Shown: in pieces, positions 1 to 64,000 of the stretch
Layout of the letters: each line of letters begins with the position of its first letter
Position numbering within the stretch: the stretch's first letter is position 1
Assembly (NCBI RefSeq): GCF_029167375.1
Contig: NZ_JARFTP010000004.1
Span: 124,001-188,000 of the forward strand
Direction: 5' to 3'
DNA length: 64,000 nucleotides
Source of the DNA: Tsukamurella sp. 8F
GTDB lineage: Bacteria > Actinomycetota > Actinomycetes > Mycobacteriales > Mycobacteriaceae
Notes under the pieces: model-generated
The model's database searches: none
Told to the model about the DNA's origin: nothing
What the model saw: only the letters and a program-made list of their open reading frames with translations
Program-made: the position numbers and the translations under genes

Positions 1-1265
1 AGGCCCACCTCGACGTCGAGCACTACATCCGGCTCGCACAGACTGCGGAGCGCGGCCGGTTCGATTCCATCTTCTTCGCGGACGGCCCTGTGCTGCAGGG
101 AGACCCGGGTCGTCGTCCGGCCGGTAAGCTGGAGCCTACCGTCCTGCTCACGGCGATCGCGCTGCGCACGCAGCACCTCGGCCTGATCGCGACTGCTTCG
201 ACGAGCTACAACGACCCGTTCAACCTGGCGCGCCGCTTCGCGTCGGTGGACTGGGTGAGTGGCGGGCGAGTCGGCTGGAACATCGTGACGACCGCGGGCG
301 CCGATGCCGCACGCAACTTCGGTCTCGACGACGTTCCCGCCCATCGTGATCGGTACGAGCGCGCCGACGAGTTCGTCGATGTGGCCACCAAGCTGTGGGA
401 CAGCTGGGACGACGACGCCTACATCGGCGACAAACAGATCGGCATCCACACGGACGCGGACAAGGTGCACAGCATCGACCACGTGGGCAAGTACTTCCGC
501 GTCGCGGGCCCGCTCAACGTCCCCCGCTCACCGCAGGCCTATCCGCTCCTGGTTCAGGCTGGTTCATCGGAGGACGGCAAGAACTTCGCCGCGCGGCATG
601 CGGAGGCCGTTTTCACCGCCCAGCAGACCCTCGAGGAGGGTAAGGCGTTCTATTCGGATCTCAAGGAGCGCACACGCCGCCTGGGACGGGATCCGGAGGG
701 CATCAAGATCCTGCCCGGCATCGTGCCGGTCATCGGCGACACCGAGGCGGAGGCGCGGGAACTCGACGAGGAGCTGAGCCGCCTGATCCTGCCGGAGTAC
801 CAGCGCCGGAACCTCGCCGAGCGGTTCAACCTGCCCCTCGAGGCGCTGGAACTGGATGCGGAGCTGCCCGCGGACCTCCCCACGGAGGACGATATCGAAG
901 GCGCGAAGAGCCGCTTCACCCTGATCGTCGACCTCGCACGTCGGGAGCGACTCACAGTGCGCCAGCTGATCTCCCGGTTGGGTGGCGGTCGCGGGCACCG
1001 TACTTTCGCGGGCACACCTGTACAGGTGGCGGACACCATCGAGGAGTGGTTCGACCAGGGTGCGGCGGACGGCTTCAACGTGATGCCCGCCGTGCTGCCC
1101 TCGGGCCTGGATCGGTTCGTCGACCAGGTGGTGCCCATCCTGCAGGAGCGCGGCCTCCTGCGCACCGAGTACACGGCTACGACGCTGCGCGGTCACTACG
1201 GCCTGGAACGGCCGGCCAATCGACTCGAGGGCGAGGACACCGCGGGCGCCGCGATCGCCCGATGA
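1..1265 (+). CDS. NtaA/SnaA/DszA-family flavin monooxygenase, 5' end outside window
   Basis: The reading frame is already open at base 3, so the N-terminus is missing. The visible part carries the family hallmarks FFADGP, a substrate-barrel segment around SYNDPFNLARRFASVDW, SGGRVGWNIVTT, and a C-terminal GTPxQVADTIEEWF motif. Family members are FMNH2-dependent TIM-barrel monooxygenases acting on nitrilotriacetate, sulfones, sulfonates and similar xenobiotics, with reduced flavin supplied by a separate reductase. The stop codon overlaps the start of the downstream fused ABC exporter (ATGA), so the two are translationally coupled. It is a paralogue of the monooxygenase at 36075-37370. The substrate cannot be read from the sequence. 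Confidence 0.9.
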   Translation, partial: AHLDVEHYIRLAQTAERGRFDSIFFADGPVLQGDPGRRPAGKLEPTVLLTAIALRTQHLGLIATASTSYNDPFNLARRFASVDWVSGGRVGWNIVTTAGADAARNFGLDDVPAHRDRYERADEFVDVATKLWDSWDDDAYIGDKQIGIHTDADKVHSIDHVGKYFRVAGPLNVPRSPQAYPLLVQAGSSEDGKNFAARHAEAVFTAQQTLEEGKAFYSDLKERTRRLGRDPEGIKILPGIVPVIGDTEAEARELDEELSRLILPEYQRRNLAERFNLPLEALELDAELPADLPTEDDIEGAKSRFTLIVDLARRERLTVRQLISRLGGGRGHRTFAGTPVQVADTIEEWFDQGAADGFNVMPAVLPSGLDRFVDQVVPILQERGLLRTEYTATTLRGHYGLERPANRLEGEDTAGAAIAR

Positions 1266-4200
1266 GGGCGGAGGGCTGGATCAGGTATCTGATCCGCCGT
1301 GCGCTCGCTCATCCCGGCACCGTCGCCGCCGCGCTCTCCGGAGCGCGGGCGGCGGCGGTGCTCACCGCGGCCCTGCCCCAGGTCGTCCGCCACGTCGTCG
1401 ACACCATGGGGCAGCAGGACTCGGCGCTTACCGCCGGGGTCGTCGCGCTCATAGTGCTCGGGTCGGCGCGCTTCGTCGCCTCGTTCGCGCGCCGGACGGC
1501 GTCGTCGCGGCTCTCGCTGGGCGTTCAATTCGATCTGCGCTCAGAGCTTTTCGGATCGTTGGTCCACCTACCCGGCCGCGACCAGATGAACGTGGCGACC
1601 GGCCAGGTCGTGAGTCGCGCCATCAGCGACATCACGCTCATCCAGATGTTCCTGCAGCTCATCCCGATCGTCACGGGCAACGTGGCCCTGCTGGTGGCCG
1701 CGCTCGTGATGATGGCCGCGATGTCGCCGGAGCTGGCGCTCATCGCGCTCGCCCTGCTCCCCGCGCTCTGGTTCGTCACGCGGCGCTCACAGCGGGAGTT
1801 GTTCCCTGCCAACTGGGACGCTCAGGCGCAGGCCGCCGAGGTCGCGATGCGCGTCGAGAGCGCGGTCGCCGGGGTGCGCGTGGTCAAAGGCTTCGGGCAG
1901 GAGCAGCGTGAGCTGGCCGGCCTGGAGCGGCGTGCCCGCGATCTGTACCGTTCGCGGTTGCGCGTCGCGCGGATCACCAGCCGGTTCACCCCGGCGATGC
2001 AGGCGCTTCCGGCGCTGGGGCAGGTCCTGATTCTAGTGGTGGGAGGACTTCTCGCGCTCCGCCAATCGATCACGCTGGGCACCTTTCTCGCGTTCATGAC
2101 CTACCTCGGATCGTTCGTGAGTCCGGTCCGCCAGTTCTCGACATTGCTCACGGTGAGCCAGCAGGGTAAGGCGTCGCTCGACCGCGTCCGCGAGGTGATC
2201 GAGGCCAACCCGCGGCCGGTTCCCACCGACGGCGGGTCCGCCGTCGCCGGCGCCGCACCCACGGTCGAGCTGCGCGACGTGACCGTGCGGATCGCGGGCA
2301 CCACGGTCCTCGACAATGCACGGCTTACAGTGTCGGCGGGCAGCACCGTGGCCTTGGCCGGCGGCCCTGGATCGGGGAAATCCGTTCTGGCGTCCTTGCT
2401 TCCGCGCCTGATAGATCCGGACTCGGGCCGGGTGCTCATCGACGGCGTGGACGTGCGGAAGTTGCCGGACGTCCGGCGCGACGTGGCGATCGTCTTCGAG
2501 GACACCCATCTCATGGCCGACTCGATCCGCGAGAACGTGGCCTACGGCAGACCCGACGCGACCGACGAACAGGTGTGGCACGCGCTGTATCTCGCCGCGG
2601 CCGACGACTTCGTGCGTCGACTCCCCGACGGGCTGGATACGCGGATCGGCGAACGCGGGCAACGTCTCTCGGGCGGGCAGCGACAGCGAGTCGCGCTGGC
2701 TCGGGCCCTCATCACCGATGCGCAGCTGCTGGTGCTCGACGATGCCACTTCGGCGATCGATGCGCAGGTCGAGGCACGTATCTTCGAGCGGATCGCCGGC
2801 GAGGTCCGCGCGCGCACTACCATCGTGGTGGCACACCGGATCTCGACTCTGGCCCTCGCGGACCGGGTGGCCGTGTTGGGTGACGGGCGCGTCGCCGAGG
2901 AGGGAGACCTGGAGGAGTTGCAGCGGTCGGGTGCCCTATTCGCGTCACTGTTCACGCCGCCGGACGTCACGGAGATCGGTCGGGACCTGCGCGCCGACCG
3001 CGTCGATGTGCCGACCGGCGTCCTGTGGGAGGAGCCAGATGAGGACGGAGACGACTCCCGCGCGCTCGAGCAGGTCGCGCGCGCGTTCGCGCGCCGCGCG
3101 GCGGGCGCGGGCGGCGGACTCGTAGGCGGTTCGGGCGGCGGCATGATCGCCTCCGCGCCGCCGGGCGTCGACACGGCCCGAATGATCGCCGCACTGCCGC
3201 CGCTTCGGGGCGAGCCAGACGTGGACGACGGCTTTCTGCACGACGCCGACCCCGCGTTCCGCCTACACCGGCTGCTACGGCCGTTCGCGGCACCGCTGCT
3301 CGTCGGGCTGGCCCTCGTCGCGGCGGACGCCGTTGCGCAGACGCTGATCCCGTTCCTCGTGCGCTTCGGCATCGACCACGGAGTTCTCGCGGGCGCGCGG
3401 CACGTGCTGCTGGTATCGGCGGTCCTCGCGGCCGGAGTCGTGTTCGTGGACTGGGCGGTGAGCGTCGCCCAGGTGCGGGTGACCGGGCGCGCGGGTGAAC
3501 GCCTGCTGTTCGGGTTGCGCGTCAAGACTTTCGCGCACCTGCAGCGGCTGGGGCTGCAGTTCTATGAGCGCGAACTAGGCGGCCGCATCATGACCCGCAT
3601 GACGACCGACATAGACGGGCTCTCGGCGTTCCTGCAGACGGGGCTCGCGACGGCGCTCACGAGCACGGTCACCATCGTGGGAGTCGTTGTGGCGCTGCTG
3701 GTGATAGATGCGCAGCTAGCGCTGGCGGTGCTGGCGTTCATGCCGGTGCTGTTCGTGGCGACGGTGTGGTTCCGGCGCCTGGCGGTACCTGCATACAACA
3801 CCGCCCGGGACCGCGTCGGCGTGGTGAACGCGTACTTTCAGGAGAACGTCGACAACATCCGAGTGACACAGGCGTATCGGCGGGAAGCATTGAACCAGAG
3901 GCGCTTCGACGACCTGTCGTGGTCGTTCCGGGACGCGCGTATGCGCAGCCAGACGCTGATGGCGGTGTTCTTCCCGTTCATAGAGCTGCTGTCTGTGGCC
4001 GCCACTGCGGTCGTGCTCGCGGTGGGCGTAGGACAGGTGCGGGCAGGAGCGCTCTCGGCGGGCACGCTGATCGCGTTCCTGTTGTACGTCGACCTTCTCT
4101 TCTCACCCATCCAGCAGCTGTCCCAGGTCTTCGACAGCTACCAGCAGGCCGTGGTCGGTGTGGATCGGCTAGCCGCGCTCTTCGCGGTACCGGAGTCCAC

Positions 4201-5014
4201 GCCGGAGGCCGAGCACGCGAAGTCCGTGAAGCGTGTCTCCGGGGGTATCGAGATCCGAGACCTGGGCTTCGCGTACCGTGCCGATGCGCCATGGGTGCTC
4301 GAACACGTCACCTTGAGCGTCGCACCAGGACAGCGGGTGGCACTGGTCGGGGAGACCGGCGCGGGGAAGTCGACACTCGTGAAACTCCTTGCGCGGTACT
4401 ATGATCCCACGGCGGGGACCGTCGAGGTCGACGGCGAGGACATCCGAGACCTGCGGATCGAGGACTACCGGAAGCGGCTCGGCGTGGTACCGCAGGAGCC
4501 GTACCTGTTCGGCGACACCGTCCGCGACGCCATCGCGTATGGGCGTCCCGACGCGTGCCCCGCCGACGTGGAGTGGGCCGCACGCGCGGTCGGCGCCCAC
4601 GAGATGATCGCTGCACTGGAGCACGGCTATCACCACCCGATCGGCCCGCAGGGACGCGCCCTGTCGGCGGGGCAGCGGCAGCTGCTCGCACTCGCGCGTG
4701 CGCAGCTCGTCGAGCCCGACATCCTGATCCTCGACGAGGCGACTGCTTCGCTTGATCTCGCCACCGAGGCGAGGGTGCGCGCGGCGATCGATGTGCTCAC
4801 AGCGGGGCGCACCACCCTGGTGGTGGCCCATCGGCTGGCGACTGCGGCGGACTCGGACCTGGTCGCGGTGATGGCGGCCGGGCGCCTCGTCGAGGTCGGG
4901 CCGCACGCGGAGCTCGTGCGGGCCGGCGGCGCCTACGCACGACTGTGGAGCGCGTACGTGACCGCCGGAGACTCATCGGGAGAGCCGCCACACCCGGCGT
5001 ATGTGCGCACCTAG
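1262..5014 (+). CDS. Fused heterodimer-type ABC exporter (TMD-NBD-TMD-NBD)
   Basis: This 1250-residue protein joins two complete type IV ABC exporter halves, which usually are separate subunits. NBD1 has Walker A GGPGSGKS near residue 367, signature LSGGQ and Walker B followed by Asp (LVLDDATSAID) instead of the catalytic Glu. NBD2 has Walker A GETGAGKS near 1030, signature LSAGQ and a normal catalytic Glu (ILDEATASLD). One ATP site should therefore be degenerate, as in TM287/288 and TmrAB. A Gly/Ala/Arg-rich linker (near residues 600-640) joins the halves. ATG 1262 overlaps the upstream monooxygenase stop. It is an inner-membrane exporter of lipids or drugs by family; the substrate is unknown, though the coupling suggests removal of a product or toxic substrate of the monooxygenase pathway. 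Confidence 0.93.
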   Translation: MRAEGWIRYLIRRALAHPGTVAAALSGARAAAVLTAALPQVVRHVVDTMGQQDSALTAGVVALIVLGSARFVASFARRTASSRLSLGVQFDLRSELFGSLVHLPGRDQMNVATGQVVSRAISDITLIQMFLQLIPIVTGNVALLVAALVMMAAMSPELALIALALLPALWFVTRRSQRELFPANWDAQAQAAEVAMRVESAVAGVRVVKGFGQEQRELAGLERRARDLYRSRLRVARITSRFTPAMQALPALGQVLILVVGGLLALRQSITLGTFLAFMTYLGSFVSPVRQFSTLLTVSQQGKASLDRVREVIEANPRPVPTDGGSAVAGAAPTVELRDVTVRIAGTTVLDNARLTVSAGSTVALAGGPGSGKSVLASLLPRLIDPDSGRVLIDGVDVRKLPDVRRDVAIVFEDTHLMADSIRENVAYGRPDATDEQVWHALYLAAADDFVRRLPDGLDTRIGERGQRLSGGQRQRVALARALITDAQLLVLDDATSAIDAQVEARIFERIAGEVRARTTIVVAHRISTLALADRVAVLGDGRVAEEGDLEELQRSGALFASLFTPPDVTEIGRDLRADRVDVPTGVLWEEPDEDGDDSRALEQVARAFARRAAGAGGGLVGGSGGGMIASAPPGVDTARMIAALPPLRGEPDVDDGFLHDADPAFRLHRLLRPFAAPLLVGLALVAADAVAQTLIPFLVRFGIDHGVLAGARHVLLVSAVLAAGVVFVDWAVSVAQVRVTGRAGERLLFGLRVKTFAHLQRLGLQFYERELGGRIMTRMTTDIDGLSAFLQTGLATALTSTVTIVGVVVALLVIDAQLALAVLAFMPVLFVATVWFRRLAVPAYNTARDRVGVVNAYFQENVDNIRVTQAYRREALNQRRFDDLSWSFRDARMRSQTLMAVFFPFIELLSVAATAVVLAVGVGQVRAGALSAGTLIAFLLYVDLLFSPIQQLSQVFDSYQQAVVGVDRLAALFAVPESTPEAEHAKSVKRVSGGIEIRDLGFAYRADAPWVLEHVTLSVAPGQRVALVGETGAGKSTLVKLLARYYDPTAGTVEVDGEDIRDLRIEDYRKRLGVVPQEPYLFGDTVRDAIAYGRPDACPADVEWAARAVGAHEMIAALEHGYHHPIGPQGRALSAGQRQLLALARAQLVEPDILILDEATASLDLATEARVRAAIDVLTAGRTTLVVAHRLATAADSDLVAVMAAGRLVEVGPHAELVRAGGAYARLWSAYVTAGDSSGEPPHPAYVRT

Positions 5015-5120
5015 AGGAGCGCGCACGCGGACCCCATAGCGGGCTCGGTGATCTGTCTCCCCAACCGGCGCAAGCGCTCCCGGCTCGGCGCCGGCCCCGT
5101 GGGCGACGCCGACCGAGGCG

Positions 5121-5495
5121 TCACGTGCGACTCTGTGCAGGCCGAGGTCCCGTCGCCGCGAGCGTCGCATACGCTGCGAGCAGCGACGACGCAGCGGCGA
5201 AGTTGAGACGCAGGTCGCGTGTCCTGATGTGGGCGCCTACAGCGCAGCAGAAGTACACCGTGAGAGCGAGCGCGGTGAGGCGTGCGAGACCCGGGTATCG
5301 CGGCGCTGCTGCCAGCCCGACCGCGGACGCGCTCTTCACGACCGGGAAGAGTCGCCAGTACCGCCGCGGGAACTCCACGTCCGTCAGGCAGTCCTGAACG
5401 TACGGGATCGGCTTGACACAGATCGCGGCGTCGATCGCCTGGAACGCCGCGAACACCTGGTAGGCGCGGGGGTCGCGGATCGTCTCGATGCTCAT
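5121..5495 (-). CDS. DoxX-like small integral membrane protein
   Basis: A 124-residue hydrophobic protein with about four predicted membrane segments (near residues 10-25, 50-65, 70-90 and 98-115). The overall look, including the FPRRYWRLFPVVKSASAVGL stretch and the closing AAASSLLAAYATLA helix, fits DoxX-like proteins of actinobacteria. Their role is unclear; some DoxX proteins take part in thiol or oxidative stress complexes. It lies 73 bp downstream of the LLM oxidoreductase on the same strand and may be co-transcribed with the nitroreductase/LLM pair. Family assignment is by appearance only. Confidence 0.65.
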   Translation of the reverse strand: MSIETIRDPRAYQVFAAFQAIDAAICVKPIPYVQDCLTDVEFPRRYWRLFPVVKSASAVGLAAAPRYPGLARLTALALTVYFCCAVGAHIRTRDLRLNFAAASSLLAAYATLAATGPRPAQSRT

Positions 5496-5568
5496 ATGCG
5501 CAACCTACTCCGCAGATGGTCTCCGGTGGAGCTCCAATTCGGCAACGGGATCGGGTACCACCTGCGGC

Positions 5569-6510
5569 TCAGCGCGCGAGGTCGGCGACCGCCTCCCAGG
5601 TCGCGCGTTCGGCATCCGGCCCCATGAGGCCCGTCTGCGTGACGACGACCTCCGCCGCCCCGGCGTCCAGGTAGCGACGCAGCCCGTCGCGCACCTCGTC
5701 CGCGGTGCCGACCAGGGCCAGGTCCGCCGCACTGTCGCCGCCACTGAGCTCGATCACCCTCCGGTACGACGGGATCCGGTCGTAGAACGCCATCGTCTGC
5801 GTGAACGCCGCACGTCCAGCGGTGCGATCGTCGGTGACGACGGCGGGGACGAGGGCGACGACGCGAGGCACGGGGCGTCCGGCTTCGGTTGCCGCGCGCG
5901 TCAGATCCGGGAGGATGTGGTGTCGCAGCACGGCCGGATCGGCCAGGTAGGGAAGGATGCCGTCGGCGAGACGCCCCGACACCGCGAGCGCCCGGGCTCC
6001 CAGGGCTGCGACCAGGATCTCAGGGACGGGCTCCGCGCCCGGAAGCGCGGTGGGCATGGGTGTCTCGGTGTCGATCTCGGTCCCGTGGAATTCGACGGTG
6101 CCTGTCGTCAACACCTCCCGCGTCACCGTGAGGAACTCTTCGAGGCGCTGCGCGGGGCGGCGGAACGGCTGACCGAAGGCCTTCTCTGTGAAGGTCGCCG
6201 AGCCCAGCGCCAGCCCGAGGCGGAAGCGACCGTGCGTTGCAGCCTGCGCGGTCTGGGCCGCAGCAGCGACTAGGAGTGGCTGCCGCCCGAAGATCGGCAC
6301 CGCCGAGGTGCCGACCCCGATCGTCGGCACCTCGCGGCCGATGATGCCGGCCAGCGAGATCGCGTCGTAGTCGAATCGCTGCCCCAACCACACCGTTCCG
6401 AGGCCGGACTCGGTGGCGACTCGCGCGGCGGCGACCACGTCGTCGACGGCATTGCCCCCGGGCTGGAACGACAGTGCAGTGCCGACGACGGGGCGTTGCG
6501 TGGCGGTCAT
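5569..6510 (-). CDS. LLM-class F420-dependent oxidoreductase
   Basis: A 313-residue luciferase-like TIM-barrel protein. Visible features are ALSFQPGGNAVDDVVAAARV at the N-terminus, GTVWLGQRFDYDAISLAG, the TIGVGTSAVPIFGRQPL strand region and HGRFRLGLALGS, the usual glycine-rich turn of F420-binding LLM proteins. The start at 6510 was chosen because it overlaps the stop of the upstream nitroreductase gene by one base (TGATG) and removes a low-complexity N-terminal extension of about 34 residues. The partner nitroreductase suggests a two-enzyme redox module. The choice of cofactor (F420 or FMN) is inferred from the family, and the substrate is unknown. Confidence 0.85.
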   Translation of the reverse strand: MTATQRPVVGTALSFQPGGNAVDDVVAAARVATESGLGTVWLGQRFDYDAISLAGIIGREVPTIGVGTSAVPIFGRQPLLVAAAAQTAQAATHGRFRLGLALGSATFTEKAFGQPFRRPAQRLEEFLTVTREVLTTGTVEFHGTEIDTETPMPTALPGAEPVPEILVAALGARALAVSGRLADGILPYLADPAVLRHHILPDLTRAATEAGRPVPRVVALVPAVVTDDRTAGRAAFTQTMAFYDRIPSYRRVIELSGGDSAADLALVGTADEVRDGLRRYLDAGAAEVVVTQTGLMGPDAERATWEAVADLAR

Positions 6511-7322
6511 CAGTGCGATGGCAGTCCGCGCCGGGTCAAGTGGTCGCGCAGCAGATGCCGGCCCTTGAGACTGTCGCGGTCGCGAAGTCGGGCGAGCACC
6601 GGGCTTACCCATCCGCCTTCACGCCGGTACTCCGCGTTGTAGGAGGCGAGACGTTCGTCGTAGTCGTCGATGGCGGCGTCGGCTGCCGTGTCGTACACCT
6701 CGTGATGCAGGACCGCGGCCTGAGGCAGACGGGGTTTCACGCCTGCCGCCTCATCCGGGTCGGGGACGCCGACCGCCAGACCGAACGCTGCGAAAACACG
6801 ATCGGGGAGTGCCAGCTCCTCGGCGATCTTGTCCGGGTGGTTGCGCACGGCGCCGATGAAGACCGTTCCCAAGCCGAGGGATTCGGCTGCGAGCGAGGCG
6901 TTCTGGGCGGCCAGAGCTGCGTCGACGAACCCGAGGATCGTGCTCTCCAGATATTCGGGCGCGTCCAGGGGCTCGTTGCTACGCGCTGCGATACGTGTCG
7001 CTCGGCCCAGATCTGCGAGCCAGACCAGAAGCAGCGGGGCTTGTCGGACCGCCGACTGGTCGCCGACGAGGTGTGCCAGGCGCTCGCGGCGCCGGGGATC
7101 ACGCACGGCGATCACGCTCCATGCCTGCAGGTTCGACGACGTCGACGCGGACTGCGCCGCCGCGACGATCGCGGTGAGTGCGTCGTCCCCGACCGGAGTG
7201 TCCAGAAACGCGCGAACCGACCGGTGCGCGAGCTGCAGATCGATGGTGTCGCTGCGGAGGGGGAGCGAAGTCAGCTCGGGGTCGCGGTATCGCTGCGCCA
7301 CCGGGTCCTGGGTGCTGGTCAT
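6510..7322 (-). CDS. NfsA/Frp-type nitroreductase family oxidoreductase
   Basis: This 270-residue protein has the nitroreductase FMN-binding start HRSVRAFLDTPV (near residue 33), the S(T)SSNLQAWSVIAV flavin-contact region, the GLGTVFIGAVRN helix and the C-terminal SYNAEYRREGGW/KGRHLLR region that binds the FMN phosphate. These match the NADPH-dependent, oxygen-insensitive nitro/flavin reductase group. Its 3' end overlaps the LLM gene by one base, so the two are coupled. It could supply reduced flavin or act directly on nitro or quinone compounds. Confidence 0.9.
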   Translation of the reverse strand: MTSTQDPVAQRYRDPELTSLPLRSDTIDLQLAHRSVRAFLDTPVGDDALTAIVAAAQSASTSSNLQAWSVIAVRDPRRRERLAHLVGDQSAVRQAPLLLVWLADLGRATRIAARSNEPLDAPEYLESTILGFVDAALAAQNASLAAESLGLGTVFIGAVRNHPDKIAEELALPDRVFAAFGLAVGVPDPDEAAGVKPRLPQAAVLHHEVYDTAADAAIDDYDERLASYNAEYRREGGWVSPVLARLRDRDSLKGRHLLRDHLTRRGLPSH

Positions 7323-7389
7323 ACACCCGAGTCTGTGCCCCGTACCCCCGAGGTCGCCACCATTGCGGTCATCCGGGTGTGAAATCGGG

Positions 7390-8574
7390 TCAGGCCATCC
7401 GCTTCAGCGCGGCGGACTCGGCGCGGAAGGGGTCGTCGTAGAGGGGCCAGAGGACCGTCGCCGCCGAGGCGGTCTCCAGCGCCCGCCCCGGAAACGACGT
7501 ACCGACGAGTCGTGCGGCCGCGTCAGGCACCGCGGACCGCGCCGCGGCGCCTGCACGATATGCCTCGCGGACGTCGGGGAGATGATGGAAGGCGCGATCG
7601 GTGATGATGAGCTTCTCCGGATTCAACAGATCGATGAGTGCGGCGGCCACGTACGCCATATCGCGTGCGCGCTCGACGAACAGCGCGCGGATGCGGCCGT
7701 CGACGGCGGCTCGCTGCAGTAGTCCGGGCAGGGTGGCGTCGTCGGAGACCAGACCGTGCGCGACGGCACGCCGGAGCACGGCGTGATCGGACAGCTCGCC
7801 GAGCCGGCCGAAACCGCCCGGGACCGCTGATGCGACAACGGACCCGAGTGCGCCCGCTGTCGCGCCCGGGCCGTAGTGGACGCGGCCACCCACGGCGAAT
7901 GCAGCGTCGAGGACGTTTCCCACGAACAGGACGGCTGCCGATGACGCGTAGTCGAGTGCACCGAACAGCTGCTCCGCGTGGACGATCGCACGTGAATGGC
8001 TGTCGAGCGTTGTGGGTAGCCCGGTCAACTGCTCCAGCAGGTCGCGAACGGGTACGCCCCGCCAGTCGAGATACGGATGGTCGTGCACGAGGCCCGCCCG
8101 CGGGTCGACGCGGCCACCCGTCGCGACCCCGAGTGCGAACGGCCGCAACGGCTCCGGAGTGCGTTCGCGGATCCCGGCGAGCGCCTCGGCAGCGGCGCGC
8201 GCCAGATCGGTGCCCGACGGTGTGCCGTGGGGAAGCGCCTCGACGTCGCGGACGGCGCCTGCGATGTCAACGATCGCAACGCGAGTCGTGGTCGCCGCGA
8301 AATGTACGGCGGCCACCGTGTTATCGGTGTCCAGTGTCAGCGGCACGTGCGGCCTGCCGACACGGGGCGCAGCAGTCGTCTGCGCCTGCTCGCGCAGCAG
8401 GCCTGCGGCCGTCAGCCTTCGGGTCTGACCTGTCACGGTGGCGGGCGACAGCCGCGCGCGGGTCGCGATCGCGGAGCGCGGTGCGGATCCCAGGTCGAGT
8501 ACGGCACGCAGCACGAGGCCTGCGGCGCTGGGCCCCTCCATCGTTTCGCTCATGCCGTCGGCTCCATCCATCAA
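7390..8574 (-). CDS. ROK-family-like transcriptional regulator without the zinc motif
   Basis: The 394-residue protein has an N-terminal winged helix-turn-helix (about residues 15-70, with SAIATRARLSPATVTGQTRRL) followed by a ROK sugar-kinase-like fold. It contains no cysteine at all, so the usual ROK CxCGxxGCxE zinc motif is absent, and the phosphate-binding loops are degenerate. It is therefore probably a non-catalytic regulator with an altered effector site. An internal ATG at 8553 (MSETMEG) is an alternative start. It is divergently arranged with the AurF-like gene at 8803, which makes that gene a candidate target. Confidence 0.82.
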   Translation of the reverse strand: MMDGADGMSETMEGPSAAGLVLRAVLDLGSAPRSAIATRARLSPATVTGQTRRLTAAGLLREQAQTTAAPRVGRPHVPLTLDTDNTVAAVHFAATTTRVAIVDIAGAVRDVEALPHGTPSGTDLARAAAEALAGIRERTPEPLRPFALGVATGGRVDPRAGLVHDHPYLDWRGVPVRDLLEQLTGLPTTLDSHSRAIVHAEQLFGALDYASSAAVLFVGNVLDAAFAVGGRVHYGPGATAGALGSVVASAVPGGFGRLGELSDHAVLRRAVAHGLVSDDATLPGLLQRAAVDGRIRALFVERARDMAYVAAALIDLLNPEKLIITDRAFHHLPDVREAYRAGAAARSAVPDAAARLVGTSFPGRALETASAATVLWPLYDDPFRAESAALKRMA

Positions 8575-8716
8575 GCTCCGCTACACGGTATGTCGACCGC
8601 TCGCCGTGTGCACCGGTCTGCCTCACGGTGATCGATTGTCGGTTCGCGAGTACGTCCGGCACCTCGACCCGGGCGCCGCCGCAGTCCGGTGGTGAAGCGC
8701 ATTGCCACTGCAAAAT

Positions 8717-8732
8717 CAAGCACGCGTGCTTG
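8717..8732. promoter_or_regulatory. Perfect 16-bp palindrome, probable operator
   Basis: The sequence CAAGCACGCGTGCTTG is exactly self-complementary and lies 70 bp upstream of the AurF-like start codon, overlapping the candidate -35 region. This position suits a repressor site. The likely binding protein is unknown; the neighbouring ROK-type protein or an unlinked TetR/GntR regulator are options. Confidence 0.55.
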
Positions 8733-8751
8733 CTTAGGTGATAGGTTTTCG
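8727..8751 (+). promoter_or_regulatory. 25-bp element shared by both AurF-like genes (copy 1)
   Basis: The element reads TGCTTG-C-TT-A-GGTGATAGG-T-TTTCG. The matching minus-strand element at 16880-16904 differs at three of 25 positions (C/T, A/C, T/C). Conservation outside coding sequence between paralogues suggests a shared promoter or binding site. Confidence 0.55.
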
Positions 8752-8802
8752 GCATAGTCATCTCATGCAGCGCGTCCGAGCTGCACGTGGAAGGAGTCGA
8801 CA

Positions 8803-9828
8803 ATGGCGTTGATGCCCGTCACCCGCCGCCCGCTGTCCGGCATGAAACGGATGCATTCGCAGCCCTTCCCGGGCCAGGCCGAGTACGAGCAGACCTTGAT
8901 GGACCTGTCCGAGGCGTCCGTGCGCCGCAATTTCGACCCCTACCTCGATATCGATTGGGACTCGGACGCCCTCGAGATCAAGCCGGACGACGAGCGCTGG
9001 ATCTGCGATCCGGATGTCGATCCCATCGGACGCCATCCCTGGTACAAGGCACAGCCGGTCGAGAAGCAGATCGAGATGGGCATGTGGCGTCAAGCCAACG
9101 TGGCCAAGGTCGGACTGCAGTTCGAGTCGATGCTCATCCGCGGGATCATGCAGTACACGGCGGCGCTGCCGAACAACTCGCCCGAGTTCCGGTACGCGAC
9201 GCACGAGGCGAAGGAGGAATGCCAGCACACGCTGATGTTCCAGGAGTTCGTCAACCGTGTGGGAATGGACGTGCCGGGCGGCAATCTGTTCCTGCGCACC
9301 ATCTCGCCGATCGTGCCGCTGTTCGCCACGATGACGCCGATGTTCTTCTACATGATGGTGCTCGGGGGCGAGGAGCCGATCGACCACCTGCAGAAGGAGT
9401 TCTTGCGCTCGAAGGGTGCGCAGCACCCGGCGATGACCACGATCATGCAGATCCACGTCGCCGAGGAGGCGCGCCACATCGGCTTCGCGCACCAACTGCT
9501 GGAGCATCGCGTCCCGACCCGTGGCCGCCTCACCCGGTTGGCGCTGTCCCTGATTCTGCCGGTCACGATGCGCGTGATGGTCACGATGATCATGATGCCG
9601 CCCAAGCAGTTCTGGGATCGCTTCGAGGTTCCGCGGGACGTCAAACGCGAGATCTTCTGGAGGTCTCCCGAGTCGCAGCGGACCAAGCGCAACGTCTACG
9701 GCGACGTCCGGATGATGGCCGAGCGGTCCGGCCTGATGAACCCGCTATCGCGGTTCATGTGGCGACTGTCCGGCATCGACGGCCGCATCTCCCGCTTCCG
9801 CAGCGAGCCGACCTACGCCGCGCACTGA
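8803..9828 (+). CDS. AurF-like diiron oxygenase family protein (copy 1)
   Basis: A 341-residue protein with ferritin-like diiron ligands: FES near residue 108, EAKEECQH near 135 and EEARH near 225, the ExxH pairs expected for AurF-type N-oxygenases and related metal-dependent hydrolases of actinobacteria. AurF itself oxidises p-aminobenzoate to p-nitrobenzoate; the substrate here is unknown. The protein is about 70% identical by eye to, and exactly as long as, the one encoded at 15735-16760. A tandem 17-bp duplication covers its stop codon. It is probably controlled by the palindrome upstream. Confidence 0.85.
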   Translation: MALMPVTRRPLSGMKRMHSQPFPGQAEYEQTLMDLSEASVRRNFDPYLDIDWDSDALEIKPDDERWICDPDVDPIGRHPWYKAQPVEKQIEMGMWRQANVAKVGLQFESMLIRGIMQYTAALPNNSPEFRYATHEAKEECQHTLMFQEFVNRVGMDVPGGNLFLRTISPIVPLFATMTPMFFYMMVLGGEEPIDHLQKEFLRSKGAQHPAMTTIMQIHVAEEARHIGFAHQLLEHRVPTRGRLTRLALSLILPVTMRVMVTMIMMPPKQFWDRFEVPRDVKREIFWRSPESQRTKRNVYGDVRMMAERSGLMNPLSRFMWRLSGIDGRISRFRSEPTYAAH

Positions 9829-9853
9829 GTCCGACCGCGCACTGAGTCCCACC
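9820..9853 (+). repeat. Tandem 17-bp duplication over the stop codon
   Basis: Two adjacent copies of GCGCACTGAGTCCSACC differ at a single base (G/C). The first contains the TGA stop of the AurF-like gene and the second repeats it in non-coding sequence. It looks like a recent slippage duplication. Confidence 0.8.
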
Positions 9854-9879
9854 GCGTACGGCATGCCCGCCGCCGCGTA

Positions 9880-9901
9880 GCGGTAGGCGACCGCCTGCCG
9901 C
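9880..9901. terminator. Hairpin between convergent genes
   Basis: GCGGTAGGC and GCCTGCCGC can form a 9-bp stem with one G-U pair and a 4-base loop. It lies between the 3' ends of the AurF-like gene and the LON-domain gene, which face each other. There is no U-tract, as is common in high-GC actinobacteria. Confidence 0.45.
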
Positions 9902-9948
9902 TGCCCACAGCCGGGTAGGCGCGCGAGAGGGGCGGGCGTGAGGTGCGA

Positions 9949-10575
9949 CTACTGCAACCGGAACCGCATCGCCGCGACCACGTCTTCGGCCGCGTCGGCG
10001 AGCACGCGCGCACGTTCGGTCGGCCCGTCCGCGCACAGCGCGCGATGCCGGTCGGCTTCGGCCAGCGGCAGCGCGGTGGCGAGTGCGTAGGAACAGTCGG
10101 TGGGGTCGGCGGGGAGTCGGAGCGGCGACGGCCGCACGGCCCGCCTGCCCGCACGCTCCGCTAGTTCGCACCAGAGGTCCAGCAGGCGCTCACGCACAGC
10201 GATCACGCCGTCGCGAGCGGATGGCCAGTCACCGTCGGCGGGGGACTCGGGCCACGGTTCGACGTCGGCGAGTGGGTACGGCGCGTCGGGTAGCCACGTG
10301 GACACGCGGATTCGCGCGACGCCCGTGCAGGCGAGTGAGTAGCGGCCCGCGCCCGTGGAGGCGTGGTCGACGATCTGTGCGACCGTCCCGACGTCGGTGC
10401 GTGCGTCTCCGCCCCCTACTTCACTGCCGCGCTCGATGAGCACCACGCCGAACCGCCCGTCGGTCACCAGGCATCGCTCGACCAGTGCCTCATAGCGGGG
10501 CTCGAACACCCGCAACGGCAGGGACTCGGAGGGCAGCAGGGTCGCGCCCAGCGGAAACATCGGCAGCTCGGTCAT
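9949..10575 (-). CDS. LON-substrate-binding-domain protein
   Basis: The 208-residue product begins with ELPMFPLGATLLPSESLPLR and continues FEPRYEALVERCL, the typical start of the Lon protease N-terminal (LAN/PUA-like) domain, but has no AAA+ or protease domain. Such stand-alone LON-domain proteins are widespread in actinobacteria and of unknown function, possibly substrate adaptors. The start at 10575 matches the domain start and leaves a 33-bp divergent gap to the MDMPI gene at 10609. Confidence 0.88.
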   Translation of the reverse strand: MTELPMFPLGATLLPSESLPLRVFEPRYEALVERCLVTDGRFGVVLIERGSEVGGGDARTDVGTVAQIVDHASTGAGRYSLACTGVARIRVSTWLPDAPYPLADVEPWPESPADGDWPSARDGVIAVRERLLDLWCELAERAGRRAVRPSPLRLPADPTDCSYALATALPLAEADRHRALCADGPTERARVLADAAEDVVAAMRFRLQ

Positions 10576-10608
10576 TGCAGACCAGCATGCCGCACTACTC
10601 TGGCGATC

Positions 10609-11358
10609 ATGACCGGACCGCAGGAATGGCTCGCCGCGCTGGAAGCCGACGGTGCCGTGATCGCCGCGACGCCCGCCGAGCATCTCGCTCGGCCCGTCCC
10701 GACCTGCCCCGACTGGAGCGTGCACGATCTGATAGTCCACCTCGGGGCGGTCCACCGGTGGGCGGCCACCTTCCTCGCCGCTGGACCGGATTCCAAGGCG
10801 CGCTTCGCATTCGACGCGTCCGACGCCCCTGAGGGCCCGGAGATCACGGACTGGTACCGCGAGCGGCTCGGGGAACTCGTGGCCGAGTTGCGCCGGCACG
10901 ACCCGGCCGAACCCGCCCGCGGTTTCGCCGGCCACGGCACCGTCGGGTTCTGGTACCGGCGGCAGGCGCACGAGGCGGCCGTGCATCGTTGGGATGTGCA
11001 GAACGCAACCGGGGAGCCCACCCCGATCGAGGTGCCGCTCGCGGAGGACGGCGTCGACGAGTGGCTGGAGATCTTCGTGCCGCGCTTCCTGGCCCGCGGC
11101 GCCGGTCTGCCCGCGGATTCCGTCGGGTCCGTCCTGCACCTGCACGGCGTCGACGAGTCCGAGGCCGAGTGGACCATCACGTTCGGCACCGACGGCGTGA
11201 AGGTCGGTCACGCGCACGCCCGTGGTGACGCCGCCGTCCGCGGCACCGCGTCCGAGTTGTTCCTCGCCATGTGGCGGCGTGTGCCGCTCGACGCGCTCGA
11301 GGTGCACGGCGACGGTTCGGTGCCGCAGACGCTGCTGGATGCGGTGGTCGTGACCTAG
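10609..11358 (+). CDS. Maleylpyruvate isomerase (MDMPI) family mycothiol-dependent enzyme
   Basis: A 249-residue protein with the two-domain MDMPI layout. The N-terminal DinB-like four-helix bundle has metal ligands in VHLGAVHRW (near residue 50) and QAHEAAVHRWD (near residue 125). The C-terminal SCP2-like domain contains VRGTASELFLAMWRR. Family members use mycothiol as cofactor or are putative mycothiol S-transferases, which agrees with an actinobacterial host. The start at 10609 precedes GPQEWLAALEADG, the usual family N-terminus. The substrate is unknown. Confidence 0.88.
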   Translation: MTGPQEWLAALEADGAVIAATPAEHLARPVPTCPDWSVHDLIVHLGAVHRWAATFLAAGPDSKARFAFDASDAPEGPEITDWYRERLGELVAELRRHDPAEPARGFAGHGTVGFWYRRQAHEAAVHRWDVQNATGEPTPIEVPLAEDGVDEWLEIFVPRFLARGAGLPADSVGSVLHLHGVDESEAEWTITFGTDGVKVGHAHARGDAAVRGTASELFLAMWRRVPLDALEVHGDGSVPQTLLDAVVVT

Positions 11359-11377
11359 CCGATCGTGAGATCAGCAC

Positions 11378-11429
11378 GACACGCCGCGACACGCCGCGCC
11401 GACGCGACACGACAGACACCACATGGTGT
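11378..11429. promoter_or_regulatory. Repeats and inverted repeat upstream of nrdF
   Basis: Two tandem copies of GACACGCCGC (11378-11397) are followed by an inverted repeat ACACCA-CA-TGGTGT (11416-11429), 74 bp before the nrdF start. The inverted repeat resembles an NrdR box in its outer ACAC/GTGT arms but is two bases shorter than the 16-bp consensus, so NrdR binding is only a possibility. Confidence 0.35.
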
Positions 11430-11460
11430 GGATCCGAGGAACCCGCGGCCCCAGGGGTAG

Positions 11461-12507
<1,047 letters not shown>

Positions 12508-12528
12508 ATCCGTGTCACGAATCGAGCG

Positions 12529-12572
12529 CTGAGGACGCCCATCCCGTATATACGCGGGATAGGGCTCCTCAG
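12529..12572. terminator. Bidirectional terminator between nrdF and the carbonic anhydrase gene
   Basis: A long imperfect hairpin: CTGAGGA pairs with TCCTCAG at its base, and GCCCATCCCG pairs with CGGGATAGGGC towards the loop TATATACG. It sits between convergent 3' ends and overlaps the last codon of the minus-strand gene. Confidence 0.7.
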
Positions 12573-13090
12573 GACGCGGTTGGTGACGCGCCCGGATCCA
12601 CTTCGTTCAGCCTGCCCGTCGCGACGTCGAATACGAAGCCGCGCAGCGATGTCGTCGCTGTGACGAACGGCGACGACGCTACGCGTGCCAACGACTGCCG
12701 CACGTCGGTCTCGATATCGTCGAATGCCTCCGCGGCCCAGGCGGGCTTCACCCCGACCTCCGCAAGGATGTCGGCCTTGAACCCGTCGTCCGTGAAAGTC
12801 AGCATGCCGCAGTCGGTGTGATGGATGAGGATGATCTCGGTGGTCCCGAGTAGTCGCTGGCTGATCGCGAGGGAGCGGATCTCGTCCTCGGTGATCACGC
12901 CGCCCGCATTGCGGATGACGTGGGCCTCGCCCTCCTCGAGCCCGAGCGCTCGGTATACGTCGAGGCGGGCGTCCATACATGCGACGACGGCGATGTGCTT
13001 GGACGGTGGCAGTGGCAGCGGGCCGGAGAAGTTCTCGGCGTAGCGGGCGTTGTTGGCGAGCAGTTCATCCGTGACGGTCATGACATACAT
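12569..13090 (-). CDS. Beta-class carbonic anhydrase
   Basis: A 173-residue single-domain enzyme. The zinc ligands are visible as C38 (CMDAR), H91 and C94 (HHTDCG), and the D40/R42 dyad is intact. It interconverts CO2 and bicarbonate in the cytoplasm. The short form resembles M. tuberculosis Rv1284. An internal ATG three codons downstream (TVTDELL) is an equally good start. It lies alone between nrdF (convergent) and the polymerase gene. Confidence 0.95.
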   Translation of the reverse strand: MYVMTVTDELLANNARYAENFSGPLPLPPSKHIAVVACMDARLDVYRALGLEEGEAHVIRNAGGVITEDEIRSLAISQRLLGTTEIILIHHTDCGMLTFTDDGFKADILAEVGVKPAWAAEAFDDIETDVRQSLARVASSPFVTATTSLRGFVFDVATGRLNEVDPGASPTAS

Positions 13091-13141
13091 GGTCGATCCC
13101 GCATGCTTCGACGGACACGGTTGCGATCGCGGTGATCGCGA

Positions 13142-14080
13142 TTACTCGGGCAGTCCGTCGCGGTCCGCCCACTGCAGCAGTTCCTCGATCGAGTAGTGCA
13201 TATCGTCGATCTCCGCGTGCGGATCCCCGATCTTCGAGAAGCGGTGCGGCACGGTGTCGATCGTGAAATCCAGCGGATGCGCGTCCGGGATCTCGTCCCA
13301 TTCGAGTGGCGCGGACACCGTGGCCTGCGGAGTGCCGCGGAGCGAGTACGCGCACGCGATGGTGTGATCGCGGGTGTTCTGATTGAAGTCGACGAAGCAC
13401 GCGGCGGGATCGCGGTCCCTGCGCCACCATGCCGTCGTCACGTCGTCGGGGGCGCGCCGCTCGACCTCGCGGGCGAAGGCCAGAGCCGCGCGACGGACCT
13501 CGCCGAACCCCCACGACGGCTCGATGCGCACGTACACGTGCAGCCCGTCGCCCCCTGATGTCTTCGGGAATCCACGGATGCGCAGGTCGGACAGTACTTC
13601 GCGCGCCACGGAAGCCACCGTCTGCACCCGTGACCACGGGCAGTCGGGCATCGGGTCCAGGTCGATTCGCCACTCGTCGGGGCTCTCGGTATCCGATCGT
13701 CTCGAGTTCCACGGATGGAACTCGACAGTGGACATCTGTGCCGCCCAGATCACGGTGGCCAGTTCGGTGACCACGACCTCGTCGGCAGTCCGGCCGAATC
13801 GCGGGAAGTAGATCTCGACCGTCTCGAGCCAGTCGGGGGCTCCTGCCGGGATCCGCTTCTGGTGCACCTTCGGCCCGGCGACGCCCTTGGGATAGCGGTG
13901 CAGCATCGTCGGACGCTCGCGCAGGGCTCGCACGATCCCGTCGCCCACGGACTCGTAGTAGCGGACGACGTCCAGCTTCGTCGCGCCCACCCCGGGGAAG
14001 TACACGCGGTCCGGGCTGCTCACGCGGACGGTCCGGTCCCCGACGGTCAGCTCGATCGGCGCGCCGTGCTCGGCTCCCAT
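13142..14080 (-). CDS. Stand-alone LigD-type DNA polymerase/primase domain protein
   Basis: This 312-residue protein matches the archaeo-eukaryotic primase-like polymerase domain of bacterial LigD. It has the catalytic DxD in WRIDLDPMP (near residue 134), the phosphate-contact FPKTSGGDGLHVYVRI segment, and HPLDFTIDTVPHRF near the end. No ligase or nuclease domain is attached, and neither ku nor ligD is visible nearby. Such polymerase-only homologues exist in mycobacteria (PolD1/PolD2 type) and perform gap filling and ribonucleotide incorporation. The start at 14080 was chosen because it excludes an upstream stretch that overlaps fprB. Confidence 0.9.
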   Translation of the reverse strand: MGAEHGAPIELTVGDRTVRVSSPDRVYFPGVGATKLDVVRYYESVGDGIVRALRERPTMLHRYPKGVAGPKVHQKRIPAGAPDWLETVEIYFPRFGRTADEVVVTELATVIWAAQMSTVEFHPWNSRRSDTESPDEWRIDLDPMPDCPWSRVQTVASVAREVLSDLRIRGFPKTSGGDGLHVYVRIEPSWGFGEVRRAALAFAREVERRAPDDVTTAWWRRDRDPAACFVDFNQNTRDHTIACAYSLRGTPQATVSAPLEWDEIPDAHPLDFTIDTVPHRFSKIGDPHAEIDDMHYSIEELLQWADRDGLPE

Positions 14081-14117
14081 GCCGCTCAGCGTAGCGCTGG
14101 GGACACCGCCGAGCGGA

Positions 14118-15650
14118 TCAGCCGCGCAGCAGCTTAGCCAGACGTCCGCCGCGTTCGCGCGGCGCCGGCCGCGACGTGACCACGCCCAGCGCCACGTCGG
14201 CTGCGAACGCCGCGACGGTCTCCTGGGAATCGGTCTTATTGGTGCCGATGAATCCGTTGGGGCCACGCTTGATCCAGCCCGTCACGTACACGCCGGGCAG
14301 GGGCTCGCCGTCTTCGCCGAGGACACGGCCGGACTTGTTCGGAAGCACCCCGCGCTGCTCGTCGAAGGGCAGCCCTGGAACGGGACGGCCGCGATAGCCG
14401 ACGGACGTCAGCACGAGCCCGGCGGGGAGCTCGAGGTCTTCGCCTGTCGTCGTGTGCTTCGCACGCAGGACGAGACCCTCGTCGCCCGTCTCGATGGTGG
14501 CCGGGGTGGTCAGGTAACGCATGCGGACCCGGCGGCCCTCGCCGACGGTCGGCGTGGTCGGCAGCGATTCGAGAAGTGCGAGCTTGCGCGCGACCAGCTC
14601 GGAGTCGCTGCCGGCGGCGAGCGACTCCGCGACCTCCGGATCCGGGTCGACGGTGACGGTGCGCTCATCCGTCAAGCCGAGCATCTCGGGCAGGGTGAAC
14701 GCCGAGTGCTCCGGCCCGCGGCGCGCGACGATGAGCACCTCCTCGACCTGCGACTCTGCGAGTGCCGCGAGGGCCTCGGGAGCGATAGTGGTGTCGTCGA
14801 GCTCGTGCGGCTCGGCGGTGAGGATCCGTGCGGCGTCGAGCGCGACGTTGCCGTTGCCCACGATGACCACTCGCTTCTGCGAGAGGTCGAACGTCTCACC
14901 GGTGTGGTCGGGGCGGCCGTTATACCAGGCCACGAAGTCGGTCGCGCTGCCGACGCCGGGTAGGTCCTCACCCTCGATGCCGATCTTGCGGTCGGTGCTC
15001 GCGCCCACCGCGATCACGACGGCGTCGTGCCGCTCACGCAGTTGCTCGATGGTCACGTCCGTACCGATCGTGGTGTTCAGGTGCATGTGGAAGCGCGGGT
15101 CCTTGGACACGACATCGAAGAGCTCCGAGACCCGGCGTGTGCGCTTGTGATCGGGCGCTACGCCGAAGCGCGCGAGCCCGTAGGGCACCGACAGCTTCTC
15201 GTACACGTCGACGGTGACGTTGCCGTAGCGCAGGAGCTCGTCCGCCGCGTACATCGCCGCCGGACCGGACCCGACGATGCCGACGCTCACCTCGTCACCC
15301 TCGCGGGAGCGGAGGCGCTTCGGCGGCACCGCCAGCGCCATCGGCGGCCGGGAGCGGCTTCCGGGATCGGGATTGTCGAGCGCGGCGTTGGCCGGATCGG
15401 CGGCCGACAGCGCGCGGTTGATCTCGATGTACACCTTGTGCTCGGCGGGCAGCCGGTGCGCGGGGCCGATGGCCTCGACGGGGCAAGCGGTCACGCAGGC
15501 ACCGCAGTCGACGCACGTGTCCGGGTCGACGTAGAGCATCTCGGCGGTTGCGAAGCCGGGTTCGTCCGGGGTCGGGTGGATCGCGTTCACCGGGCACGCG
15601 AACGTGCACGACGCGTCGCTGCAGCAGGACTGGGTGATGACGTGGGGCAT
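14118..15650 (-). CDS. fprB: Ferredoxin-ferredoxin NADP reductase fusion, FprB type
   Basis: A 510-residue fusion. Residues 1-100 form a bacterial ferredoxin with CSDASCTFACP and CVDCGACVTACPVEAI cluster motifs (7Fe type). The remainder is an adrenodoxin-reductase-like flavoprotein with FAD motif GIVGSGPAAMYAADEL, the NADP motif VVIVGNGNVALDAARIL and the closing TGWIKRGPNGFIGTNKTDS. It moves electrons between NADPH and ferredoxins or P450-type partners. It corresponds to M. tuberculosis FprB. The polymerase gene follows 37 bp downstream and may be co-transcribed. Confidence 0.95.
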   Translation of the reverse strand: MPHVITQSCCSDASCTFACPVNAIHPTPDEPGFATAEMLYVDPDTCVDCGACVTACPVEAIGPAHRLPAEHKVYIEINRALSAADPANAALDNPDPGSRSRPPMALAVPPKRLRSREGDEVSVGIVGSGPAAMYAADELLRYGNVTVDVYEKLSVPYGLARFGVAPDHKRTRRVSELFDVVSKDPRFHMHLNTTIGTDVTIEQLRERHDAVVIAVGASTDRKIGIEGEDLPGVGSATDFVAWYNGRPDHTGETFDLSQKRVVIVGNGNVALDAARILTAEPHELDDTTIAPEALAALAESQVEEVLIVARRGPEHSAFTLPEMLGLTDERTVTVDPDPEVAESLAAGSDSELVARKLALLESLPTTPTVGEGRRVRMRYLTTPATIETGDEGLVLRAKHTTTGEDLELPAGLVLTSVGYRGRPVPGLPFDEQRGVLPNKSGRVLGEDGEPLPGVYVTGWIKRGPNGFIGTNKTDSQETVAAFAADVALGVVTSRPAPRERGGRLAKLLRG

Positions 15651-15673
15651 GGAATCCTCTGGAGATGCACTCG

Positions 15674-15710
15674 GGCCCGGCCGGCCCTGCTAGGCGGGAC
15701 CGGCCGGGCC
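15674..15710 (-). terminator. GC-rich terminator hairpin after the second AurF-like gene
   Basis: GGCCCGGCCGGCCC pairs with GGGACCGGCCGGGCC around a loop of about 8 bases with one bulge. It separates the AurF-like copy 2 from fprB, both on the minus strand, so fprB probably has its own promoter just downstream of the hairpin. Confidence 0.65.
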
Positions 15711-15734
15711 GCGTGTGGGGTCTATGGGCAGATT

Positions 15735-16760
15735 CTACTGCGCTGCGTACGACGGCTCACTGCGGAAACGCGAGGTGCGGCCGTAGATGCCGAGCGACTT
15801 CCAGAGCGCCTTCGCGAAGGGGTTCATGAGCCCGCAGCGCTCGGACAGCATCCGCACGTCGCCGAAGATCTCGGCGCGGGCGTCCTTCGACTCCTCCGAG
15901 CGCCAGAAGATGTCCTTCTTGACCTCGCGCGGGATGTCGAACTCTTCCCAGAACTGCTTCGGCGGCACCATGATGGCGCCCATCAGGATTCGCATGATCA
16001 GCGGCATCGCGAGCGACAGCAGGAACCTGGGGAACCGGCCGCGAGTCGGGATCCGCCGCTCGAGCAACTGGTGCGCGAACGAGATGTGGCGCGCCTCCTC
16101 GGCGACGTGGATCTGCATGACCGCGGTCATGGCCGGGTGCTGGGCCGCACCGGAGCGCAGGAACTGCTTCTGCAGGTGGTCGATGGGCTCCTCGCCTGCG
16201 AGCACCCCCATGTAGAACACCATCGGCGCGATCGTCGAGAACAGCGGGATGATCGGCGACAGCCGACGGAACCACCACGCGCCGCCGGGCACGTCGCGGC
16301 CGACCCGGTTCACGAACTCCTGGAACATGAGGGTGTGCTGGCACTCCTCCTTGGCCTCGTGCGTCGCGTAGCGGAACTCGGCCGAGTTGTTCGGCTGGGC
16401 CGCCGTGTACTGCATGATGCCGCGGATCAGGATCGACTCGAACTGCAGGCCGACCTTGGCGACGTTGGCCTGGCGCCACATGCCGATCGCGATCTGCTTC
16501 TCGAGCGGCTGCGCCTTGTACCACTCGTGACGGCCGATCGGATCGAACCGTTCGTTGAGGACCCAGCGGTCGTCGTCCGGCGTGATCCGGAGGTCCGGGG
16601 AGTCCCAGTCGATGTCGATATACGGGTCGAAGTTGCGGTGGACCGACGCCTCGGACAGGTCGTGCAGCGTCTGCTCGTACTCGGCCTGGCCCGGGAACGA
16701 CCTCCCGCGCATGCGCCCCATATGCGTGAGCGCCGGGCGGGGGATGTTCATGATCGCCAT
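15735..16760 (-). CDS. AurF-like diiron oxygenase family protein (copy 2)
   Basis: A 341-residue paralogue of the protein at 8803-9828, equal in length and about 70% identical by eye. All diiron ligand motifs are kept (FES, EAKEECQH, EEARH). Differences cluster at the N-terminus, around residues 62-72 and in the hydrophobic stretches near 155-175 and 245-265, which may shape the substrate pocket or a membrane-facing surface. It is transcribed in the opposite direction from copy 1 but shares a 25-bp upstream element with it. The substrate is unknown. Confidence 0.85.
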   Translation of the reverse strand: MAIMNIPRPALTHMGRMRGRSFPGQAEYEQTLHDLSEASVHRNFDPYIDIDWDSPDLRITPDDDRWVLNERFDPIGRHEWYKAQPLEKQIAIGMWRQANVAKVGLQFESILIRGIMQYTAAQPNNSAEFRYATHEAKEECQHTLMFQEFVNRVGRDVPGGAWWFRRLSPIIPLFSTIAPMVFYMGVLAGEEPIDHLQKQFLRSGAAQHPAMTAVMQIHVAEEARHISFAHQLLERRIPTRGRFPRFLLSLAMPLIMRILMGAIMVPPKQFWEEFDIPREVKKDIFWRSEESKDARAEIFGDVRMLSERCGLMNPFAKALWKSLGIYGRTSRFRSEPSYAAQ

Positions 16761-16879
16761 GCTCTGCTTTCCTTTCCTGACCAGCAGGTTCTCGCGTGTC
16801 GGCCGGTCCGCGGCGGCGCGTCTGTGGAAAATGCCACACGCGTTTGTGCAGGTAGATCCGGTGAGTGAGAACCGATCGG

Positions 16880-16904
16880 CGAAAGCCTATCACCGAAACA
16901 AGCA
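16880..16904 (-). promoter_or_regulatory. 25-bp element shared by both AurF-like genes (copy 2)
   Basis: On the minus strand this reads TGCTTG-T-TT-C-GGTGATAGG-C-TTTCG and matches 8727-8751 at 22 of 25 positions. It is 119 bp from the start codon here and 51 bp in copy 1, so it is more likely a regulator site or upstream promoter than a fixed leader. The perfect palindrome next to copy 1 is only partly kept here (GCATGC core). Confidence 0.5.
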
Positions 16905-16983
16905 TGCAGGAAGGTTTCGTTGGGGGGTTGTGACCGCTGAGTAAGTTCGTCGGGGCGGTGACTCGCGCCACTCCGGACGCCGG

Positions 16984-17928
16984 CTACGACGACGAGCGGA
17001 TCGAGGTCTGCACGTCGTGCAGGACCGCGTTCGCGGCCACCGGACCGCCCGGCGAGTACCAGGAGGCGTCCTCGACCAGCAGTTGCCGCTTGGCGACTAC
17101 GGCGCGCAGGTGGAGCCACGGCGCGGACTCCATGATCGCCATGCCCGACTTCTGGCCCTTGTCGCCCTCGTAGGAGGCGTAGACGAGATCCGCATCCGCG
17201 GCGGAGAAGTCGTCGCCGGTCAGGCGCACGGGCTCGGGTCGGCGCTGCGCTGCGGGGCGCTCTACGCCCAGGTCCGCCAGCACCTGCGCCGCGAGTGGGG
17301 TCGTGCCCTCCGCATACGCGGCACCGTCGGCGGTGAACCGCACGAGCGAGACCATCTGGTGCGGCGCATCGATGGAGACGGATGTGGTCTTGACGTCCTT
17401 GTCATAGCGCGCGAGGACCGCCCGGGCCTCGGTGGGCATATGGACGGCGGCCGCGAGCGCGGTGAACGACGCCCGCCAGCCGGCGGCGGGGGAGGGGAGC
17501 ACGGTGGCGTGTCCGAGTGTCGCCTCGGCTCCAGCGGAGCCGGACGTGCCGAGGACGACGTCGCCGTTCCTCGCCGCCCCGGTTGCGCGTGGGGTCTTCG
17601 CCAGGACCGAGCCGAGGTAGGCGGGCGCCACACCGGCGATGCCCACGACCCGCTCCTGCAGTCCGAGCGCACACAGTCCGTCGAGCAGCGCGGGGTCGGC
17701 GACGACGATCCGCGCCGGCGCGCCCGTGGCGCGCGTGGGTGCCGCGCACGCGGCGTCCGGTTCCCGGTCGAGGCCGACGATGTTCGCCGACGCGAGCCGC
17801 GTCGTGGTGGTCGCGACCGACGACATGGTCTGTTGGATCGGCTCACCGCCCCCGCACGCGCTCGTCGCGGCGACGGCCAGCAGCGCCACGCCCGCGGCGC
17901 CCCGTCGGAGTCCGTCGTTCCAGGTCAC
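16984..17928 (-). CDS. fecB: FecB-like periplasmic-binding lipoprotein
   Basis: A 314-residue exported protein. A hydrophobic signal peptide ends in the lipobox ATSAC, giving a lipid-anchored Cys near residue 25. The mature part follows the class III (siderophore/metal-chelate) binding fold, with RIVVADPALLDGLCALGL and GIAGVAPAYLG. GTG start. It lies divergent from ctaD as in M. tuberculosis, where FecB (Rv3044) binds iron-siderophore or haem and affects envelope permeability. No import permease is adjacent. No IdeR-like box was seen upstream. Confidence 0.85.
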   Translation of the reverse strand: MTWNDGLRRGAAGVALLAVAATSACGGGEPIQQTMSSVATTTTRLASANIVGLDREPDAACAAPTRATGAPARIVVADPALLDGLCALGLQERVVGIAGVAPAYLGSVLAKTPRATGAARNGDVVLGTSGSAGAEATLGHATVLPSPAAGWRASFTALAAAVHMPTEARAVLARYDKDVKTTSVSIDAPHQMVSLVRFTADGAAYAEGTTPLAAQVLADLGVERPAAQRRPEPVRLTGDDFSAADADLVYASYEGDKGQKSGMAIMESAPWLHLRAVVAKRQLLVEDASWYSPGGPVAANAVLHDVQTSIRSSS

Positions 17929-18165
17929 AGGGGCGGTCCTTACTCTCGTGCACGGAGTGGTCGATCAGTGCGTCACGCTAGCAGCCGCGATGGTCCCCGC
18001 CCGATTACGACGCAACGTAGGACCAGCGGCGCGATCGCAGCCCTCGAGGGTCTAAGCTGACCGAGGAGCGGATCGTTCGCTCTGGGCCGAGCGGCCCGGA
18101 GGACGGGCCGATGGTCTGCGCGCCGGTGCGGCGCGCGGCAGCCCACCACGGCAGCAGGAGGATTA
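17929..18165. promoter_or_regulatory. Divergent fecB / ctaD intergenic region
   Basis: This 237-bp region must carry both promoters. A clear AGGAGG Shine-Dalgarno at 18156-18161 precedes the GTG start of ctaD. No convincing operator palindrome was recognised. Confidence 0.45.
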
Positions 18166-21790
<3,625 letters not shown>

Positions 21791-21799
21791 ACTGTCAAA

Positions 21800-23179
21800 C
21801 TACTGGGCCGCCCTCGCCCTGCCGGGCAGCCGGGCGCCGAGCGTCGCGGCGGCGAGTGCGACGACTGTCAGCACCGCGAACGTCCACGTGTAGCCGTCGC
21901 GGGCGGCGGCGCCGAGTACCGCGCCCAGAACGGTCACGCCGAGTGACGCGAACAGTTGGACGGTCATGAACAGGGCGGTGGTGCCCTGAGCGGCAGCTTC
22001 GGGCGACAGCGTGCGGTAGACGCTCGCGAAGCTCGGCGACGCGACCGAGCCGAAGCCGAGACCGATCACGACGAACACCGCGAGTAGCGCAGGTAGCGGC
22101 CAGCTGCAGTGCACCACGGCGACCAGGGCGAGGCCGGCGGCGTTGACGAGCGATCCGCCGACCACGAGAGGCCGCGGCCCGAATCTGTCGCTGAGTCTAC
22201 CGGCGTTGACCATCGAGACGAGCAGTCCAACCCCGAGCGCGGACACCAGGAGGCCGCGTGCGATCCCGTGCAGGCCGTACCGCGTCTCGGCAAGCATCGG
22301 CAGGACGGTCAGCTGCGTGAACATCGTGAAGCCGACGGTCGCCATCACGCCGAGCGCGGCGGCGAGCTCGGGTATGCGCAGTAGGCGCAGATCCAGCACC
22401 GGCGTGCGGTGCGTCCGGAGGGCGTGCAGGACGTAACTCACGAGCAGGACCGCGGCGACGAGCGCGGACCACCACGCGACGGCCGCCGAGCCGCCCGCGC
22501 CCCAGCGGTTGAGGGCGAACAGTCCCACGGTGAATCCCGGTGCGAGCAGCGCGATTCCGAGGAGGTCCGGACGTGCGGCTTCGGTGTTCGCGGGCTCGGC
22601 GCGGGGAAGCACACGCAGCGCCACGAGCAGAATCGCCGCGCCGACCGGGACGTTCACCAGGAAGATCGCGCGCCACAGCCCGTGGTCGGATAGCAGTGCG
22701 CCGAGTAGCGGACCGAGCACGGGCGCGATGTTGATGATCAGCGAGAACCGCCCCATCACCCATCCCACCCGCTCACGCGGCGCGGAGGCCGCCGCGACGG
22801 CGATGGCCGCGGGCTCGAGTATTCCGCCGCCCAGTCCCTGCAGCATCCGGAAGACCAGCAGGCTGGGCAGTGACCAGGCGGCGCCGGTCAGGAGCGAGCC
22901 CGCCAGGAACGCGACCAGGCCGATCAGGAACGTGGTTCGGCCGCCGAGCCGCGCAACCAGCCATCCGACGAGCGGGAGCACCGCGCCGCACGCCATGAGG
23001 TACGCGGTCGTGACCCAGACGATGGCTTCGAGAGGCGTGCGGAACGACGTGCTGAGGGCGTCCAGAGAGGCGGTGACCGCGCTGCCGTCGAGCACCGCGA
23101 GGAATGCGGCGGCGCCGAGCAGCGAGACGAGACCGCCGATGTTCCGGCGAGAAGTGGATTCGGATATGTTTACCGACAT
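21800..23179 (-). CDS. DHA2-type MFS multidrug transporter
   Basis: A 459-residue, very hydrophobic protein with about 14 membrane segments. It shows the drug:H+ antiporter motifs: LDGSAVTASLDAL in helix 1, RLGGRTTFLIGL between helices 2 and 3, and GPLLGALLSDHGLWRAIFLVNVPVG around helices 5-6, typical of the EmrB/QacA group. The start lies 8 bp from a palindromic operator and diverges from a TetR regulator, the classical arrangement of a self-controlled efflux pump. Confidence 0.92.
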   Translation of the reverse strand: MSVNISESTSRRNIGGLVSLLGAAAFLAVLDGSAVTASLDALSTSFRTPLEAIVWVTTAYLMACGAVLPLVGWLVARLGGRTTFLIGLVAFLAGSLLTGAAWSLPSLLVFRMLQGLGGGILEPAAIAVAAASAPRERVGWVMGRFSLIINIAPVLGPLLGALLSDHGLWRAIFLVNVPVGAAILLVALRVLPRAEPANTEAARPDLLGIALLAPGFTVGLFALNRWGAGGSAAVAWWSALVAAVLLVSYVLHALRTHRTPVLDLRLLRIPELAAALGVMATVGFTMFTQLTVLPMLAETRYGLHGIARGLLVSALGVGLLVSMVNAGRLSDRFGPRPLVVGGSLVNAAGLALVAVVHCSWPLPALLAVFVVIGLGFGSVASPSFASVYRTLSPEAAAQGTTALFMTVQLFASLGVTVLGAVLGAAARDGYTWTFAVLTVVALAAATLGARLPGRARAAQ

Positions 23180-23186
23180 GGCTCGA

Positions 23187-23208
23187 AACTAAACTATACG
23201 GTTTGGTT
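23187..23208. promoter_or_regulatory. TetR operator between the efflux pump and regulator genes
   Basis: AACTAAAC and GTTTGGTT form an 8-bp inverted repeat (7 of 8 matching) around the 6-base centre TATACG. It is the only strong dyad in the 55-bp divergent gap and is AT-rich against its surroundings, so it probably covers both promoters. Confidence 0.7.
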
Positions 23209-23234
23209 TTGTCCAGGGTCGTATCATTCAAATC

Positions 23235-23900
23235 GTGGAGAGTGCAGAGATCGTCGATGTGGATGCGAACGAACCGGCTCGGCCGGGCAGGCGCCGGACG
23301 CTCGACAAGCGCCGCTCGATCCTCGACGCCGCCGCCCCCGTGTTCGGCGAGTCGGGATACCAGCGTGCGAGTATCGACTCCATCGCGAACGCGGCAGGTG
23401 TTTCGAAACCGACGATCTACAGCTACTTCGGCGGCAAGGAGGAGCTGTTCCGTGAGTCCGTCGCCGACTCGGCGCGCAACCTCAACGCGGACTCGGTCGC
23501 GGCGGTCCGCGAGCTCGAGATCGCAGCGGAGTCATGGCGCGAGAGCCTGTTCCGGGTCGCGCTCGCCCTCACGGCATGCCAGCGCAGCGAGTGCGCCGCC
23601 GCCTTGTCCCGCTTGGTGAATGCGGAGGTCCTGCGTGACCCGACGGTGTTCACCGTCGTGCGCGACGCCGGCTACCGGCCGATCGTCGAGGCCTTGGCAG
23701 GGCGTCTCGCGATGGTGTCCAACGCCGGCTTCCTCGACATCGCCGATCCGGTCCTCGCCGCGAAGCAGTTCCTCGCCCTGACGCAGGCCGAGCTCGCCGA
23801 CCTGACCCTGCTCGCGACGCGCGAGGTGCCCGATGAGGACGTACGGCGTGCCGTCGCCGCAGGCGTCGACACGTTCGTGCGTGCGCACCGGCCCGTCTGA
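23235..23900 (+). CDS. TetR-family repressor of the adjacent MFS pump
   Basis: A 221-residue protein. The N-terminal HTH (about residues 22-68) reads ILDAAAPVFGESGYQRASID, then IANAAGVSKPTIYSYFGGKEE, the standard TetR helix-turn-helix. The C-terminal ligand domain (LALTACQRSECAAALSRLV) matches the AefR-like/TetR_C_7 group. The GTG start at 23235 gives a short charged N-terminal extension. It is divergent from the MFS gene and probably binds the 22-bp operator between them; the inducer is unknown. Confidence 0.9.
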   Translation: MESAEIVDVDANEPARPGRRRTLDKRRSILDAAAPVFGESGYQRASIDSIANAAGVSKPTIYSYFGGKEELFRESVADSARNLNADSVAAVRELEIAAESWRESLFRVALALTACQRSECAAALSRLVNAEVLRDPTVFTVVRDAGYRPIVEALAGRLAMVSNAGFLDIADPVLAAKQFLALTQAELADLTLLATREVPDEDVRRAVAAGVDTFVRAHRPV

Positions 23901-23908
23901 CCCGCCCG

Positions 23909-26059
23909 CTACGGCTCGCGGAACACCAACACCGTCGGGCCGTCGAGCTGCACCTCGGCGTCGGTCCCGAAGCCGGTCGCGCCGCCGGGTGCGCCCGTCG
24001 GCTGCGACGAGTCGAACACCAGCTCCCAGCCGTGCGTGCAGCCGTCCGGAGCGCCGAGCACCACGGTGGCCTCGCCGCCTGCGTGCCACAGCACCAGTGC
24101 GTTGCGATCGGGCACGTCGCGGTCGTGGCCCGGCGAGCGTACGTCGGACCCGTCCACCCATGCCTGGAGAGTCGAGTGCTCGCCGGAGTGCCAGGCGTCC
24201 GCAGGTACCTCGGCGCCGTCGGCGCCGAACCAGGCGAGGTCGGGCTCGCCGTCCGAGGTGAGGCGGCCGTCGAAGAACTCGTGCTGCCGCAGGACCGGCG
24301 ACGCGCGGCGGAGCGCCGAGACGCGCGCGATGAAACCGATGAGATCGGTATCGGCGGAATCCCAGTCGATCGCGTAAGAATCTGCGGCGGAGGAGGATTC
24401 GGGAACGCAATAGGCGTTGTTGTTGCCGTACTGGGTGTGCCCCAGTTCGTCGCCCGCGAGCAGCATGGGAGTACCGGTGGAAAGGAACAGTGTCGCGAGT
24501 AGTGCCCGCACATGCCGGGCGCGTGCGGCGAGGATGTCGGGCTCGACGGTGGACCCCTCGAAGCCGTGGTTGACGGACCGGTTGTTGTCGGTGCCGTCGC
24601 GCCCCCGCTCGCCGTTGGCCTCGTTGTGCTTCTCGCGATAGCTGACGAGGTCGCGGGCGGTGAATCCGTCGTGCGCCGTGACGAAGTTGATGGACGCGAA
24701 AGGGGATCGGCCCGAGAGCTGGAACAGGTCCTGGCTGCCGGACACGCGCGAGGCGAGGTCGCCGATGTTGCCTGCGCCGGCCCAGAAGTCGCGCACCGTG
24801 TCGCGGTAGCGGTCGTTCCACTCGGCCCACGCGATAGGAAATCCGCCCACCTGGTAGCCCTCAGCGGTCGCGTCCCAGGGCTCGGCGATCAGCTTGCGCT
24901 GCGCGAGCAGCGGATCCGCGGCGATCGCGGACAGTAGCGCCGCGCGGCGGTCGAATGGGATCACCGGACCCTGCGGGCCCGTCACGGTGCGGCCGCGCCC
25001 CAGGACGCTCGCGAGGTCGAAGCGGAAGCCGTCCACGCCGAGTTCGCCGGCCCAGTAGCGCAGGCTGTCGAGCACCAGCCGCAGCGCGGGAGTCGACGCG
25101 CAGTCGAGAGTGTTGCCACAGCCCGTGTAGTCCAGATCGTGTCCGTCGGAGTCGAGCAGGTAGTAGCCGGGCGCGTCCAGGCCGCGCAGCGAGATCGACG
25201 GCCCGCCGACCCCGCTCTCCGCTGTGTGGTTGTAGACGACGTCCATGATCACCTCGATGCCCGATGCGTGCAGTGCGGACACCATCGCGGCGAACTCCTC
25301 GACCTCCTCACCGGGACACGCGGCGAAGCGCGGGTCGGGGGCGAGGTACGCACCCGTCGAGTAGCCCCAGTGGTTGCGCATCCCCCGCGCGCGCACCGCG
25401 GGTTCGGTCAGGCACGCCTGGACCGGCAGCAGCTCGACCGCGGTCACGCCGATGCGATGCAGGTGGTCTAGAACAGGCTGCGCGGTCAGCCCGAGGTAGG
25501 TGCCCCGGTGCTCCGGCGGAACCCCGGGGTGGCGCGCGGTGAAGGAGCCCACGTGCAGCTCGTAGACGACCGTCCGCTCCCACGGCACAGCGGGTCCCGG
25601 ATCCGGGGGAGTGCCGGGCGACGCGGCGGTCACCACCGCCGAGGGGGCGGAGCCGAGCGAGTCGACTTCCGACGGTGCCCCGAAGGGGTCGCCGTCGTGG
25701 CCCGACAGCGCGTCCGGGTCACCGAGCGCACCGGCGATCCGCCGAGCGTAAGGGTCCAGAAGAGCCTTGTGCGGGTTGAATCGCAGCCCGCGGCCGGGCT
25801 CCCATGGGCCGTCGGCGCGCAGCACGTACCGAGCGCCGGGCTCGACACCGGCGACGAAGCCGTGGTGTACCCCGGCTGTCACCGCGGGGAGTTCGACGCG
25901 GTGCTCGGCGCCGTCGTCGTCGATCAGGCCGACCCACACGGTCGTGGCAGACGGCGCATGCACCGCGAAGTCGACGCCGCCGGGGCGTGGCGTGGCGCCG
26001 AGCGGTGCCGCGGTGCCGCGGCTAGCGGTCTGTGGCAGGGCGGTCGACTCCGTAGACAC
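23909..26059 (-). CDS. glgX: Glycogen debranching enzyme GlgX
   Basis: A 716-residue GH13_11 enzyme. An N-terminal CBM48 domain (about residues 15-110) precedes the catalytic barrel with conserved DVVYNHTAE, nucleophile Asp in GVDGFRFDLASVLGR, acid Glu in LIAEPWDA and transition-state Asp in FVTAHDGFT. It hydrolyses alpha-1,6 branches of glycogen limit dextrin. GTG start. In many actinobacteria it is called treX and lies beside treY/treZ; here it stands alone in an insertion between serB and the ABC ATPase. It converges with the TetR gene, leaving 8 bp. Confidence 0.95.
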   Translation of the reverse strand: MSTESTALPQTASRGTAAPLGATPRPGGVDFAVHAPSATTVWVGLIDDDGAEHRVELPAVTAGVHHGFVAGVEPGARYVLRADGPWEPGRGLRFNPHKALLDPYARRIAGALGDPDALSGHDGDPFGAPSEVDSLGSAPSAVVTAASPGTPPDPGPAVPWERTVVYELHVGSFTARHPGVPPEHRGTYLGLTAQPVLDHLHRIGVTAVELLPVQACLTEPAVRARGMRNHWGYSTGAYLAPDPRFAACPGEEVEEFAAMVSALHASGIEVIMDVVYNHTAESGVGGPSISLRGLDAPGYYLLDSDGHDLDYTGCGNTLDCASTPALRLVLDSLRYWAGELGVDGFRFDLASVLGRGRTVTGPQGPVIPFDRRAALLSAIAADPLLAQRKLIAEPWDATAEGYQVGGFPIAWAEWNDRYRDTVRDFWAGAGNIGDLASRVSGSQDLFQLSGRSPFASINFVTAHDGFTARDLVSYREKHNEANGERGRDGTDNNRSVNHGFEGSTVEPDILAARARHVRALLATLFLSTGTPMLLAGDELGHTQYGNNNAYCVPESSSAADSYAIDWDSADTDLIGFIARVSALRRASPVLRQHEFFDGRLTSDGEPDLAWFGADGAEVPADAWHSGEHSTLQAWVDGSDVRSPGHDRDVPDRNALVLWHAGGEATVVLGAPDGCTHGWELVFDSSQPTGAPGGATGFGTDAEVQLDGPTVLVFREP

Positions 26060-26109
26060 GACGCCTATCCTGCCCCGCTGGGGCGCCGGGTGTGCGGCAG
26101 GATGGACAT

Positions 26110-26961
26110 GTGTCCGCTCCAGAGCCCGCCGCGCCCGATACCCCCGACCCCGACCTGCTGATCGACTTCGCCGGTGTGGCGCTCCGCCGCGACGGCCGAA
26201 ACCTGGTCGGTCCCATCGATTGGAGGGTCGAGCTCGACGAGCGATGGGTGGTGCTGGGACCTAACGGCGCGGGCAAGACGTCGCTGATGCGGCTCGCTTC
26301 GGCAGACGTCTTCCCGAGCGCCGGCACGGCACATCTGCTCGGCGAGGTTATGGGCCGCACCGTCGTGCAGGACCTGACGTCGCGCATCGGCGTGTGCTCG
26401 ACGGCGCTCGCGCAGCGGGTGCCCGCGGAGGAACTCGTCACCGATCTCGTCGTGTCCGCCGGTTACGCAGTGCTCGGCCGCTGGCGCGAGCGGTACGACG
26501 ACGGCGACATCGCTCGCGCCGTCGACATGCTCGAGTCGATGGGCGCAGAGCATCTCGCGAACCGCCGCTACGGCACCCTGTCGGAGGGTGAGCGCAAGCG
26601 GGTTCTGATCGCCCGCGCGTTGATGACGGACCCCGAGCTGATGCTGCTCGACGAGCCCGCCGCGGGGCTCGACCTCGGCGGGCGCGAGGAGCTGGTGGCA
26701 CGGCTGTCGACGCTGGCCGAGGATCCGGACGCGCCCGCGATCGTGCTCGTCACCCACCACGTCGAGGAGATCCCACCCGGCTTCACGCACGCGCTGTTGC
26801 TCAAGGAGGGCGGGGTCGTGGCTCAGGGGCTGTTGCAGGACGTCCTCACAGCTCCGAACCTGTCAGAGACGTTCAGCCAGCGGATCGTGCTGGAGCGCTC
26901 GGGCGAGCGGTACTTCGCGCGCCGCGCGGCTCGCCCGGGCCGGCGGAGGAGGCAGTTGTGA
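26110..26961 (+). CDS. ABC-type ATP-binding protein without a visible permease
   Basis: A 283-residue ATPase with Walker A GPNGAGKTS, signature LSEGERKR, Walker B LMLLDEPAAGLD and the H-loop THHVEEI. The signature and close of the protein resemble the ModF/YkpA-like single ATPases rather than importers with a partner. The GTG at 26110 is preferred because of the purine-rich GCAGGATGG upstream; another GTG at 26092 would add six residues. It corresponds to M. tuberculosis Rv3041c and overlaps the NUDIX gene (GTGA). Confidence 0.88.
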   Translation: MSAPEPAAPDTPDPDLLIDFAGVALRRDGRNLVGPIDWRVELDERWVVLGPNGAGKTSLMRLASADVFPSAGTAHLLGEVMGRTVVQDLTSRIGVCSTALAQRVPAEELVTDLVVSAGYAVLGRWRERYDDGDIARAVDMLESMGAEHLANRRYGTLSEGERKRVLIARALMTDPELMLLDEPAAGLDLGGREELVARLSTLAEDPDAPAIVLVTHHVEEIPPGFTHALLLKEGGVVAQGLLQDVLTAPNLSETFSQRIVLERSGERYFARRAARPGRRRRQL

Positions 26962-27704
26962 GCGTATCGATCACGCCCGCGGCGACGGTGGTTCTGCTGC
27001 GGACCGGCACTGACGGCGTCGAGGTGTTCCTGCTTCGCAGGTCGAGCGGGATGGTCTTCGCCGGGGGCATGACGGTCTTCCCGGGCGGTGGCCTCGATGC
27101 GGCCGACGGCGACGACCTCACTGTCACCGCCGCGCGCGAGACGTTCGAGGAGTGCGGCGTGCTGCTCGTCGACGGCCTCGTCCGGGACGGAGGTCATGTC
27201 GCCGAGCGTGCCGCCGTCGAGTCGCACGAGCTGACGTTCGCGGACTTCCTGCGCAGCGAGGGGCTGCGGCTCGATACCGATCGGCTGGTTCCGTTCGCCC
27301 GGTGGATCACGCCGCCCGGGCGCACGCGTCGCTACGACACGCACTTCTACCTGGCGGCCCTGCCCGTGGGGCAGAGCGCCGACCTGCGGACGACGGAGGC
27401 CGTCGCCGCTGGGTGGGTGCGGCCGGAGATCGCGCTCGCGCAGTACGAGGCGGCCACCCACACGTTGATGACGCCCACGTACTCGGTGCTGCACACGCTG
27501 TGCGGTTTCGACACGGCCGAGGATGCCCTGGGCTGGGCCGCCGAGGTCGTGATCGAACCCGTGGGGGTCGACGAGGGCCGGAGTGAGGACGAGCGCAGGT
27601 TCCCCGGCCGCGATGAGTACATCGCCGCCCGCGCCCGTCACGACCTGGCACGCAAGGCGCTCGAGGCCGGACGCGAGGCGATCGAGGCGGCGCAGGAACC
27701 CTGA
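26958..27704 (+). CDS. NUDIX hydrolase
   Basis: A 248-residue protein with a NUDIX box running from GGGLDAADGDDL to AARETFEECGVLL (about residues 38-70), though with spacing looser than the classical GX5EX7REUXEEXGU. The long form resembles the NUDT7/NUDT19-like acyl-CoA or nucleoside-diphosphate hydrolases; the exact substrate is not certain. The GTG start overlaps the stop of the ATPase gene by four bases. It corresponds to Rv3040c in the M. tuberculosis order. Its neighbour is an enoyl-CoA hydratase, which would suit a CoA-type substrate. Confidence 0.87.
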   Translation: MSVSITPAATVVLLRTGTDGVEVFLLRRSSGMVFAGGMTVFPGGGLDAADGDDLTVTAARETFEECGVLLVDGLVRDGGHVAERAAVESHELTFADFLRSEGLRLDTDRLVPFARWITPPGRTRRYDTHFYLAALPVGQSADLRTTEAVAAGWVRPEIALAQYEAATHTLMTPTYSVLHTLCGFDTAEDALGWAAEVVIEPVGVDEGRSEDERRFPGRDEYIAARARHDLARKALEAGREAIEAAQEP

Positions 27705-27729
27705 CCGGGCTCCCGGTAACGTGACGGCC

Positions 27730-28518
27730 ATGACAGAGTTCGTGACCCTCGAGACCTCCGACGAGCATCCCGGCGTGGGCACCATCCGCCTGAACCGGCC
27801 CCCGATGAACGCGCTCAACCGCCAGGTGCAGAGCGAGTTGCTCGCGGCCGCACGGGAGGCGAATGCGCGGGCCGACATCAAGGCCGTCGTCGTGTACGGC
27901 GGTGAGAAGGTGTTCGCCGCCGGGGCCGACATCAAGGAGATGCAGGGCATGTCCTACGCGGATATGAGCGAGGCATCGCACGAGCTGCAGAGCGGCATCG
28001 CCGCTGCGAGCGTCATCACCAAGCCGACCGTCGCCGCGATCACCGGTTACGCGCTCGGCGGGGGGCTCGAGCTCGCGCTGTCCTGTGATCGCCGCGTCGC
28101 GGGCGACAACGCCAAGGTGGGCACTCCCGAGGTCCTGCTCGGCGTGATCCCCGGCGGGGGCGGTACGCAACGCCTCGCGCGCCTCGTCGGGCCGTCCAAG
28201 GCGAAGGACATCGTCTTCACCGGTCGCTTCGTCGGTGCCGAGGAGGCACTTGCGATCGGGCTGATCGACCAGGTCGTCGCGCCCGACGAGGTGTATAACG
28301 CGGCCCTGACCTGGGCTAAACAGTTCACCGGCGCAGCATCGCAGGCGATCCGCGCAGCAAAGCAGGCCATCGACCAAGGGCTCGACGTGGATCTGGAGAA
28401 CGGTCTCGCGATCGAGCGGCATCTGTTCGCGGGCCTGTTCGCCACCGAGGACCGCGAGATCGGCATGACCTCGTTCATCGAGAACGGACCGGGTAAGGCG
28501 AAGTTCACAGGGCGGTAG
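27730..28518 (+). CDS. Enoyl-CoA hydratase/isomerase (EchA17-like)
   Basis: A 262-residue crotonase. The oxyanion-hole segments are AAGADIKEM (near residue 64) and GYALGGGLELALSCD, and the catalytic glutamate region is GTPEVLLGVIPGGGGTQRL. Both catalytic Glu positions appear kept, so hydratase activity is likely. The start at 27730 follows a 25-bp gap from the NUDIX stop. It corresponds to Rv3039c and is probably part of the ABC-NUDIX-Ech-methyltransferase operon, with a role in beta-oxidation. Confidence 0.93.
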   Translation: MTEFVTLETSDEHPGVGTIRLNRPPMNALNRQVQSELLAAAREANARADIKAVVVYGGEKVFAAGADIKEMQGMSYADMSEASHELQSGIAAASVITKPTVAAITGYALGGGLELALSCDRRVAGDNAKVGTPEVLLGVIPGGGGTQRLARLVGPSKAKDIVFTGRFVGAEEALAIGLIDQVVAPDEVYNAALTWAKQFTGAASQAIRAAKQAIDQGLDVDLENGLAIERHLFAGLFATEDREIGMTSFIENGPGKAKFTGR

Positions 28519-28529
28519 TCTGGACGACC

Positions 28530-29492
28530 ATGACCGACGAACAACCGGCACCCAACCCGCACGCCAGCGCGGACGAGGTCGCTGCCGCGTACCAGGACAC
28601 CAAGCTCGCGCAGGTCCTCTACCACGACTGGGAGGCCGAGACCTACGACGAGAAGTGGCACATCAGCTACGACGAACGGTGCATCAGCTATGCGCGTGAC
28701 CGGTTCGAAGCGGCCGTGGGACCGGCCGGCGCCGAGCCGTACGAGAGGGCGTTGGAGCTGGGCTGCGGTACGGGCTTCTTCCTGCTCAACCTCATGCAGG
28801 GCGGTATCGCCAAGAAGGGCTCCGTGACCGACCTGTCGCCCGGCATGGTCAAGGTCGCGACGCGAAACGGCCAGGAGCTCGGGCTCGACGTCGACGGGCG
28901 CGTCGCCGACGCCGAGACCATCCCCTATGAGGACGACACGTTCGACCTCGTAGTGGGCCACGCGGTCCTGCACCACATCCCCGACGTGGAGCAGTCGCTG
29001 CGGGAGGTGTTGCGCGTGCTCAAGCCCGGCGGTCGCTTCGTCTTCGCGGGCGAGCCGACCACCATCGGCGACTTCTATGCGCGCTGGCTGGGCCGGATCA
29101 CCTGGGGCATCACCACCAACGTCACCCGTCTTCCGTTCCTTTCGAGCTGGCGCAAGCCGCAGGCCGAGCTCGACGAGTCGTCCCGCGCCGCCGCGCTCGA
29201 GGCCGTGGTGGACATCCATACGTTCGATCCGGACGAGATGGAGGCCCTCGCTCGTCGCGCCGGCGCCGTCGATGCACACGTGACCACCGAGGAGTTCTCG
29301 GCGGCATTCCTGGGGTGGCCGGTACGCACGTTCGAGGCCGCGGTACCCGAGGGCAAGCTCGGCTTCGGCTGGGCGGGCTTCGCATACGGCGGCTGGAAGC
29401 GGCTCTCGGCTCTCGACGAGAACCTGCTGAGCCGCGTAGTGCCGCGCAAATTCTTCTACAACCTGGCCATCACGGGAACCAAGCCCGAATAG
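28530..29492 (+). CDS. Class I SAM-dependent methyltransferase
   Basis: A 320-residue protein with the Rossmann methyltransferase motifs LELGCGTGFFLLNLM (motif I, near residue 75), SVTDLSPGMVKVA, DLVVGHAVLHHIPD (motif IV) and LKPGGRFVFAGEP (post-motif). A long C-terminal half after residue 190 has no motif that I recognise and may bind the substrate, perhaps a lipid, given the neighbouring enoyl-CoA hydratase. It corresponds to Rv3038c in the syntenic order. The stop TAG directly abuts the GTG of the next gene. Confidence 0.88.
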   Translation: MTDEQPAPNPHASADEVAAAYQDTKLAQVLYHDWEAETYDEKWHISYDERCISYARDRFEAAVGPAGAEPYERALELGCGTGFFLLNLMQGGIAKKGSVTDLSPGMVKVATRNGQELGLDVDGRVADAETIPYEDDTFDLVVGHAVLHHIPDVEQSLREVLRVLKPGGRFVFAGEPTTIGDFYARWLGRITWGITTNVTRLPFLSSWRKPQAELDESSRAAALEAVVDIHTFDPDEMEALARRAGAVDAHVTTEEFSAAFLGWPVRTFEAAVPEGKLGFGWAGFAYGGWKRLSALDENLLSRVVPRKFFYNLAITGTKPE

Positions 29493-30644
29493 GTGGACTC
29501 CGAGGAGCTCGGGTTCCTCGTATCGCCGGCGGGTGAGCGGGCGGTCGCGGACGCGGCCGCCCGCTCCCTGTCGGACGGGACCCTGGTCGCCGACGTCGCC
29601 GCGCTGCGGGCCGCGCACGGCGACGGTGCCCGCGCCGCCGTCGAGTTGGTGCGGGCGCGGCGCAGGGCCGAGGGCAAGCTCGACGCCCCGCATACGTGGC
29701 TCCTCGACTCCGAGTCGCTGCAGCAGGCGACGCCATCGGCCGTCGCATCCCATCGCGCGGCACGGCTCGCGGGGCTCTCCGTGCACGATGTCACGTGCTC
29801 GATCGGCGCCGAGCTGCGCGCGCTGACCGCGGTCTGTCCACGCGTTGTCGCCAGCGATCTCGACGAGGTGCGTGCGGCGATGGCGGCACGGAACGTGCCA
29901 CGTGCGTTGGTATTCCGTGCCGACGCACTGGATTCGACGTCAGGTGCAGACGTGGTGATCGCCGATCCCGCGCGCCGCGCGGGCGGACGTCGCATCGTCG
30001 ATCCCGAGCGGATGGTGCCCCCGCTGAGCGCGCTTCTCGCCGCGTATGGTGGGCGTTCGCTCGCGGTCAAGACGGCCCCGGGAATCGATTACGACCTCCT
30101 CTACCGCTCGGGCTTCGCGGGCGAGGTCGAAGTGACGTCGCTCGACGGTGGCGTCCGCGAGGCGTGCCTGTGGTCGGGGCCCGTCGCCGTTCCCGGCCTG
30201 CGACGTGCGAGCGTACTGCGACGCGGTGGCGGAGGATTCGAGGTCACGTCCAACCAGCGCGACGACGTCGAGGTCGCGTCGGCGGGGAAGTACCTGATCG
30301 AACCCGACGGCGCCGTGATCCGTGCGGGACTGGTGCGGCACTACGGATTCCGCCACGACCTGTGGCAGCTGGACCCGCACATCGCCTATCTCACAGGAGA
30401 TTCCGTTCCGCACGGTGTGCGTGGATTCGAGGTTCTCGAGGAGCTGCCCTTCTCGGAGAAGAACCTGCGTGCCGCACTCCGCGCCCGCGACGTCGGCACA
30501 GTCGAGATCCTCACCCGCGGCGCCGGGATCGATCCGGACGCGCTGCGCCGTCGGCTGAAACCCGCTGGCACGCACTCTCTCACCGTGGTCATAGCGCGCA
30601 TCGGACGCGGCGTCACCGCGTGGCTCTGCCGCCCCACACGCTGA
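29493..30644 (+). CDS. Class I methyltransferase with THUMP-like C-terminal domain
   Basis: A 383-residue protein matching the Rv3037c family. The N-terminal helical part is followed by a methyltransferase-like core with DVTCSIGAELRAL (degenerate motif I), VVASDLDEVRAAMA and the NPPY-like DVVIADPARRAGGRR. The C-terminal THUMP-like domain starts near residue 300 and includes FSEKNLRAALR and TILTRG-type strands (VEILTRGAG). These features suggest an RNA or tRNA base methyltransferase, but the target is not established. GTG start, with zero spacing to the previous gene. Confidence 0.88.
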   Translation: MDSEELGFLVSPAGERAVADAAARSLSDGTLVADVAALRAAHGDGARAAVELVRARRRAEGKLDAPHTWLLDSESLQQATPSAVASHRAARLAGLSVHDVTCSIGAELRALTAVCPRVVASDLDEVRAAMAARNVPRALVFRADALDSTSGADVVIADPARRAGGRRIVDPERMVPPLSALLAAYGGRSLAVKTAPGIDYDLLYRSGFAGEVEVTSLDGGVREACLWSGPVAVPGLRRASVLRRGGGGFEVTSNQRDDVEVASAGKYLIEPDGAVIRAGLVRHYGFRHDLWQLDPHIAYLTGDSVPHGVRGFEVLEELPFSEKNLRAALRARDVGTVEILTRGAGIDPDALRRRLKPAGTHSLTVVIARIGRGVTAWLCRPTR

Positions 30645-30659
30645 CCGACCCCGGTCGTC

Positions 30660-30675
30660 GCACCGACCGCGGTGC
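30660..30675. terminator. Short hairpin between convergent genes
   Basis: GCACCG-ACCG-CGGTGC forms a perfect 6-bp stem. It lies in the 48-bp gap between the THUMP-like methyltransferase and the LysR gene, which converge. A weak terminator candidate. Confidence 0.35.
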
Positions 30676-30692
30676 AGGGCAGGGGGCGGCGG

Positions 30693-31535
30693 TCATAGAC
30701 GCGTTGCGGTACGGACGAGGTCGGCGACGGCTCGTGATCGACTGTGTGGTGGCCAGGCGATGACGGTTGTGACCGCAGGTGCGTCCGATACGGGCACGAC
30801 GGCATGAGCGTGCCGGTGCGCGCGCACCGACTCGGGCACGAGGGCGTAGGCCCGTCCGAGCGCGATCAGCTGGAACAGCTGGGTGTGATCGCGCACCTTC
30901 GGACCGGGACCGTCGCCGTAACTCCCGTCGGGGCGTGGCCAGCGCGGCGCCGGCAGGTCGATCAGGGCGTCTACCTCGGCCCTCGATACGGATGGTCGAT
31001 CGGCGAGCGCGTGCCCCGCGGGCAGCACGAGGACCTGTCGTTCGGTATGCAGGTCCTCGGTGTCCAATCCGGCGACAGTGTCGTAGGGCCGTTGGAGCAG
31101 CGCCACGTCGGCGCGCCCGTCGCGCAGCAACCTCTCCTGCTCGCCGGGGCCGCACAGCACCACCTCGACGTCGATGGCGCCGGGCTCTGCGGCGAAGGAG
31201 TCCAGTAGCTTCGACAGCAGGTCGCTGGAGGCTCCGGCCTTCGTCGCCAGGATCATCCGACCGGGCTGCTCGATACCGGCGCGACGGGTGCGGCGCCGTG
31301 CGGCTTCGGCGGCGTCCAGTACGGCGTGGGCCTCGGTCAGTAACACCTGCCCGGCTTCGGTCAGAGTGATCACGCGGTTGCTGCGGTTCAGCAGCACCAC
31401 TCCGAGCCGTCGTTCGAGTCGCTGGATCGCCCGCGACAACGGCGGCTGCGCGATCGCCAGCCGATTCGCCGCCCGCCCGAAGTGCAACTCCTCGGCGACA
31501 GCCACGAAGTATCGCAGCTCCCGTGTCTCCAACAC
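30693..31535 (-). CDS. LysR-family regulator
   Basis: A 280-residue LTTR. The N-terminal HTH reads ELRYFVAVAEELHFGRAA, then IAQPPLSRAIQRLERRLGV and LNRSNRVITLTEAG, the standard LysR layout, followed by an effector-binding domain with PGEQERLLRDGRADVALL. The GTG at 31535 was chosen because it begins two residues before the usual ELRYF start. It diverges from the WrbA-like gene, with a 105-bp gap containing a LysR-type box, so that gene is the likely target. Confidence 0.92.
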   Translation of the reverse strand: MLETRELRYFVAVAEELHFGRAANRLAIAQPPLSRAIQRLERRLGVVLLNRSNRVITLTEAGQVLLTEAHAVLDAAEAARRRTRRAGIEQPGRMILATKAGASSDLLSKLLDSFAAEPGAIDVEVVLCGPGEQERLLRDGRADVALLQRPYDTVAGLDTEDLHTERQVLVLPAGHALADRPSVSRAEVDALIDLPAPRWPRPDGSYGDGPGPKVRDHTQLFQLIALGRAYALVPESVRAHRHAHAVVPVSDAPAVTTVIAWPPHSRSRAVADLVRTATRL

Positions 31536-31565
31536 GGGCCCATCGTATCCGCCTCTGACCACGAT

Positions 31566-31584
31566 CGATACCCGCACAGTATCG
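31566..31584. promoter_or_regulatory. LysR-type box
   Basis: CGATAC-CCGCACA-GTATCG is a perfect 6-bp inverted repeat. Within it lies the T-N11-A core of LTTR sites. It is centred in the LysR/WrbA divergent gap, 56 bp before ATG 31641. Confidence 0.65.
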
Positions 31585-31640
31585 TGGCGCACCCAGTCGG
31601 TCTTGGACGGTCGGTCCGGTTCTGCGGCAGCGTCTGTGAC

Positions 31641-32207
31641 ATGGGCATGAATGAGCGTACGAACGTCGCGGTGATCTTCTACAGCGAGGCGGGCAGCATC
31701 AGAGGACTGGCCGAGGCCGCCGCCGAGGGCGCGCGTGAGGCGGGCGCCGACGTCCGGTTCCTCTCGGCCGATGACGCAGCTACCGACGACATGGAATGGG
31801 CCGATGTCGTCCTTTTCGGGACGCCCAGTCACTACGGCACGATCGCTGCGCGGCTCAAGACGTACATCGACAGCACCGGCGACCTGTGGCGGGCAGGGCG
31901 GCTGGCCGACAAGGTGTACGGCGCTTTCGTATCCAGCGCCAGCACGCACGGCGGCCAGGAGACCACCCTGACGAATTTCACAACGATCTTCACCCACTGG
32001 GGCGGGATCATCGTGCCTCCCGGTTTCACCGCACCGGTCCCGGCTGACGAGCAGATGCGATCGGGGAATCCGCACGGGGCTGGGCACGTCGCCGGTTTCG
32101 GCGACCCACCCACGGAGTTCGCGTTGGCCGCGGCCCGCTACCAGGCCGGGCGCGCTGTCGGAGTCGCCGTCCGACTGAGGTCGGCAGTGCCGGATCCTGC
32201 GGCGTAG
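31641..32207 (+). CDS. wrbA: WrbA-like flavodoxin-fold NAD(P)H:quinone oxidoreductase
   Basis: A 188-residue flavodoxin-like protein: the FMN phosphate loop YSEAGSIRGLAEAAAEGA, the FGTPSHYGTIAARLKTYID segment and SSASTHGGQETTLTNF are diagnostic of WrbA. It reduces quinones by two electrons, protecting against redox cycling. An ATG two codons downstream (31647) is an alternative start. It is divergent from a LysR gene, so probably induced by quinone-type stress. Confidence 0.9.
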   Translation: MGMNERTNVAVIFYSEAGSIRGLAEAAAEGAREAGADVRFLSADDAATDDMEWADVVLFGTPSHYGTIAARLKTYIDSTGDLWRAGRLADKVYGAFVSSASTHGGQETTLTNFTTIFTHWGGIIVPPGFTAPVPADEQMRSGNPHGAGHVAGFGDPPTEFALAAARYQAGRAVGVAVRLRSAVPDPAA

Positions 32208-32276
32208 GCGTTCCGGCAGCCAGTCGTGGCGAAGTGGCTATGTACGCCCGGGTGGGTGCGGGGCCACGCTGATGCG

Positions 32277-32924
32277 GTGACGATATCGACGACCGCGGCC
32301 CTCGGTATGACCCTGACCGCTCTGGGAATGGTGCTCACTCCTGGGCCCAACATGCTGTACCTGGTGTCGCGCAGCGTGTCTCAGGGCCGGGTTGCGGGCC
32401 TGGTCTCGCTGGCGGGCACCGGGGTGGGCTTCGTCGTCTACCTGGTGGCGGCCAACGTGGGGCTCGCGGTGGTGTTCGTGGCGGTGCCGTGGCTGTATAT
32501 CGGGTTCAAAGGGGCAGGCGCGCTGTACCTGGCGTGGCTGGCCTGGCAGGCGCTACGCCCGGGAGGCAAGGGCGTGTTCGAACCGGGCTCCGTCGCCCGC
32601 GACCGCCCGGCGAGGCTGTTCGCGATGGGCCTGACCACCAACCTGCTCAACCCGAAGGCGGCGATCATGTACCTCGCACTGATTCCGCAGTTCATCGATC
32701 CTGCTCGCAGTCACGTTGTGGCGCAGGGCTTCCTGCTCGGCGGCATCCAGATCTCGGTCAGCCTGGTGGTCAACGCGGCACTGATCTTGGGCGCCGGCTC
32801 GGTCGCCGCGCTACTGGCGGCGCGTCCCGGGTGGGCGGTGTGGCAGCGGAGGGTCACCGGCACGATGCTCGGAGCGGTCGCACTGCTTGTGGCGCGGGAG
32901 GTGCCGCAGCGTGCGCGGGTGTAG
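32277..32924 (+). CDS. LysE/RhtB-family amino-acid exporter
   Basis: A 215-residue membrane protein with six predicted segments and the family landmarks TPGPNMLYLVSRSVSQG (near residue 24), GFKGAGALYLAWLAW and GLTTNLLNPKAAIMYLALIPQF. GTG 32277 puts the first membrane segment directly at the N-terminus as in the family; a GTG at 32226 would add a 17-residue polar extension. The substrate is probably an amino acid or a derivative. It converges with the map gene, leaving 2 bp. Confidence 0.92.
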   Translation: MTISTTAALGMTLTALGMVLTPGPNMLYLVSRSVSQGRVAGLVSLAGTGVGFVVYLVAANVGLAVVFVAVPWLYIGFKGAGALYLAWLAWQALRPGGKGVFEPGSVARDRPARLFAMGLTTNLLNPKAAIMYLALIPQFIDPARSHVVAQGFLLGGIQISVSLVVNAALILGAGSVAALLAARPGWAVWQRRVTGTMLGAVALLVAREVPQRARV

Positions 32925-32926
32925 CG

Positions 32927-33694
32927 CTACAGCGGCAGGGTGAGGATGCGGGCACCGTCGTCGGTGATCGCGACCGTGTGCTCGCTGTGCGAGGCGCGTG
33001 AACCATCGGCGGATCGGATCGTCCAGCCGTCGTCGTCGAAGACCACCTTGTCGGTCGTGGCGCACTGCCAGGGCTCGAACGCGAACGTCATTCCGGGCCT
33101 CAGCGTGAGGCCTCGGCCCGGCCGGCCGAGGTTCGGGATGTGCGGGTCCTCATGCATCGTGCGGCCGAGTCCGTGCCCACCGAACTGGGTGTTCACCTTG
33201 TACCCGGCGCCCTGCAACACCTCGCCGATCGCGTGCGAGACGTCGCCCAGCTTGGCGCCCGGGCCGGCGGCCGCGATCGCGGCGTCGAGGGCCGCCTCCG
33301 TGGTGGCTATGAGCCGCCGGTCCTCGGGTAGCGCAGGGCCGATCACGACGGTGCGCGCGGCGTCGGCGACCCAGCCGTCGATCGAGACCGCGATATCGAC
33401 CGAAAGCACATCGCCCTCGGTGAGGATGTGGTCGCGCGGGAGGCCGTGCAGGCAGGCGTCGTTGACCGACAGGCAGGTGACATTGCGGAACGGGCCGCAG
33501 CCGAACGAGGGCGCGTAGTCCCAGTAGCAGGACTCGGCGCCCCGAGCCGCGAGCATGCCGCGCGCATGATCCTCCAGGTCGAGCACGTTGACACCCACCT
33601 GCGCGCGCGACGTCAGGGCGTCCAACAACTCGGCGATGAATCCGCCTGTGACGCGCATCTTCTCGACCTCCGAAGGGGTCTTCAACTCCATCAT
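32927..33694 (-). CDS. map: Type I methionine aminopeptidase
   Basis: A 255-residue pita-bread enzyme. Metal ligands are seen in VDIAVSIDGWVADAAR (two Asp), GGHGLGRTMHEDP (His), FAFEPW (Glu) and SEHTV (Glu). It removes the N-terminal Met from nascent proteins. It lacks the N-terminal extension of longer mycobacterial forms. The promoter region is a perfect palindrome next to an XRE gene, unusual for a housekeeping map, so this may be an accessory, regulated copy. Confidence 0.95.
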   Translation of the reverse strand: MMELKTPSEVEKMRVTGGFIAELLDALTSRAQVGVNVLDLEDHARGMLAARGAESCYWDYAPSFGCGPFRNVTCLSVNDACLHGLPRDHILTEGDVLSVDIAVSIDGWVADAARTVVIGPALPEDRRLIATTEAALDAAIAAAGPGAKLGDVSHAIGEVLQGAGYKVNTQFGGHGLGRTMHEDPHIPNLGRPGRGLTLRPGMTFAFEPWQCATTDKVVFDDDGWTIRSADGSRASHSEHTVAITDDGARILTLPL

Positions 33695-33709
33695 GGTATT
33701 TTTATACCA
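33694..33709. promoter_or_regulatory. Perfect operator overlapping the map start
   Basis: TGGTAT-TTTT-ATACCA is an exact inverted repeat in a locally AT-rich patch, touching the map start codon and ending 11 bp before the XRE start. It could be the XRE binding site controlling both divergent genes. It includes TATACC-like -10 sequences, so one or both transcripts may be nearly leaderless. Confidence 0.65.
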
Positions 33710-33720
33710 GATGTGGCATC

Positions 33721-33984
33721 ATGGTTTCCGTGATGGTGCGCAGGCCGCTTACCGATGCACAGATCGCTGCCGGGCGCCGGCTGGGCGACGAACTGCGCCG
33801 CGCCCGCGGCGAGCGCCGCCTCGACGACGTCGCCGACGCCGCGGGGATCTCGCCCGAGACGCTGCGCAAGATCGAGGCCGGACGGATGCCGTCGCCCGCA
33901 TTCGGTACCGTCGTCGCTCTGGCAGAGGCGCTCGGCCTCCCACTCGACGACCTCGCTCGCGAGTATCGCGGGGTCCCGGCCTAG
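33721..33984 (+). CDS. Small XRE-family DNA-binding protein
   Basis: An 87-residue protein made almost wholly of a Cro/CI helix-turn-helix: LGDELRRARGERRLDDVADA, then AGISPETLRKIEAGRMPSP and VVALAEALGLPLDDLAREY. An internal ATG at 33733 (VRRPLTD) is an alternative start. It is divergent from map and probably autoregulated through the 16-bp operator. Its stop overlaps that of the convergent methyltransferase gene within a CTAG. Confidence 0.9.
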   Translation: MVSVMVRRPLTDAQIAAGRRLGDELRRARGERRLDDVADAAGISPETLRKIEAGRMPSPAFGTVVALAEALGLPLDDLAREYRGVPA

Positions 33985-34736
33985 CGCACCGCCACGAGTA
34001 CTCGGTCGGACCCGCGCTGCCACACGGTGCCGATCTCCCCGAATCCCGCTGCGCGCAGCGCGGCGACATGGGCGTCGAAGTCCGGCGGCGTCTCCTGCCG
34101 CGTCTTACCGGCGAACGCGGCGGCCCGGGCCGCGACCAGCTCTGCGCCGCCCGGCTCCCGGCCGAACGCCTCCCACCACTGCTCCGCCGTCTCGATGCCC
34201 CGGGCAGCGAACGCCTCGTCGGACCACTCCCGCTCCAGCCGCTCGTCGTCCAGGCGGCGCAGCGTGGGCTCGCCGAACGCCAGGTGGTCGGCGTCGATCA
34301 GGACGCCGCCCGGGCGTAGCAGGGCGTGCGCGTCGCGATAGGTGCGGGCGAGTGGCTCGGGGTGCAGCCAATGCAGGGCCGTGCTGCTGACGACGGCATC
34401 GATGCGCGCCTCGCCGATCTCGTCGACCCACGCGGGGGAGTCCAGGTCCGCCTTCACCAACCGCAGCCGGCCGCCTACGGAGCCGAGCGCGCCCCGCCCG
34501 AGCGCGAGCATCGCGGGGTCGAAGTCCACGCCGACGGCGCGTGCGGCGGGAAAGCGGGCGAGCAGCCGTGCGCTCAGCGACCCCGGGCCGCAGCCCAGGT
34601 CGACAGCGACGAACTCGGGCGGCAGCAGCGCCTCCAGCACGTCGAACACAGCCGTGAACCGTTCCTCGCGCTGCGAGACGTACCCCGCCTGCTGCCTGTC
34701 CCACCGCTCGAGCCATGCCGCCCAGTCGATACTCAT
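33981..34736 (-). CDS. Trans-aconitate-methyltransferase-like class I methyltransferase
   Basis: A 251-residue SAM enzyme with motif I VDLGCGPGSLSARLL (near residue 45), VGVDFDPAMLALGR, the DAVVSSTALHWLHPEPLARTY region and LLRPGGVLIDADHL. The ALHWL motif is frequent in Tam/UbiE-like small-molecule methyltransferases. The start at 34736 (SIDWAAWLERWDRQQ) is clear from the family-like N-terminus. The substrate is unknown. Confidence 0.87.
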   Translation of the reverse strand: MSIDWAAWLERWDRQQAGYVSQREERFTAVFDVLEALLPPEFVAVDLGCGPGSLSARLLARFPAARAVGVDFDPAMLALGRGALGSVGGRLRLVKADLDSPAWVDEIGEARIDAVVSSTALHWLHPEPLARTYRDAHALLRPGGVLIDADHLAFGEPTLRRLDDERLEREWSDEAFAARGIETAEQWWEAFGREPGGAELVAARAAAFAGKTRQETPPDFDAHVAALRAAGFGEIGTVWQRGSDRVLVAVR

Positions 34737-35120
34737 GGATCTCAGCCTGCCGCATGTAAGGCGGCAGAGTCGTGAACGTTTCGGCACCGAGTAGGTCGGC
34801 AACCCGATCTTGGGCGGCGCCTCGATGCCCAGACTGATCGCCCGATCACCGGCCACCTGCGTGGCCGGCCGGCCGCATCGGGAACACCGAAAGGCCGTTC
34901 GCGCCCAGCCGCCGCGGCCGCGTGGTATCGCTCGTCTGGTGCTCCCTCCTCGGGTATGTTTCGACGAGCGGGTGCGCAGTGCGGTCGGTACAGAGGGCGC
35001 CGCCACCGACGGTCCTCCCCGCGGTGCACCGGAACCCGCCATCGGGCTGCGGGACCCGTTCAGAGGTTCTTGCATCGCGCGCCTTTCTCGTCACCGCCGG
35101 GCGGCACTTCGCACGTCGGT
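34737..35120. other. Gene-poor gap upstream of the monooxygenase operon
   Basis: No convincing protein gene was found on either strand. The stretch holds a hairpin CCGGCCAC-CTGC-GTGGCCGG (34849-34868). Its 3' part must contain the promoter of the LLM/NtaA-like operon, and a short leader-like ORF starts at 35121. The remainder shows nothing that I recognise. Confidence 0.5.
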
Positions 35121-35180
35121 GTGTCACCGGACGTCGAGCTTCACAGATCACGTAGCGCCGCTTGCTTGTTCGGCGGCTGA
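35121..35180 (+). CDS. Candidate Cys-containing leader peptide before the monooxygenase operon
   Basis: A GTG-initiated 19-codon ORF whose product includes VELHRSRSAACLFGG. It recalls the VDLxR...C pattern of actinobacterial sulfur-gene leader peptides, but lacks the RR pair and has a single Cys. It ends 20 bp before the first gene of an organosulfur-type operon. The position is right; the motif is weak. Confidence 0.35.
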   Translation: MSPDVELHRSRSAACLFGG

Positions 35181-35200
35181 AGTGGCTGCACTGTCGAGGC

Positions 35201-36085
35201 ATGACCAATCCGAAACCGCGGCCACCGGTGCTGGTCGCCCTGTCCCGGCCAGCGCTCGCGGAGCTCCTCGCGCCGCAGCACGCCTCGCAATTGACACGGC
35301 TCGCTCAGCGTCTCGAATCCGTGGCGGACGCCGTCGTCTTAGGGTCCGACATCGTCATCGATTCGCAGGACGCAGGGGCAGGCGGCGTCGACCCGACCGT
35401 CGGGGCTATCACCCTGGCGCATCACACGACGAGCCTCGGACTGATCGTCGCCGCCGCGCCGCAGCGTGACCACCCGTACAACATCGCGCGTCGTCTGTCG
35501 ACGATCGATCACGCATCCCGCGGCCGGGCAGGCCTGCTCATCGGGGCCCTGGACCGGGGCGCGAGCCCGGGGTCGCCCTGGACGCGGGCGACGCCCACCG
35601 CCGCCGCGGCCGACGCGGTGCGGGTACTGCGTGAGCTCTGGCGCAGTTTCCCGCTGGACGCCATCGTGGCCGACCGCGCGACCGGGGTCTTCGCGGAGTC
35701 GCACCGGGTGGTGGCGATCGATCATCGCGGCGCGTTCGATGTCGATGGGCCGCTGCAGGTGCCGTGGAGCCCGCAGATATGGCCCCCGGTCCTAGCCTGG
35801 TCGCCCGGTCCGGCCGATGCCGCCCTCGCGGCGGTCGCCGATGTGGTGATCCGGCCCGGTGACGGCCGGACTGTGGTGCACCGGGTAGACGATCTCGAAT
35901 CACTGCGACATCTGGTGCGGGATGCGCCGGATACGGGAACGCTCCCGTCCGGGTGGCTGCGTGAACGGTTCGGTCTGGTGCGCGTCGAGCCGCCCACGCA
36001 CGGCCGCCGGGTCTTTCCCGACCCGGCCGAGACGGATACGCACACATCGACGACTGACAAGGCGGGGGCTACTCATGGCAACTGA
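35201..36085 (+). CDS. Short NtaA/LLM-like flavin monooxygenase homologue
   Basis: A 294-residue protein from the luciferase-like barrel group. ITLAHHTTSLGLIVAAAPQRDHPYN (read in parts) and IARRLSTIDHASRGRAGLLIG align with the NtaA-type core, but the protein is about 130 residues shorter than family members and lacks the C-terminal GTPEQVADTIEQWF region. It may be a helper subunit or a distinct short LLM type. Its stop lies 11 bp inside the next gene, so the two are coupled. The catalytic state is uncertain. Confidence 0.75.
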   Translation: MTNPKPRPPVLVALSRPALAELLAPQHASQLTRLAQRLESVADAVVLGSDIVIDSQDAGAGGVDPTVGAITLAHHTTSLGLIVAAAPQRDHPYNIARRLSTIDHASRGRAGLLIGALDRGASPGSPWTRATPTAAAADAVRVLRELWRSFPLDAIVADRATGVFAESHRVVAIDHRGAFDVDGPLQVPWSPQIWPPVLAWSPGPADAALAAVADVVIRPGDGRTVVHRVDDLESLRHLVRDAPDTGTLPSGWLRERFGLVRVEPPTHGRRVFPDPAETDTHTSTTDKAGATHGN

Positions 36086-37370
36086 TGTGCAGCGACACGT
36101 GATCCTCAACGTCAACGTCCTCGACGTCGGCATCACACACGATGCCTGGCGGCACAACGATCTCGACGGCCTCGCGTTCGTCGACATCGAGTACTTCAAG
36201 CACATCGGGCGTATCGCCGAGCGTGGGAGTCTCGACGCGTTCTTCCTCGCCGACGGCCCGGGACTGCGAGAAGACCCGCGCTACAAGCCCTCCCGTGCCC
36301 TCGAACCCACGTTGATCCTTGCGGCGGTCGCAGCGGTCACGGAGAACCTGGGGCTGATCGGTACCGCATCGTCCACGTTCAACGATCCGTGGGAGCTGGC
36401 ATACCGGTTCCTGTCGCTCGACTACGCGTCGGGCGGCAGAGCCGCGTGGAACGTGGTAACCACCTACAGTCCGGATGTCGCCGGGAACTTCGGCCTTCCC
36501 GAACTCCCGGACAGGGACACCCGATACCGACGGGCGGGGGAGTTCGTCGAGGTGGTCACCGCACTCTGGCGCTCGGCCCTCGGCGGACCCGCAGTCGATC
36601 ACGACGGCGAGTTCTTCGAGATCAGTGGCCGTCTCCCGGCACCCGCCTCGGCGCAGGGATATCCGCTGCTGGTGCAGGCAGGCGGCTCGCCTGCCGGCAG
36701 AGAGCTCGCAGGCCGTGAGGCCAACGCGGTGTTCTCTGCCGAGCTGAGCTTGCGCGCCGGTGTCGAGCACTACGAACACGTGAAGGCGGTCGCCGCCGCC
36801 GCCGGGCGGGACCCGGCGCACGTGAAGATCCTGCCCGGCCTCATCACCACGATCGGGAGTACCGAGGACGAGGCGCAGCGGCGACATGCCGAGACCGAGA
36901 CCACCGCGCCGGACGGGTTTCCGCTGTCCCGCCTCGAGACACTGCTCGGGGTGCCACCAGGCGAGCTCGACGTCGACCGCCCGGTCCCTGGCCGGATCCT
37001 CGCCGCTCCCGCCGACCCGGCACGGTTCGGCGCATCGCTGGGGTTCCGCGAATCCGTCGTACGTCTGGCCGAGGAGGAGCGCCCTACCGTCCGGGCACTC
37101 CTGGGCCGGTTGGCGGGCGCAGGCGGACACCGGAAGATCACCGGGACTCCGGAGCAGGTGGCAGACACCATAGAGCAGTGGTTCCGGGCCGGTGCTGCCG
37201 ACGGATTCAATCTCATGCCCGATCGCTTCCCCGACGGCTTGGAGGACTTCGTGGATCACGTGGTGCCGATCCTGCGCGCGCGTGGTTTGTTCCGACATGA
37301 GTACTCCGAGCGCACGCTGCGGGGCCGGCTCGGTATCCACCTGCAGGGTCGGGCTGCCGCCGCTTCGTGA
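36075..37370 (+). CDS. NtaA/SnaA/DszA-family FMNH2-dependent monooxygenase
   Basis: The full-length 431-residue family member: NVNVLDVGITHDAWRH at the start, DAFFLADGPGLR, STFNDPWELAYRFLSLDYAS, GGRAAWNVVTT, GYPLLVQAGGSPAGRELA and KITGTPEQVADTIEQWF. The fold is a TIM barrel needing reduced flavin from an unlinked reductase, since no reductase gene is visible in the cluster. Together with the SfnB-like, TauD and transport genes nearby it suggests desulfurisation of an organosulfur compound. It overlaps the short LLM gene by 11 bp and ends at a strong terminator. Confidence 0.93.
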   Translation: MATDVQRHVILNVNVLDVGITHDAWRHNDLDGLAFVDIEYFKHIGRIAERGSLDAFFLADGPGLREDPRYKPSRALEPTLILAAVAAVTENLGLIGTASSTFNDPWELAYRFLSLDYASGGRAAWNVVTTYSPDVAGNFGLPELPDRDTRYRRAGEFVEVVTALWRSALGGPAVDHDGEFFEISGRLPAPASAQGYPLLVQAGGSPAGRELAGREANAVFSAELSLRAGVEHYEHVKAVAAAAGRDPAHVKILPGLITTIGSTEDEAQRRHAETETTAPDGFPLSRLETLLGVPPGELDVDRPVPGRILAAPADPARFGASLGFRESVVRLAEEERPTVRALLGRLAGAGGHRKITGTPEQVADTIEQWFRAGAADGFNLMPDRFPDGLEDFVDHVVPILRARGLFRHEYSERTLRGRLGIHLQGRAAAAS

Positions 37371-37392
37371 GTAAGCGCCGACCACGACGATC

Positions 37393-37425
37393 GGGAGCGG
37401 CCCCAGGGATCCCGGGGCCGCTCCC
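37393..37425. terminator. Strong terminator between convergent operons
   Basis: GGGAGCGGCCCC and its exact complement form a 12-bp stem with a 9-base loop. It separates the monooxygenase operon (plus strand) from the transporter/TauD operon (minus strand) and should stop both. Confidence 0.85.
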
Positions 37426-37450
37426 AACGTTACGTGCAGGATCCCTCGGT

Positions 37451-38671
37451 TCAGAAGAACCCGATTCGGGGTAGGGGAGTGCCGTTCACCTCCAGATCCC
37501 CGATGGCCCGCGCCTTGTACGGCGTGGGGTTGTGCGAGAAGAGGGTCCGAAGATTCCGCCAGTGGCGGTCGAGATGCGCGGATGCACGGGTCGCCGACGC
37601 GCCGCCGACCGCATACAGGTCGGCGGCGGCCGTGAGCGCAAGACCCTCGATCCCGACCTTGGTCTTCGCGGCGAGCAACGAGGCCTCGTGTTCGAGCCCC
37701 GGGTCGGCGGCTCCGTGTCCGACGGCGTGCGTGGCCGCCAGATCCTGCGCGTCGGCGGCCGCGAGCACCGTCGACTCAGCCACGAAGGCGGCCGCCGAGA
37801 GCCGACCGACCACTTCGAGCAGCTGGGGGTCCGCCGCGGGGTGGTCCGCGGCGGCGAACGCGTAAGTGCGACGGCGGGTGCGCAGTTGCTCGGCGGCGTC
37901 GGTGGTCACCGACCGCAGGATGCCCGCCGCGATCGCATGCAGGATGAGCTGCGGCTGCGCGGACCGGGGCCGGGCGTCGTCCTCCCAACGCTCCCACGTG
38001 ATCAGCTCGTCGGCATTCACACGGACGTCATCGAGGATCGTGGTCCCGCTCCCGGTCTCCCGCTGACCTATGCCGTCCCAGTCGTCGGCGTGGATGACGC
38101 CCGCGCGATCGGCGGGAATCAGCACGTTCACCGTGTCGCCCTTCGGATCCGCCGCGACGATCCTGAGGTAGTCCGAGTACTGACTGCCGGTGCTGTAGAA
38201 CTTCCGGCCGCGCAGCACGTATCCGTCGGCGGTCGGCGTCACCGTGGTGTCGTAGGCACGGCTCCCCACGGTGTGGCTGCTCAGTTCGGAGCTGGCCCCG
38301 CCGAACAGGAGTCCGTCCGCGATCTGCGCGAGCCACGGACGTCCGGCCTCCCGATGCCGCAATCGGAGCCGATCCTCGACGAATCCCCAATGCACCCGCA
38401 GGATGTGGGGTACATCCGGGTCCGCCTCCGCGAGCCGGATCACCAACTCGAACAGCTGCCGCTTGGAGTATCCGGCACCGCCGAGCTCGACGGGGAGTCG
38501 CACGGCACCGAGACGATGGCGGCGAACCAGTTGCAGTGCCACCTCGGGGCGGCCGCCCTGATCGCGGCGGATCCGGGCGTCGGTGGCGATGCGGTCGAGG
38601 ATCTCGGCCGATTCCGGCGAGTCGAGGGCCGGCGGCTGTCCGTTCCCGGATCGGACGAGGGACTCCGTCAT
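37451..38671 (-). CDS. SfnB/DszC-like acyl-CoA-dehydrogenase-fold monooxygenase
   Basis: A 406-residue protein of the acyl-CoA dehydrogenase fold: RLPVELGGAGYSKRQLFELV, LRGRKFYSTGSQYSDYLRIV and the closing HWRNLRTLFSHNPTPYKAR segment. The last is typical of SfnB/DszC flavin monooxygenases rather than true dehydrogenases. These enzymes oxygenate sulfur compounds with FMNH2 during sulfur starvation. It is the last gene of the minus-strand operon and its start overlaps the ATPase stop (ATGA). Confidence 0.9.
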   Translation of the reverse strand: MTESLVRSGNGQPPALDSPESAEILDRIATDARIRRDQGGRPEVALQLVRRHRLGAVRLPVELGGAGYSKRQLFELVIRLAEADPDVPHILRVHWGFVEDRLRLRHREAGRPWLAQIADGLLFGGASSELSSHTVGSRAYDTTVTPTADGYVLRGRKFYSTGSQYSDYLRIVAADPKGDTVNVLIPADRAGVIHADDWDGIGQRETGSGTTILDDVRVNADELITWERWEDDARPRSAQPQLILHAIAAGILRSVTTDAAEQLRTRRRTYAFAAADHPAADPQLLEVVGRLSAAAFVAESTVLAAADAQDLAATHAVGHGAADPGLEHEASLLAAKTKVGIEGLALTAAADLYAVGGASATRASAHLDRHWRNLRTLFSHNPTPYKARAIGDLEVNGTPLPRIGFF

Positions 38672-40347
38672 CGTCCCACCTCCGCTCGGGCGTCGTGGAA
38701 CGCCCGTGGGATCGAGTCGATCAGGGCGCGCGTGTAGTCGCTGCGCGGATCGTCGAAGATCGCGTCCACTCGGCCGGACTCGCGGACCTCGCCGAGCTGG
38801 AGCACCGTCACCGTATCCGCGAACTGTCGCACCACACTCAGATCGTGCGAGATGAACAGATAGCTCAAGCCGAGCTTCGCCTGAAGGTCTGCGAGTACCT
38901 GCAGGATCTGTGCCTGCACCACCACATCCAGTGCCGAGGTCGGCTCATCGAGCACCAGCAGGTTCGGGCTGAGGCTCAGCGCACGGGCGATCGCGACGCG
39001 TTGCCGCTGGCCGCCCGAGAGCTGCCGGATGCTCCTGTGCGTGAACGATTCGTCCAGTCCCACCAGCGTGAGCAATTCGGCCGTCCGTTCGCGGCGTCGG
39101 TGCCGGTCGCCCACCCGGTAGCGGCGCAGCGGCTCGGACACCAGCCGCTCGACGGAGTACGTCGGATCGAGTGAGTTGAAGGGATTCTGGTACACCAGCT
39201 GGAGGTTGCGGCGGGCGTCGCGCAGGTGTCGCCGTCCAAGGTGCGCGATGTCTCGGTCCGCCACCCGGATCTCGCCCGCATCAGGCTCGATCAGGCGCAA
39301 GACGATCCTTGCCAGCGTGGACTTCCCGGACCCCGACTCGCCGACCAGCGCGTGGGTCCGCCCGGACTCGACGGACAACGACACCCCCTTGAGTGCCTCG
39401 GTGCGATTCTCCCCGCGTCCGTATGTCTTTCGTATGTTGGTTACCGTGAGCGCGTAGTCGTCGCCGGTGGCCGCGGGGCGCTGGGCTTTCGCCTGTGCGA
39501 ACCTGTCCAGGTTCAGGCTCGGGACATCGCCGATCAGCTCTCGCGTGTAGTCGGCCTTCGGATGTCGCAACACCTGCGTCGCCGAACCGTATTCGGCCAC
39601 CCTTCCCCGATCGAGCACCAACACCTCGTCCGCGCGTTCGGCGGCCAGGGACAGATCGTGGGTCACCAGGAGGACCGACAGGCCGTTGTCGGCCTTCAGT
39701 CGATCGAGCAGATCGAGGATCGTCCGCTGGATCGTCACGTCCAGCGCCGAGGTCGGCTCGTCCGCGACGATGAGATCGGGGTGCTGGGAGATGGCGATCG
39801 CGATCAAGACCCGCTGGAGCTGCCCACCCGACAGCTCGTGCGGGTACGAACGCAGCACGCGCTCGGGGTTCACGATGCCCACCGACGCGAGGAGACCCTC
39901 TGCCCGGTCTCGGTGCGCGCCGGTCCGGGTGTACTCCGGAAGACGCGAGGTCGCGAAGGCCTCATACACCTGACGGTCGATGCGCCGCACCGGATTCAGC
40001 GATGATGTGGGATCCTGGGGCACGTAGCCGATCCTGCGCCCCCGCAACGCTCGGAACCCACGTTCGCCGAGTGATGACACGCTCCGCCCGTCGAATGTCA
40101 CCATCCCCTCGACTCTCGCGCGGCCGTCGAGCAGTCGCAGGATCGCGTTCACCGCCGTGGACTTGCCCGAGCCGGATTCTCCGACGACAGCTACGGTCTC
40201 GCCACGGCGCACGCTCAGAGAGACGTCATCGACCGTAGCGGTCCGGCTGCGGCCGTATGTGACCCGGAGGTCGCGCACCGCGAGGAGTGGCGCCGACGCC
40301 CTGCCGGCACCGCCCGCGACGTCGACCTCTTCGAGTGTGGTGGTCAT
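38668..40347 (-). CDS. Dual-ATPase subunit of a dipeptide/oligopeptide-type ABC importer
   Basis: A 559-residue fusion of the DppD- and DppF-type ATPases. Each half has Walker A GESGSGKST, a signature (LSGGQLQRV; LSGGQRQRV) and Walker B (LIVADEPTSALD; LLVLDEPTSALD), so both sites look active. The C-terminal half keeps the PLY/NPFNSLDPTYSV and YTRALIDSIP features of this subfamily. It powers uptake through the two permeases encoded just upstream. It is separated from the permease stop by one base. Confidence 0.95.
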   Translation of the reverse strand: MTTTLEEVDVAGGAGRASAPLLAVRDLRVTYGRSRTATVDDVSLSVRRGETVAVVGESGSGKSTAVNAILRLLDGRARVEGMVTFDGRSVSSLGERGFRALRGRRIGYVPQDPTSSLNPVRRIDRQVYEAFATSRLPEYTRTGAHRDRAEGLLASVGIVNPERVLRSYPHELSGGQLQRVLIAIAISQHPDLIVADEPTSALDVTIQRTILDLLDRLKADNGLSVLLVTHDLSLAAERADEVLVLDRGRVAEYGSATQVLRHPKADYTRELIGDVPSLNLDRFAQAKAQRPAATGDDYALTVTNIRKTYGRGENRTEALKGVSLSVESGRTHALVGESGSGKSTLARIVLRLIEPDAGEIRVADRDIAHLGRRHLRDARRNLQLVYQNPFNSLDPTYSVERLVSEPLRRYRVGDRHRRRERTAELLTLVGLDESFTHRSIRQLSGGQRQRVAIARALSLSPNLLVLDEPTSALDVVVQAQILQVLADLQAKLGLSYLFISHDLSVVRQFADTVTVLQLGEVRESGRVDAIFDDPRSDYTRALIDSIPRAFHDARAEVGR

Positions 40348-40348
40348 G

Positions 40349-41215
40349 TCACTTCCTCCTACCTATCGACTTACTGAGTTGGTTGAGCGAGAGCACGGTC
40401 AGCACCATCACGACACCGGGTGCGACGACGAGCCACGGGAAGCTGTAGAAGAACGCCTTGCCGTCGGCCACCTGCAGCCCCCAGTCCGAAGCGGGGGGCG
40501 GGCTCCCGTAGCCGAGGAATGCCAGTCCGGAGATGTTGATGATCGCGATGCCGAACTGCAGCACGGTAAGCGCCAGGATCGGGCGGTAGGTGTTTGGCAA
40601 CACGTGCAGCAGTAGAATTTGTATCTTGTTGCCGCCCAGTAGATATGCGGACTCGACGAATGCCAGCGACTTGACGCGCAGGGTCTCGGATCTGCTCAGC
40701 CTCGCGAACACGGCCACCGACGAGGCTCCCACCGCGATTGCGGCGTTGGTGGTCGCGAAGCCCAGCGACACGACCACGATCACCGCCAGGAGGAAGGCGG
40801 GGATCGCTAGGAGGACGTCGATGAGGCGCCCCAGTGCCGCGTCGACGTACTCGCCGAAGAAGCCGGCGACCAGTCCCAGGAGACTGCCGATCACCAGGCC
40901 GATGGCCACAGCTACCAGCGAGGTGATCACCGCGGGACGTGTGCCGTAGACCACGCGCGCGAATACGTCCCGGCCCAGTTGGTCGGTGCCGAACGGATGC
41001 GCCACCGACGGAGCCTCGAACTGCTCGTGTGTGATGCCCACGTAAGGGCTGTGGTCTGTGAACAGCCCGGGTGCGACCGCCCACGCGACGACTACCAGGA
41101 CGATCAGGCCCGCGAGAAGCGAGAAGCCGTTCCGTGACCGGAGCGTGTCCAGGCGGAGTCGGGATAACGATGCGAACCCGGCGCTGCTGTCGGCGCCGTT
41201 GATCCGAGTGGTCAT
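40349..41215 (-). CDS. ABC importer permease, DppC type
   Basis: A 288-residue inner-membrane protein with about six segments. HPFGTDQLGRDVFARVVYGTR near residue 65 and the later SALGFATTNAAIAVGASS-like loop region fit DppC/OppC. The ATPase-contact EAA loop reads FVESAYLLGGNKIQILLLHVLPN. The start at 41215 overlaps the DppB-type stop by four bases. It forms the translocation channel with the gene at 41212-42225. Confidence 0.94.
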   Translation of the reverse strand: MTTRINGADSSAGFASLSRLRLDTLRSRNGFSLLAGLIVLVVVAWAVAPGLFTDHSPYVGITHEQFEAPSVAHPFGTDQLGRDVFARVVYGTRPAVITSLVAVAIGLVIGSLLGLVAGFFGEYVDAALGRLIDVLLAIPAFLLAVIVVVSLGFATTNAAIAVGASSVAVFARLSRSETLRVKSLAFVESAYLLGGNKIQILLLHVLPNTYRPILALTVLQFGIAIINISGLAFLGYGSPPPASDWGLQVADGKAFFYSFPWLVVAPGVVMVLTVLSLNQLSKSIGRRK

Positions 41216-42225
41216 CGCGCCGCCCCCGCCCGTCGCAGCCGCGGGTCGAGCACCGGATACACCAGGTCGACGACGAGATTGATCGCCAGGAAGATCAGCG
41301 CCGCGAGCGTCACGACGGCTTGCAGTACCGGCACGTCCTGGTCCGTCGCGGCGGTCTCGATCACCTTGCCCAGACCTGTCCGTCCGAACACGGCCTCGGT
41401 GATGATCGAGCCGCCCAGCAGATCGCCCACGATGATGGCCGAGATCGTCAGTGTGGGCAGGGCTGCGTTGGGCAGCCAGTGCCGTACGAACAGCGTGTAT
41501 CTGCTGATGCCCTTCGCGACGGCCACCGTCGAGTACTGCTCGTACCGGGCCCCGTCGAGAGCGCTGATGAAGATCTGAGCGATCGGCGCGGACACCGGCA
41601 CGGCCAGGGTGATCGCGGGATAGATCAGGGTGCTGACTGCGCTGTAGTCGACTATCGAGAACCAGCGCAGGCGGAACGAGAACACCGCGATCACTAGTAG
41701 ACCGATCAGGAAGTTGGGCGCGGACAGGAACAGCGAGGGGAAGGCGCGCAGCACCCCGCCCCCGAACCGCGCCGGCAGGTAGCACGCACCGAGCGAGATC
41801 GCGAAGGCCAGGACGAGGGCGATACCGAAGGCGGCGGCCGCCAGCCCGAGCGTGGACGGCAGCCCGGACAGCACGACGGCCCAAACCGGCCGCCCGGCGT
41901 CCAGAGACAGGCCCCAGTCGGCGTGGAACAGGAGGCGCTGCAACGCGTACCACAGCTGTGACCAGACCGGGCGGTTCAGGTGGTAGTACGCCAGGAGATC
42001 CTGGACCTGCTGCTCGGTGTAGCCGGCCTCGGGATTACGGAGACGGGCTTCGACGGGGTCGCCGGGGAGGATGGTGACGATGACGAACACCAGCACGTAG
42101 ACCAGGACCGCTGCGACGATGGCCTGGCCTATCCGGGAGAGGACGTAGTTCCGACCGTAGGACGCGCTGATGGTGCGGCCGGACCGGGCGAGCCGAAATC
42201 TGCGGGGGGCGAGCACACCGGTCAT
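41212..42225 (-). CDS. ABC importer permease, DppB type
   Basis: A 337-residue permease with an N-terminal membrane segment (VAAVLVYVLVFVIVTILPGDP), a periplasmic loop with LNRPVWSQLWYALQRLL, and the EAA loop YSTVAVAKGISRYTLFVRHWLPN. The start at 42225 was chosen because it lies one base after the binding-protein stop (TGACATG). It is part of the tauD-SBP-permeases-ATPase-SfnB operon. Confidence 0.94.
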   Translation of the reverse strand: MTGVLAPRRFRLARSGRTISASYGRNYVLSRIGQAIVAAVLVYVLVFVIVTILPGDPVEARLRNPEAGYTEQQVQDLLAYYHLNRPVWSQLWYALQRLLFHADWGLSLDAGRPVWAVVLSGLPSTLGLAAAAFGIALVLAFAISLGACYLPARFGGGVLRAFPSLFLSAPNFLIGLLVIAVFSFRLRWFSIVDYSAVSTLIYPAITLAVPVSAPIAQIFISALDGARYEQYSTVAVAKGISRYTLFVRHWLPNAALPTLTISAIIVGDLLGGSIITEAVFGRTGLGKVIETAATDQDVPVLQAVVTLAALIFLAINLVVDLVYPVLDPRLRRAGAAR

Positions 42226-42226
42226 G

Positions 42227-43873
42227 TCAGGCGTCCAACCATGCGTCGTAGAGCTGGATACGGGGGTACCCGTCATAGGTGATTCCCTGCAGGTTCCCCG
42301 CGGCCGCGAAGTTCTGGGGGAATTCGTGAACCGGGATGAAATATGCGTTGTCGATGACGAACTCCTGTAGCCGAGCCGCAAGCGCGTAGGCTTCCTGATC
42401 CGTCTGTGCGGCGGTGATCTGTGTGAGCAACTGGTCCATGCGGCCGCCCGGCGGGGCGTCGAACTGGTCCTGTTGGCCGGTGTCCCACCACCGCCACAGG
42501 AACGTGGGGTATGCGGCCCCCCAATGGATCTCGTACAGCGGCGGCGGCGGTTCGAGATTCGGTGCGGTGACCGTGTTGTAGTTGTCGTAGTCGACGTTCT
42601 TGAGAGTCAGTTTGATGCCCACCTTCTGCCACTGTTGCGCGATCAGCGTGAGGTCGGACTTCGAAGTAGTGATGAACACGGACGGATATTCGAGCAGCTC
42701 GAGTGTCTGTCCGTCGCGCGTGCGGTAGCCGTCCTCGTCGCGCCCCGTCCAGCCCGCCTCGTCGAGCAGCCGGTTCGCCAGATCCGGGTCGTACGAGAAC
42801 TTCTCGTAGAGATCGATGCCCCAGGGCGTCGCTCGGTTGAGCGGGCCCTGCGCCACCTTCCAGTTCGGCGGGTACAGGGTATCCACGATCTGCTGCCGGT
42901 CCACGGCCCGCGTGAGTGCCTGGCGGACTCTGAGATCGTCGACGTGCGGGGCCGTGATCCGGATGTGTAGGCCCCATACGCTGCCCGGCCCGAAAGCATC
43001 GATCACGTGGAACCCCTTCTTCGCCAGTCCCACCTCCGCGCTCGGCTGTGGGTAGTGGATGATCTGCGCCTGGCCGGATTCGAGTGCACCCACCCGCAAT
43101 TCGTCTTCCGTGAGCTGTTGGATGGTGATCTTGTCCAGATAAGCGGGGCCGGAGTGCTTCGCGTCGAGGCGCGGCCAGGCGTAGTCGTCGCGGCGCTGCA
43201 GGATCACCTCCTTGCTCGGCGTCCACGACTGCACGGTCCACGGTCCAGTGGCGTGTGTGTTGCTCAGATCGGACTGCTCGGCCAGGGGCAGCGCGATCGT
43301 GGCGGGCGCGAGTATCGCCGTGGTGGACGAGCCCGCGAGATGCCTGATGAAGGCGGGGAACGGATCTCTCAGACTCACCTCGACCTCGTACTCGTCGACC
43401 GCGACGGCCCGTTGGTAGCTCTGCGGCAGGTTCGCGACGCGGGGAATGGCGCGTTTTGTGTCGCCGAGCCCGAACAGGTCCAGGTTCTTGGCCACGGCAT
43501 CGGCGTTCAGCACCTCGCCATTGGAGAAGGTCACGCCCGTGCGAATGCCGATGGAGAACTTCGTGAAGTCGGAGTTGGCAGTGAAACCGGTCGCCAGATG
43601 GGGCAGCAGTTCGCTCTTCTCGTTGACGTAGAAGAGGTATTCGACGAACAGCGCCCAGTACTGCAGGGCGTGCCACGAACCGATCTGCTGTTGCTGGTAA
43701 CCCGGATTCACCATCGCGTTGAGGTAGACGATCTCGCCGCCGGTGCGGGGGCCCGACGTGCCGGACGCCCGTGGCCGCGGCGAGCCGCCGCCGGCACACG
43801 CCGCCAACACGCCGGATCCCACTGCTGCGGCACCGAGGCCGATGAAGGCGCGACGGGTGAAATCATGTGTCAT
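42227..43873 (-). CDS. Dipeptide-type ABC substrate-binding lipoprotein
   Basis: A 548-residue family 5 solute-binding protein. The leader begins DFTRRAFIGLGAAAVGSGVL and ends with lipobox LAAC, so it is exported (possibly by Tat, because of the RR pair) and lipid-anchored. The mature chain shows FTKFSIGIRTGVTFSNGEVL and RVRQALTRAVDRQQIVDTL, typical of peptide/nickel-binding proteins. In this family the ligands include peptides, nickel and sulfonated compounds; the neighbours make an organosulfur ligand likely here. Confidence 0.93.
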   Translation of the reverse strand: MTHDFTRRAFIGLGAAAVGSGVLAACAGGGSPRPRASGTSGPRTGGEIVYLNAMVNPGYQQQQIGSWHALQYWALFVEYLFYVNEKSELLPHLATGFTANSDFTKFSIGIRTGVTFSNGEVLNADAVAKNLDLFGLGDTKRAIPRVANLPQSYQRAVAVDEYEVEVSLRDPFPAFIRHLAGSSTTAILAPATIALPLAEQSDLSNTHATGPWTVQSWTPSKEVILQRRDDYAWPRLDAKHSGPAYLDKITIQQLTEDELRVGALESGQAQIIHYPQPSAEVGLAKKGFHVIDAFGPGSVWGLHIRITAPHVDDLRVRQALTRAVDRQQIVDTLYPPNWKVAQGPLNRATPWGIDLYEKFSYDPDLANRLLDEAGWTGRDEDGYRTRDGQTLELLEYPSVFITTSKSDLTLIAQQWQKVGIKLTLKNVDYDNYNTVTAPNLEPPPPLYEIHWGAAYPTFLWRWWDTGQQDQFDAPPGGRMDQLLTQITAAQTDQEAYALAARLQEFVIDNAYFIPVHEFPQNFAAAGNLQGITYDGYPRIQLYDAWLDA

Positions 43874-43943
43874 GAACGGGATCGTTTCCTTGATTCGAGG
43901 TGTGCCGCGGTGCTCACGCGCCGGGAGCCTGGACGGATAGGTC

Positions 43944-44876
43944 TCAGGAGCCGTAGAAGGCCTCGCCCGAGACCTGCTCCGACTGCCGGCCGTCGACGCC
44001 CCGCGGGACGTCGCCCTCGAGCGTGACCCGGTACAGCACCCGATCGTGCCCGAGATGGCCCGCGTCGGAGATCGCCAGATGGGCGGTGGCGCGGTTGTCC
44101 CAGAACGCGACACTGCCGGGCTCCCACTTGAAGCGGACGGTGTATTCGGTGCGAGTCGCCTCCTCCCACAGCAGCGACAGGATGCGTTCGCTCTGCGAGG
44201 GGCTCAGGCCGCGGACCTCCCGCGCGCCGCGCGTGAAGCCGGGGCTGACGAACAGCGCCCGCTCGCCGGTATCGGGGTGCACTCGCACGGCGGGATGGTA
44301 CGAGACCAGGTTGGTCTCGCGGACCTTGCGTTCGCGCTGGCTGCCACTGGCTGCGCGCGTCGTGAACTGGTGCCGGATGTCGAGGCGGTCCACGAAGTCG
44401 CGAAGGTCCTTCGGCAGGTTCTCGTATGCCGCGACCAGGTTGGTCCACGCGGTGTCACCACCGTACGGCGGGAGGATGTGCGCGCGCAGGATCGACGCGG
44501 CGGGCGGGTTGACGAGGGCGGTGACATCGGTGTGCCAGCTGCTGTCGTAGGACGTGCGCTTGCGGCCGAGATTCGTCTCGTAACGGCGGCTGTCGATGGG
44601 CAGTATCTCTGGGAAGCCCTCCGGCGGATCCTCCTCGTGCGGGTGCGCGGGCGTGACCCTCCCGAAGAGTCGGGCGAACGCGATCTGGTCCGCGTGGCCG
44701 ATGTCCTGACCCCGGAAGAACACGACCTTGTGGCGGTGCAGTGCTGAGCGGATCTCGTCCACCACGGCGGGTTCGATCGTCCCCCGGAGATCGACGCCGC
44801 TGATCTCGGCGCCGATGTATCCGGCGAGCGGCGTGACGTCCAGGCCCAGGCTGGTGCTGTCCTCGAGTTCGGTCAT
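43944..44876 (-). CDS. tauD: TauD/TfdA-family Fe(II)/2-oxoglutarate dioxygenase
   Basis: A 310-residue protein with the facial triad H115, D117 (WHTDV) and H266 (ATAHLAI), and the 2-oxoglutarate-binding Arg near the C-terminus (LYRVTLEGDVPRG). TauD releases sulfite from taurine; relatives act on alkyl sulfonates or sulfate esters. It is the first gene of the minus-strand operon that also encodes the importer and the SfnB-like enzyme. The start at 44876 follows a GGAG-like site and matches the TauD N-terminus (DVTPLAGYIGAEISGVDL). The exact substrate is inferred only. Confidence 0.9.
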   Translation of the reverse strand: MTELEDSTSLGLDVTPLAGYIGAEISGVDLRGTIEPAVVDEIRSALHRHKVVFFRGQDIGHADQIAFARLFGRVTPAHPHEEDPPEGFPEILPIDSRRYETNLGRKRTSYDSSWHTDVTALVNPPAASILRAHILPPYGGDTAWTNLVAAYENLPKDLRDFVDRLDIRHQFTTRAASGSQRERKVRETNLVSYHPAVRVHPDTGERALFVSPGFTRGAREVRGLSPSQSERILSLLWEEATRTEYTVRFKWEPGSVAFWDNRATAHLAISDAGHLGHDRVLYRVTLEGDVPRGVDGRQSEQVSGEAFYGS

Positions 44877-45183
44877 GGTGGCTCCTGAAGGATTGCGCGA
44901 GATGTGATTCGGCGATGCGCCTCGCGAACTCGGAGGCGACGTCACTCAGAGTCGAGCTACGGTCCCGTGCGAACAACCATGTTCTTCTACCGGATTTCTT
45001 CAGCGGTCCTTAATCGGCGCCGGCTGTTGCGCCCGCGTCACACCCGGCGGGGCCACCCCCGAGGATTTCGCCCGCCGAGATTCCTGCCTCGAATCAGATG
45101 AAACTGCAGCGCAGCGGACACTTCTCGGTGCACACCCGACTTTCGGCACCGCATCGCGCACCCGTTGGTGGGATCATCTACAC
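44877..45183. promoter_or_regulatory. Divergent tauD / LysR control region
   Basis: This gap has no protein gene that I can support. It carries a 14-bp inverted repeat GAACA-ACCA-TGTTC (44971-44984) about 95 bp upstream of tauD, a good candidate for a regulator site, and an AT-rich patch at 44981-45015 that may hold the tauD promoter. The Cys leader ORF begins at 45184. Confidence 0.45.
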
Positions 45184-45258
45184 ATGGTTGCGGAACGGCT
45201 TTTCGGTCGACGATACGTCGATCTCATGCGCGACCGCAGCGCGATCTGTTGCCGCTGA
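45184..45258 (+). CDS. Cys-rich leader peptide, probable attenuator of the LysR gene
   Basis: A 24-codon ORF whose product contains GRRYVDLMR (residues 8-16) and ends AICCR. The RRxVDLxR core with terminal cysteines is the hallmark of the small leader peptides that precede sulfur-metabolism genes in actinobacteria. In mycobacteria such peptides act as cysteine-responsive attenuators, ribosome pausing at the Cys codons controlling expression downstream. It lies 149 bp upstream of the LysR start on the same strand. No ribosome binding site is evident, which fits leaderless translation. Confidence 0.75.
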   Translation: MVAERLFGRRYVDLMRDRSAICCR

Positions 45259-45407
45259 ACCCGCGCCACCGGCCGGCTGTCGTAGCCGTGCATCACCACC
45301 GATCGGCCGCATGCGTTCTCGTGTGTCGGTCCACCAAGAGGTCAGTACGACCACCAACGACTACCCCGATGCCCGATCTGGGCGCCGACCCCCGAGGGGC
45401 GAGACTG

Positions 45408-46334
45408 ATGCTGGACCTGCGCCGGATGTCCCTGCTGTGCGACCTCGCCGAAGTCGGCTCGGTGACCGCCGTCGCCGAACGCCGATCGATCACGAGTTCA
45501 GCTGTATCGCAACAGCTTAGGGTGCTCGAAGACGAGGTCGGGGCAGTCCTCCTGCGGCGAGAGGGGCGCACGTTGGGGCTGACGCCCAGCGGACTGGTGT
45601 TGGTGGAGCACGCACGGCGGGTTCTGAAGGCGGTCGATGAGACGTTGAGTGCGGTTGCGGCGACGCGTGATCGGGCGGCGGGCCGGGTCGCGGTGGCTTC
45701 GTTCAACATGGGGATCCCGTTGCTGGCGGTACCACTCATGCGCAGGCTCCGGATCGCGGAACCCGGCATCCGGGTCGAGGTGCAGCAGCAGACGAGCCCG
45801 GCGTCCTTGCGGTTGTTGCGCCGAGGCGAGGTGGATATCGCTGTCACCTGCAGCTATGACTTTCTCGGGCACGAGGTACTTGGCGGGCTGACAAGCGAGA
45901 CACTGATTTTCGAGCCATTGGTGCTGCTGGCGCCCGCGCAATGGCGACAACGTGTGCGCACCGGGGGGCTGGCGGCGCTCGCCGAAGCGCCTTGGGTGAC
46001 GGGCCCGCCCGACAGCGGGCTGGGCGTCGCGGTCACTCGGTTGGCGAATGACACCGGCTTCACGGCGCGCGTCGCGCATCGGCTCGTCGGAGCGCAGAAC
46101 ATCTGCGAGGTGGCGGCCACGGAGGTCGCCGCGGCCGTCGTGCCGCTGCTCGCTGTCCCGGATCGGTTGGCGGGCCTGATAGTGCCCGGCGTAGACCTCG
46201 GTACCCGCACGATCAGCGCAGTCGTTCGGGACGGCCGGCGCGCCGATCCTACGATGACGTCTGTCCTGCACACGCTTGGGGCGATCGCCGACGAGGCGCT
46301 TGCCGGATCCGCCGAGTGGAGCGTCGCATCCTGA
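45408..46334 (+). CDS. LysR-family regulator of the organosulfur cluster
   Basis: A 308-residue LTTR: HTH LRRMSLLCDLAEVGSVTAVA, then SSAVSQQLRVLEDEVGAVLL and LTPSGLVLVEHARRVL, followed by a typical effector domain. The start at 45408 gives the normal LysR N-terminus; an ATG at 45369 would add 13 residues. It diverges from tauD and is preceded by the Cys leader, so it probably controls the cluster in response to sulfur supply. It converges with the PQQ-like gene. Confidence 0.92.
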   Translation: MLDLRRMSLLCDLAEVGSVTAVAERRSITSSAVSQQLRVLEDEVGAVLLRREGRTLGLTPSGLVLVEHARRVLKAVDETLSAVAATRDRAAGRVAVASFNMGIPLLAVPLMRRLRIAEPGIRVEVQQQTSPASLRLLRRGEVDIAVTCSYDFLGHEVLGGLTSETLIFEPLVLLAPAQWRQRVRTGGLAALAEAPWVTGPPDSGLGVAVTRLANDTGFTARVAHRLVGAQNICEVAATEVAAAVVPLLAVPDRLAGLIVPGVDLGTRTISAVVRDGRRADPTMTSVLHTLGAIADEALAGSAEWSVAS

Positions 46335-46355
46335 GTCGCAGTGGTCGGCACCGGA

Positions 46356-47693
46356 TCAGTCGGCGCGGATCCCGTCGCCGATCTTCTTACCGCTCGTGAA
46401 CGCGTATACGTCGCCCGAGTCCGATACGGTCACGAGCTCGCCGCCCGGTCCGATCGCGACGCCCGACGTGGACTTCACGGTGCCGGGGAGATCGAAGGTG
46501 CGCGTCGTGTCGCCGCTGTCGGTGCGGAACTCGATGAGCTTGGTGTTCCCGCCGCCCCAGTCGCGGACGACGGTGTACCCGGTCCCGCCGCGCACCTGCG
46601 CGGGAACCGACACGTTGGCGACGTCGGTGCGCCGGAACAGCTCGCGCGCGGAGCCACCGTCGTCGTGCAGCCCGATCAGCGGTGCGCGCGACGTCGCGCC
46701 CGCGGCGAGGACGATGTCGCCCGACGGGGACACCGACGGCGCGAGTTTCGTCGAGTACCCGGTGTCGTACGACCACTTGGTCTTGCCGCCGTCCGCGTCG
46801 ACCGCGAGCAGCTTCCCGCCGCGGGTGTTGACGTAGAGCGTCCGCGAGTCTGCGGACAGGACCGGCGAACCCCACGGGTCGTCATCGATATCCGTGCGCT
46901 CCCATGCGATACGGATCGTATTGAGCCCGTTCACTTTTCCGTAGTCGAATGCGACCAGGTCGGAGCGCTTGGCGCCGTCCCGTCGAACGACGACATAGGC
47001 GCGGCTGCGCGCCGTGTCGACCGCGGGGGGCGCGGAGACCGGGCAGCCGGGTCCGGCGTCGGGGCAGTCTCCGAGGCCGTCTGCGTTATCCGTGACCGTC
47101 TTGTTCGGGACCAGCCCGTACGACGGGCCGAGTGGTTCGCCGCTGTGTGTGTCGAGCACCAGGACCTGCCCGATGTGCGTGACGACCAGTAGCTCGCGGG
47201 CCCCACCGAACTTCAGCCACAGTGGATCGCCCGATACGGGGCGGCGCCAGCGGATCTGGTTCGCCGAGTCGGGGGAGATCACCCAGCCGGGATTGCCCAT
47301 GTAGCTGTAGTCGAACTGGTCGACCAGGGGCGTCTGCAGCTCGACACCCACACCGTCGCGCCGGCAGTAGACCTTGCGCCCGACGGTGATCTCCAGCATG
47401 AAGGTCGTGCAGCCGCTCGGGGTCTTCGCCGTGACCGAGGTGTAGCCGCGGTTGGTGATCGAAGGGGGTGCCAGATTGGTTCCGCCCAGGGGGCGCGTCC
47501 AAGCGGGCACCAACGTCTTGGCGGCGTTCAGGTCGGCATACGACGAGTTGTGGCCGTTGCCGCCCATGCCGGGCCAGACGGCGGAGTCGTTCGCGTCGAC
47601 CCAGGAGGTGTCCGGGCTGCATGCGGCCAGCACCGCAGCCGCGGCGGCGATCGCCACCGCCACGCGGCCGCGCGCCCACGGTCTCACCACCAT
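46356..47693 (-). CDS. PQQ-like beta-propeller lipoprotein (Rv3035-like)
   Basis: A 445-residue exported protein: signal peptide with lipobox VLAAC near residue 25, then WD40/PQQ-type repeats (YVNTRGGKLLAVDADGGKTKW and LVTVSDSGDVYAF are typical blades). No PQQ-dependent dehydrogenase catalytic residues are obvious, so a structural or binding role is likely. It corresponds to M. tuberculosis Rv3035, next to the Rv3034c-like acyltransferase. The ATG at 47693 is preferred over 47726 because it starts directly before the signal peptide. Confidence 0.85.
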   Translation of the reverse strand: MVVRPWARGRVAVAIAAAAAVLAACSPDTSWVDANDSAVWPGMGGNGHNSSYADLNAAKTLVPAWTRPLGGTNLAPPSITNRGYTSVTAKTPSGCTTFMLEITVGRKVYCRRDGVGVELQTPLVDQFDYSYMGNPGWVISPDSANQIRWRRPVSGDPLWLKFGGARELLVVTHIGQVLVLDTHSGEPLGPSYGLVPNKTVTDNADGLGDCPDAGPGCPVSAPPAVDTARSRAYVVVRRDGAKRSDLVAFDYGKVNGLNTIRIAWERTDIDDDPWGSPVLSADSRTLYVNTRGGKLLAVDADGGKTKWSYDTGYSTKLAPSVSPSGDIVLAAGATSRAPLIGLHDDGGSARELFRRTDVANVSVPAQVRGGTGYTVVRDWGGGNTKLIEFRTDSGDTTRTFDLPGTVKSTSGVAIGPGGELVTVSDSGDVYAFTSGKKIGDGIRAD

Positions 47694-47797
47694 CACACTC
47701 CTTCTTCGCGTCAGCGCCCTAGACACTATCGCGACAGCCCGGCCGTCCCCCCAGGCGCGCCACGGCCCCGGTGCGGCGTCGCCTAATGTTGATGCCC

Positions 47798-48547
47798 ATG
47801 ACGAGCATGTGGAACTCGCCGTACCGGACCCGGTGGCGTCATGCCGACCAGGCCGACGATCAGGCGCGTTTCCTCAGTCCCGCGTCGCTGCGCTGGGTTC
47901 TGAAGAACAAGGCCTACACCCCCTGGTACCTGGTCCGGTACTTCCGGCTCGCGAAGTTCCGGCTGGCGAACCCGCACGTGGTCCTCAAAGGCATGGTGTT
48001 CCTCGGGAAGAACGTCGAGATCCATGCGACGCCGGGACTCGGACGCCTCGAGATCGGCCGCTGGGTGCATATCGGCGACGACAACAAGATCCGCTGCCAC
48101 GAGGGGTCGCTGCGCATCGGGGACAAGTCGGTCTTCGGTCGCGACAACGTGATCAACTGCTACATCGACATCGAGTTCGGCGCGGCCTCGCTCGTTGCGG
48201 ACTGGTGCTACATCTGCGATTTCGACCACAAGATGGACGACATCAACATCCCCATCAAGGACCAGGGCATCGTGAAGGGCCCCGTGCGGATCGGAGGCGA
48301 CACCTGGGTGGGCACCAAGGTCACCGTCACGCGCGGCACCATCGTCGGCCACGGCAGCGTGCTCGGGGCCCACGCCGTCGTCCGCGGCGTGATCCCGCCG
48401 TACTCGATCGCCGTGGGCTCGCCGGCCAAGGTCATCAAGAACCGGAAGGACATGTGGGACGAGGCTGCCGACCAGCGCGCCGAGCTCGAGCGGGCGCTCG
48501 CCGACATCGAGCGCAAGAAGCAGGGTGCGAAGGGGCTCCCAGAGTAG
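47798..48547 (+). CDS. Left-handed beta-helix acyltransferase (Rv3034c-like)
   Basis: A 249-residue protein with hexapeptide repeats from about residue 75 to 205 (VHIGDDNKIRC, VFGRDNVINCYIDI, VRIGGDTWVGTKVTVTRGT, IVGHGSVLGAHAVV, then GSPAKVIKNR). This is the LbH fold of CoA-dependent acetyl/acyltransferases. The basic, aromatic N-terminus (SMWNSPYRTRWRHADQ) lies outside the helix. The start at 47798 is the third of four in-frame ATGs and best fits family length. The acceptor could be a glycan made by the adjacent operon; that is inference. Confidence 0.88.
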   Translation: MTSMWNSPYRTRWRHADQADDQARFLSPASLRWVLKNKAYTPWYLVRYFRLAKFRLANPHVVLKGMVFLGKNVEIHATPGLGRLEIGRWVHIGDDNKIRCHEGSLRIGDKSVFGRDNVINCYIDIEFGAASLVADWCYICDFDHKMDDINIPIKDQGIVKGPVRIGGDTWVGTKVTVTRGTIVGHGSVLGAHAVVRGVIPPYSIAVGSPAKVIKNRKDMWDEAADQRAELERALADIERKKQGAKGLPE

Positions 48548-48570
48548 GTCCGTGACCTCGGGCGTGGGAG

Positions 48571-48598
48571 GCGGCGAGCGGCATGAGGCGTCGCTCGC
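48571..48598. terminator. Hairpin between convergent acyltransferase and glycosyltransferase genes
   Basis: GCGAGCG and CGCTCGC can pair over an 11-base loop in the 87-bp convergent gap. A modest terminator candidate. Confidence 0.4.
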
Positions 48599-48634
48599 AG
48601 CGACCGGTTGCGGAGCCCGTCCGGGCAGGAAGCC

Positions 48635-49945
48635 TCAGGCCATCGGATTGGTCGGATCCCGTTCCGGGAGTGGGCGCTCGTCGATGATCCTGCGTCCCAA
48701 TGGATCCCGAGGGCGTCGCTTGGCGGCGAGGTACACGGCGGCCGTCTCGCGGGCCACAGCCTCCCAGGTGAGGCTCTCGACCTCGGCTCGCGCCGTGACG
48801 GCACGGGCCCGGGCCGCTGCAGGGTCGTCGAGCACCTCCCGGATCGCCGCGGTGAGCGCCGGAACATCGGCAGGCGGGGCGGACAACCCTGTCTCGCCCG
48901 TGCGAACGAAGTCGGCGAGCCCGCCCGCCGTCGACGCGACCAGGGGTACACCGGTAGCGGCCCCCTCGAGCGCGACGATGCCGAAGGGCTCGTACCGGCT
49001 GGGGATCACCAGCGCATCCGCGGTGTGCATGAGCGCGATCAGCTCCTCGTGGCCCAGGGAACCGAGGAAGTCCACGGCCCGGAGGACGCGGTGCTCGCGC
49101 GCGACCCCGCGCAGCCACGCGGCCTGCGTCCCGTCGCCGGCGACGGCCAGCGTGGTGCCCGGGTGCGAGCGCCGCACCCGGGCGAGCGCCGCTATGAGGT
49201 CCTGCACGCCCTTCTCGTATTCGAGCCGACCGACGTACAGCAGGCGCGCACGATCGGTGCCGCGCGGCCCGGGCCGGACCGGCCACAGCGTCGCGTCGAT
49301 GCCGTTGGCGATCGTGTGCAGTTGCGCGAGGCCCGGCCCGAAGAGCCGGGCTACCTCGTCGGACATCGAGCGCGAGCACGTGATCACCGCGTCCGACTCC
49401 CGCGCGAGCCACCACTCCGCCGAGTGCACCTGCCGGTTGACCGGCCCGGACACCCATCCGCTGTGCCGGCCGGCCTCGGTGGCGTGGATCGTCGACACGA
49501 GCGGGGCGTCGAAGGTCTCTGCGAGCCCGACGGCGGCGTGCGCGGCGAGCCAGTCGTGGGCGTGTACCACGTCGGGTACCCACGGGCGGTGCACCGAACC
49601 GGCCCCCGTGCGGTCGAGGTCGCTCACACCCGCTGCGCTCGCCCCGAGGCCCGTGAGCCGCAACCCGGCCCGCAGCATCGAGTGACCCATCGACAGCACC
49701 CAGGCCATCATGTCGGTGCCGAACTCGAGGTGCAGGGGATCCTCCGCTGCGGCGATGACTCGGACACCGTCGACGACGGTGTCCGAGGTCGGATGCGACT
49801 GTGGGTCCGTGCCGGTGGGCTGCCGGGACAGGACGACCACCTCGTGCCCCTGTGCGGTGAGTTGGAGCGCGAGGTGGTGTACGTGTCGACCCAGCCCACC
49901 GACGACGACCGGCGGATACTCCCACGACACGAGCAGAACCTTCAT
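48635..49945 (-). CDS. GT4 glycosyltransferase (Rv3032-like alpha-1,4-glucosyltransferase)
   Basis: A 436-residue GT-B enzyme. The N-terminal domain opens KVLLVSWEYPPVVVGGLGRH, the glycogen-synthase-like nucleotide-loop; the C-terminal domain has LLYVGRLEYEKGVQDLI and the donor site SRYEPFGIVALEGAATGVP with the EX7E pattern. In M. tuberculosis Rv3032 elongates the glucan of methylglucose lipopolysaccharide and glycogen. It overlaps the GH57 gene by four bases (ATGA), in an operon with the methyltransferase, which fits that role here. Confidence 0.92.
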   Translation of the reverse strand: MKVLLVSWEYPPVVVGGLGRHVHHLALQLTAQGHEVVVLSRQPTGTDPQSHPTSDTVVDGVRVIAAAEDPLHLEFGTDMMAWVLSMGHSMLRAGLRLTGLGASAAGVSDLDRTGAGSVHRPWVPDVVHAHDWLAAHAAVGLAETFDAPLVSTIHATEAGRHSGWVSGPVNRQVHSAEWWLARESDAVITCSRSMSDEVARLFGPGLAQLHTIANGIDATLWPVRPGPRGTDRARLLYVGRLEYEKGVQDLIAALARVRRSHPGTTLAVAGDGTQAAWLRGVAREHRVLRAVDFLGSLGHEELIALMHTADALVIPSRYEPFGIVALEGAATGVPLVASTAGGLADFVRTGETGLSAPPADVPALTAAIREVLDDPAAARARAVTARAEVESLTWEAVARETAAVYLAAKRRPRDPLGRRIIDERPLPERDPTNPMA

Positions 49946-51462
49946 GCACGATCTCCTGCCAGGAGCCGGGCGTCGAGCCCGGGGAACGGGTTGTCGGCGT
50001 GCCGCCACGCGGTCGCGAGCGTCGCCGCCCGGTGCTCGTCGCCGCGCTCGGCCGCGTCCGCGATCTCGCGCAGAGCGTGTGCGTGCTTGTACGCGCGATC
50101 GCGGGCGTACCCGGCTGCGGTGTCCTTGGAGACCATGAACGGCCAGTCGCTCTGGAGCGCGAGCAGCGCCTCGACCAGCAGTTGATCGGCGACGCGGTCA
50201 CGTCCCGCCGCGCTGTCCCGCTTGTCCAGGACGCGCAGCACCGTGGTCGTCAGATCCTCGTTGAGCGAGGTGAACTCGCGCACCTGTGGCCCTTCCCAGA
50301 CCCGCCAGTCCTTCCCCGAACCCCATGAGCTCGAAGGGATCTCGCGAGGGGCGCCGACGTAGTCGCGTTCCGCCGCGGAACGTAGCGTCCCGACCTCGAC
50401 GCCGGCCTCGGGTAGGGCGCGCAGCACGCGTTCGAGCCAGATCGGGCCCTCGTACCACCAGTGCCCGTACAGCTCCGTGTCGAACGCGGCGACGACGAGC
50501 GCGTCGCGGCCGATGCGTGCGCTCTCATCGCGGATCCGCCTGCGCACCGTGTCGACGAAGTCCGCTACATGCCTGTCGATCGCGCGGTCGGCACGCTCGG
50601 GGTCGTAGGGAGCCTTGCGGTCCTGAGCGACCTTCTTGCCCGTGACGCGGCTGCGCTTGAGCCCCGTCGCGTGGTCGATCGCGTAGAAGTCGCGGTACGC
50701 GGAGTGGCCGGGGTAGCCGGAGCGCGGCGACCAGACGCGATAGCTGACCGGGAGGTCGCGGCCGAACGCCAGCACACCCGAACCGCCCACGGGCCGTGCA
50801 AGCGCGGTGTCCCCGCCGAGCGTCGGCCCGTCGACCATGAAGTGCGTCACCCCGGCGGCCCGGTAATCGTCCTCCATACCCGGCTTGTACGCGCATTCGG
50901 GCGCCCAGATCCCGCCGGAGCGTGTGCCGAACCTCTCGGACCCGTACCGCAGTCCCTCGCGCAACGCGAACTCCCGCAGTCGTGGGTGCAGCAGGGGCTG
51001 GAAGGGATGCGCGAGCGGCCCGCCGAGCAGCTCGACGGTGCCGGCGTCGGCCAGGCCGCGAAGCACAGGACTGCCGCCGTGGCGCCAGTCGCGCTCGAAC
51101 AACTCGAGGGCGTGCGCGGACGCGCGGTGCTCGCGCGTGCCCACATCCTGCACGACGGGGTCCGGCGACAACGCGGCCTCGTGGGCCCGGAGCTGCCAGT
51201 TGCCCAGCCAGTGATGCATCGCGCGCAGGCAGTAGGGATCGTCGAGCTGGGCGGCGAGGACGGGCGTGACGCCGAGGGTGAGCTGGTCGGCGCGGCCGTC
51301 GTCGGCGAGGCGCCCGAGCATCTCGGCGACAGGCAGATACGACGCTGCCCACGACTGGTAGAGCCATTCCTCGCCGACCGGCCACGCGCCGTGGTGCGCG
51401 AGCCAGGGGAGATGGGAGTGCAGGACGAAAGCCAGCATCCCGGGTTCGCGCGATGTGCTCAC
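49942..51462 (-). CDS. GH57/DUF1957 alpha-glucan branching enzyme (Rv3031-like)
   Basis: A 506-residue GH57 protein: LAFVLHSHLPWLAHHG at the N-terminus, catalytic Glu in GGIWAPECAYKPG and Asp in VVAAFDTELYGHWWYEGP, then the DUF1957 helical C-terminal domain. GH57 branching enzymes introduce alpha-1,6 branches in glucans; Rv3031 is assigned to methylglucose lipopolysaccharide synthesis. It lies between the methyltransferase (4-bp overlap) and the glycosyltransferase (4-bp overlap), a tightly coupled three-gene unit. Confidence 0.93.
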   Translation of the reverse strand: MSTSREPGMLAFVLHSHLPWLAHHGAWPVGEEWLYQSWAASYLPVAEMLGRLADDGRADQLTLGVTPVLAAQLDDPYCLRAMHHWLGNWQLRAHEAALSPDPVVQDVGTREHRASAHALELFERDWRHGGSPVLRGLADAGTVELLGGPLAHPFQPLLHPRLREFALREGLRYGSERFGTRSGGIWAPECAYKPGMEDDYRAAGVTHFMVDGPTLGGDTALARPVGGSGVLAFGRDLPVSYRVWSPRSGYPGHSAYRDFYAIDHATGLKRSRVTGKKVAQDRKAPYDPERADRAIDRHVADFVDTVRRRIRDESARIGRDALVVAAFDTELYGHWWYEGPIWLERVLRALPEAGVEVGTLRSAAERDYVGAPREIPSSSWGSGKDWRVWEGPQVREFTSLNEDLTTTVLRVLDKRDSAAGRDRVADQLLVEALLALQSDWPFMVSKDTAAGYARDRAYKHAHALREIADAAERGDEHRAATLATAWRHADNPFPGLDARLLAGDRA

Positions 51463-52226
51463 CCGTCGGCCTTGCGTGCGTAGAAGAGCAGGTCGAGGCT
51501 GTCCGGAGCGTCGGCCCGGATGTCGAAGTCGGCGGCGATCACATCGGCGACGTCGCGCGAGAGGTCGTCAGGCCACGGCTCGCCTGCCAGGGAGCGCTCG
51601 ATCTGAGCGTCGATGAACGAGCCGCCGTGCCGGGCGTCGAGGTCGCATAGCCGCGATCCATGGAAGACGCCGAGCTTCTCGGTGACGGTGAGTCCGACGT
51701 CGTCGAGCAACTCGGCGAGCTCGTCGGAGTTCAGCTCGCGGGTATGGAACGGATTCAGGGGAGTGTCGCGACCGGGGGAGAAGGTGACGCGGTTGGGCGT
51801 CGAGATCGCGAGTTCGCCGCCCGGGCGCAGCACGCGGGCGACCTCGGCCAGGAATTGTGACTGATCCCATAGGTGTTCGATGACCTGGAAATTGACCACC
51901 GCGTCGACGGCGTCGTCGGGCAACGGAAGCTCGGCGAGATTGCCGTGCAGCATGCGCACCTGGGGGTAGGCGGCGCGGACGTGCGCCACAGCCTGCTCGT
52001 CGTAGTCGAGTGCCGTCACGTTCGCGCCGGCACCGGCCAGCATCGCCGCGCCGTAACCCTCGCCGCTACCCGCCTCCAACAGGGACTTTCCCGCATAGCG
52101 TTCGGTGATCGCGAGGTACGCGATCTCGTGCCGACGGAACCAATAGTTCTCCTCGGGGATGCCGGGGACGGTCCGCTCGCCGGTGAGGGGCAACGATTCG
52201 CACATTCTGGGAAGCCTAACGTTCAT
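51459..52226 (-). CDS. SAM methyltransferase of the glucan operon (Rv3030-like)
   Basis: A 255-residue class I methyltransferase: SLLEAGSGEGYGAAMLAG (motif I), VTALDYDEQAVAHV, DAVVNFQVIEHLWDQSQF (motif IV) and VLRPGGELAISTPN. In the Rv3030-3032 locus the methyltransferase is thought to methylate sugar hydroxyls of the glucan. An ATG seven codons downstream (52205) is an alternative start. It is divergent from etfB. Confidence 0.88.
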   Translation of the reverse strand: MNVRLPRMCESLPLTGERTVPGIPEENYWFRRHEIAYLAITERYAGKSLLEAGSGEGYGAAMLAGAGANVTALDYDEQAVAHVRAAYPQVRMLHGNLAELPLPDDAVDAVVNFQVIEHLWDQSQFLAEVARVLRPGGELAISTPNRVTFSPGRDTPLNPFHTRELNSDELAELLDDVGLTVTEKLGVFHGSRLCDLDARHGGSFIDAQIERSLAGEPWPDDLSRDVADVIAADFDIRADAPDSLDLLFYARKADG

Positions 52227-52409
52227 GCGCCGTCGATCACACGGGCCTGGACAGCTACTAACTGGTAACTTACTCTGCGGTAAGACGATGTGCCCGGCAG
52301 TGGGGCGGCACGCGGCGGGTCAGCCGCACCACCCTGCTTTGCCCGGGCCGTGCGGTGTGAGAATGTCCCTGGAGAGTATCCACAGATGCAGGAGGGTCGA
52401 CGAAGACCA
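52227..52409. promoter_or_regulatory. Divergent glucan operon / etfBA control region with operator
   Basis: The 183-bp gap holds a 16-bp perfect inverted repeat CTTAC-TCTGCG-GTAAG at 52269-52284, in an AT-richer patch with GGTAACTTACTC. It resembles a TetR-type site. It lies 43 bp from the methyltransferase start and 126 bp from etfB. Confidence 0.5.
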
Positions 52410-53189
52410 ATGACCAACGTTGTCGTACTCATCAAGCAGGTTCCCGACCCCGGGTCCGAGCGCAAGCTGTCCGACGATTTCACCATCGATCGGTCGATCG
52501 ATCCGTGGCTCGAGGAGATCAACGAGCGCGCGGTCGAGGAGGCATTGAAGATCAAAGAGGCCAACGGCGGCGAGGTCACCGTGCTGACGGCCGGTCCGGC
52601 GTCGACCACCGACGCGATCCGTAAGGCTCTGTCGATGGGTGCCGACCGGGCTGTACACGTGCAGGACGACGCGATCGGCGGTTCGGATGCGGTGCAGACC
52701 GGTCTGCTCCTGACCTACGCGCTCGGAGCGATCGAGGGTGTGGACCTGGTGATCGCCGGTAACGAGGCCACGGACGGCCGAGTCGGCGCCGTGCCCGCCA
52801 TCATCGCCGAAGCGCTGGGACTGCCGCAGTTGACGCACATGCGCAAGCTGGTCGTCGACGGCGACACCGTGCGTGGAGAGCGGGAGACCGACGAGGGCAT
52901 CTTCGAGCTGGAGGCGTCGCTGCCTGCGATCGTCTCGGTGAACGAGAAGATCAACGAGCCGCGGTTCCCGTCGTTCAAGGGCATCATGGCCGCGAAGAAG
53001 AAGGAGATCCGGGTGCTGTCCCTCGCGGACATCAACCTGGAGTCGACGGACGTTGGCGGCGCGAACGCGAGCACCTCGGTGACGGGCGTGACCCCGAAGC
53101 CGCCGAAGCAGGCGGGCGAGAAGGTCGTCGACGAGGGTGACGGCGGCCAGAAGGTCGCGCAGTTCCTCATCGGCCAGAAGATCATCTAA
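52410..53189 (+). CDS. etfB: Electron transfer flavoprotein subunit beta
   Basis: A 259-residue ETF beta subunit: VVVLIKQVPDPGSERKL at the N-terminus, IAGNEATDGRVGAVPAIIAEALGLPQLTH with the AMP-binding and docking segment, and PRFPSFKGIMAAKKKEI. With EtfA it carries electrons from acyl-CoA dehydrogenases to the respiratory chain. The start at 52410 aligns with the family N-terminus. A 40-bp gap with AAGGAGG leads into etfA. M. tuberculosis counterpart FixA (Rv3029c). Confidence 0.97.
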   Translation: MTNVVVLIKQVPDPGSERKLSDDFTIDRSIDPWLEEINERAVEEALKIKEANGGEVTVLTAGPASTTDAIRKALSMGADRAVHVQDDAIGGSDAVQTGLLLTYALGAIEGVDLVIAGNEATDGRVGAVPAIIAEALGLPQLTHMRKLVVDGDTVRGERETDEGIFELEASLPAIVSVNEKINEPRFPSFKGIMAAKKKEIRVLSLADINLESTDVGGANASTSVTGVTPKPPKQAGEKVVDEGDGGQKVAQFLIGQKII

Positions 53190-53229
53190 GACCACTCGAC
53201 CCCTGTAATCCAAGGAGGATTTACCGACC

Positions 53230-54186
53230 ATGGCAGATGTTTTGGTCCTCGTCGAGCAGGTCGACGGGACGCTCAAGAAGATCACGGCCGAGCTACTGAC
53301 CGCCGCCAAGGTGCTCGGTGAGCCGGCGGCGGTGGTGGTCGCCGCACCCGGCACCACCGACAAGCTGGCGGATCAGCTCAAGGCTGCGGGCGCGGCGAAG
53401 ATCTACCGCGCCGAGTCCGACGACGCCGAGTCGTACCTGGTGACGCCTAAGGTCGACGTCCTGCAGCAGCTGGTGGAGAACCAGGGCGCTGCGGCCGTGC
53501 TGACGGCGGCGAACGTGGAGGGCAAGGAGGTGTCGGGCCGACTCGCGTACAACCTCGGTTCGGGCCTGCTCGTCGATGTCATCGAGGTCAAGCCCGGCGG
53601 CGCCGGTGTGCACTCGATCTTCGGCGGCGCGTTCACCGTGGACGCGCAGGCGGGCGGCGATGTGCCGGTGTACTCGCTCCGCCCCGGTGCGGTCGAGGCC
53701 GACGGTGTCGCCGGTGCCGGCGAGATCGTCGACGTCACGTTCCCCGAGGTTCGCGAGAACGCGGTGAAGATCACCTCGAAGCAGCCCATCGAGGGCGGCT
53801 CCCGCCCGGAGCTGACGGAGGCGTCGATCGTCGTCTCCGGTGGCCGCGGTGTCGGCTCGGCGGAGAAGTTCTCCGTGGTCGAGGAGCTCGCCGACTCCCT
53901 GGGTGCCGCCGTGGGTGCATCGCGTGCCGCGGTCGACTCGGGCTTCTACCCCGGCCAGTTCCAGGTCGGCCAGACCGGTAAGACGGTCTCGCCGCAGCTC
54001 TACATCGCGCTGGGCATCTCGGGTGCGATCCAGCACCGCGCCGGCATGCAGACCTCGAAGACGATCATCGCCGTCAACAAGGACGACGAGGCTCCGATCT
54101 TCGAGATCGCCGACTACGGCATCGTGGGTGACCTGTTCGACGTCGCCCCGCAGCTGACCGAGGCGGTCAAGGCCCACAAGGGCTAG
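53230..54186 (+). CDS. etfA: Electron transfer flavoprotein subunit alpha
   Basis: A 318-residue protein with the C-terminal FAD domain signature [51 protein letters not shown] and [20 protein letters not shown]. It heterodimerises with EtfB and binds FAD. A good Shine-Dalgarno AAGGAGG lies 11 bases before ATG. A long perfect terminator follows 12 bp after the stop. Confidence 0.97.
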
Positions 54187-54197
54187 CCGACACCTCG

Positions 54198-54240
54198 ACG
54201 CCGAACCCCCGACCTCGCCCCGAGGCCGGGGGTTCGGCGT
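54198..54240 (+). terminator. Intrinsic terminator of etfBA
   Basis: ACGCCGAACCCCCG pairs exactly with CGGGGGTTCGGCGT, and the inner CCTC/GAGG extends the stem around a CGCCCC-like loop. It ends four bases before the first palindromic repeat, so the repeat is not needed as a terminator for etfA. Confidence 0.9.
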
Positions 54241-54243
54241 TCG

Positions 54244-54294
54244 TGTGCAGAAATGGCAGCCGGATCGAGGCGGATCGGCTGCCATTACTGCACA
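54244..54294. repeat. Palindromic repeat P1 (left flank of the DUF559 gene)
   Basis: Two 19-base arms, TGTGCAGAAATGGCAGCCG and CGGCTGCCATTACTGCACA, are complementary except at one position, around a 13-base loop (GATCGAGGCGGAT). The 47-bp core (54246-54292) is repeated at 55212-55258 in the same orientation with one difference (A/T). The loop is not symmetrical, so orientation can be defined. Confidence 0.92.
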
Positions 54295-54324
54295 TACCCC
54301 GGTTCGAGGGATCCGGGCACGGGG

Positions 54325-55203
54325 ATGGTGCGTCTAACTGATGTGGAGGAAGTGCATGCGGTCACGGCGACCGGCCGGCTGGTGGCTGAGGTGGGACGCT
54401 ATTCCGCTCGGACCCGATTCCGGAGCGTCACCTACGGCGTCCGCGGCCCGCTCCTCGAAGACCCGCACGCCTCAGGCGAATGGCAGCAGTTGGCCGAGGC
54501 GATCGTCACCGTCTGCCCGCAGGCCGTGCTGTGCGGGTGGAGTGCTGCGCGTCTGCTGAACCATCCGATGGCCGGCTCTCGCGACCGGCTCGAGGTGTGG
54601 ACGCCGCGTCAGATGCGGCGCGCCGGCGTCGTGCGGCGCGCGGCCGAACTCCCCAGCGGTGACACGACCGTTCGTCGAGGTCTGCCGTGTACGAACGCGC
54701 TGCGCACCGCGATCGACTTGGCACGTTACGAAGCGGGTGACGAGGCGATCGCCGCGTTGGACCAGTGTCTGCGGCGCAGGCGGGGCTACCGCGCGGACGT
54801 GACCGAAGATCTCATCGCCGGTTACATCCGCGAGCACCGCCCGTGGCGTGGCACCCGGGTCCTGCAGGTACTGGCCGAGGCCGACGGCCGCGCGGAGTCG
54901 CCGTGGGAGACGTTCACGCGTCTGACCCTGCATCGCGGGGGCCTGACATCCTTCGTCCCGCAGGTCCCGGTGCTGGGCGGCACTTACCGCCTCGATCTGG
55001 CCGACGAGGATCGCAGGGTGGGCGTCGACTACGACGGCGCCTACCACCGCGACGCGGATCAGCACGCAGCGGACGTCGAGCGGTGGAACGTGCTGCAGTA
55101 CGACTTGGGCTGGGACCTGGTGCTTGTCACCGCCGGTCCGCTGACGAACGACCGTGCGACGTTGCTGCGGCGCGTGCGCACGGCGATGGCCGCGCGCGCC
55201 TGA
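54325..55203 (+). CDS. DUF559-type protein with Vsr/restriction-nuclease-like fold
   Basis: A 292-residue protein. The N-terminal part (VCPQAVLCGWSAARLLNHP) recalls AbiEi-antitoxin-like domains found in actinobacterial DUF559 proteins. The C-terminal part has the nuclease-like pattern D224 (LDLAD), then VD235-Y-D237-GAYH241 and a final ERWNVLQYDLGWDLVLVTA strand-helix-strand, as in Vsr-like DUF559 domains. The ATG at 54325 is preferred; an ATG at 54253 lies inside the left palindrome and would only add translated repeat. It is bracketed by two directly repeated palindromes, ending 4 bases before the right one. Activity is unknown. Confidence 0.82.
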   Translation: MVRLTDVEEVHAVTATGRLVAEVGRYSARTRFRSVTYGVRGPLLEDPHASGEWQQLAEAIVTVCPQAVLCGWSAARLLNHPMAGSRDRLEVWTPRQMRRAGVVRRAAELPSGDTTVRRGLPCTNALRTAIDLARYEAGDEAIAALDQCLRRRRGYRADVTEDLIAGYIREHRPWRGTRVLQVLAEADGRAESPWETFTRLTLHRGGLTSFVPQVPVLGGTYRLDLADEDRRVGVDYDGAYHRDADQHAADVERWNVLQYDLGWDLVLVTAGPLTNDRATLLRRVRTAMAARA

Positions 55204-55207
55204 CATC

Positions 55208-55262
55208 CGGTTGCAGTAATGGCAGCCGGATCGAGGCGGATCGGCTGCCATTACTGCAACCG
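55208..55262. repeat. Palindromic repeat P2 (right flank of the DUF559 gene)
   Basis: Two perfectly complementary 21-base arms (55208-55228 and 55242-55262, ending CTGCAACCG) flank the same 13-base loop as P1. The core matches P1 at 46 of 47 positions. It starts 4 bases after the DUF559 stop and ends 1 base before the convergent gene's stop codon, so it could also work as a bidirectional terminator. Confidence 0.92.
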
Positions 55263-55263
55263 A

Positions 55264-55995
55264 TCACGCCGCGAGCCACGCGTCGAGGTCCGGGCCGAGG
55301 AGTTCGGCACCGTCGCGTGCCAGCAGGATGCCGCGGCTCAGGCCGGGCAGCGCGGCAGGCACCGATTCGACAGGGCGCTCGTCGCCGTGGGCGGCGAGGA
55401 CCCGCGCGGTGAGCTCGGGCAGCGCGATCGCCTCGGGGCCGGCGATCGAGCGGGCGGCGCCGCGTGTGCCGCACTCGTCGACCAGCACCCGCGCCACGGT
55501 CTCGGCCGCGATCGGCTGCACCAGCCAGTCCTGGACCGTGACGCGGTCATCGGTGAACGACACGGCCGCGGGATTGGTAGCGAACTCGAACCACTGCGCA
55601 GACCGCACGATGGTCGAGGAGACACCGCTCTCGCGGATGATCCGTTCCTGCTCGCGCTTCGCCAGGTAGTAGGCGAAGCCGTCGAAGTCGGGAAGGTCGA
55701 TTCCCTCGATCGACAGATGCACGAGATGGGCCTCGGCTGCGGCACATGCTGCGACGACGTGACTGGTGGCGATCGCGAACGCCTCGACGACGTCCTGGTC
55801 GGGATCGGTGGGGAAGGCGTTGGAGGCGTCGATCACCGCGTCCACTCCCTCGAGCGCCGCAGCCAGCCCGGCGCCGGTATGCAGATCCACCCCGGTCGAG
55901 CGCGATATCTCGACGACCTCGTGTCCGGCTCGTCGTGCTGCCGCGGTGGTGAGCGAGCCCGCGGTTCCAGTTGCTCCGATGACGGCGATTCTCAT
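55264..55995 (-). CDS. NmrA-like NAD(P)-binding oxidoreductase (atypical SDR)
   Basis: A 243-residue Rossmann protein: [19 protein letters not shown] gives the GxxGxxG dinucleotide motif, and [21 protein letters not shown] and the [23 protein letters not shown] region (shown in part) follow the atypical SDR/NmrA pattern. A catalytic YxxxK is present as YLAKREQ-type, but activity is uncertain; relatives act as redox sensors or quinone reductases. It is divergent from iscS with a 79-bp gap. Its stop lies at the edge of P2. Confidence 0.88.
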
Positions 55996-56074
55996 AACCT
56001 GGATACTACATATCCTGATTAAATGCCCGATGGGAAGTCCGTGCGGATGTCGGGCGTTATCCTCCAGTGTGATC

Positions 56075-57283
56075 ATGAAGCAGCCCGAGCGCGACGTCGT
56101 GTACCTCGACCACGCCGCCGACACCCCGATGGTGCCGGAGGCGGTCGTCGCGATGGCGGAAGCAGCGGCGCGGCCGGGCAACGCCTCGTCGGTGCACGGT
56201 TCCGGGCGCCGCGCACGCAGGCTGCTCGAGGAGGCTCGTGAGTCCATCGCGCGTGATCTCGGCGCCCGCCCATCCGAGGTCGTCCTCACCGGCGGCGGCA
56301 CGGAGGCCGACAACCTCGCGGTCAAGGGGATCTTCTGGGCACGCCGGGCCGCGGACCCGGCACTCACCACGGTGATCGCGTCGGCGATCGAGCACCACGC
56401 CGTCCTCGACGCCGTCGATTGGCTGCGGGTGCACGAGGGGGCGCGCGTCGTCTGGCTCCCCGTCGACGGTGCCGGGCGCGTCGACCCGGCCGTGCTGCGT
56501 TCGGCGCTCGACGAGCATGCCGACACCGTCGCCGTAGTGACCGTCATGTGGGCGAACAACGAGGTGGGCACCGTGCAACCCATCGCCGAGCTGGCCGCAG
56601 CGTGCGTCGCCGCAGGCGTTCCCATGCACTCGGACGCAGTGCAGGCGGCAGGGCACGTCGCCGTCGACTTCGAGGCCAGCGGGCTGTCCGCCATGACGCT
56701 CGCCGCGCATAAGTTCGGCGGCCCACAGGGCGTCGGCGCCCTGCTCATCGGACGGACTGTGCCGTGCACGCCCCTCGCGCACGGTGGCGGGCACGAGCGG
56801 GATCTGCGGTCCGGCACCCCCAATGTCGCGGGCGCCGCGGGTATGGCCGCCGCACTGCGCGTCGCGACGGCGCGCCTCGTCGTGGACTCGGCTCGCCAGG
56901 CGGCACTGCGCGACCGGCTGTTGGCGGGCGCCCGGGCCCTCGATGGTGCCGTCGCCAACGGCGCCGCCGCGAGCGGTGGACCGGCTCTGCCCAACATCGC
57001 GCACGTATCGTTCGCGGGTTGCGAGGGCGACTCCTTGCTCATGCTGCTCGACGCCAAGGGCATCGAATGCGCCACGGGCTCCGCGTGCAGCGCGGGCGTC
57101 GCACAGGCCAGCCACGTGCTCCAGGCGATGGGCGCCGACGCGGATTCTGCGCGCGGATCCCTGCGGTTCTCGTTCGGGCACGACACCACCGAATCGGATA
57201 TCGACGCGGTGCTCGCGGAGTTGGACCAGGTCGTCGCCCGTGCGCGCGCTGCAGGACTCACGACGGTTGCGGAGGGCCGATAG
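56075..57283 (+). CDS. iscS: Cysteine desulfurase
   Basis: A 402-residue PLP enzyme: [11 protein letters not shown] at the start, the PLP lysine K213 in [15 protein letters not shown], and the active-site Cys C338 in [12 protein letters not shown] on the mobile loop. It takes sulfur from cysteine for tRNA thiolation and Fe-S assembly. It directly abuts mnmA, its expected acceptor. The ATG at 56075 is preferred; a GTG two codons upstream is possible. M. tuberculosis counterpart Rv3025c. Confidence 0.96.
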
Positions 57284-58378
57284 ATGCGGATATTGGCGGC
57301 GATGAGCGGCGGTGTCGACTCGGCGGTGGCCGCGGCCCGCGCGGTCGAGGCCGGACACGATGTCGTCGGTGTTCACCTGGCGTTGTCCGAAGCACCTGGA
57401 ACGCTGCGCACCGGCTCGCGGGGCTGCTGCTCCAAGGAGGACGCGGGCGATGCCCGCCGCGCCGCGGATGTGCTCGGAATACCCTTCTACGTATGGGATT
57501 TCGCAGCGCGGTTCCGCGAGGACGTCATCGAGGACTTCGTCGCGAGCTATGCCGCGGGTGAGACCCCGAACCCGTGCCTGCGCTGCAACGAGAAGATCAA
57601 GTTCTCCGCGCTCGCGGACCGCGCGCAGGCCCTGGGTTTCGATGCCGTCGCGACGGGTCACTACGCGCGGCTGTCCGGCGGCGAGCTGCGCCGCGCCGTC
57701 GACGCCGATAAGGACCAGTCCTACGTTCTCGGGGTGCTGACCGCTGACCAGCTCACGCGCGCGATGTTCCCGGTCGGGGACACGCCGAAGCCGCTGATCC
57801 GCGCCGAGGCCGCCGAGCGTGGGCTCGCGGTCGCCGAGAAACCCGACAGCCACGACATCTGCTTCATCCCCTCCGGCGATACCCAGGCGTTCCTGGGTGC
57901 GCGGATCGGGATGCGGCCGGGGGCGGTCGTCGACGCGGATACCGGTGAGCGGCTCGCCGAGCACGGGGGAGTGCACGAGTTCACCGTCGGGCAGCGTAAG
58001 GGCCTCGGGCTGCCCGGCCCGGCGCGCGACGGACAGCCCCGGTACGTCACCTCGATCGACGCGGAGTCCGGCACCGTCGAGGTCGGACGGGCGGAGCGGC
58101 TGGAGGTCACCCGCATCGTCGCCGACGGAGCCGTGTGGACCGCCGGGAGCGCACCGTCGGGCTCGGTGGAGGCGATGGTGCAGGTACGCGCGCACGGCGG
58201 CCTGGCGCCGGTGACCGCGCGCGCCGAGGGCGACACGATCGTCATGGACCTCGCGGAACCGCTACGCGGTGTCGCCCGCGGGCAGGCCGCCGTGCTGTAT
58301 CTTCCGGACGCCGAACGGGGCGACCTCGTACTGGGATCGGGCACCATCAGTGCGACCGACTCGGTGGTCCATGCCTGA
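57284..58378 (+). CDS. mnmA: tRNA-specific 2-thiouridylase MnmA
   Basis: A 364-residue enzyme with the PP-loop [12 protein letters not shown] (near residue 7), catalytic cysteines C98 ([12 protein letters not shown]) and C193 ([11 protein letters not shown]), and the C-terminal beta-barrel ([10 protein letters not shown] and [13 protein letters not shown]). It makes 2-thiouridine at U34 of tRNA Lys/Glu/Gln using sulfur relayed from IscS. Zero spacing to iscS and an 8-bp overlap with the next gene indicate one operon. Confidence 0.97.
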
Positions 58379-59378
58379 TCTCGACCTGGCCGGGGCAGCA
58401 ACCGGTATCGGCTCGCACCCGGGTACCGATCCCCGCGCGGCGGCGGAGATCGTGGTCGGCGAGGTGGCGTTGCCCTATGTTCCCGAGCTGCCCGCGCGCG
58501 GACTGGGCGCCGACATGATCGGGCGCGGGGCGGGGCTGCTCGTCGACGTCCCGCTCGACGTGTCGACCACCGGCTACCGGATAGGCGGGCCGAAAGGTGC
58601 TGTCGGACAGAAGGCCTCGGACCTGCTGCGCCGTGACGTCGACGCGTTCGAGGAGGCGTACGAGGTGGCGGGTCTGCGTGGCACCGGCCGCGTCGTCAAG
58701 GTGCAGGCGGCGGGCCCGCTGACTCTCGCCGCGTCCCTGGAGCTCGTGAACGGGCATCGCGCCGCACGCGACCCGGGGGCACGTCGCGACATCGCCGAGT
58801 CGCTCGCGGAGGGGCTGCGGGGGTACGCCGCAGACGTTGCTGGGCGGTGCGGGGCCAGCGTCGTCGTGCAGCTCGACGAACCCATGCTCGGCACCGTCCT
58901 GACCGGCCGGATCCCCGCACTGACCCGGCTCGATCCCATCCCGGCTCTGCCCGTGCCGGATGCGACGGATCTGCTCAACCGCGTGGTGGACGGCCTAGAG
59001 ACGACGCTGCTGCACGTGTGCGGCGACGTCGACTGGGCGGTGGTCCGTGGCACGCACGTAGACGGCGTCTGCGTCGACGTAACGCGCCTCAGCGAACGCG
59101 ACTACGACGGGATCGGCGAGTTCGTCGAGTCCAGCCGGCTGCTCGCACTCGGCCTGGTGCCGGCCGTCCCGGCCGGGCGGGCACCCGTGCTCGAGACGGT
59201 GCTCGAGCCCGCAGTGCGGCTGTACGACGCCGTCGGTCTGCCCCGCGCCGCCTTCGCGCGCACGGTCGTATCGCCCGCGTGCGGTCTCGCGGGCGCGCCG
59301 GATGCGTACGTCAGGCCGGCGCTCGCGCTCGCGACCCGTGCGGCCGAAGCGCTGTACGCCGACCCTGCTGCGCTCTGA
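58371..59378 (+). CDS. MetE C-terminal-domain-like protein (Rv3015c-like)
   Basis: A 335-residue protein resembling the catalytic domain of cobalamin-independent methionine synthase: [34 protein letters not shown] (zinc-ligand His and Cys region) and [10 protein letters not shown] with the last Cys ligand. The N-terminal folate-binding half of MetE is absent, so it is a MetE-core paralogue, perhaps using another methyl donor. ATG 58371 overlaps the mnmA stop by 8 bp. It matches Rv3015c, next to ligA in M. tuberculosis. Confidence 0.88.
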
Positions 59379-59425
59379 GTACCAGAACCGTGTCCTCGAC
59401 AGCCCGTTGTTATCGGAGTAACACT

Positions 59426-59452
59426 GTAATCATGTAATCACCTCGATCGAGG
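59426..59452. promoter_or_regulatory. Direct repeats and palindrome over the ribosome binding site
   Basis: Two tandem 8-mers, GTAATCAT and GTAATCAC (59426-59441), are followed by the perfect palindrome CCTCGATCGAGG (59441-59452), which includes part of the Shine-Dalgarno GAGGAGG. A protein bound here would block translation and transcription of the following RHH-like gene. Confidence 0.5.
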
Positions 59453-59460
59453 AGGCAGAC

Positions 59461-59988
59461 ATGAACAGCAGACGAGCAGCCGGTTGGCAGCGCGGGCCCC
59501 TGCCCGACGCGTCCGATGCGGGCGACTGGTTCGTCGGGAGGCTCCCGGACGGATGGTTCGACGGGCCGCCTCAGGTCACCGTCGACCGCGACGAGGTCGT
59601 GGTCGTCGGACGCCTGCCGGACGCGGACCAGAAGGCCGCGCAGGCCGAGGGCCGGGCCGCGCGGTTCCGCGAGGAGACGCGCCACGACCGCATGCGCATC
59701 GCCGACGAGGCCCAGGAGCGTTACGGCAGGCGGGTCTCGTGGGGCGTCGAGGCCGGTGGTGAGCGAATGCTGTTCACGCATCAGGCGGTCCCCGTGATGA
59801 CCAGGCTGAGGCAGCCGGATCGGCTGGTGCTGGACACTCTTGTCGATGCGGGCGTCGCACGCTCGCGTGCCGACGCGCTCGCGTGGTGCGTGCGGCTCGT
59901 CGGCGAGCACGCCGACGAGTGGCTCGCGAAGCTGCGTGAGGCGATGACGACGGTAGACGACCTGCGCGCGGAGGGTCCGGGGCTCTAG
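59461..59988 (+). CDS. Unknown protein with RHH-like C-terminus
   Basis: A 175-residue soluble protein that I do not recognise as a named family. The N-terminal half has WFVGRLPDGWFDGPPQVTVD and VVVVGRLPDAD, then a charged helical middle (EETRHDRMRIADEAQERYG). The C-terminus (MTRLRQPDRLVLDTLVDAG, then VARSRADALAWCVRLV) resembles a ribbon-helix-helix or CopG-like dimer unit. Homologues seem to be actinobacterial. A strong Shine-Dalgarno GAGGAGG lies 6 bases before ATG. The palindrome over the RBS suggests autoregulation. Confidence 0.7.
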   Translation: MNSRRAAGWQRGPLPDASDAGDWFVGRLPDGWFDGPPQVTVDRDEVVVVGRLPDADQKAAQAEGRAARFREETRHDRMRIADEAQERYGRRVSWGVEAGGERMLFTHQAVPVMTRLRQPDRLVLDTLVDAGVARSRADALAWCVRLVGEHADEWLAKLREAMTTVDDLRAEGPGL

Positions 59989-60084
59989 CCCGGCGAAACG
60001 GACCTACGTGCGGCGCCCTCGGACGCGGCGCCGTGCGCAGGGAATACACTTCCCGGCGATTCTTTTCTTCCGAGAGGTGGACCC

Positions 60085-61383
60085 GTGCATGGAGTCCTGA
60101 ACGGCGCGGACACCGCGTGGGTACTGGCGGCTGCGGCCATGGTGCTGCTGATGACGCCGGCGCTGGGCTTGTTCTACGGCGGTATGGTGCGCTCGAAGAG
60201 CGTGCTCAACATGATGATGATGTGCCTCACGGCTATCCCGATCGTGTGGGTGCTGTGGGTCGTGTCCGGCTACTCGCTGGCGTTCGGGCCCGACGTCGCC
60301 GGGCTGTTCGGCAACCCGTTCACGTGGCTGGGGCTGCATGGCCTGTTCTCCGTGCACGGCACGCTGCCGCTGGTCGGCACGGTCCCGGCCATGGCGTTCG
60401 TGTTCTTCCAGGCCGGTTTCGCCATGGTCACCGTCGCGCTCATCGCGGGCGCGGTCGCGGACCGTATGCGGTTCACGTCGTGGCTGCTGTTCGCGGGCTT
60501 CTGGTGTGTCCTCGTCTACTTCCCGGTGGCGCACTGGGTGTTCGCGGCACCAGGGCTCACGGCGGAACACGGGGGGTGGATCGTCTCGCATCTGAAAGCG
60601 ATCGACTACGCGGGCGGCACCGCGGTCGAGATCAACTCGGGTGCGGCGGCCCTGATGATGGCGCTGATCCTGGGCAGGCGCCGTGGCTGGCCACGCGATC
60701 CGATGCGTCCGCACAACCTGCCGTTCGTCATGCTCGGCGCGGGTCTATTGTGGTTCGGGTGGTTCGGCTTCAACGCGGGTTCGGCCCTAGCGGCTGACGG
60801 CAGCGCCGCCGTCGTCGCCGCGAACACCCTCGGGGCGGGGGCGATGTCGATCGTCACCTGGCTGACGGTCGAGCGCGTGCGGCACGGCCGTCCCACTTCG
60901 TTCGGCGCCGCGTCGGGTGTCGTCGCCGGGCTTGTCGCGATCACGCCGTCGTGTGCGTCGGTGACGCCGATCGGTGCGCTCGCCATCGGCGCGATCGCCG
61001 GCGCGGTGAGCTCGTACGCGATCGAGCTCAAGTACAAGTGGGGCTACGACGACTCTCTCGACGTGGTCGGTGTGCACCTCGTCAGCGGCGTGGTCGGCAC
61101 CCTGATGATCGGCATCGTCGGCAGCAAGGCGGCGCCGACGGGGGTGGCGGGACTCCTGTACGGCGGTGGCGTGGACCAACTGTGGCGGCAGGCCGTCGCC
61201 GTCCTCGCGGTGCTCGGGTACTCGGCTGCGGTCACGGCCGTGATCGCGTTCGCGCTGAAATTCACGCTGGGCCTGCGCGCGCATCCCCAGCACGAGATGG
61301 ACGGTATCGACGACGCCGAGCACGCCGAGTCGGCGTACGACTTCCACGTGGCTCGGGGCGGGCGCGTCGATCTCGGCCGGTGA
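60085..61383 (+). CDS. amt: Ammonium transporter with Glu at the first pore-His position
   Basis: A 432-residue Amt/Mep protein with 11 predicted segments. Landmarks are ALGLFYGGMVRSKSVLN, FFQAGFAMVTVALIAGA, DYAGGTAVEINSGAAALM and VVGVHLVSGVVGTLMIG. The site aligned with E. coli AmtB His168 is Glu (E182), while the second pore His is kept (H331). An E/H pair occurs in yeast Mep1/Mep3. No glnB/glnK lies next to it. GTG start behind GAGAGGTGG; the C-terminal tail is acidic. Confidence 0.95.
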   Translation: MHGVLNGADTAWVLAAAAMVLLMTPALGLFYGGMVRSKSVLNMMMMCLTAIPIVWVLWVVSGYSLAFGPDVAGLFGNPFTWLGLHGLFSVHGTLPLVGTVPAMAFVFFQAGFAMVTVALIAGAVADRMRFTSWLLFAGFWCVLVYFPVAHWVFAAPGLTAEHGGWIVSHLKAIDYAGGTAVEINSGAAALMMALILGRRRGWPRDPMRPHNLPFVMLGAGLLWFGWFGFNAGSALAADGSAAVVAANTLGAGAMSIVTWLTVERVRHGRPTSFGAASGVVAGLVAITPSCASVTPIGALAIGAIAGAVSSYAIELKYKWGYDDSLDVVGVHLVSGVVGTLMIGIVGSKAAPTGVAGLLYGGGVDQLWRQAVAVLAVLGYSAAVTAVIAFALKFTLGLRAHPQHEMDGIDDAEHAESAYDFHVARGGRVDLGR

Positions 61384-61420
61384 CACCCGCAGGACGAGAA
61401 CGTGTTCTACAGTGTGATCT

Positions 61421-62275
61421 GTGCAGATAGGGATCGTCCACTTCACCAGTGATCGCGGGATCGGGCCCGCTGCGCTCGCCCCGCTCGTCGAGTCCGCAGA
61501 GCTCGCGGCCTACTACGTGCCGGAGCACGGCCACATCCCGGTGCGACGCGACGCCGCTCATCCGGGGACCGGTGGGCCCGAACTCCCTGACGACCGCTAC
61601 ATGCGCACGCTCGATCCATGGGCGTCGCTGGCGGCGGCAGCGGCGGTGACCTCCCGCGTCGCGCTCGGCACCGCCGTGGCGCTACCGGTGCAGTCGGACC
61701 CCATCACGCTCGCGAAGGCGGTCGCCACCGTCGATCACATATCGGGCGGCCGCGTGACGCTCGGCGTCGGATTCGGCTGGAACACAGACGAACTGGGGGA
61801 CCACGGTGTGCCGGCGGGGCGCCGGCGGACGATGCTGCGCGAGTATCTGGAGGCGATGCGTGCGCTCTGGACGGACGATGTGGCCGCCTATGATGGCGAG
61901 TTAGTTCGGTTCGGGCCCAGTTGGGCGTGGCCGAAGCCGATCGGTCCGCTCCCGACGCTGCTCGGCGCGGGCGGAACGGATAAGAACTTCCGATGGATCG
62001 CGCGCAACGCGCGCGGCTGGATCACGACGCCCCGGGATCGCGGCATCGCTGCCGCATGCCTACGACTGCAGCAGCTGTGGGCCGAGGAGGAGCGCGATGG
62101 CAGCCCCTATGTCGTCGCCCTCGACGGTGTCCCGGCCCTGGACCGGCTGGCGCGCTGGGACGAGGCGGGGGTCGACCTGGTGCTTTACCCTGCCGTCGAC
62201 GAGAGTGTGTCGGCTGCAACCGAATACCTCGGTCGTCTCGCGGACGCCGTCCGGCCCTGGGCCGAGGTGCCCTAG
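61421..62275 (+). CDS. LLM-class F420-dependent oxidoreductase
   Basis: A 284-residue luciferase-like protein: YYVPEHGHIPV, GTAVALPVQSDPITLAKAVA, TVDHISGGRVTLGVGFGWN and PTLLGAGGTDKNFRWIARNA are characteristic of the TIGR03619-type F420-dependent group. GTG start at 61421. The protein is unrelated in detail to the LLM at 5569-6510. It may reduce or oxidise a small molecule with F420. It converges with the MmcQ gene, 1 bp apart. Confidence 0.9.
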   Translation: MQIGIVHFTSDRGIGPAALAPLVESAELAAYYVPEHGHIPVRRDAAHPGTGGPELPDDRYMRTLDPWASLAAAAAVTSRVALGTAVALPVQSDPITLAKAVATVDHISGGRVTLGVGFGWNTDELGDHGVPAGRRRTMLREYLEAMRALWTDDVAAYDGELVRFGPSWAWPKPIGPLPTLLGAGGTDKNFRWIARNARGWITTPRDRGIAAACLRLQQLWAEEERDGSPYVVALDGVPALDRLARWDEAGVDLVLYPAVDESVSAATEYLGRLADAVRPWAEVP

Positions 62276-62276
62276 G

Positions 62277-64000
<1,724 letters not shown>

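Follow-up and report, generated by a model that had tools for sequence, protein, structure and literature searches.

A gene for a predicted AbiEi–Vsr-like nuclease between matched palindromes in Tsukamurella: a probable REP-like element

The closest described systems are the REP sequences with their RAYT genes (REPtrons, REPINs), the TIRtrons, the EDxHD homing endonucleases and the AbiE type IV toxin-antitoxins. According to PMC8266576, how REP sequences spread has yet to be resolved, their associated enzymes are HUH proteins and TnpA_REP is in most cases a single-copy gene. A TIRtron is described as a RAYT gene between long matched TIRs, with moderately abundant repeat families elsewhere (PMC3733652). 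AbiEi has been reported to bind two 23-bp inverted repeats set 3 bp apart (PMC7319586), and the homing endonuclease I-Bth0305I to form a dimer on a target almost 60 bp long (PMC3943268). Among the papers listed by searches of open-licence PubMed Central, none ties DUF559 or AbiEi-nuclease genes to palindromes.

The locus described here lies in a window of 64,000 nucleotides from Tsukamurella sp. 8F, the whole stretch of DNA that was analysed. A nuclease gene of 292 codons (54325-55203, plus strand) stands between etfA (53230-54186, encoding ETF alpha) and a convergent NAD(P)H-binding gene on the minus strand (55264-55998), and it is enclosed by two palindromes. The left palindrome (54244-54294, 51 bp) has 19-bp arms that are 95% complementary, with one mismatched arm pair, and the right (55208-55262, 55 bp) has perfect 21-bp arms; both contain 13 nt between the arms and have TGCAG/CTGCA feet. 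A prior sequence-only reading had described two 47-bp palindromes in direct orientation around the gene, equal at 46 of 47 bases, and the coordinates bear this out, with the copies at 54246-54292 and 55212-55258. Its spacing also holds. The left palindrome starts 3-5 bp after the etfA terminator-like hairpin (54198-54240), which is context outside the element, and the right begins 4 bp after the stop codon that ends at 55203. The 12-bp arm core GTAATGGCAGCC (at most one mismatch) has four matches in the window, against 0.10 expected by shuffling, and all four fall inside the two palindromes. As ssDNA hairpins, the palindromes fold with z scores of -9.0 (left) and -9.9 (right), much more stably than shuffled sequence. 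The hairpins of the window that reach the same score are the two palindromes, the etfA terminator and a GC-rich hairpin with perfect 15-bp arms at 19908-19942.

By prediction, the product of the bracketed gene joins an AbiEi-like DNA-binding part to a nuclease of the Vsr/EDxHD type. The predicted structure combines an AbiEi fold with an I-Bth0305I/Vsr fold. The AbiEi-like part would span residues 1-187 (54325-54885, plus strand) and the Vsr/EDxHD-like nuclease domain residues 191-292 (54895-55200, plus strand), in which E195, D224, H241 and D250 are invariant across 29 aligned sequences. The Pfam matches are to MTES_1575 (E 2.8e-6) and DUF559 (E 0.032), both under the curated cut-offs, and an NCBIfam search returned nothing useful for the protein. 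The earlier label of a DUF559/Vsr-like gene is retained in its Vsr-like part, by predicted structure, and its DUF559 part stays below the Pfam cut-off. With matches to MTES_1575/DUF559, AbiEi and Vsr-like proteins, the gene does not encode an HUH/Y1 transposase. The three window neighbours tested (ETF alpha, the NAD(P)H-binding protein and a class-V aminotransferase) include no AbiEii/DUF1814 toxin. The AbiEi-like half, overlooked by the earlier reading, plausibly supplies the module that binds the palindromes. The tie to palindromes gives DUF559/MTES_1575 genes a probable role. The dN/dS ratio is 0.26 between the window gene and the homolog beside etfA in genome G011, and 0.12-0.27 in 10 gene pairs.

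Homologs are widespread. The protein is matched at E <= 1e-5 in 15 of 16 Tsukamurella genomes, its own included, and profile matches (E <= 1e-10) occur in 50 of the 61 family genomes sampled, with up to 14 in one. Genome G005 had been taken to lack a homolog; a profile search overturned this by recovering four remote family members (E 6.9e-10 to 4.2e-7). Two of the four carry matched flanks (61 and 109 bits), so the association with flanks may predate the subfamily studied. The loci of G005 (L385-L388) belong to a more distant subfamily, in which some members have an extended N-terminal part. No match to the protein was found in the phage collection, and four records of the plasmid collection have one. 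In that collection, the Tsukamurella tyrosinosolvens records NZ_LR134451.1, NZ_LR134454.1 and NZ_LR134464.1 (224-416 kb) carry homologs annotated as DUF559. Genome G011 (CAJCHX010000839.1 and CAJCHX010000779.1; loci L077 and L084) is a metagenome bin titled Acidobacteriaceae, a title that is probably wrong; its etfA is 86% identical, and it is classed in the same genus as the genome of the window.

The sequence-only reading had proposed to check whether other DUF559 genes carry such flanks, and most of the loci compared do. The 155 loci with a match (L054 and L055 had none) were reduced to 144 by a first filter, which required flanks of at least 200 bp and removed duplicates, and to 116 distinct loci when 28 further duplicates were dropped. 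These are the best-scoring of the matches listed, 45 from the genus search and 71 from wider searches reaching Williamsia, Gordonia, Dietzia, Mycobacterium, Kitasatospora and others. In 76 of the 116, the flank before the gene and the flank behind it match each other at 40 bits or more. Flanks mixed between proteins less than 40% identical do so in 13 of 10578 combinations, and random spans of similar length reach 40 bits in 18 of 600 cases in genome G015 and in 1 of 300 in the window. The other 40 loci stay below 40 bits, and 25 of the 116 have no pair even at 30 bits, a threshold abandoned for own pairs as too lax because random spans of G015 reach it in 109 of 600 cases. The flanks of many groups are palindromes of about 47-70 bp, and those of L011-L018 are inverted repeats of about 70-130 bp. 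The loop motif CNCAGGTC, considered as common to all types, was rejected, with 36 of the 91 loci that have a pair and 57 of 267 control pieces containing it. For the four loci compared with Rfam, no match exceeded a gathering score. At one locus outside Tsukamurella (L168, genome G044), two similar tandem repeats lie upstream (-248 to -184 and -156 to -89) and one downstream (+18 to +85).

At unrelated loci, the comparison shows that palindrome sequence follows protein similarity. Among 6509 non-syntenic locus pairs, with a flank match defined as at least 40 bits, flanks match in 2 of 425 pairs below 25% protein identity and 12 of 1590 at 25-30% (together 14 of 2015 below 30%). The fractions are 22/2286 at 30-35%, 22/970 at 35-40%, 32/635 at 40-45%, 15/319 at 45-50%, 40/210 at 50-60%, 34/64 at 60-70% and 8/10 at 70-80%. 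Taken over all pairs, flank similarity and protein similarity are weakly rank-correlated (0.122, against a largest value of 0.112 in 300 permutations).

In two families, palindromes cognate to the nuclease genes are also dispersed as solo copies. Arms of type A (CTTTCGAAGCGTTCTGCGA, at most three mismatches) number 5-12 per strand in eight of the 16 Tsukamurella genomes and 3-4 per strand in two further ones, with a maximum of 11 forward and 12 reverse in G015; the reversed control gives 0-2 per strand in all 16. Among 30 type-A loci fetched, six (four distinct palindromes) have the nuclease gene inside the 3-kb locus, 16 (15 distinct) are gene-free hairpins and eight are arm matches without a hairpin. 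Type-A solos are present in G002, G005, G006 and G009, where no type-A gene was found at E <= 1e-5, which indicates that the gene is not needed for their maintenance. Forward and reverse arms of type B (ATTGAACGACGTTCTGGAG) number 12/12 in G001, 12/13 in G003, 16/16 in G006, 14/14 in G009, 8/9 in G010 and 8/6 in G012, and 0 or 1 in the other ten Tsukamurella genomes, with a control of 0. The six rich genomes are those that have the cognate gene, whether intact or broken, at a single site, referred to below as the LGFP locus. Palindromes that differ from type B and yet have the ATTGAAC foot stand beside related genes in G001, G004 and G015 (L031, L038 and L040).

The type-B solos were sampled as 40 gene-free regions, one of which was dropped as it held no canonical palindrome. 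All 39 that remain have equal length and an asymmetric loop, and all of them, when aligned, have ATTGAAC as the left foot and GTTCAA as the right. According to a simple codon-usage gene caller, 36 of the 39 are intergenic, compared with 379 of 5000 random positions (7.6%) in the window and 24 of 1680 in the same loci. Convergent genes surround 21 of the 36, tandem genes 15 and divergent genes none, and 33 of the 36 start no more than 20 bp from the 3′ end of a gene call. In the arms, 62 cells are altered on both sides against 31.6 in shuffles; five arm pairs show two-sided change, which is not above shuffles.

The window's own palindrome family is small. Its genome holds the two good copies of the pair and one degenerate solo copy (G000:C45:42464-42510), and in other genomes the arms (three mismatches) give counts not above the reversed control among the matches listed. 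The check proposed earlier, whether copies are numerous, therefore comes out in favour for two related families, types A and B, and against for the window's own type; inverted doublets, also to be looked for, were not noticed as a rule. The palindrome type of locus L181 in genome G073 was searched in six genomes. G073 has paired arms elsewhere (C78, C107 and C110), and single arms exceed the reversed control in the other five, with none 39 bp apart among the matches listed there.

The solo copies appear to evolve together. For ten type-B sites of G006, an orthologous site exists in G009 or G003, with flanks about 80-92% identical; at one of them (L344) the palindrome is turned round. At nine of the ten, L329 being the sole exception, G006 has the ACACCGTTA arm set, the variant found beside its own gene, whereas its sisters carry others. 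This arm set occurs in 15 of 16 G006 palindromes and in none of 22 from G009 and G003, and at converted sites 7-10 of the 40 arm positions differ. The palindrome search of G006 allowed three mismatches, at which remoter G006 variants would be missed and the variant of the other species would be found. In G012, the sister of G006 (support 1.0), the 14 arms listed show the ACACCGTTA variant only, so the change probably fell in the common ancestor of the two. Some loops retain site-specific letters, which indicates that replacement was patchy. The comparison shows that palindromes at orthologous sites have changed together in both arms to the variant of the resident gene while their flanks kept their own history. 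It seems implausible that point mutations arose independently in both arms at nine sites, and copying from a resident template is the simplest cause. The evidence for concerted change comes mainly from one lineage, that of G006 and G012.

This pattern bears on a regulon, in which the AbiEi-type protein would be a regulator or nucleoid factor and the palindromes operators that co-evolve with a shift in its specificity. AbiEi antitoxins have been reported to bind inverted repeats and to autoregulate (PMC7319586), and the left palindrome lies directly upstream of the gene. Autoregulation, however, needs no downstream copy equal to the upstream one, the solos stand behind genes and never (0 of 36) between divergent ones, and each of nine sites would need about 7-10 substitutions in its arms. 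A regulon is an unlikely account.

The sites themselves occur in alternative states. The LGFP locus lies between a gene read as encoding an LGFP-repeat protein and its convergent neighbour, and was compared across the 16 Tsukamurella genomes. The arrangement palindrome-gene-palindrome is found in G009, G003, G001 (with a frameshifted gene) and G006; G012 has a decayed gene and the left palindrome, and G010 a frameshifted gene with extra DNA. In four of the 16 (G015, G005, G014 and G004), a solo palindrome can be read at the same place, and the variant in G015 and G005 resembles that beside the G015 gene L040. Four others (G007, G002, G013 and G008) have neither gene nor palindrome, and a plain GC-rich hairpin can be read there instead; the left side could not be located in G011 or G000. 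The comparison shows that a single site can be empty, hold a solo palindrome or hold the palindrome-gene-palindrome unit. In a three-marker tree, solo and gene-bearing alleles are mixed in the clade of G001, G003, G005, G009 and G015 (support 0.998); its inner nodes are weak (0.50 and 0.87), and for this reason at least one switch between solo and gene is claimed there, with no direction. Gene loss by recombination alone would explain the same contrast of solo and gene-bearing alleles.

Two further sites extend the picture of palindrome-free and solo sites in relatives. At the second, G009, G003 and G012 carry a solo palindrome that G002, G001, G008 and G004 lack, and G015 and G005 have other sequence in its place. 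The third has one in G003 and G015, none in G010 and other sequence in G002. The empty etfA-iscS site, which the earlier reading had proposed to seek, was not recovered. Of the 16 genomes only G000 and G011 have the gene beside etfA. A search of the 1.5 kb next to etfA in the other 14, with the true downstream sequence read for 6 of the 16 loci, turned up no NAD(P)H gene and no iscS, so no clean empty allele was obtained. L264 (G009:C66:10729-11296) was considered as an empty site and rejected, since 41 bp are instead missing from the interior of its hairpin relative to L231 (G015:C1). A short palindrome is left after this loss, and the flanks are otherwise similar.

Other loci show rearranged or substituted units. 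The L011-L017 locus gave no clean empty allele; seven genomes hold other genes there, G007 has two copies of the repeat together with another gene, and G011 is unmatched. Among its seven element-bearing genomes only G006 is inverted. Compared with L011-L016, the gene of L017 (G006:C10:49915-53760) is turned relative to its flanks, with breakpoints inside the terminal repeats. In L190 (G007:C2), two terminal repeats of the L011-L017 group (8-76 and 1395-1465) surround an ORF that resembles a membrane protein of the DoxX type, and the nuclease gene is absent between them; this is possibly a non-autonomous or gene-swapped unit. At the gatA-side locus L186-L200, the nuclease unit alternates across Tsukamurella species with an ORF pair that reads like an Rrf2-type regulator and a carboxymuconolactone decarboxylase.

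Another reading is a small DNA transposon with terminal inverted repeats and a Vsr-like transposase, the solos being excision scars or MITE-like remnants. Against this, no target-site duplication was noticed, and the best own-pair alignment is direct in 56 of 91 loci and inverted in 35. At the LGFP locus both type-B flanks point the same way as the solo, and simple transposition does not predict the concerted change of solos. The probability of such a transposon is low. About as improbable is that these are host sequences at gene ends (terminators, mRNA-stabilising hairpins or insulators) with an ordinary nuclease gene that happens to have one on each side, for although nearly all intergenic type-B solos start close behind a called gene and a GC-rich hairpin replaces the palindrome at the LGFP locus in four genomes, TTTT lies within 15 nt of either end in none of the 39 solos, the window gene already sits behind a separate terminator-like hairpin, and terminators explain neither the matching to one protein clade, nor the joint change of both arms at many sites, nor the asymmetric conserved loop, which the earlier reading had itself held against mere terminator function.

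The locus is probably a REP-like element, in which an AbiEi-Vsr nuclease would recognise the palindromes, cause them to spread and keep them alike; that it recognises and cuts them is inferred, and so is the direction. The suggestion of a self-associated element of the REP kind, in which a Vsr-like enzyme takes the role of the Y1 transposase, accordingly gains support from the matched flanks, the dispersed solos and the solo and empty sites. These observations point to a genetic element, selfish or tamed, of a type not described before. The AbiEi-like part would dimerise on the two arms of its cognate palindrome. As a dimer, the fusion protein would fit a palindrome of about 50-70 bp, since the paired AbiEi repeats and the I-Bth0305I target are of similar size. 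The Vsr-like domain may then nick or cut at the palindrome, whether as duplex, cruciform or single-stranded hairpin, and repair of the break from another palindrome copy would homogenise the solo copies. Repair could also insert the gene together with a palindrome, and recombination between the two flanks could delete the gene, leaving a solo, or invert it, as in L017. For the first seeding of a new intergenic site, a single-strand or replication-linked step can be guessed at. It speaks against the nuclease-REP reading that an unrestrained enzyme would cut the two complete palindromes at its own gene, that type-A solos persist in genomes where no type-A gene was found, and that no duplication of a target site was noticed.

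A bolder form of this reading is offered tentatively, at somewhat less than even probability. The nuclease would break variant palindromes or exposed hairpins across the chromosome, repair would copy in the resident palindrome, and the gene would home into palindromic sites. The family might then be rewritten in concert whenever the specificity of the nuclease shifts. If true, such a drive would add to transposition and intron homing another principle by which short repeats spread in bacteria. The concerted change of dispersed sites of about 60 bp between species makes the movement and uniformity of repeats directly testable, and cognate pairs of enzyme and palindrome might serve as sequence-specific DNA tools.

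Set beside the known systems, the element has partial likenesses to several. Integron attC sites are likewise hairpins of about 60 bp, and the type-B feet ATTGAAC/GTTCAAT agree at six of seven positions each with the attC core consensus, but type A and the window palindrome have no attC-like feet. The AbiE type IV toxin-antitoxins share the AbiEi fold predicted for the N-terminal part, which here is fused to a nuclease. With the EDxHD homing endonucleases such as I-Bth0305I, the element shares the predicted nuclease fold, and its palindromes may correspond to the long target on which I-Bth0305I dimerises (nearly 60 bp; PMC3943268). The solo palindromes at the LGFP locus in four of 16 genomes may correspond to an intact target without the gene, a picture that gene loss would also give. 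The element differs in its AbiEi-like DNA-binding half and in a gene that, taking the palindrome as the site, stands between two complete copies instead of interrupting it. Neither an intron nor an intein was seen at the nuclease gene. TIRtrons also have one gene between long matched repeats and further repeat copies elsewhere, but their enzymes are tyrosine transposases and not a Vsr-like nuclease. The likeness to REP/RAYT systems lies in short, dispersed, intergenic palindromes with a cognate set beside the enzyme gene (here types A and B), and in the co-variation of enzyme and palindrome. The differences are an AbiEi and Vsr-like nuclease instead of an HUH/Y1 transposase, the absence of the GTAG/CGTC foot tag from the 39 type-B palindromes and the window palindromes, hairpins of about 47-70 bp rather than 20-50 bp, and up to 14 profile matches per genome as against the mostly single-copy TnpA_REP. 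The element is not filed under REP/RAYT, homing endonucleases or AbiE because it has no HUH transposase or tag, leaves the site uninterrupted and has no toxin partner among the neighbours tested. An AbiEi and Vsr-like enzyme, unrelated to HUH proteins and tied to its own palindromes, would represent a separate origin of REP-like sequences.
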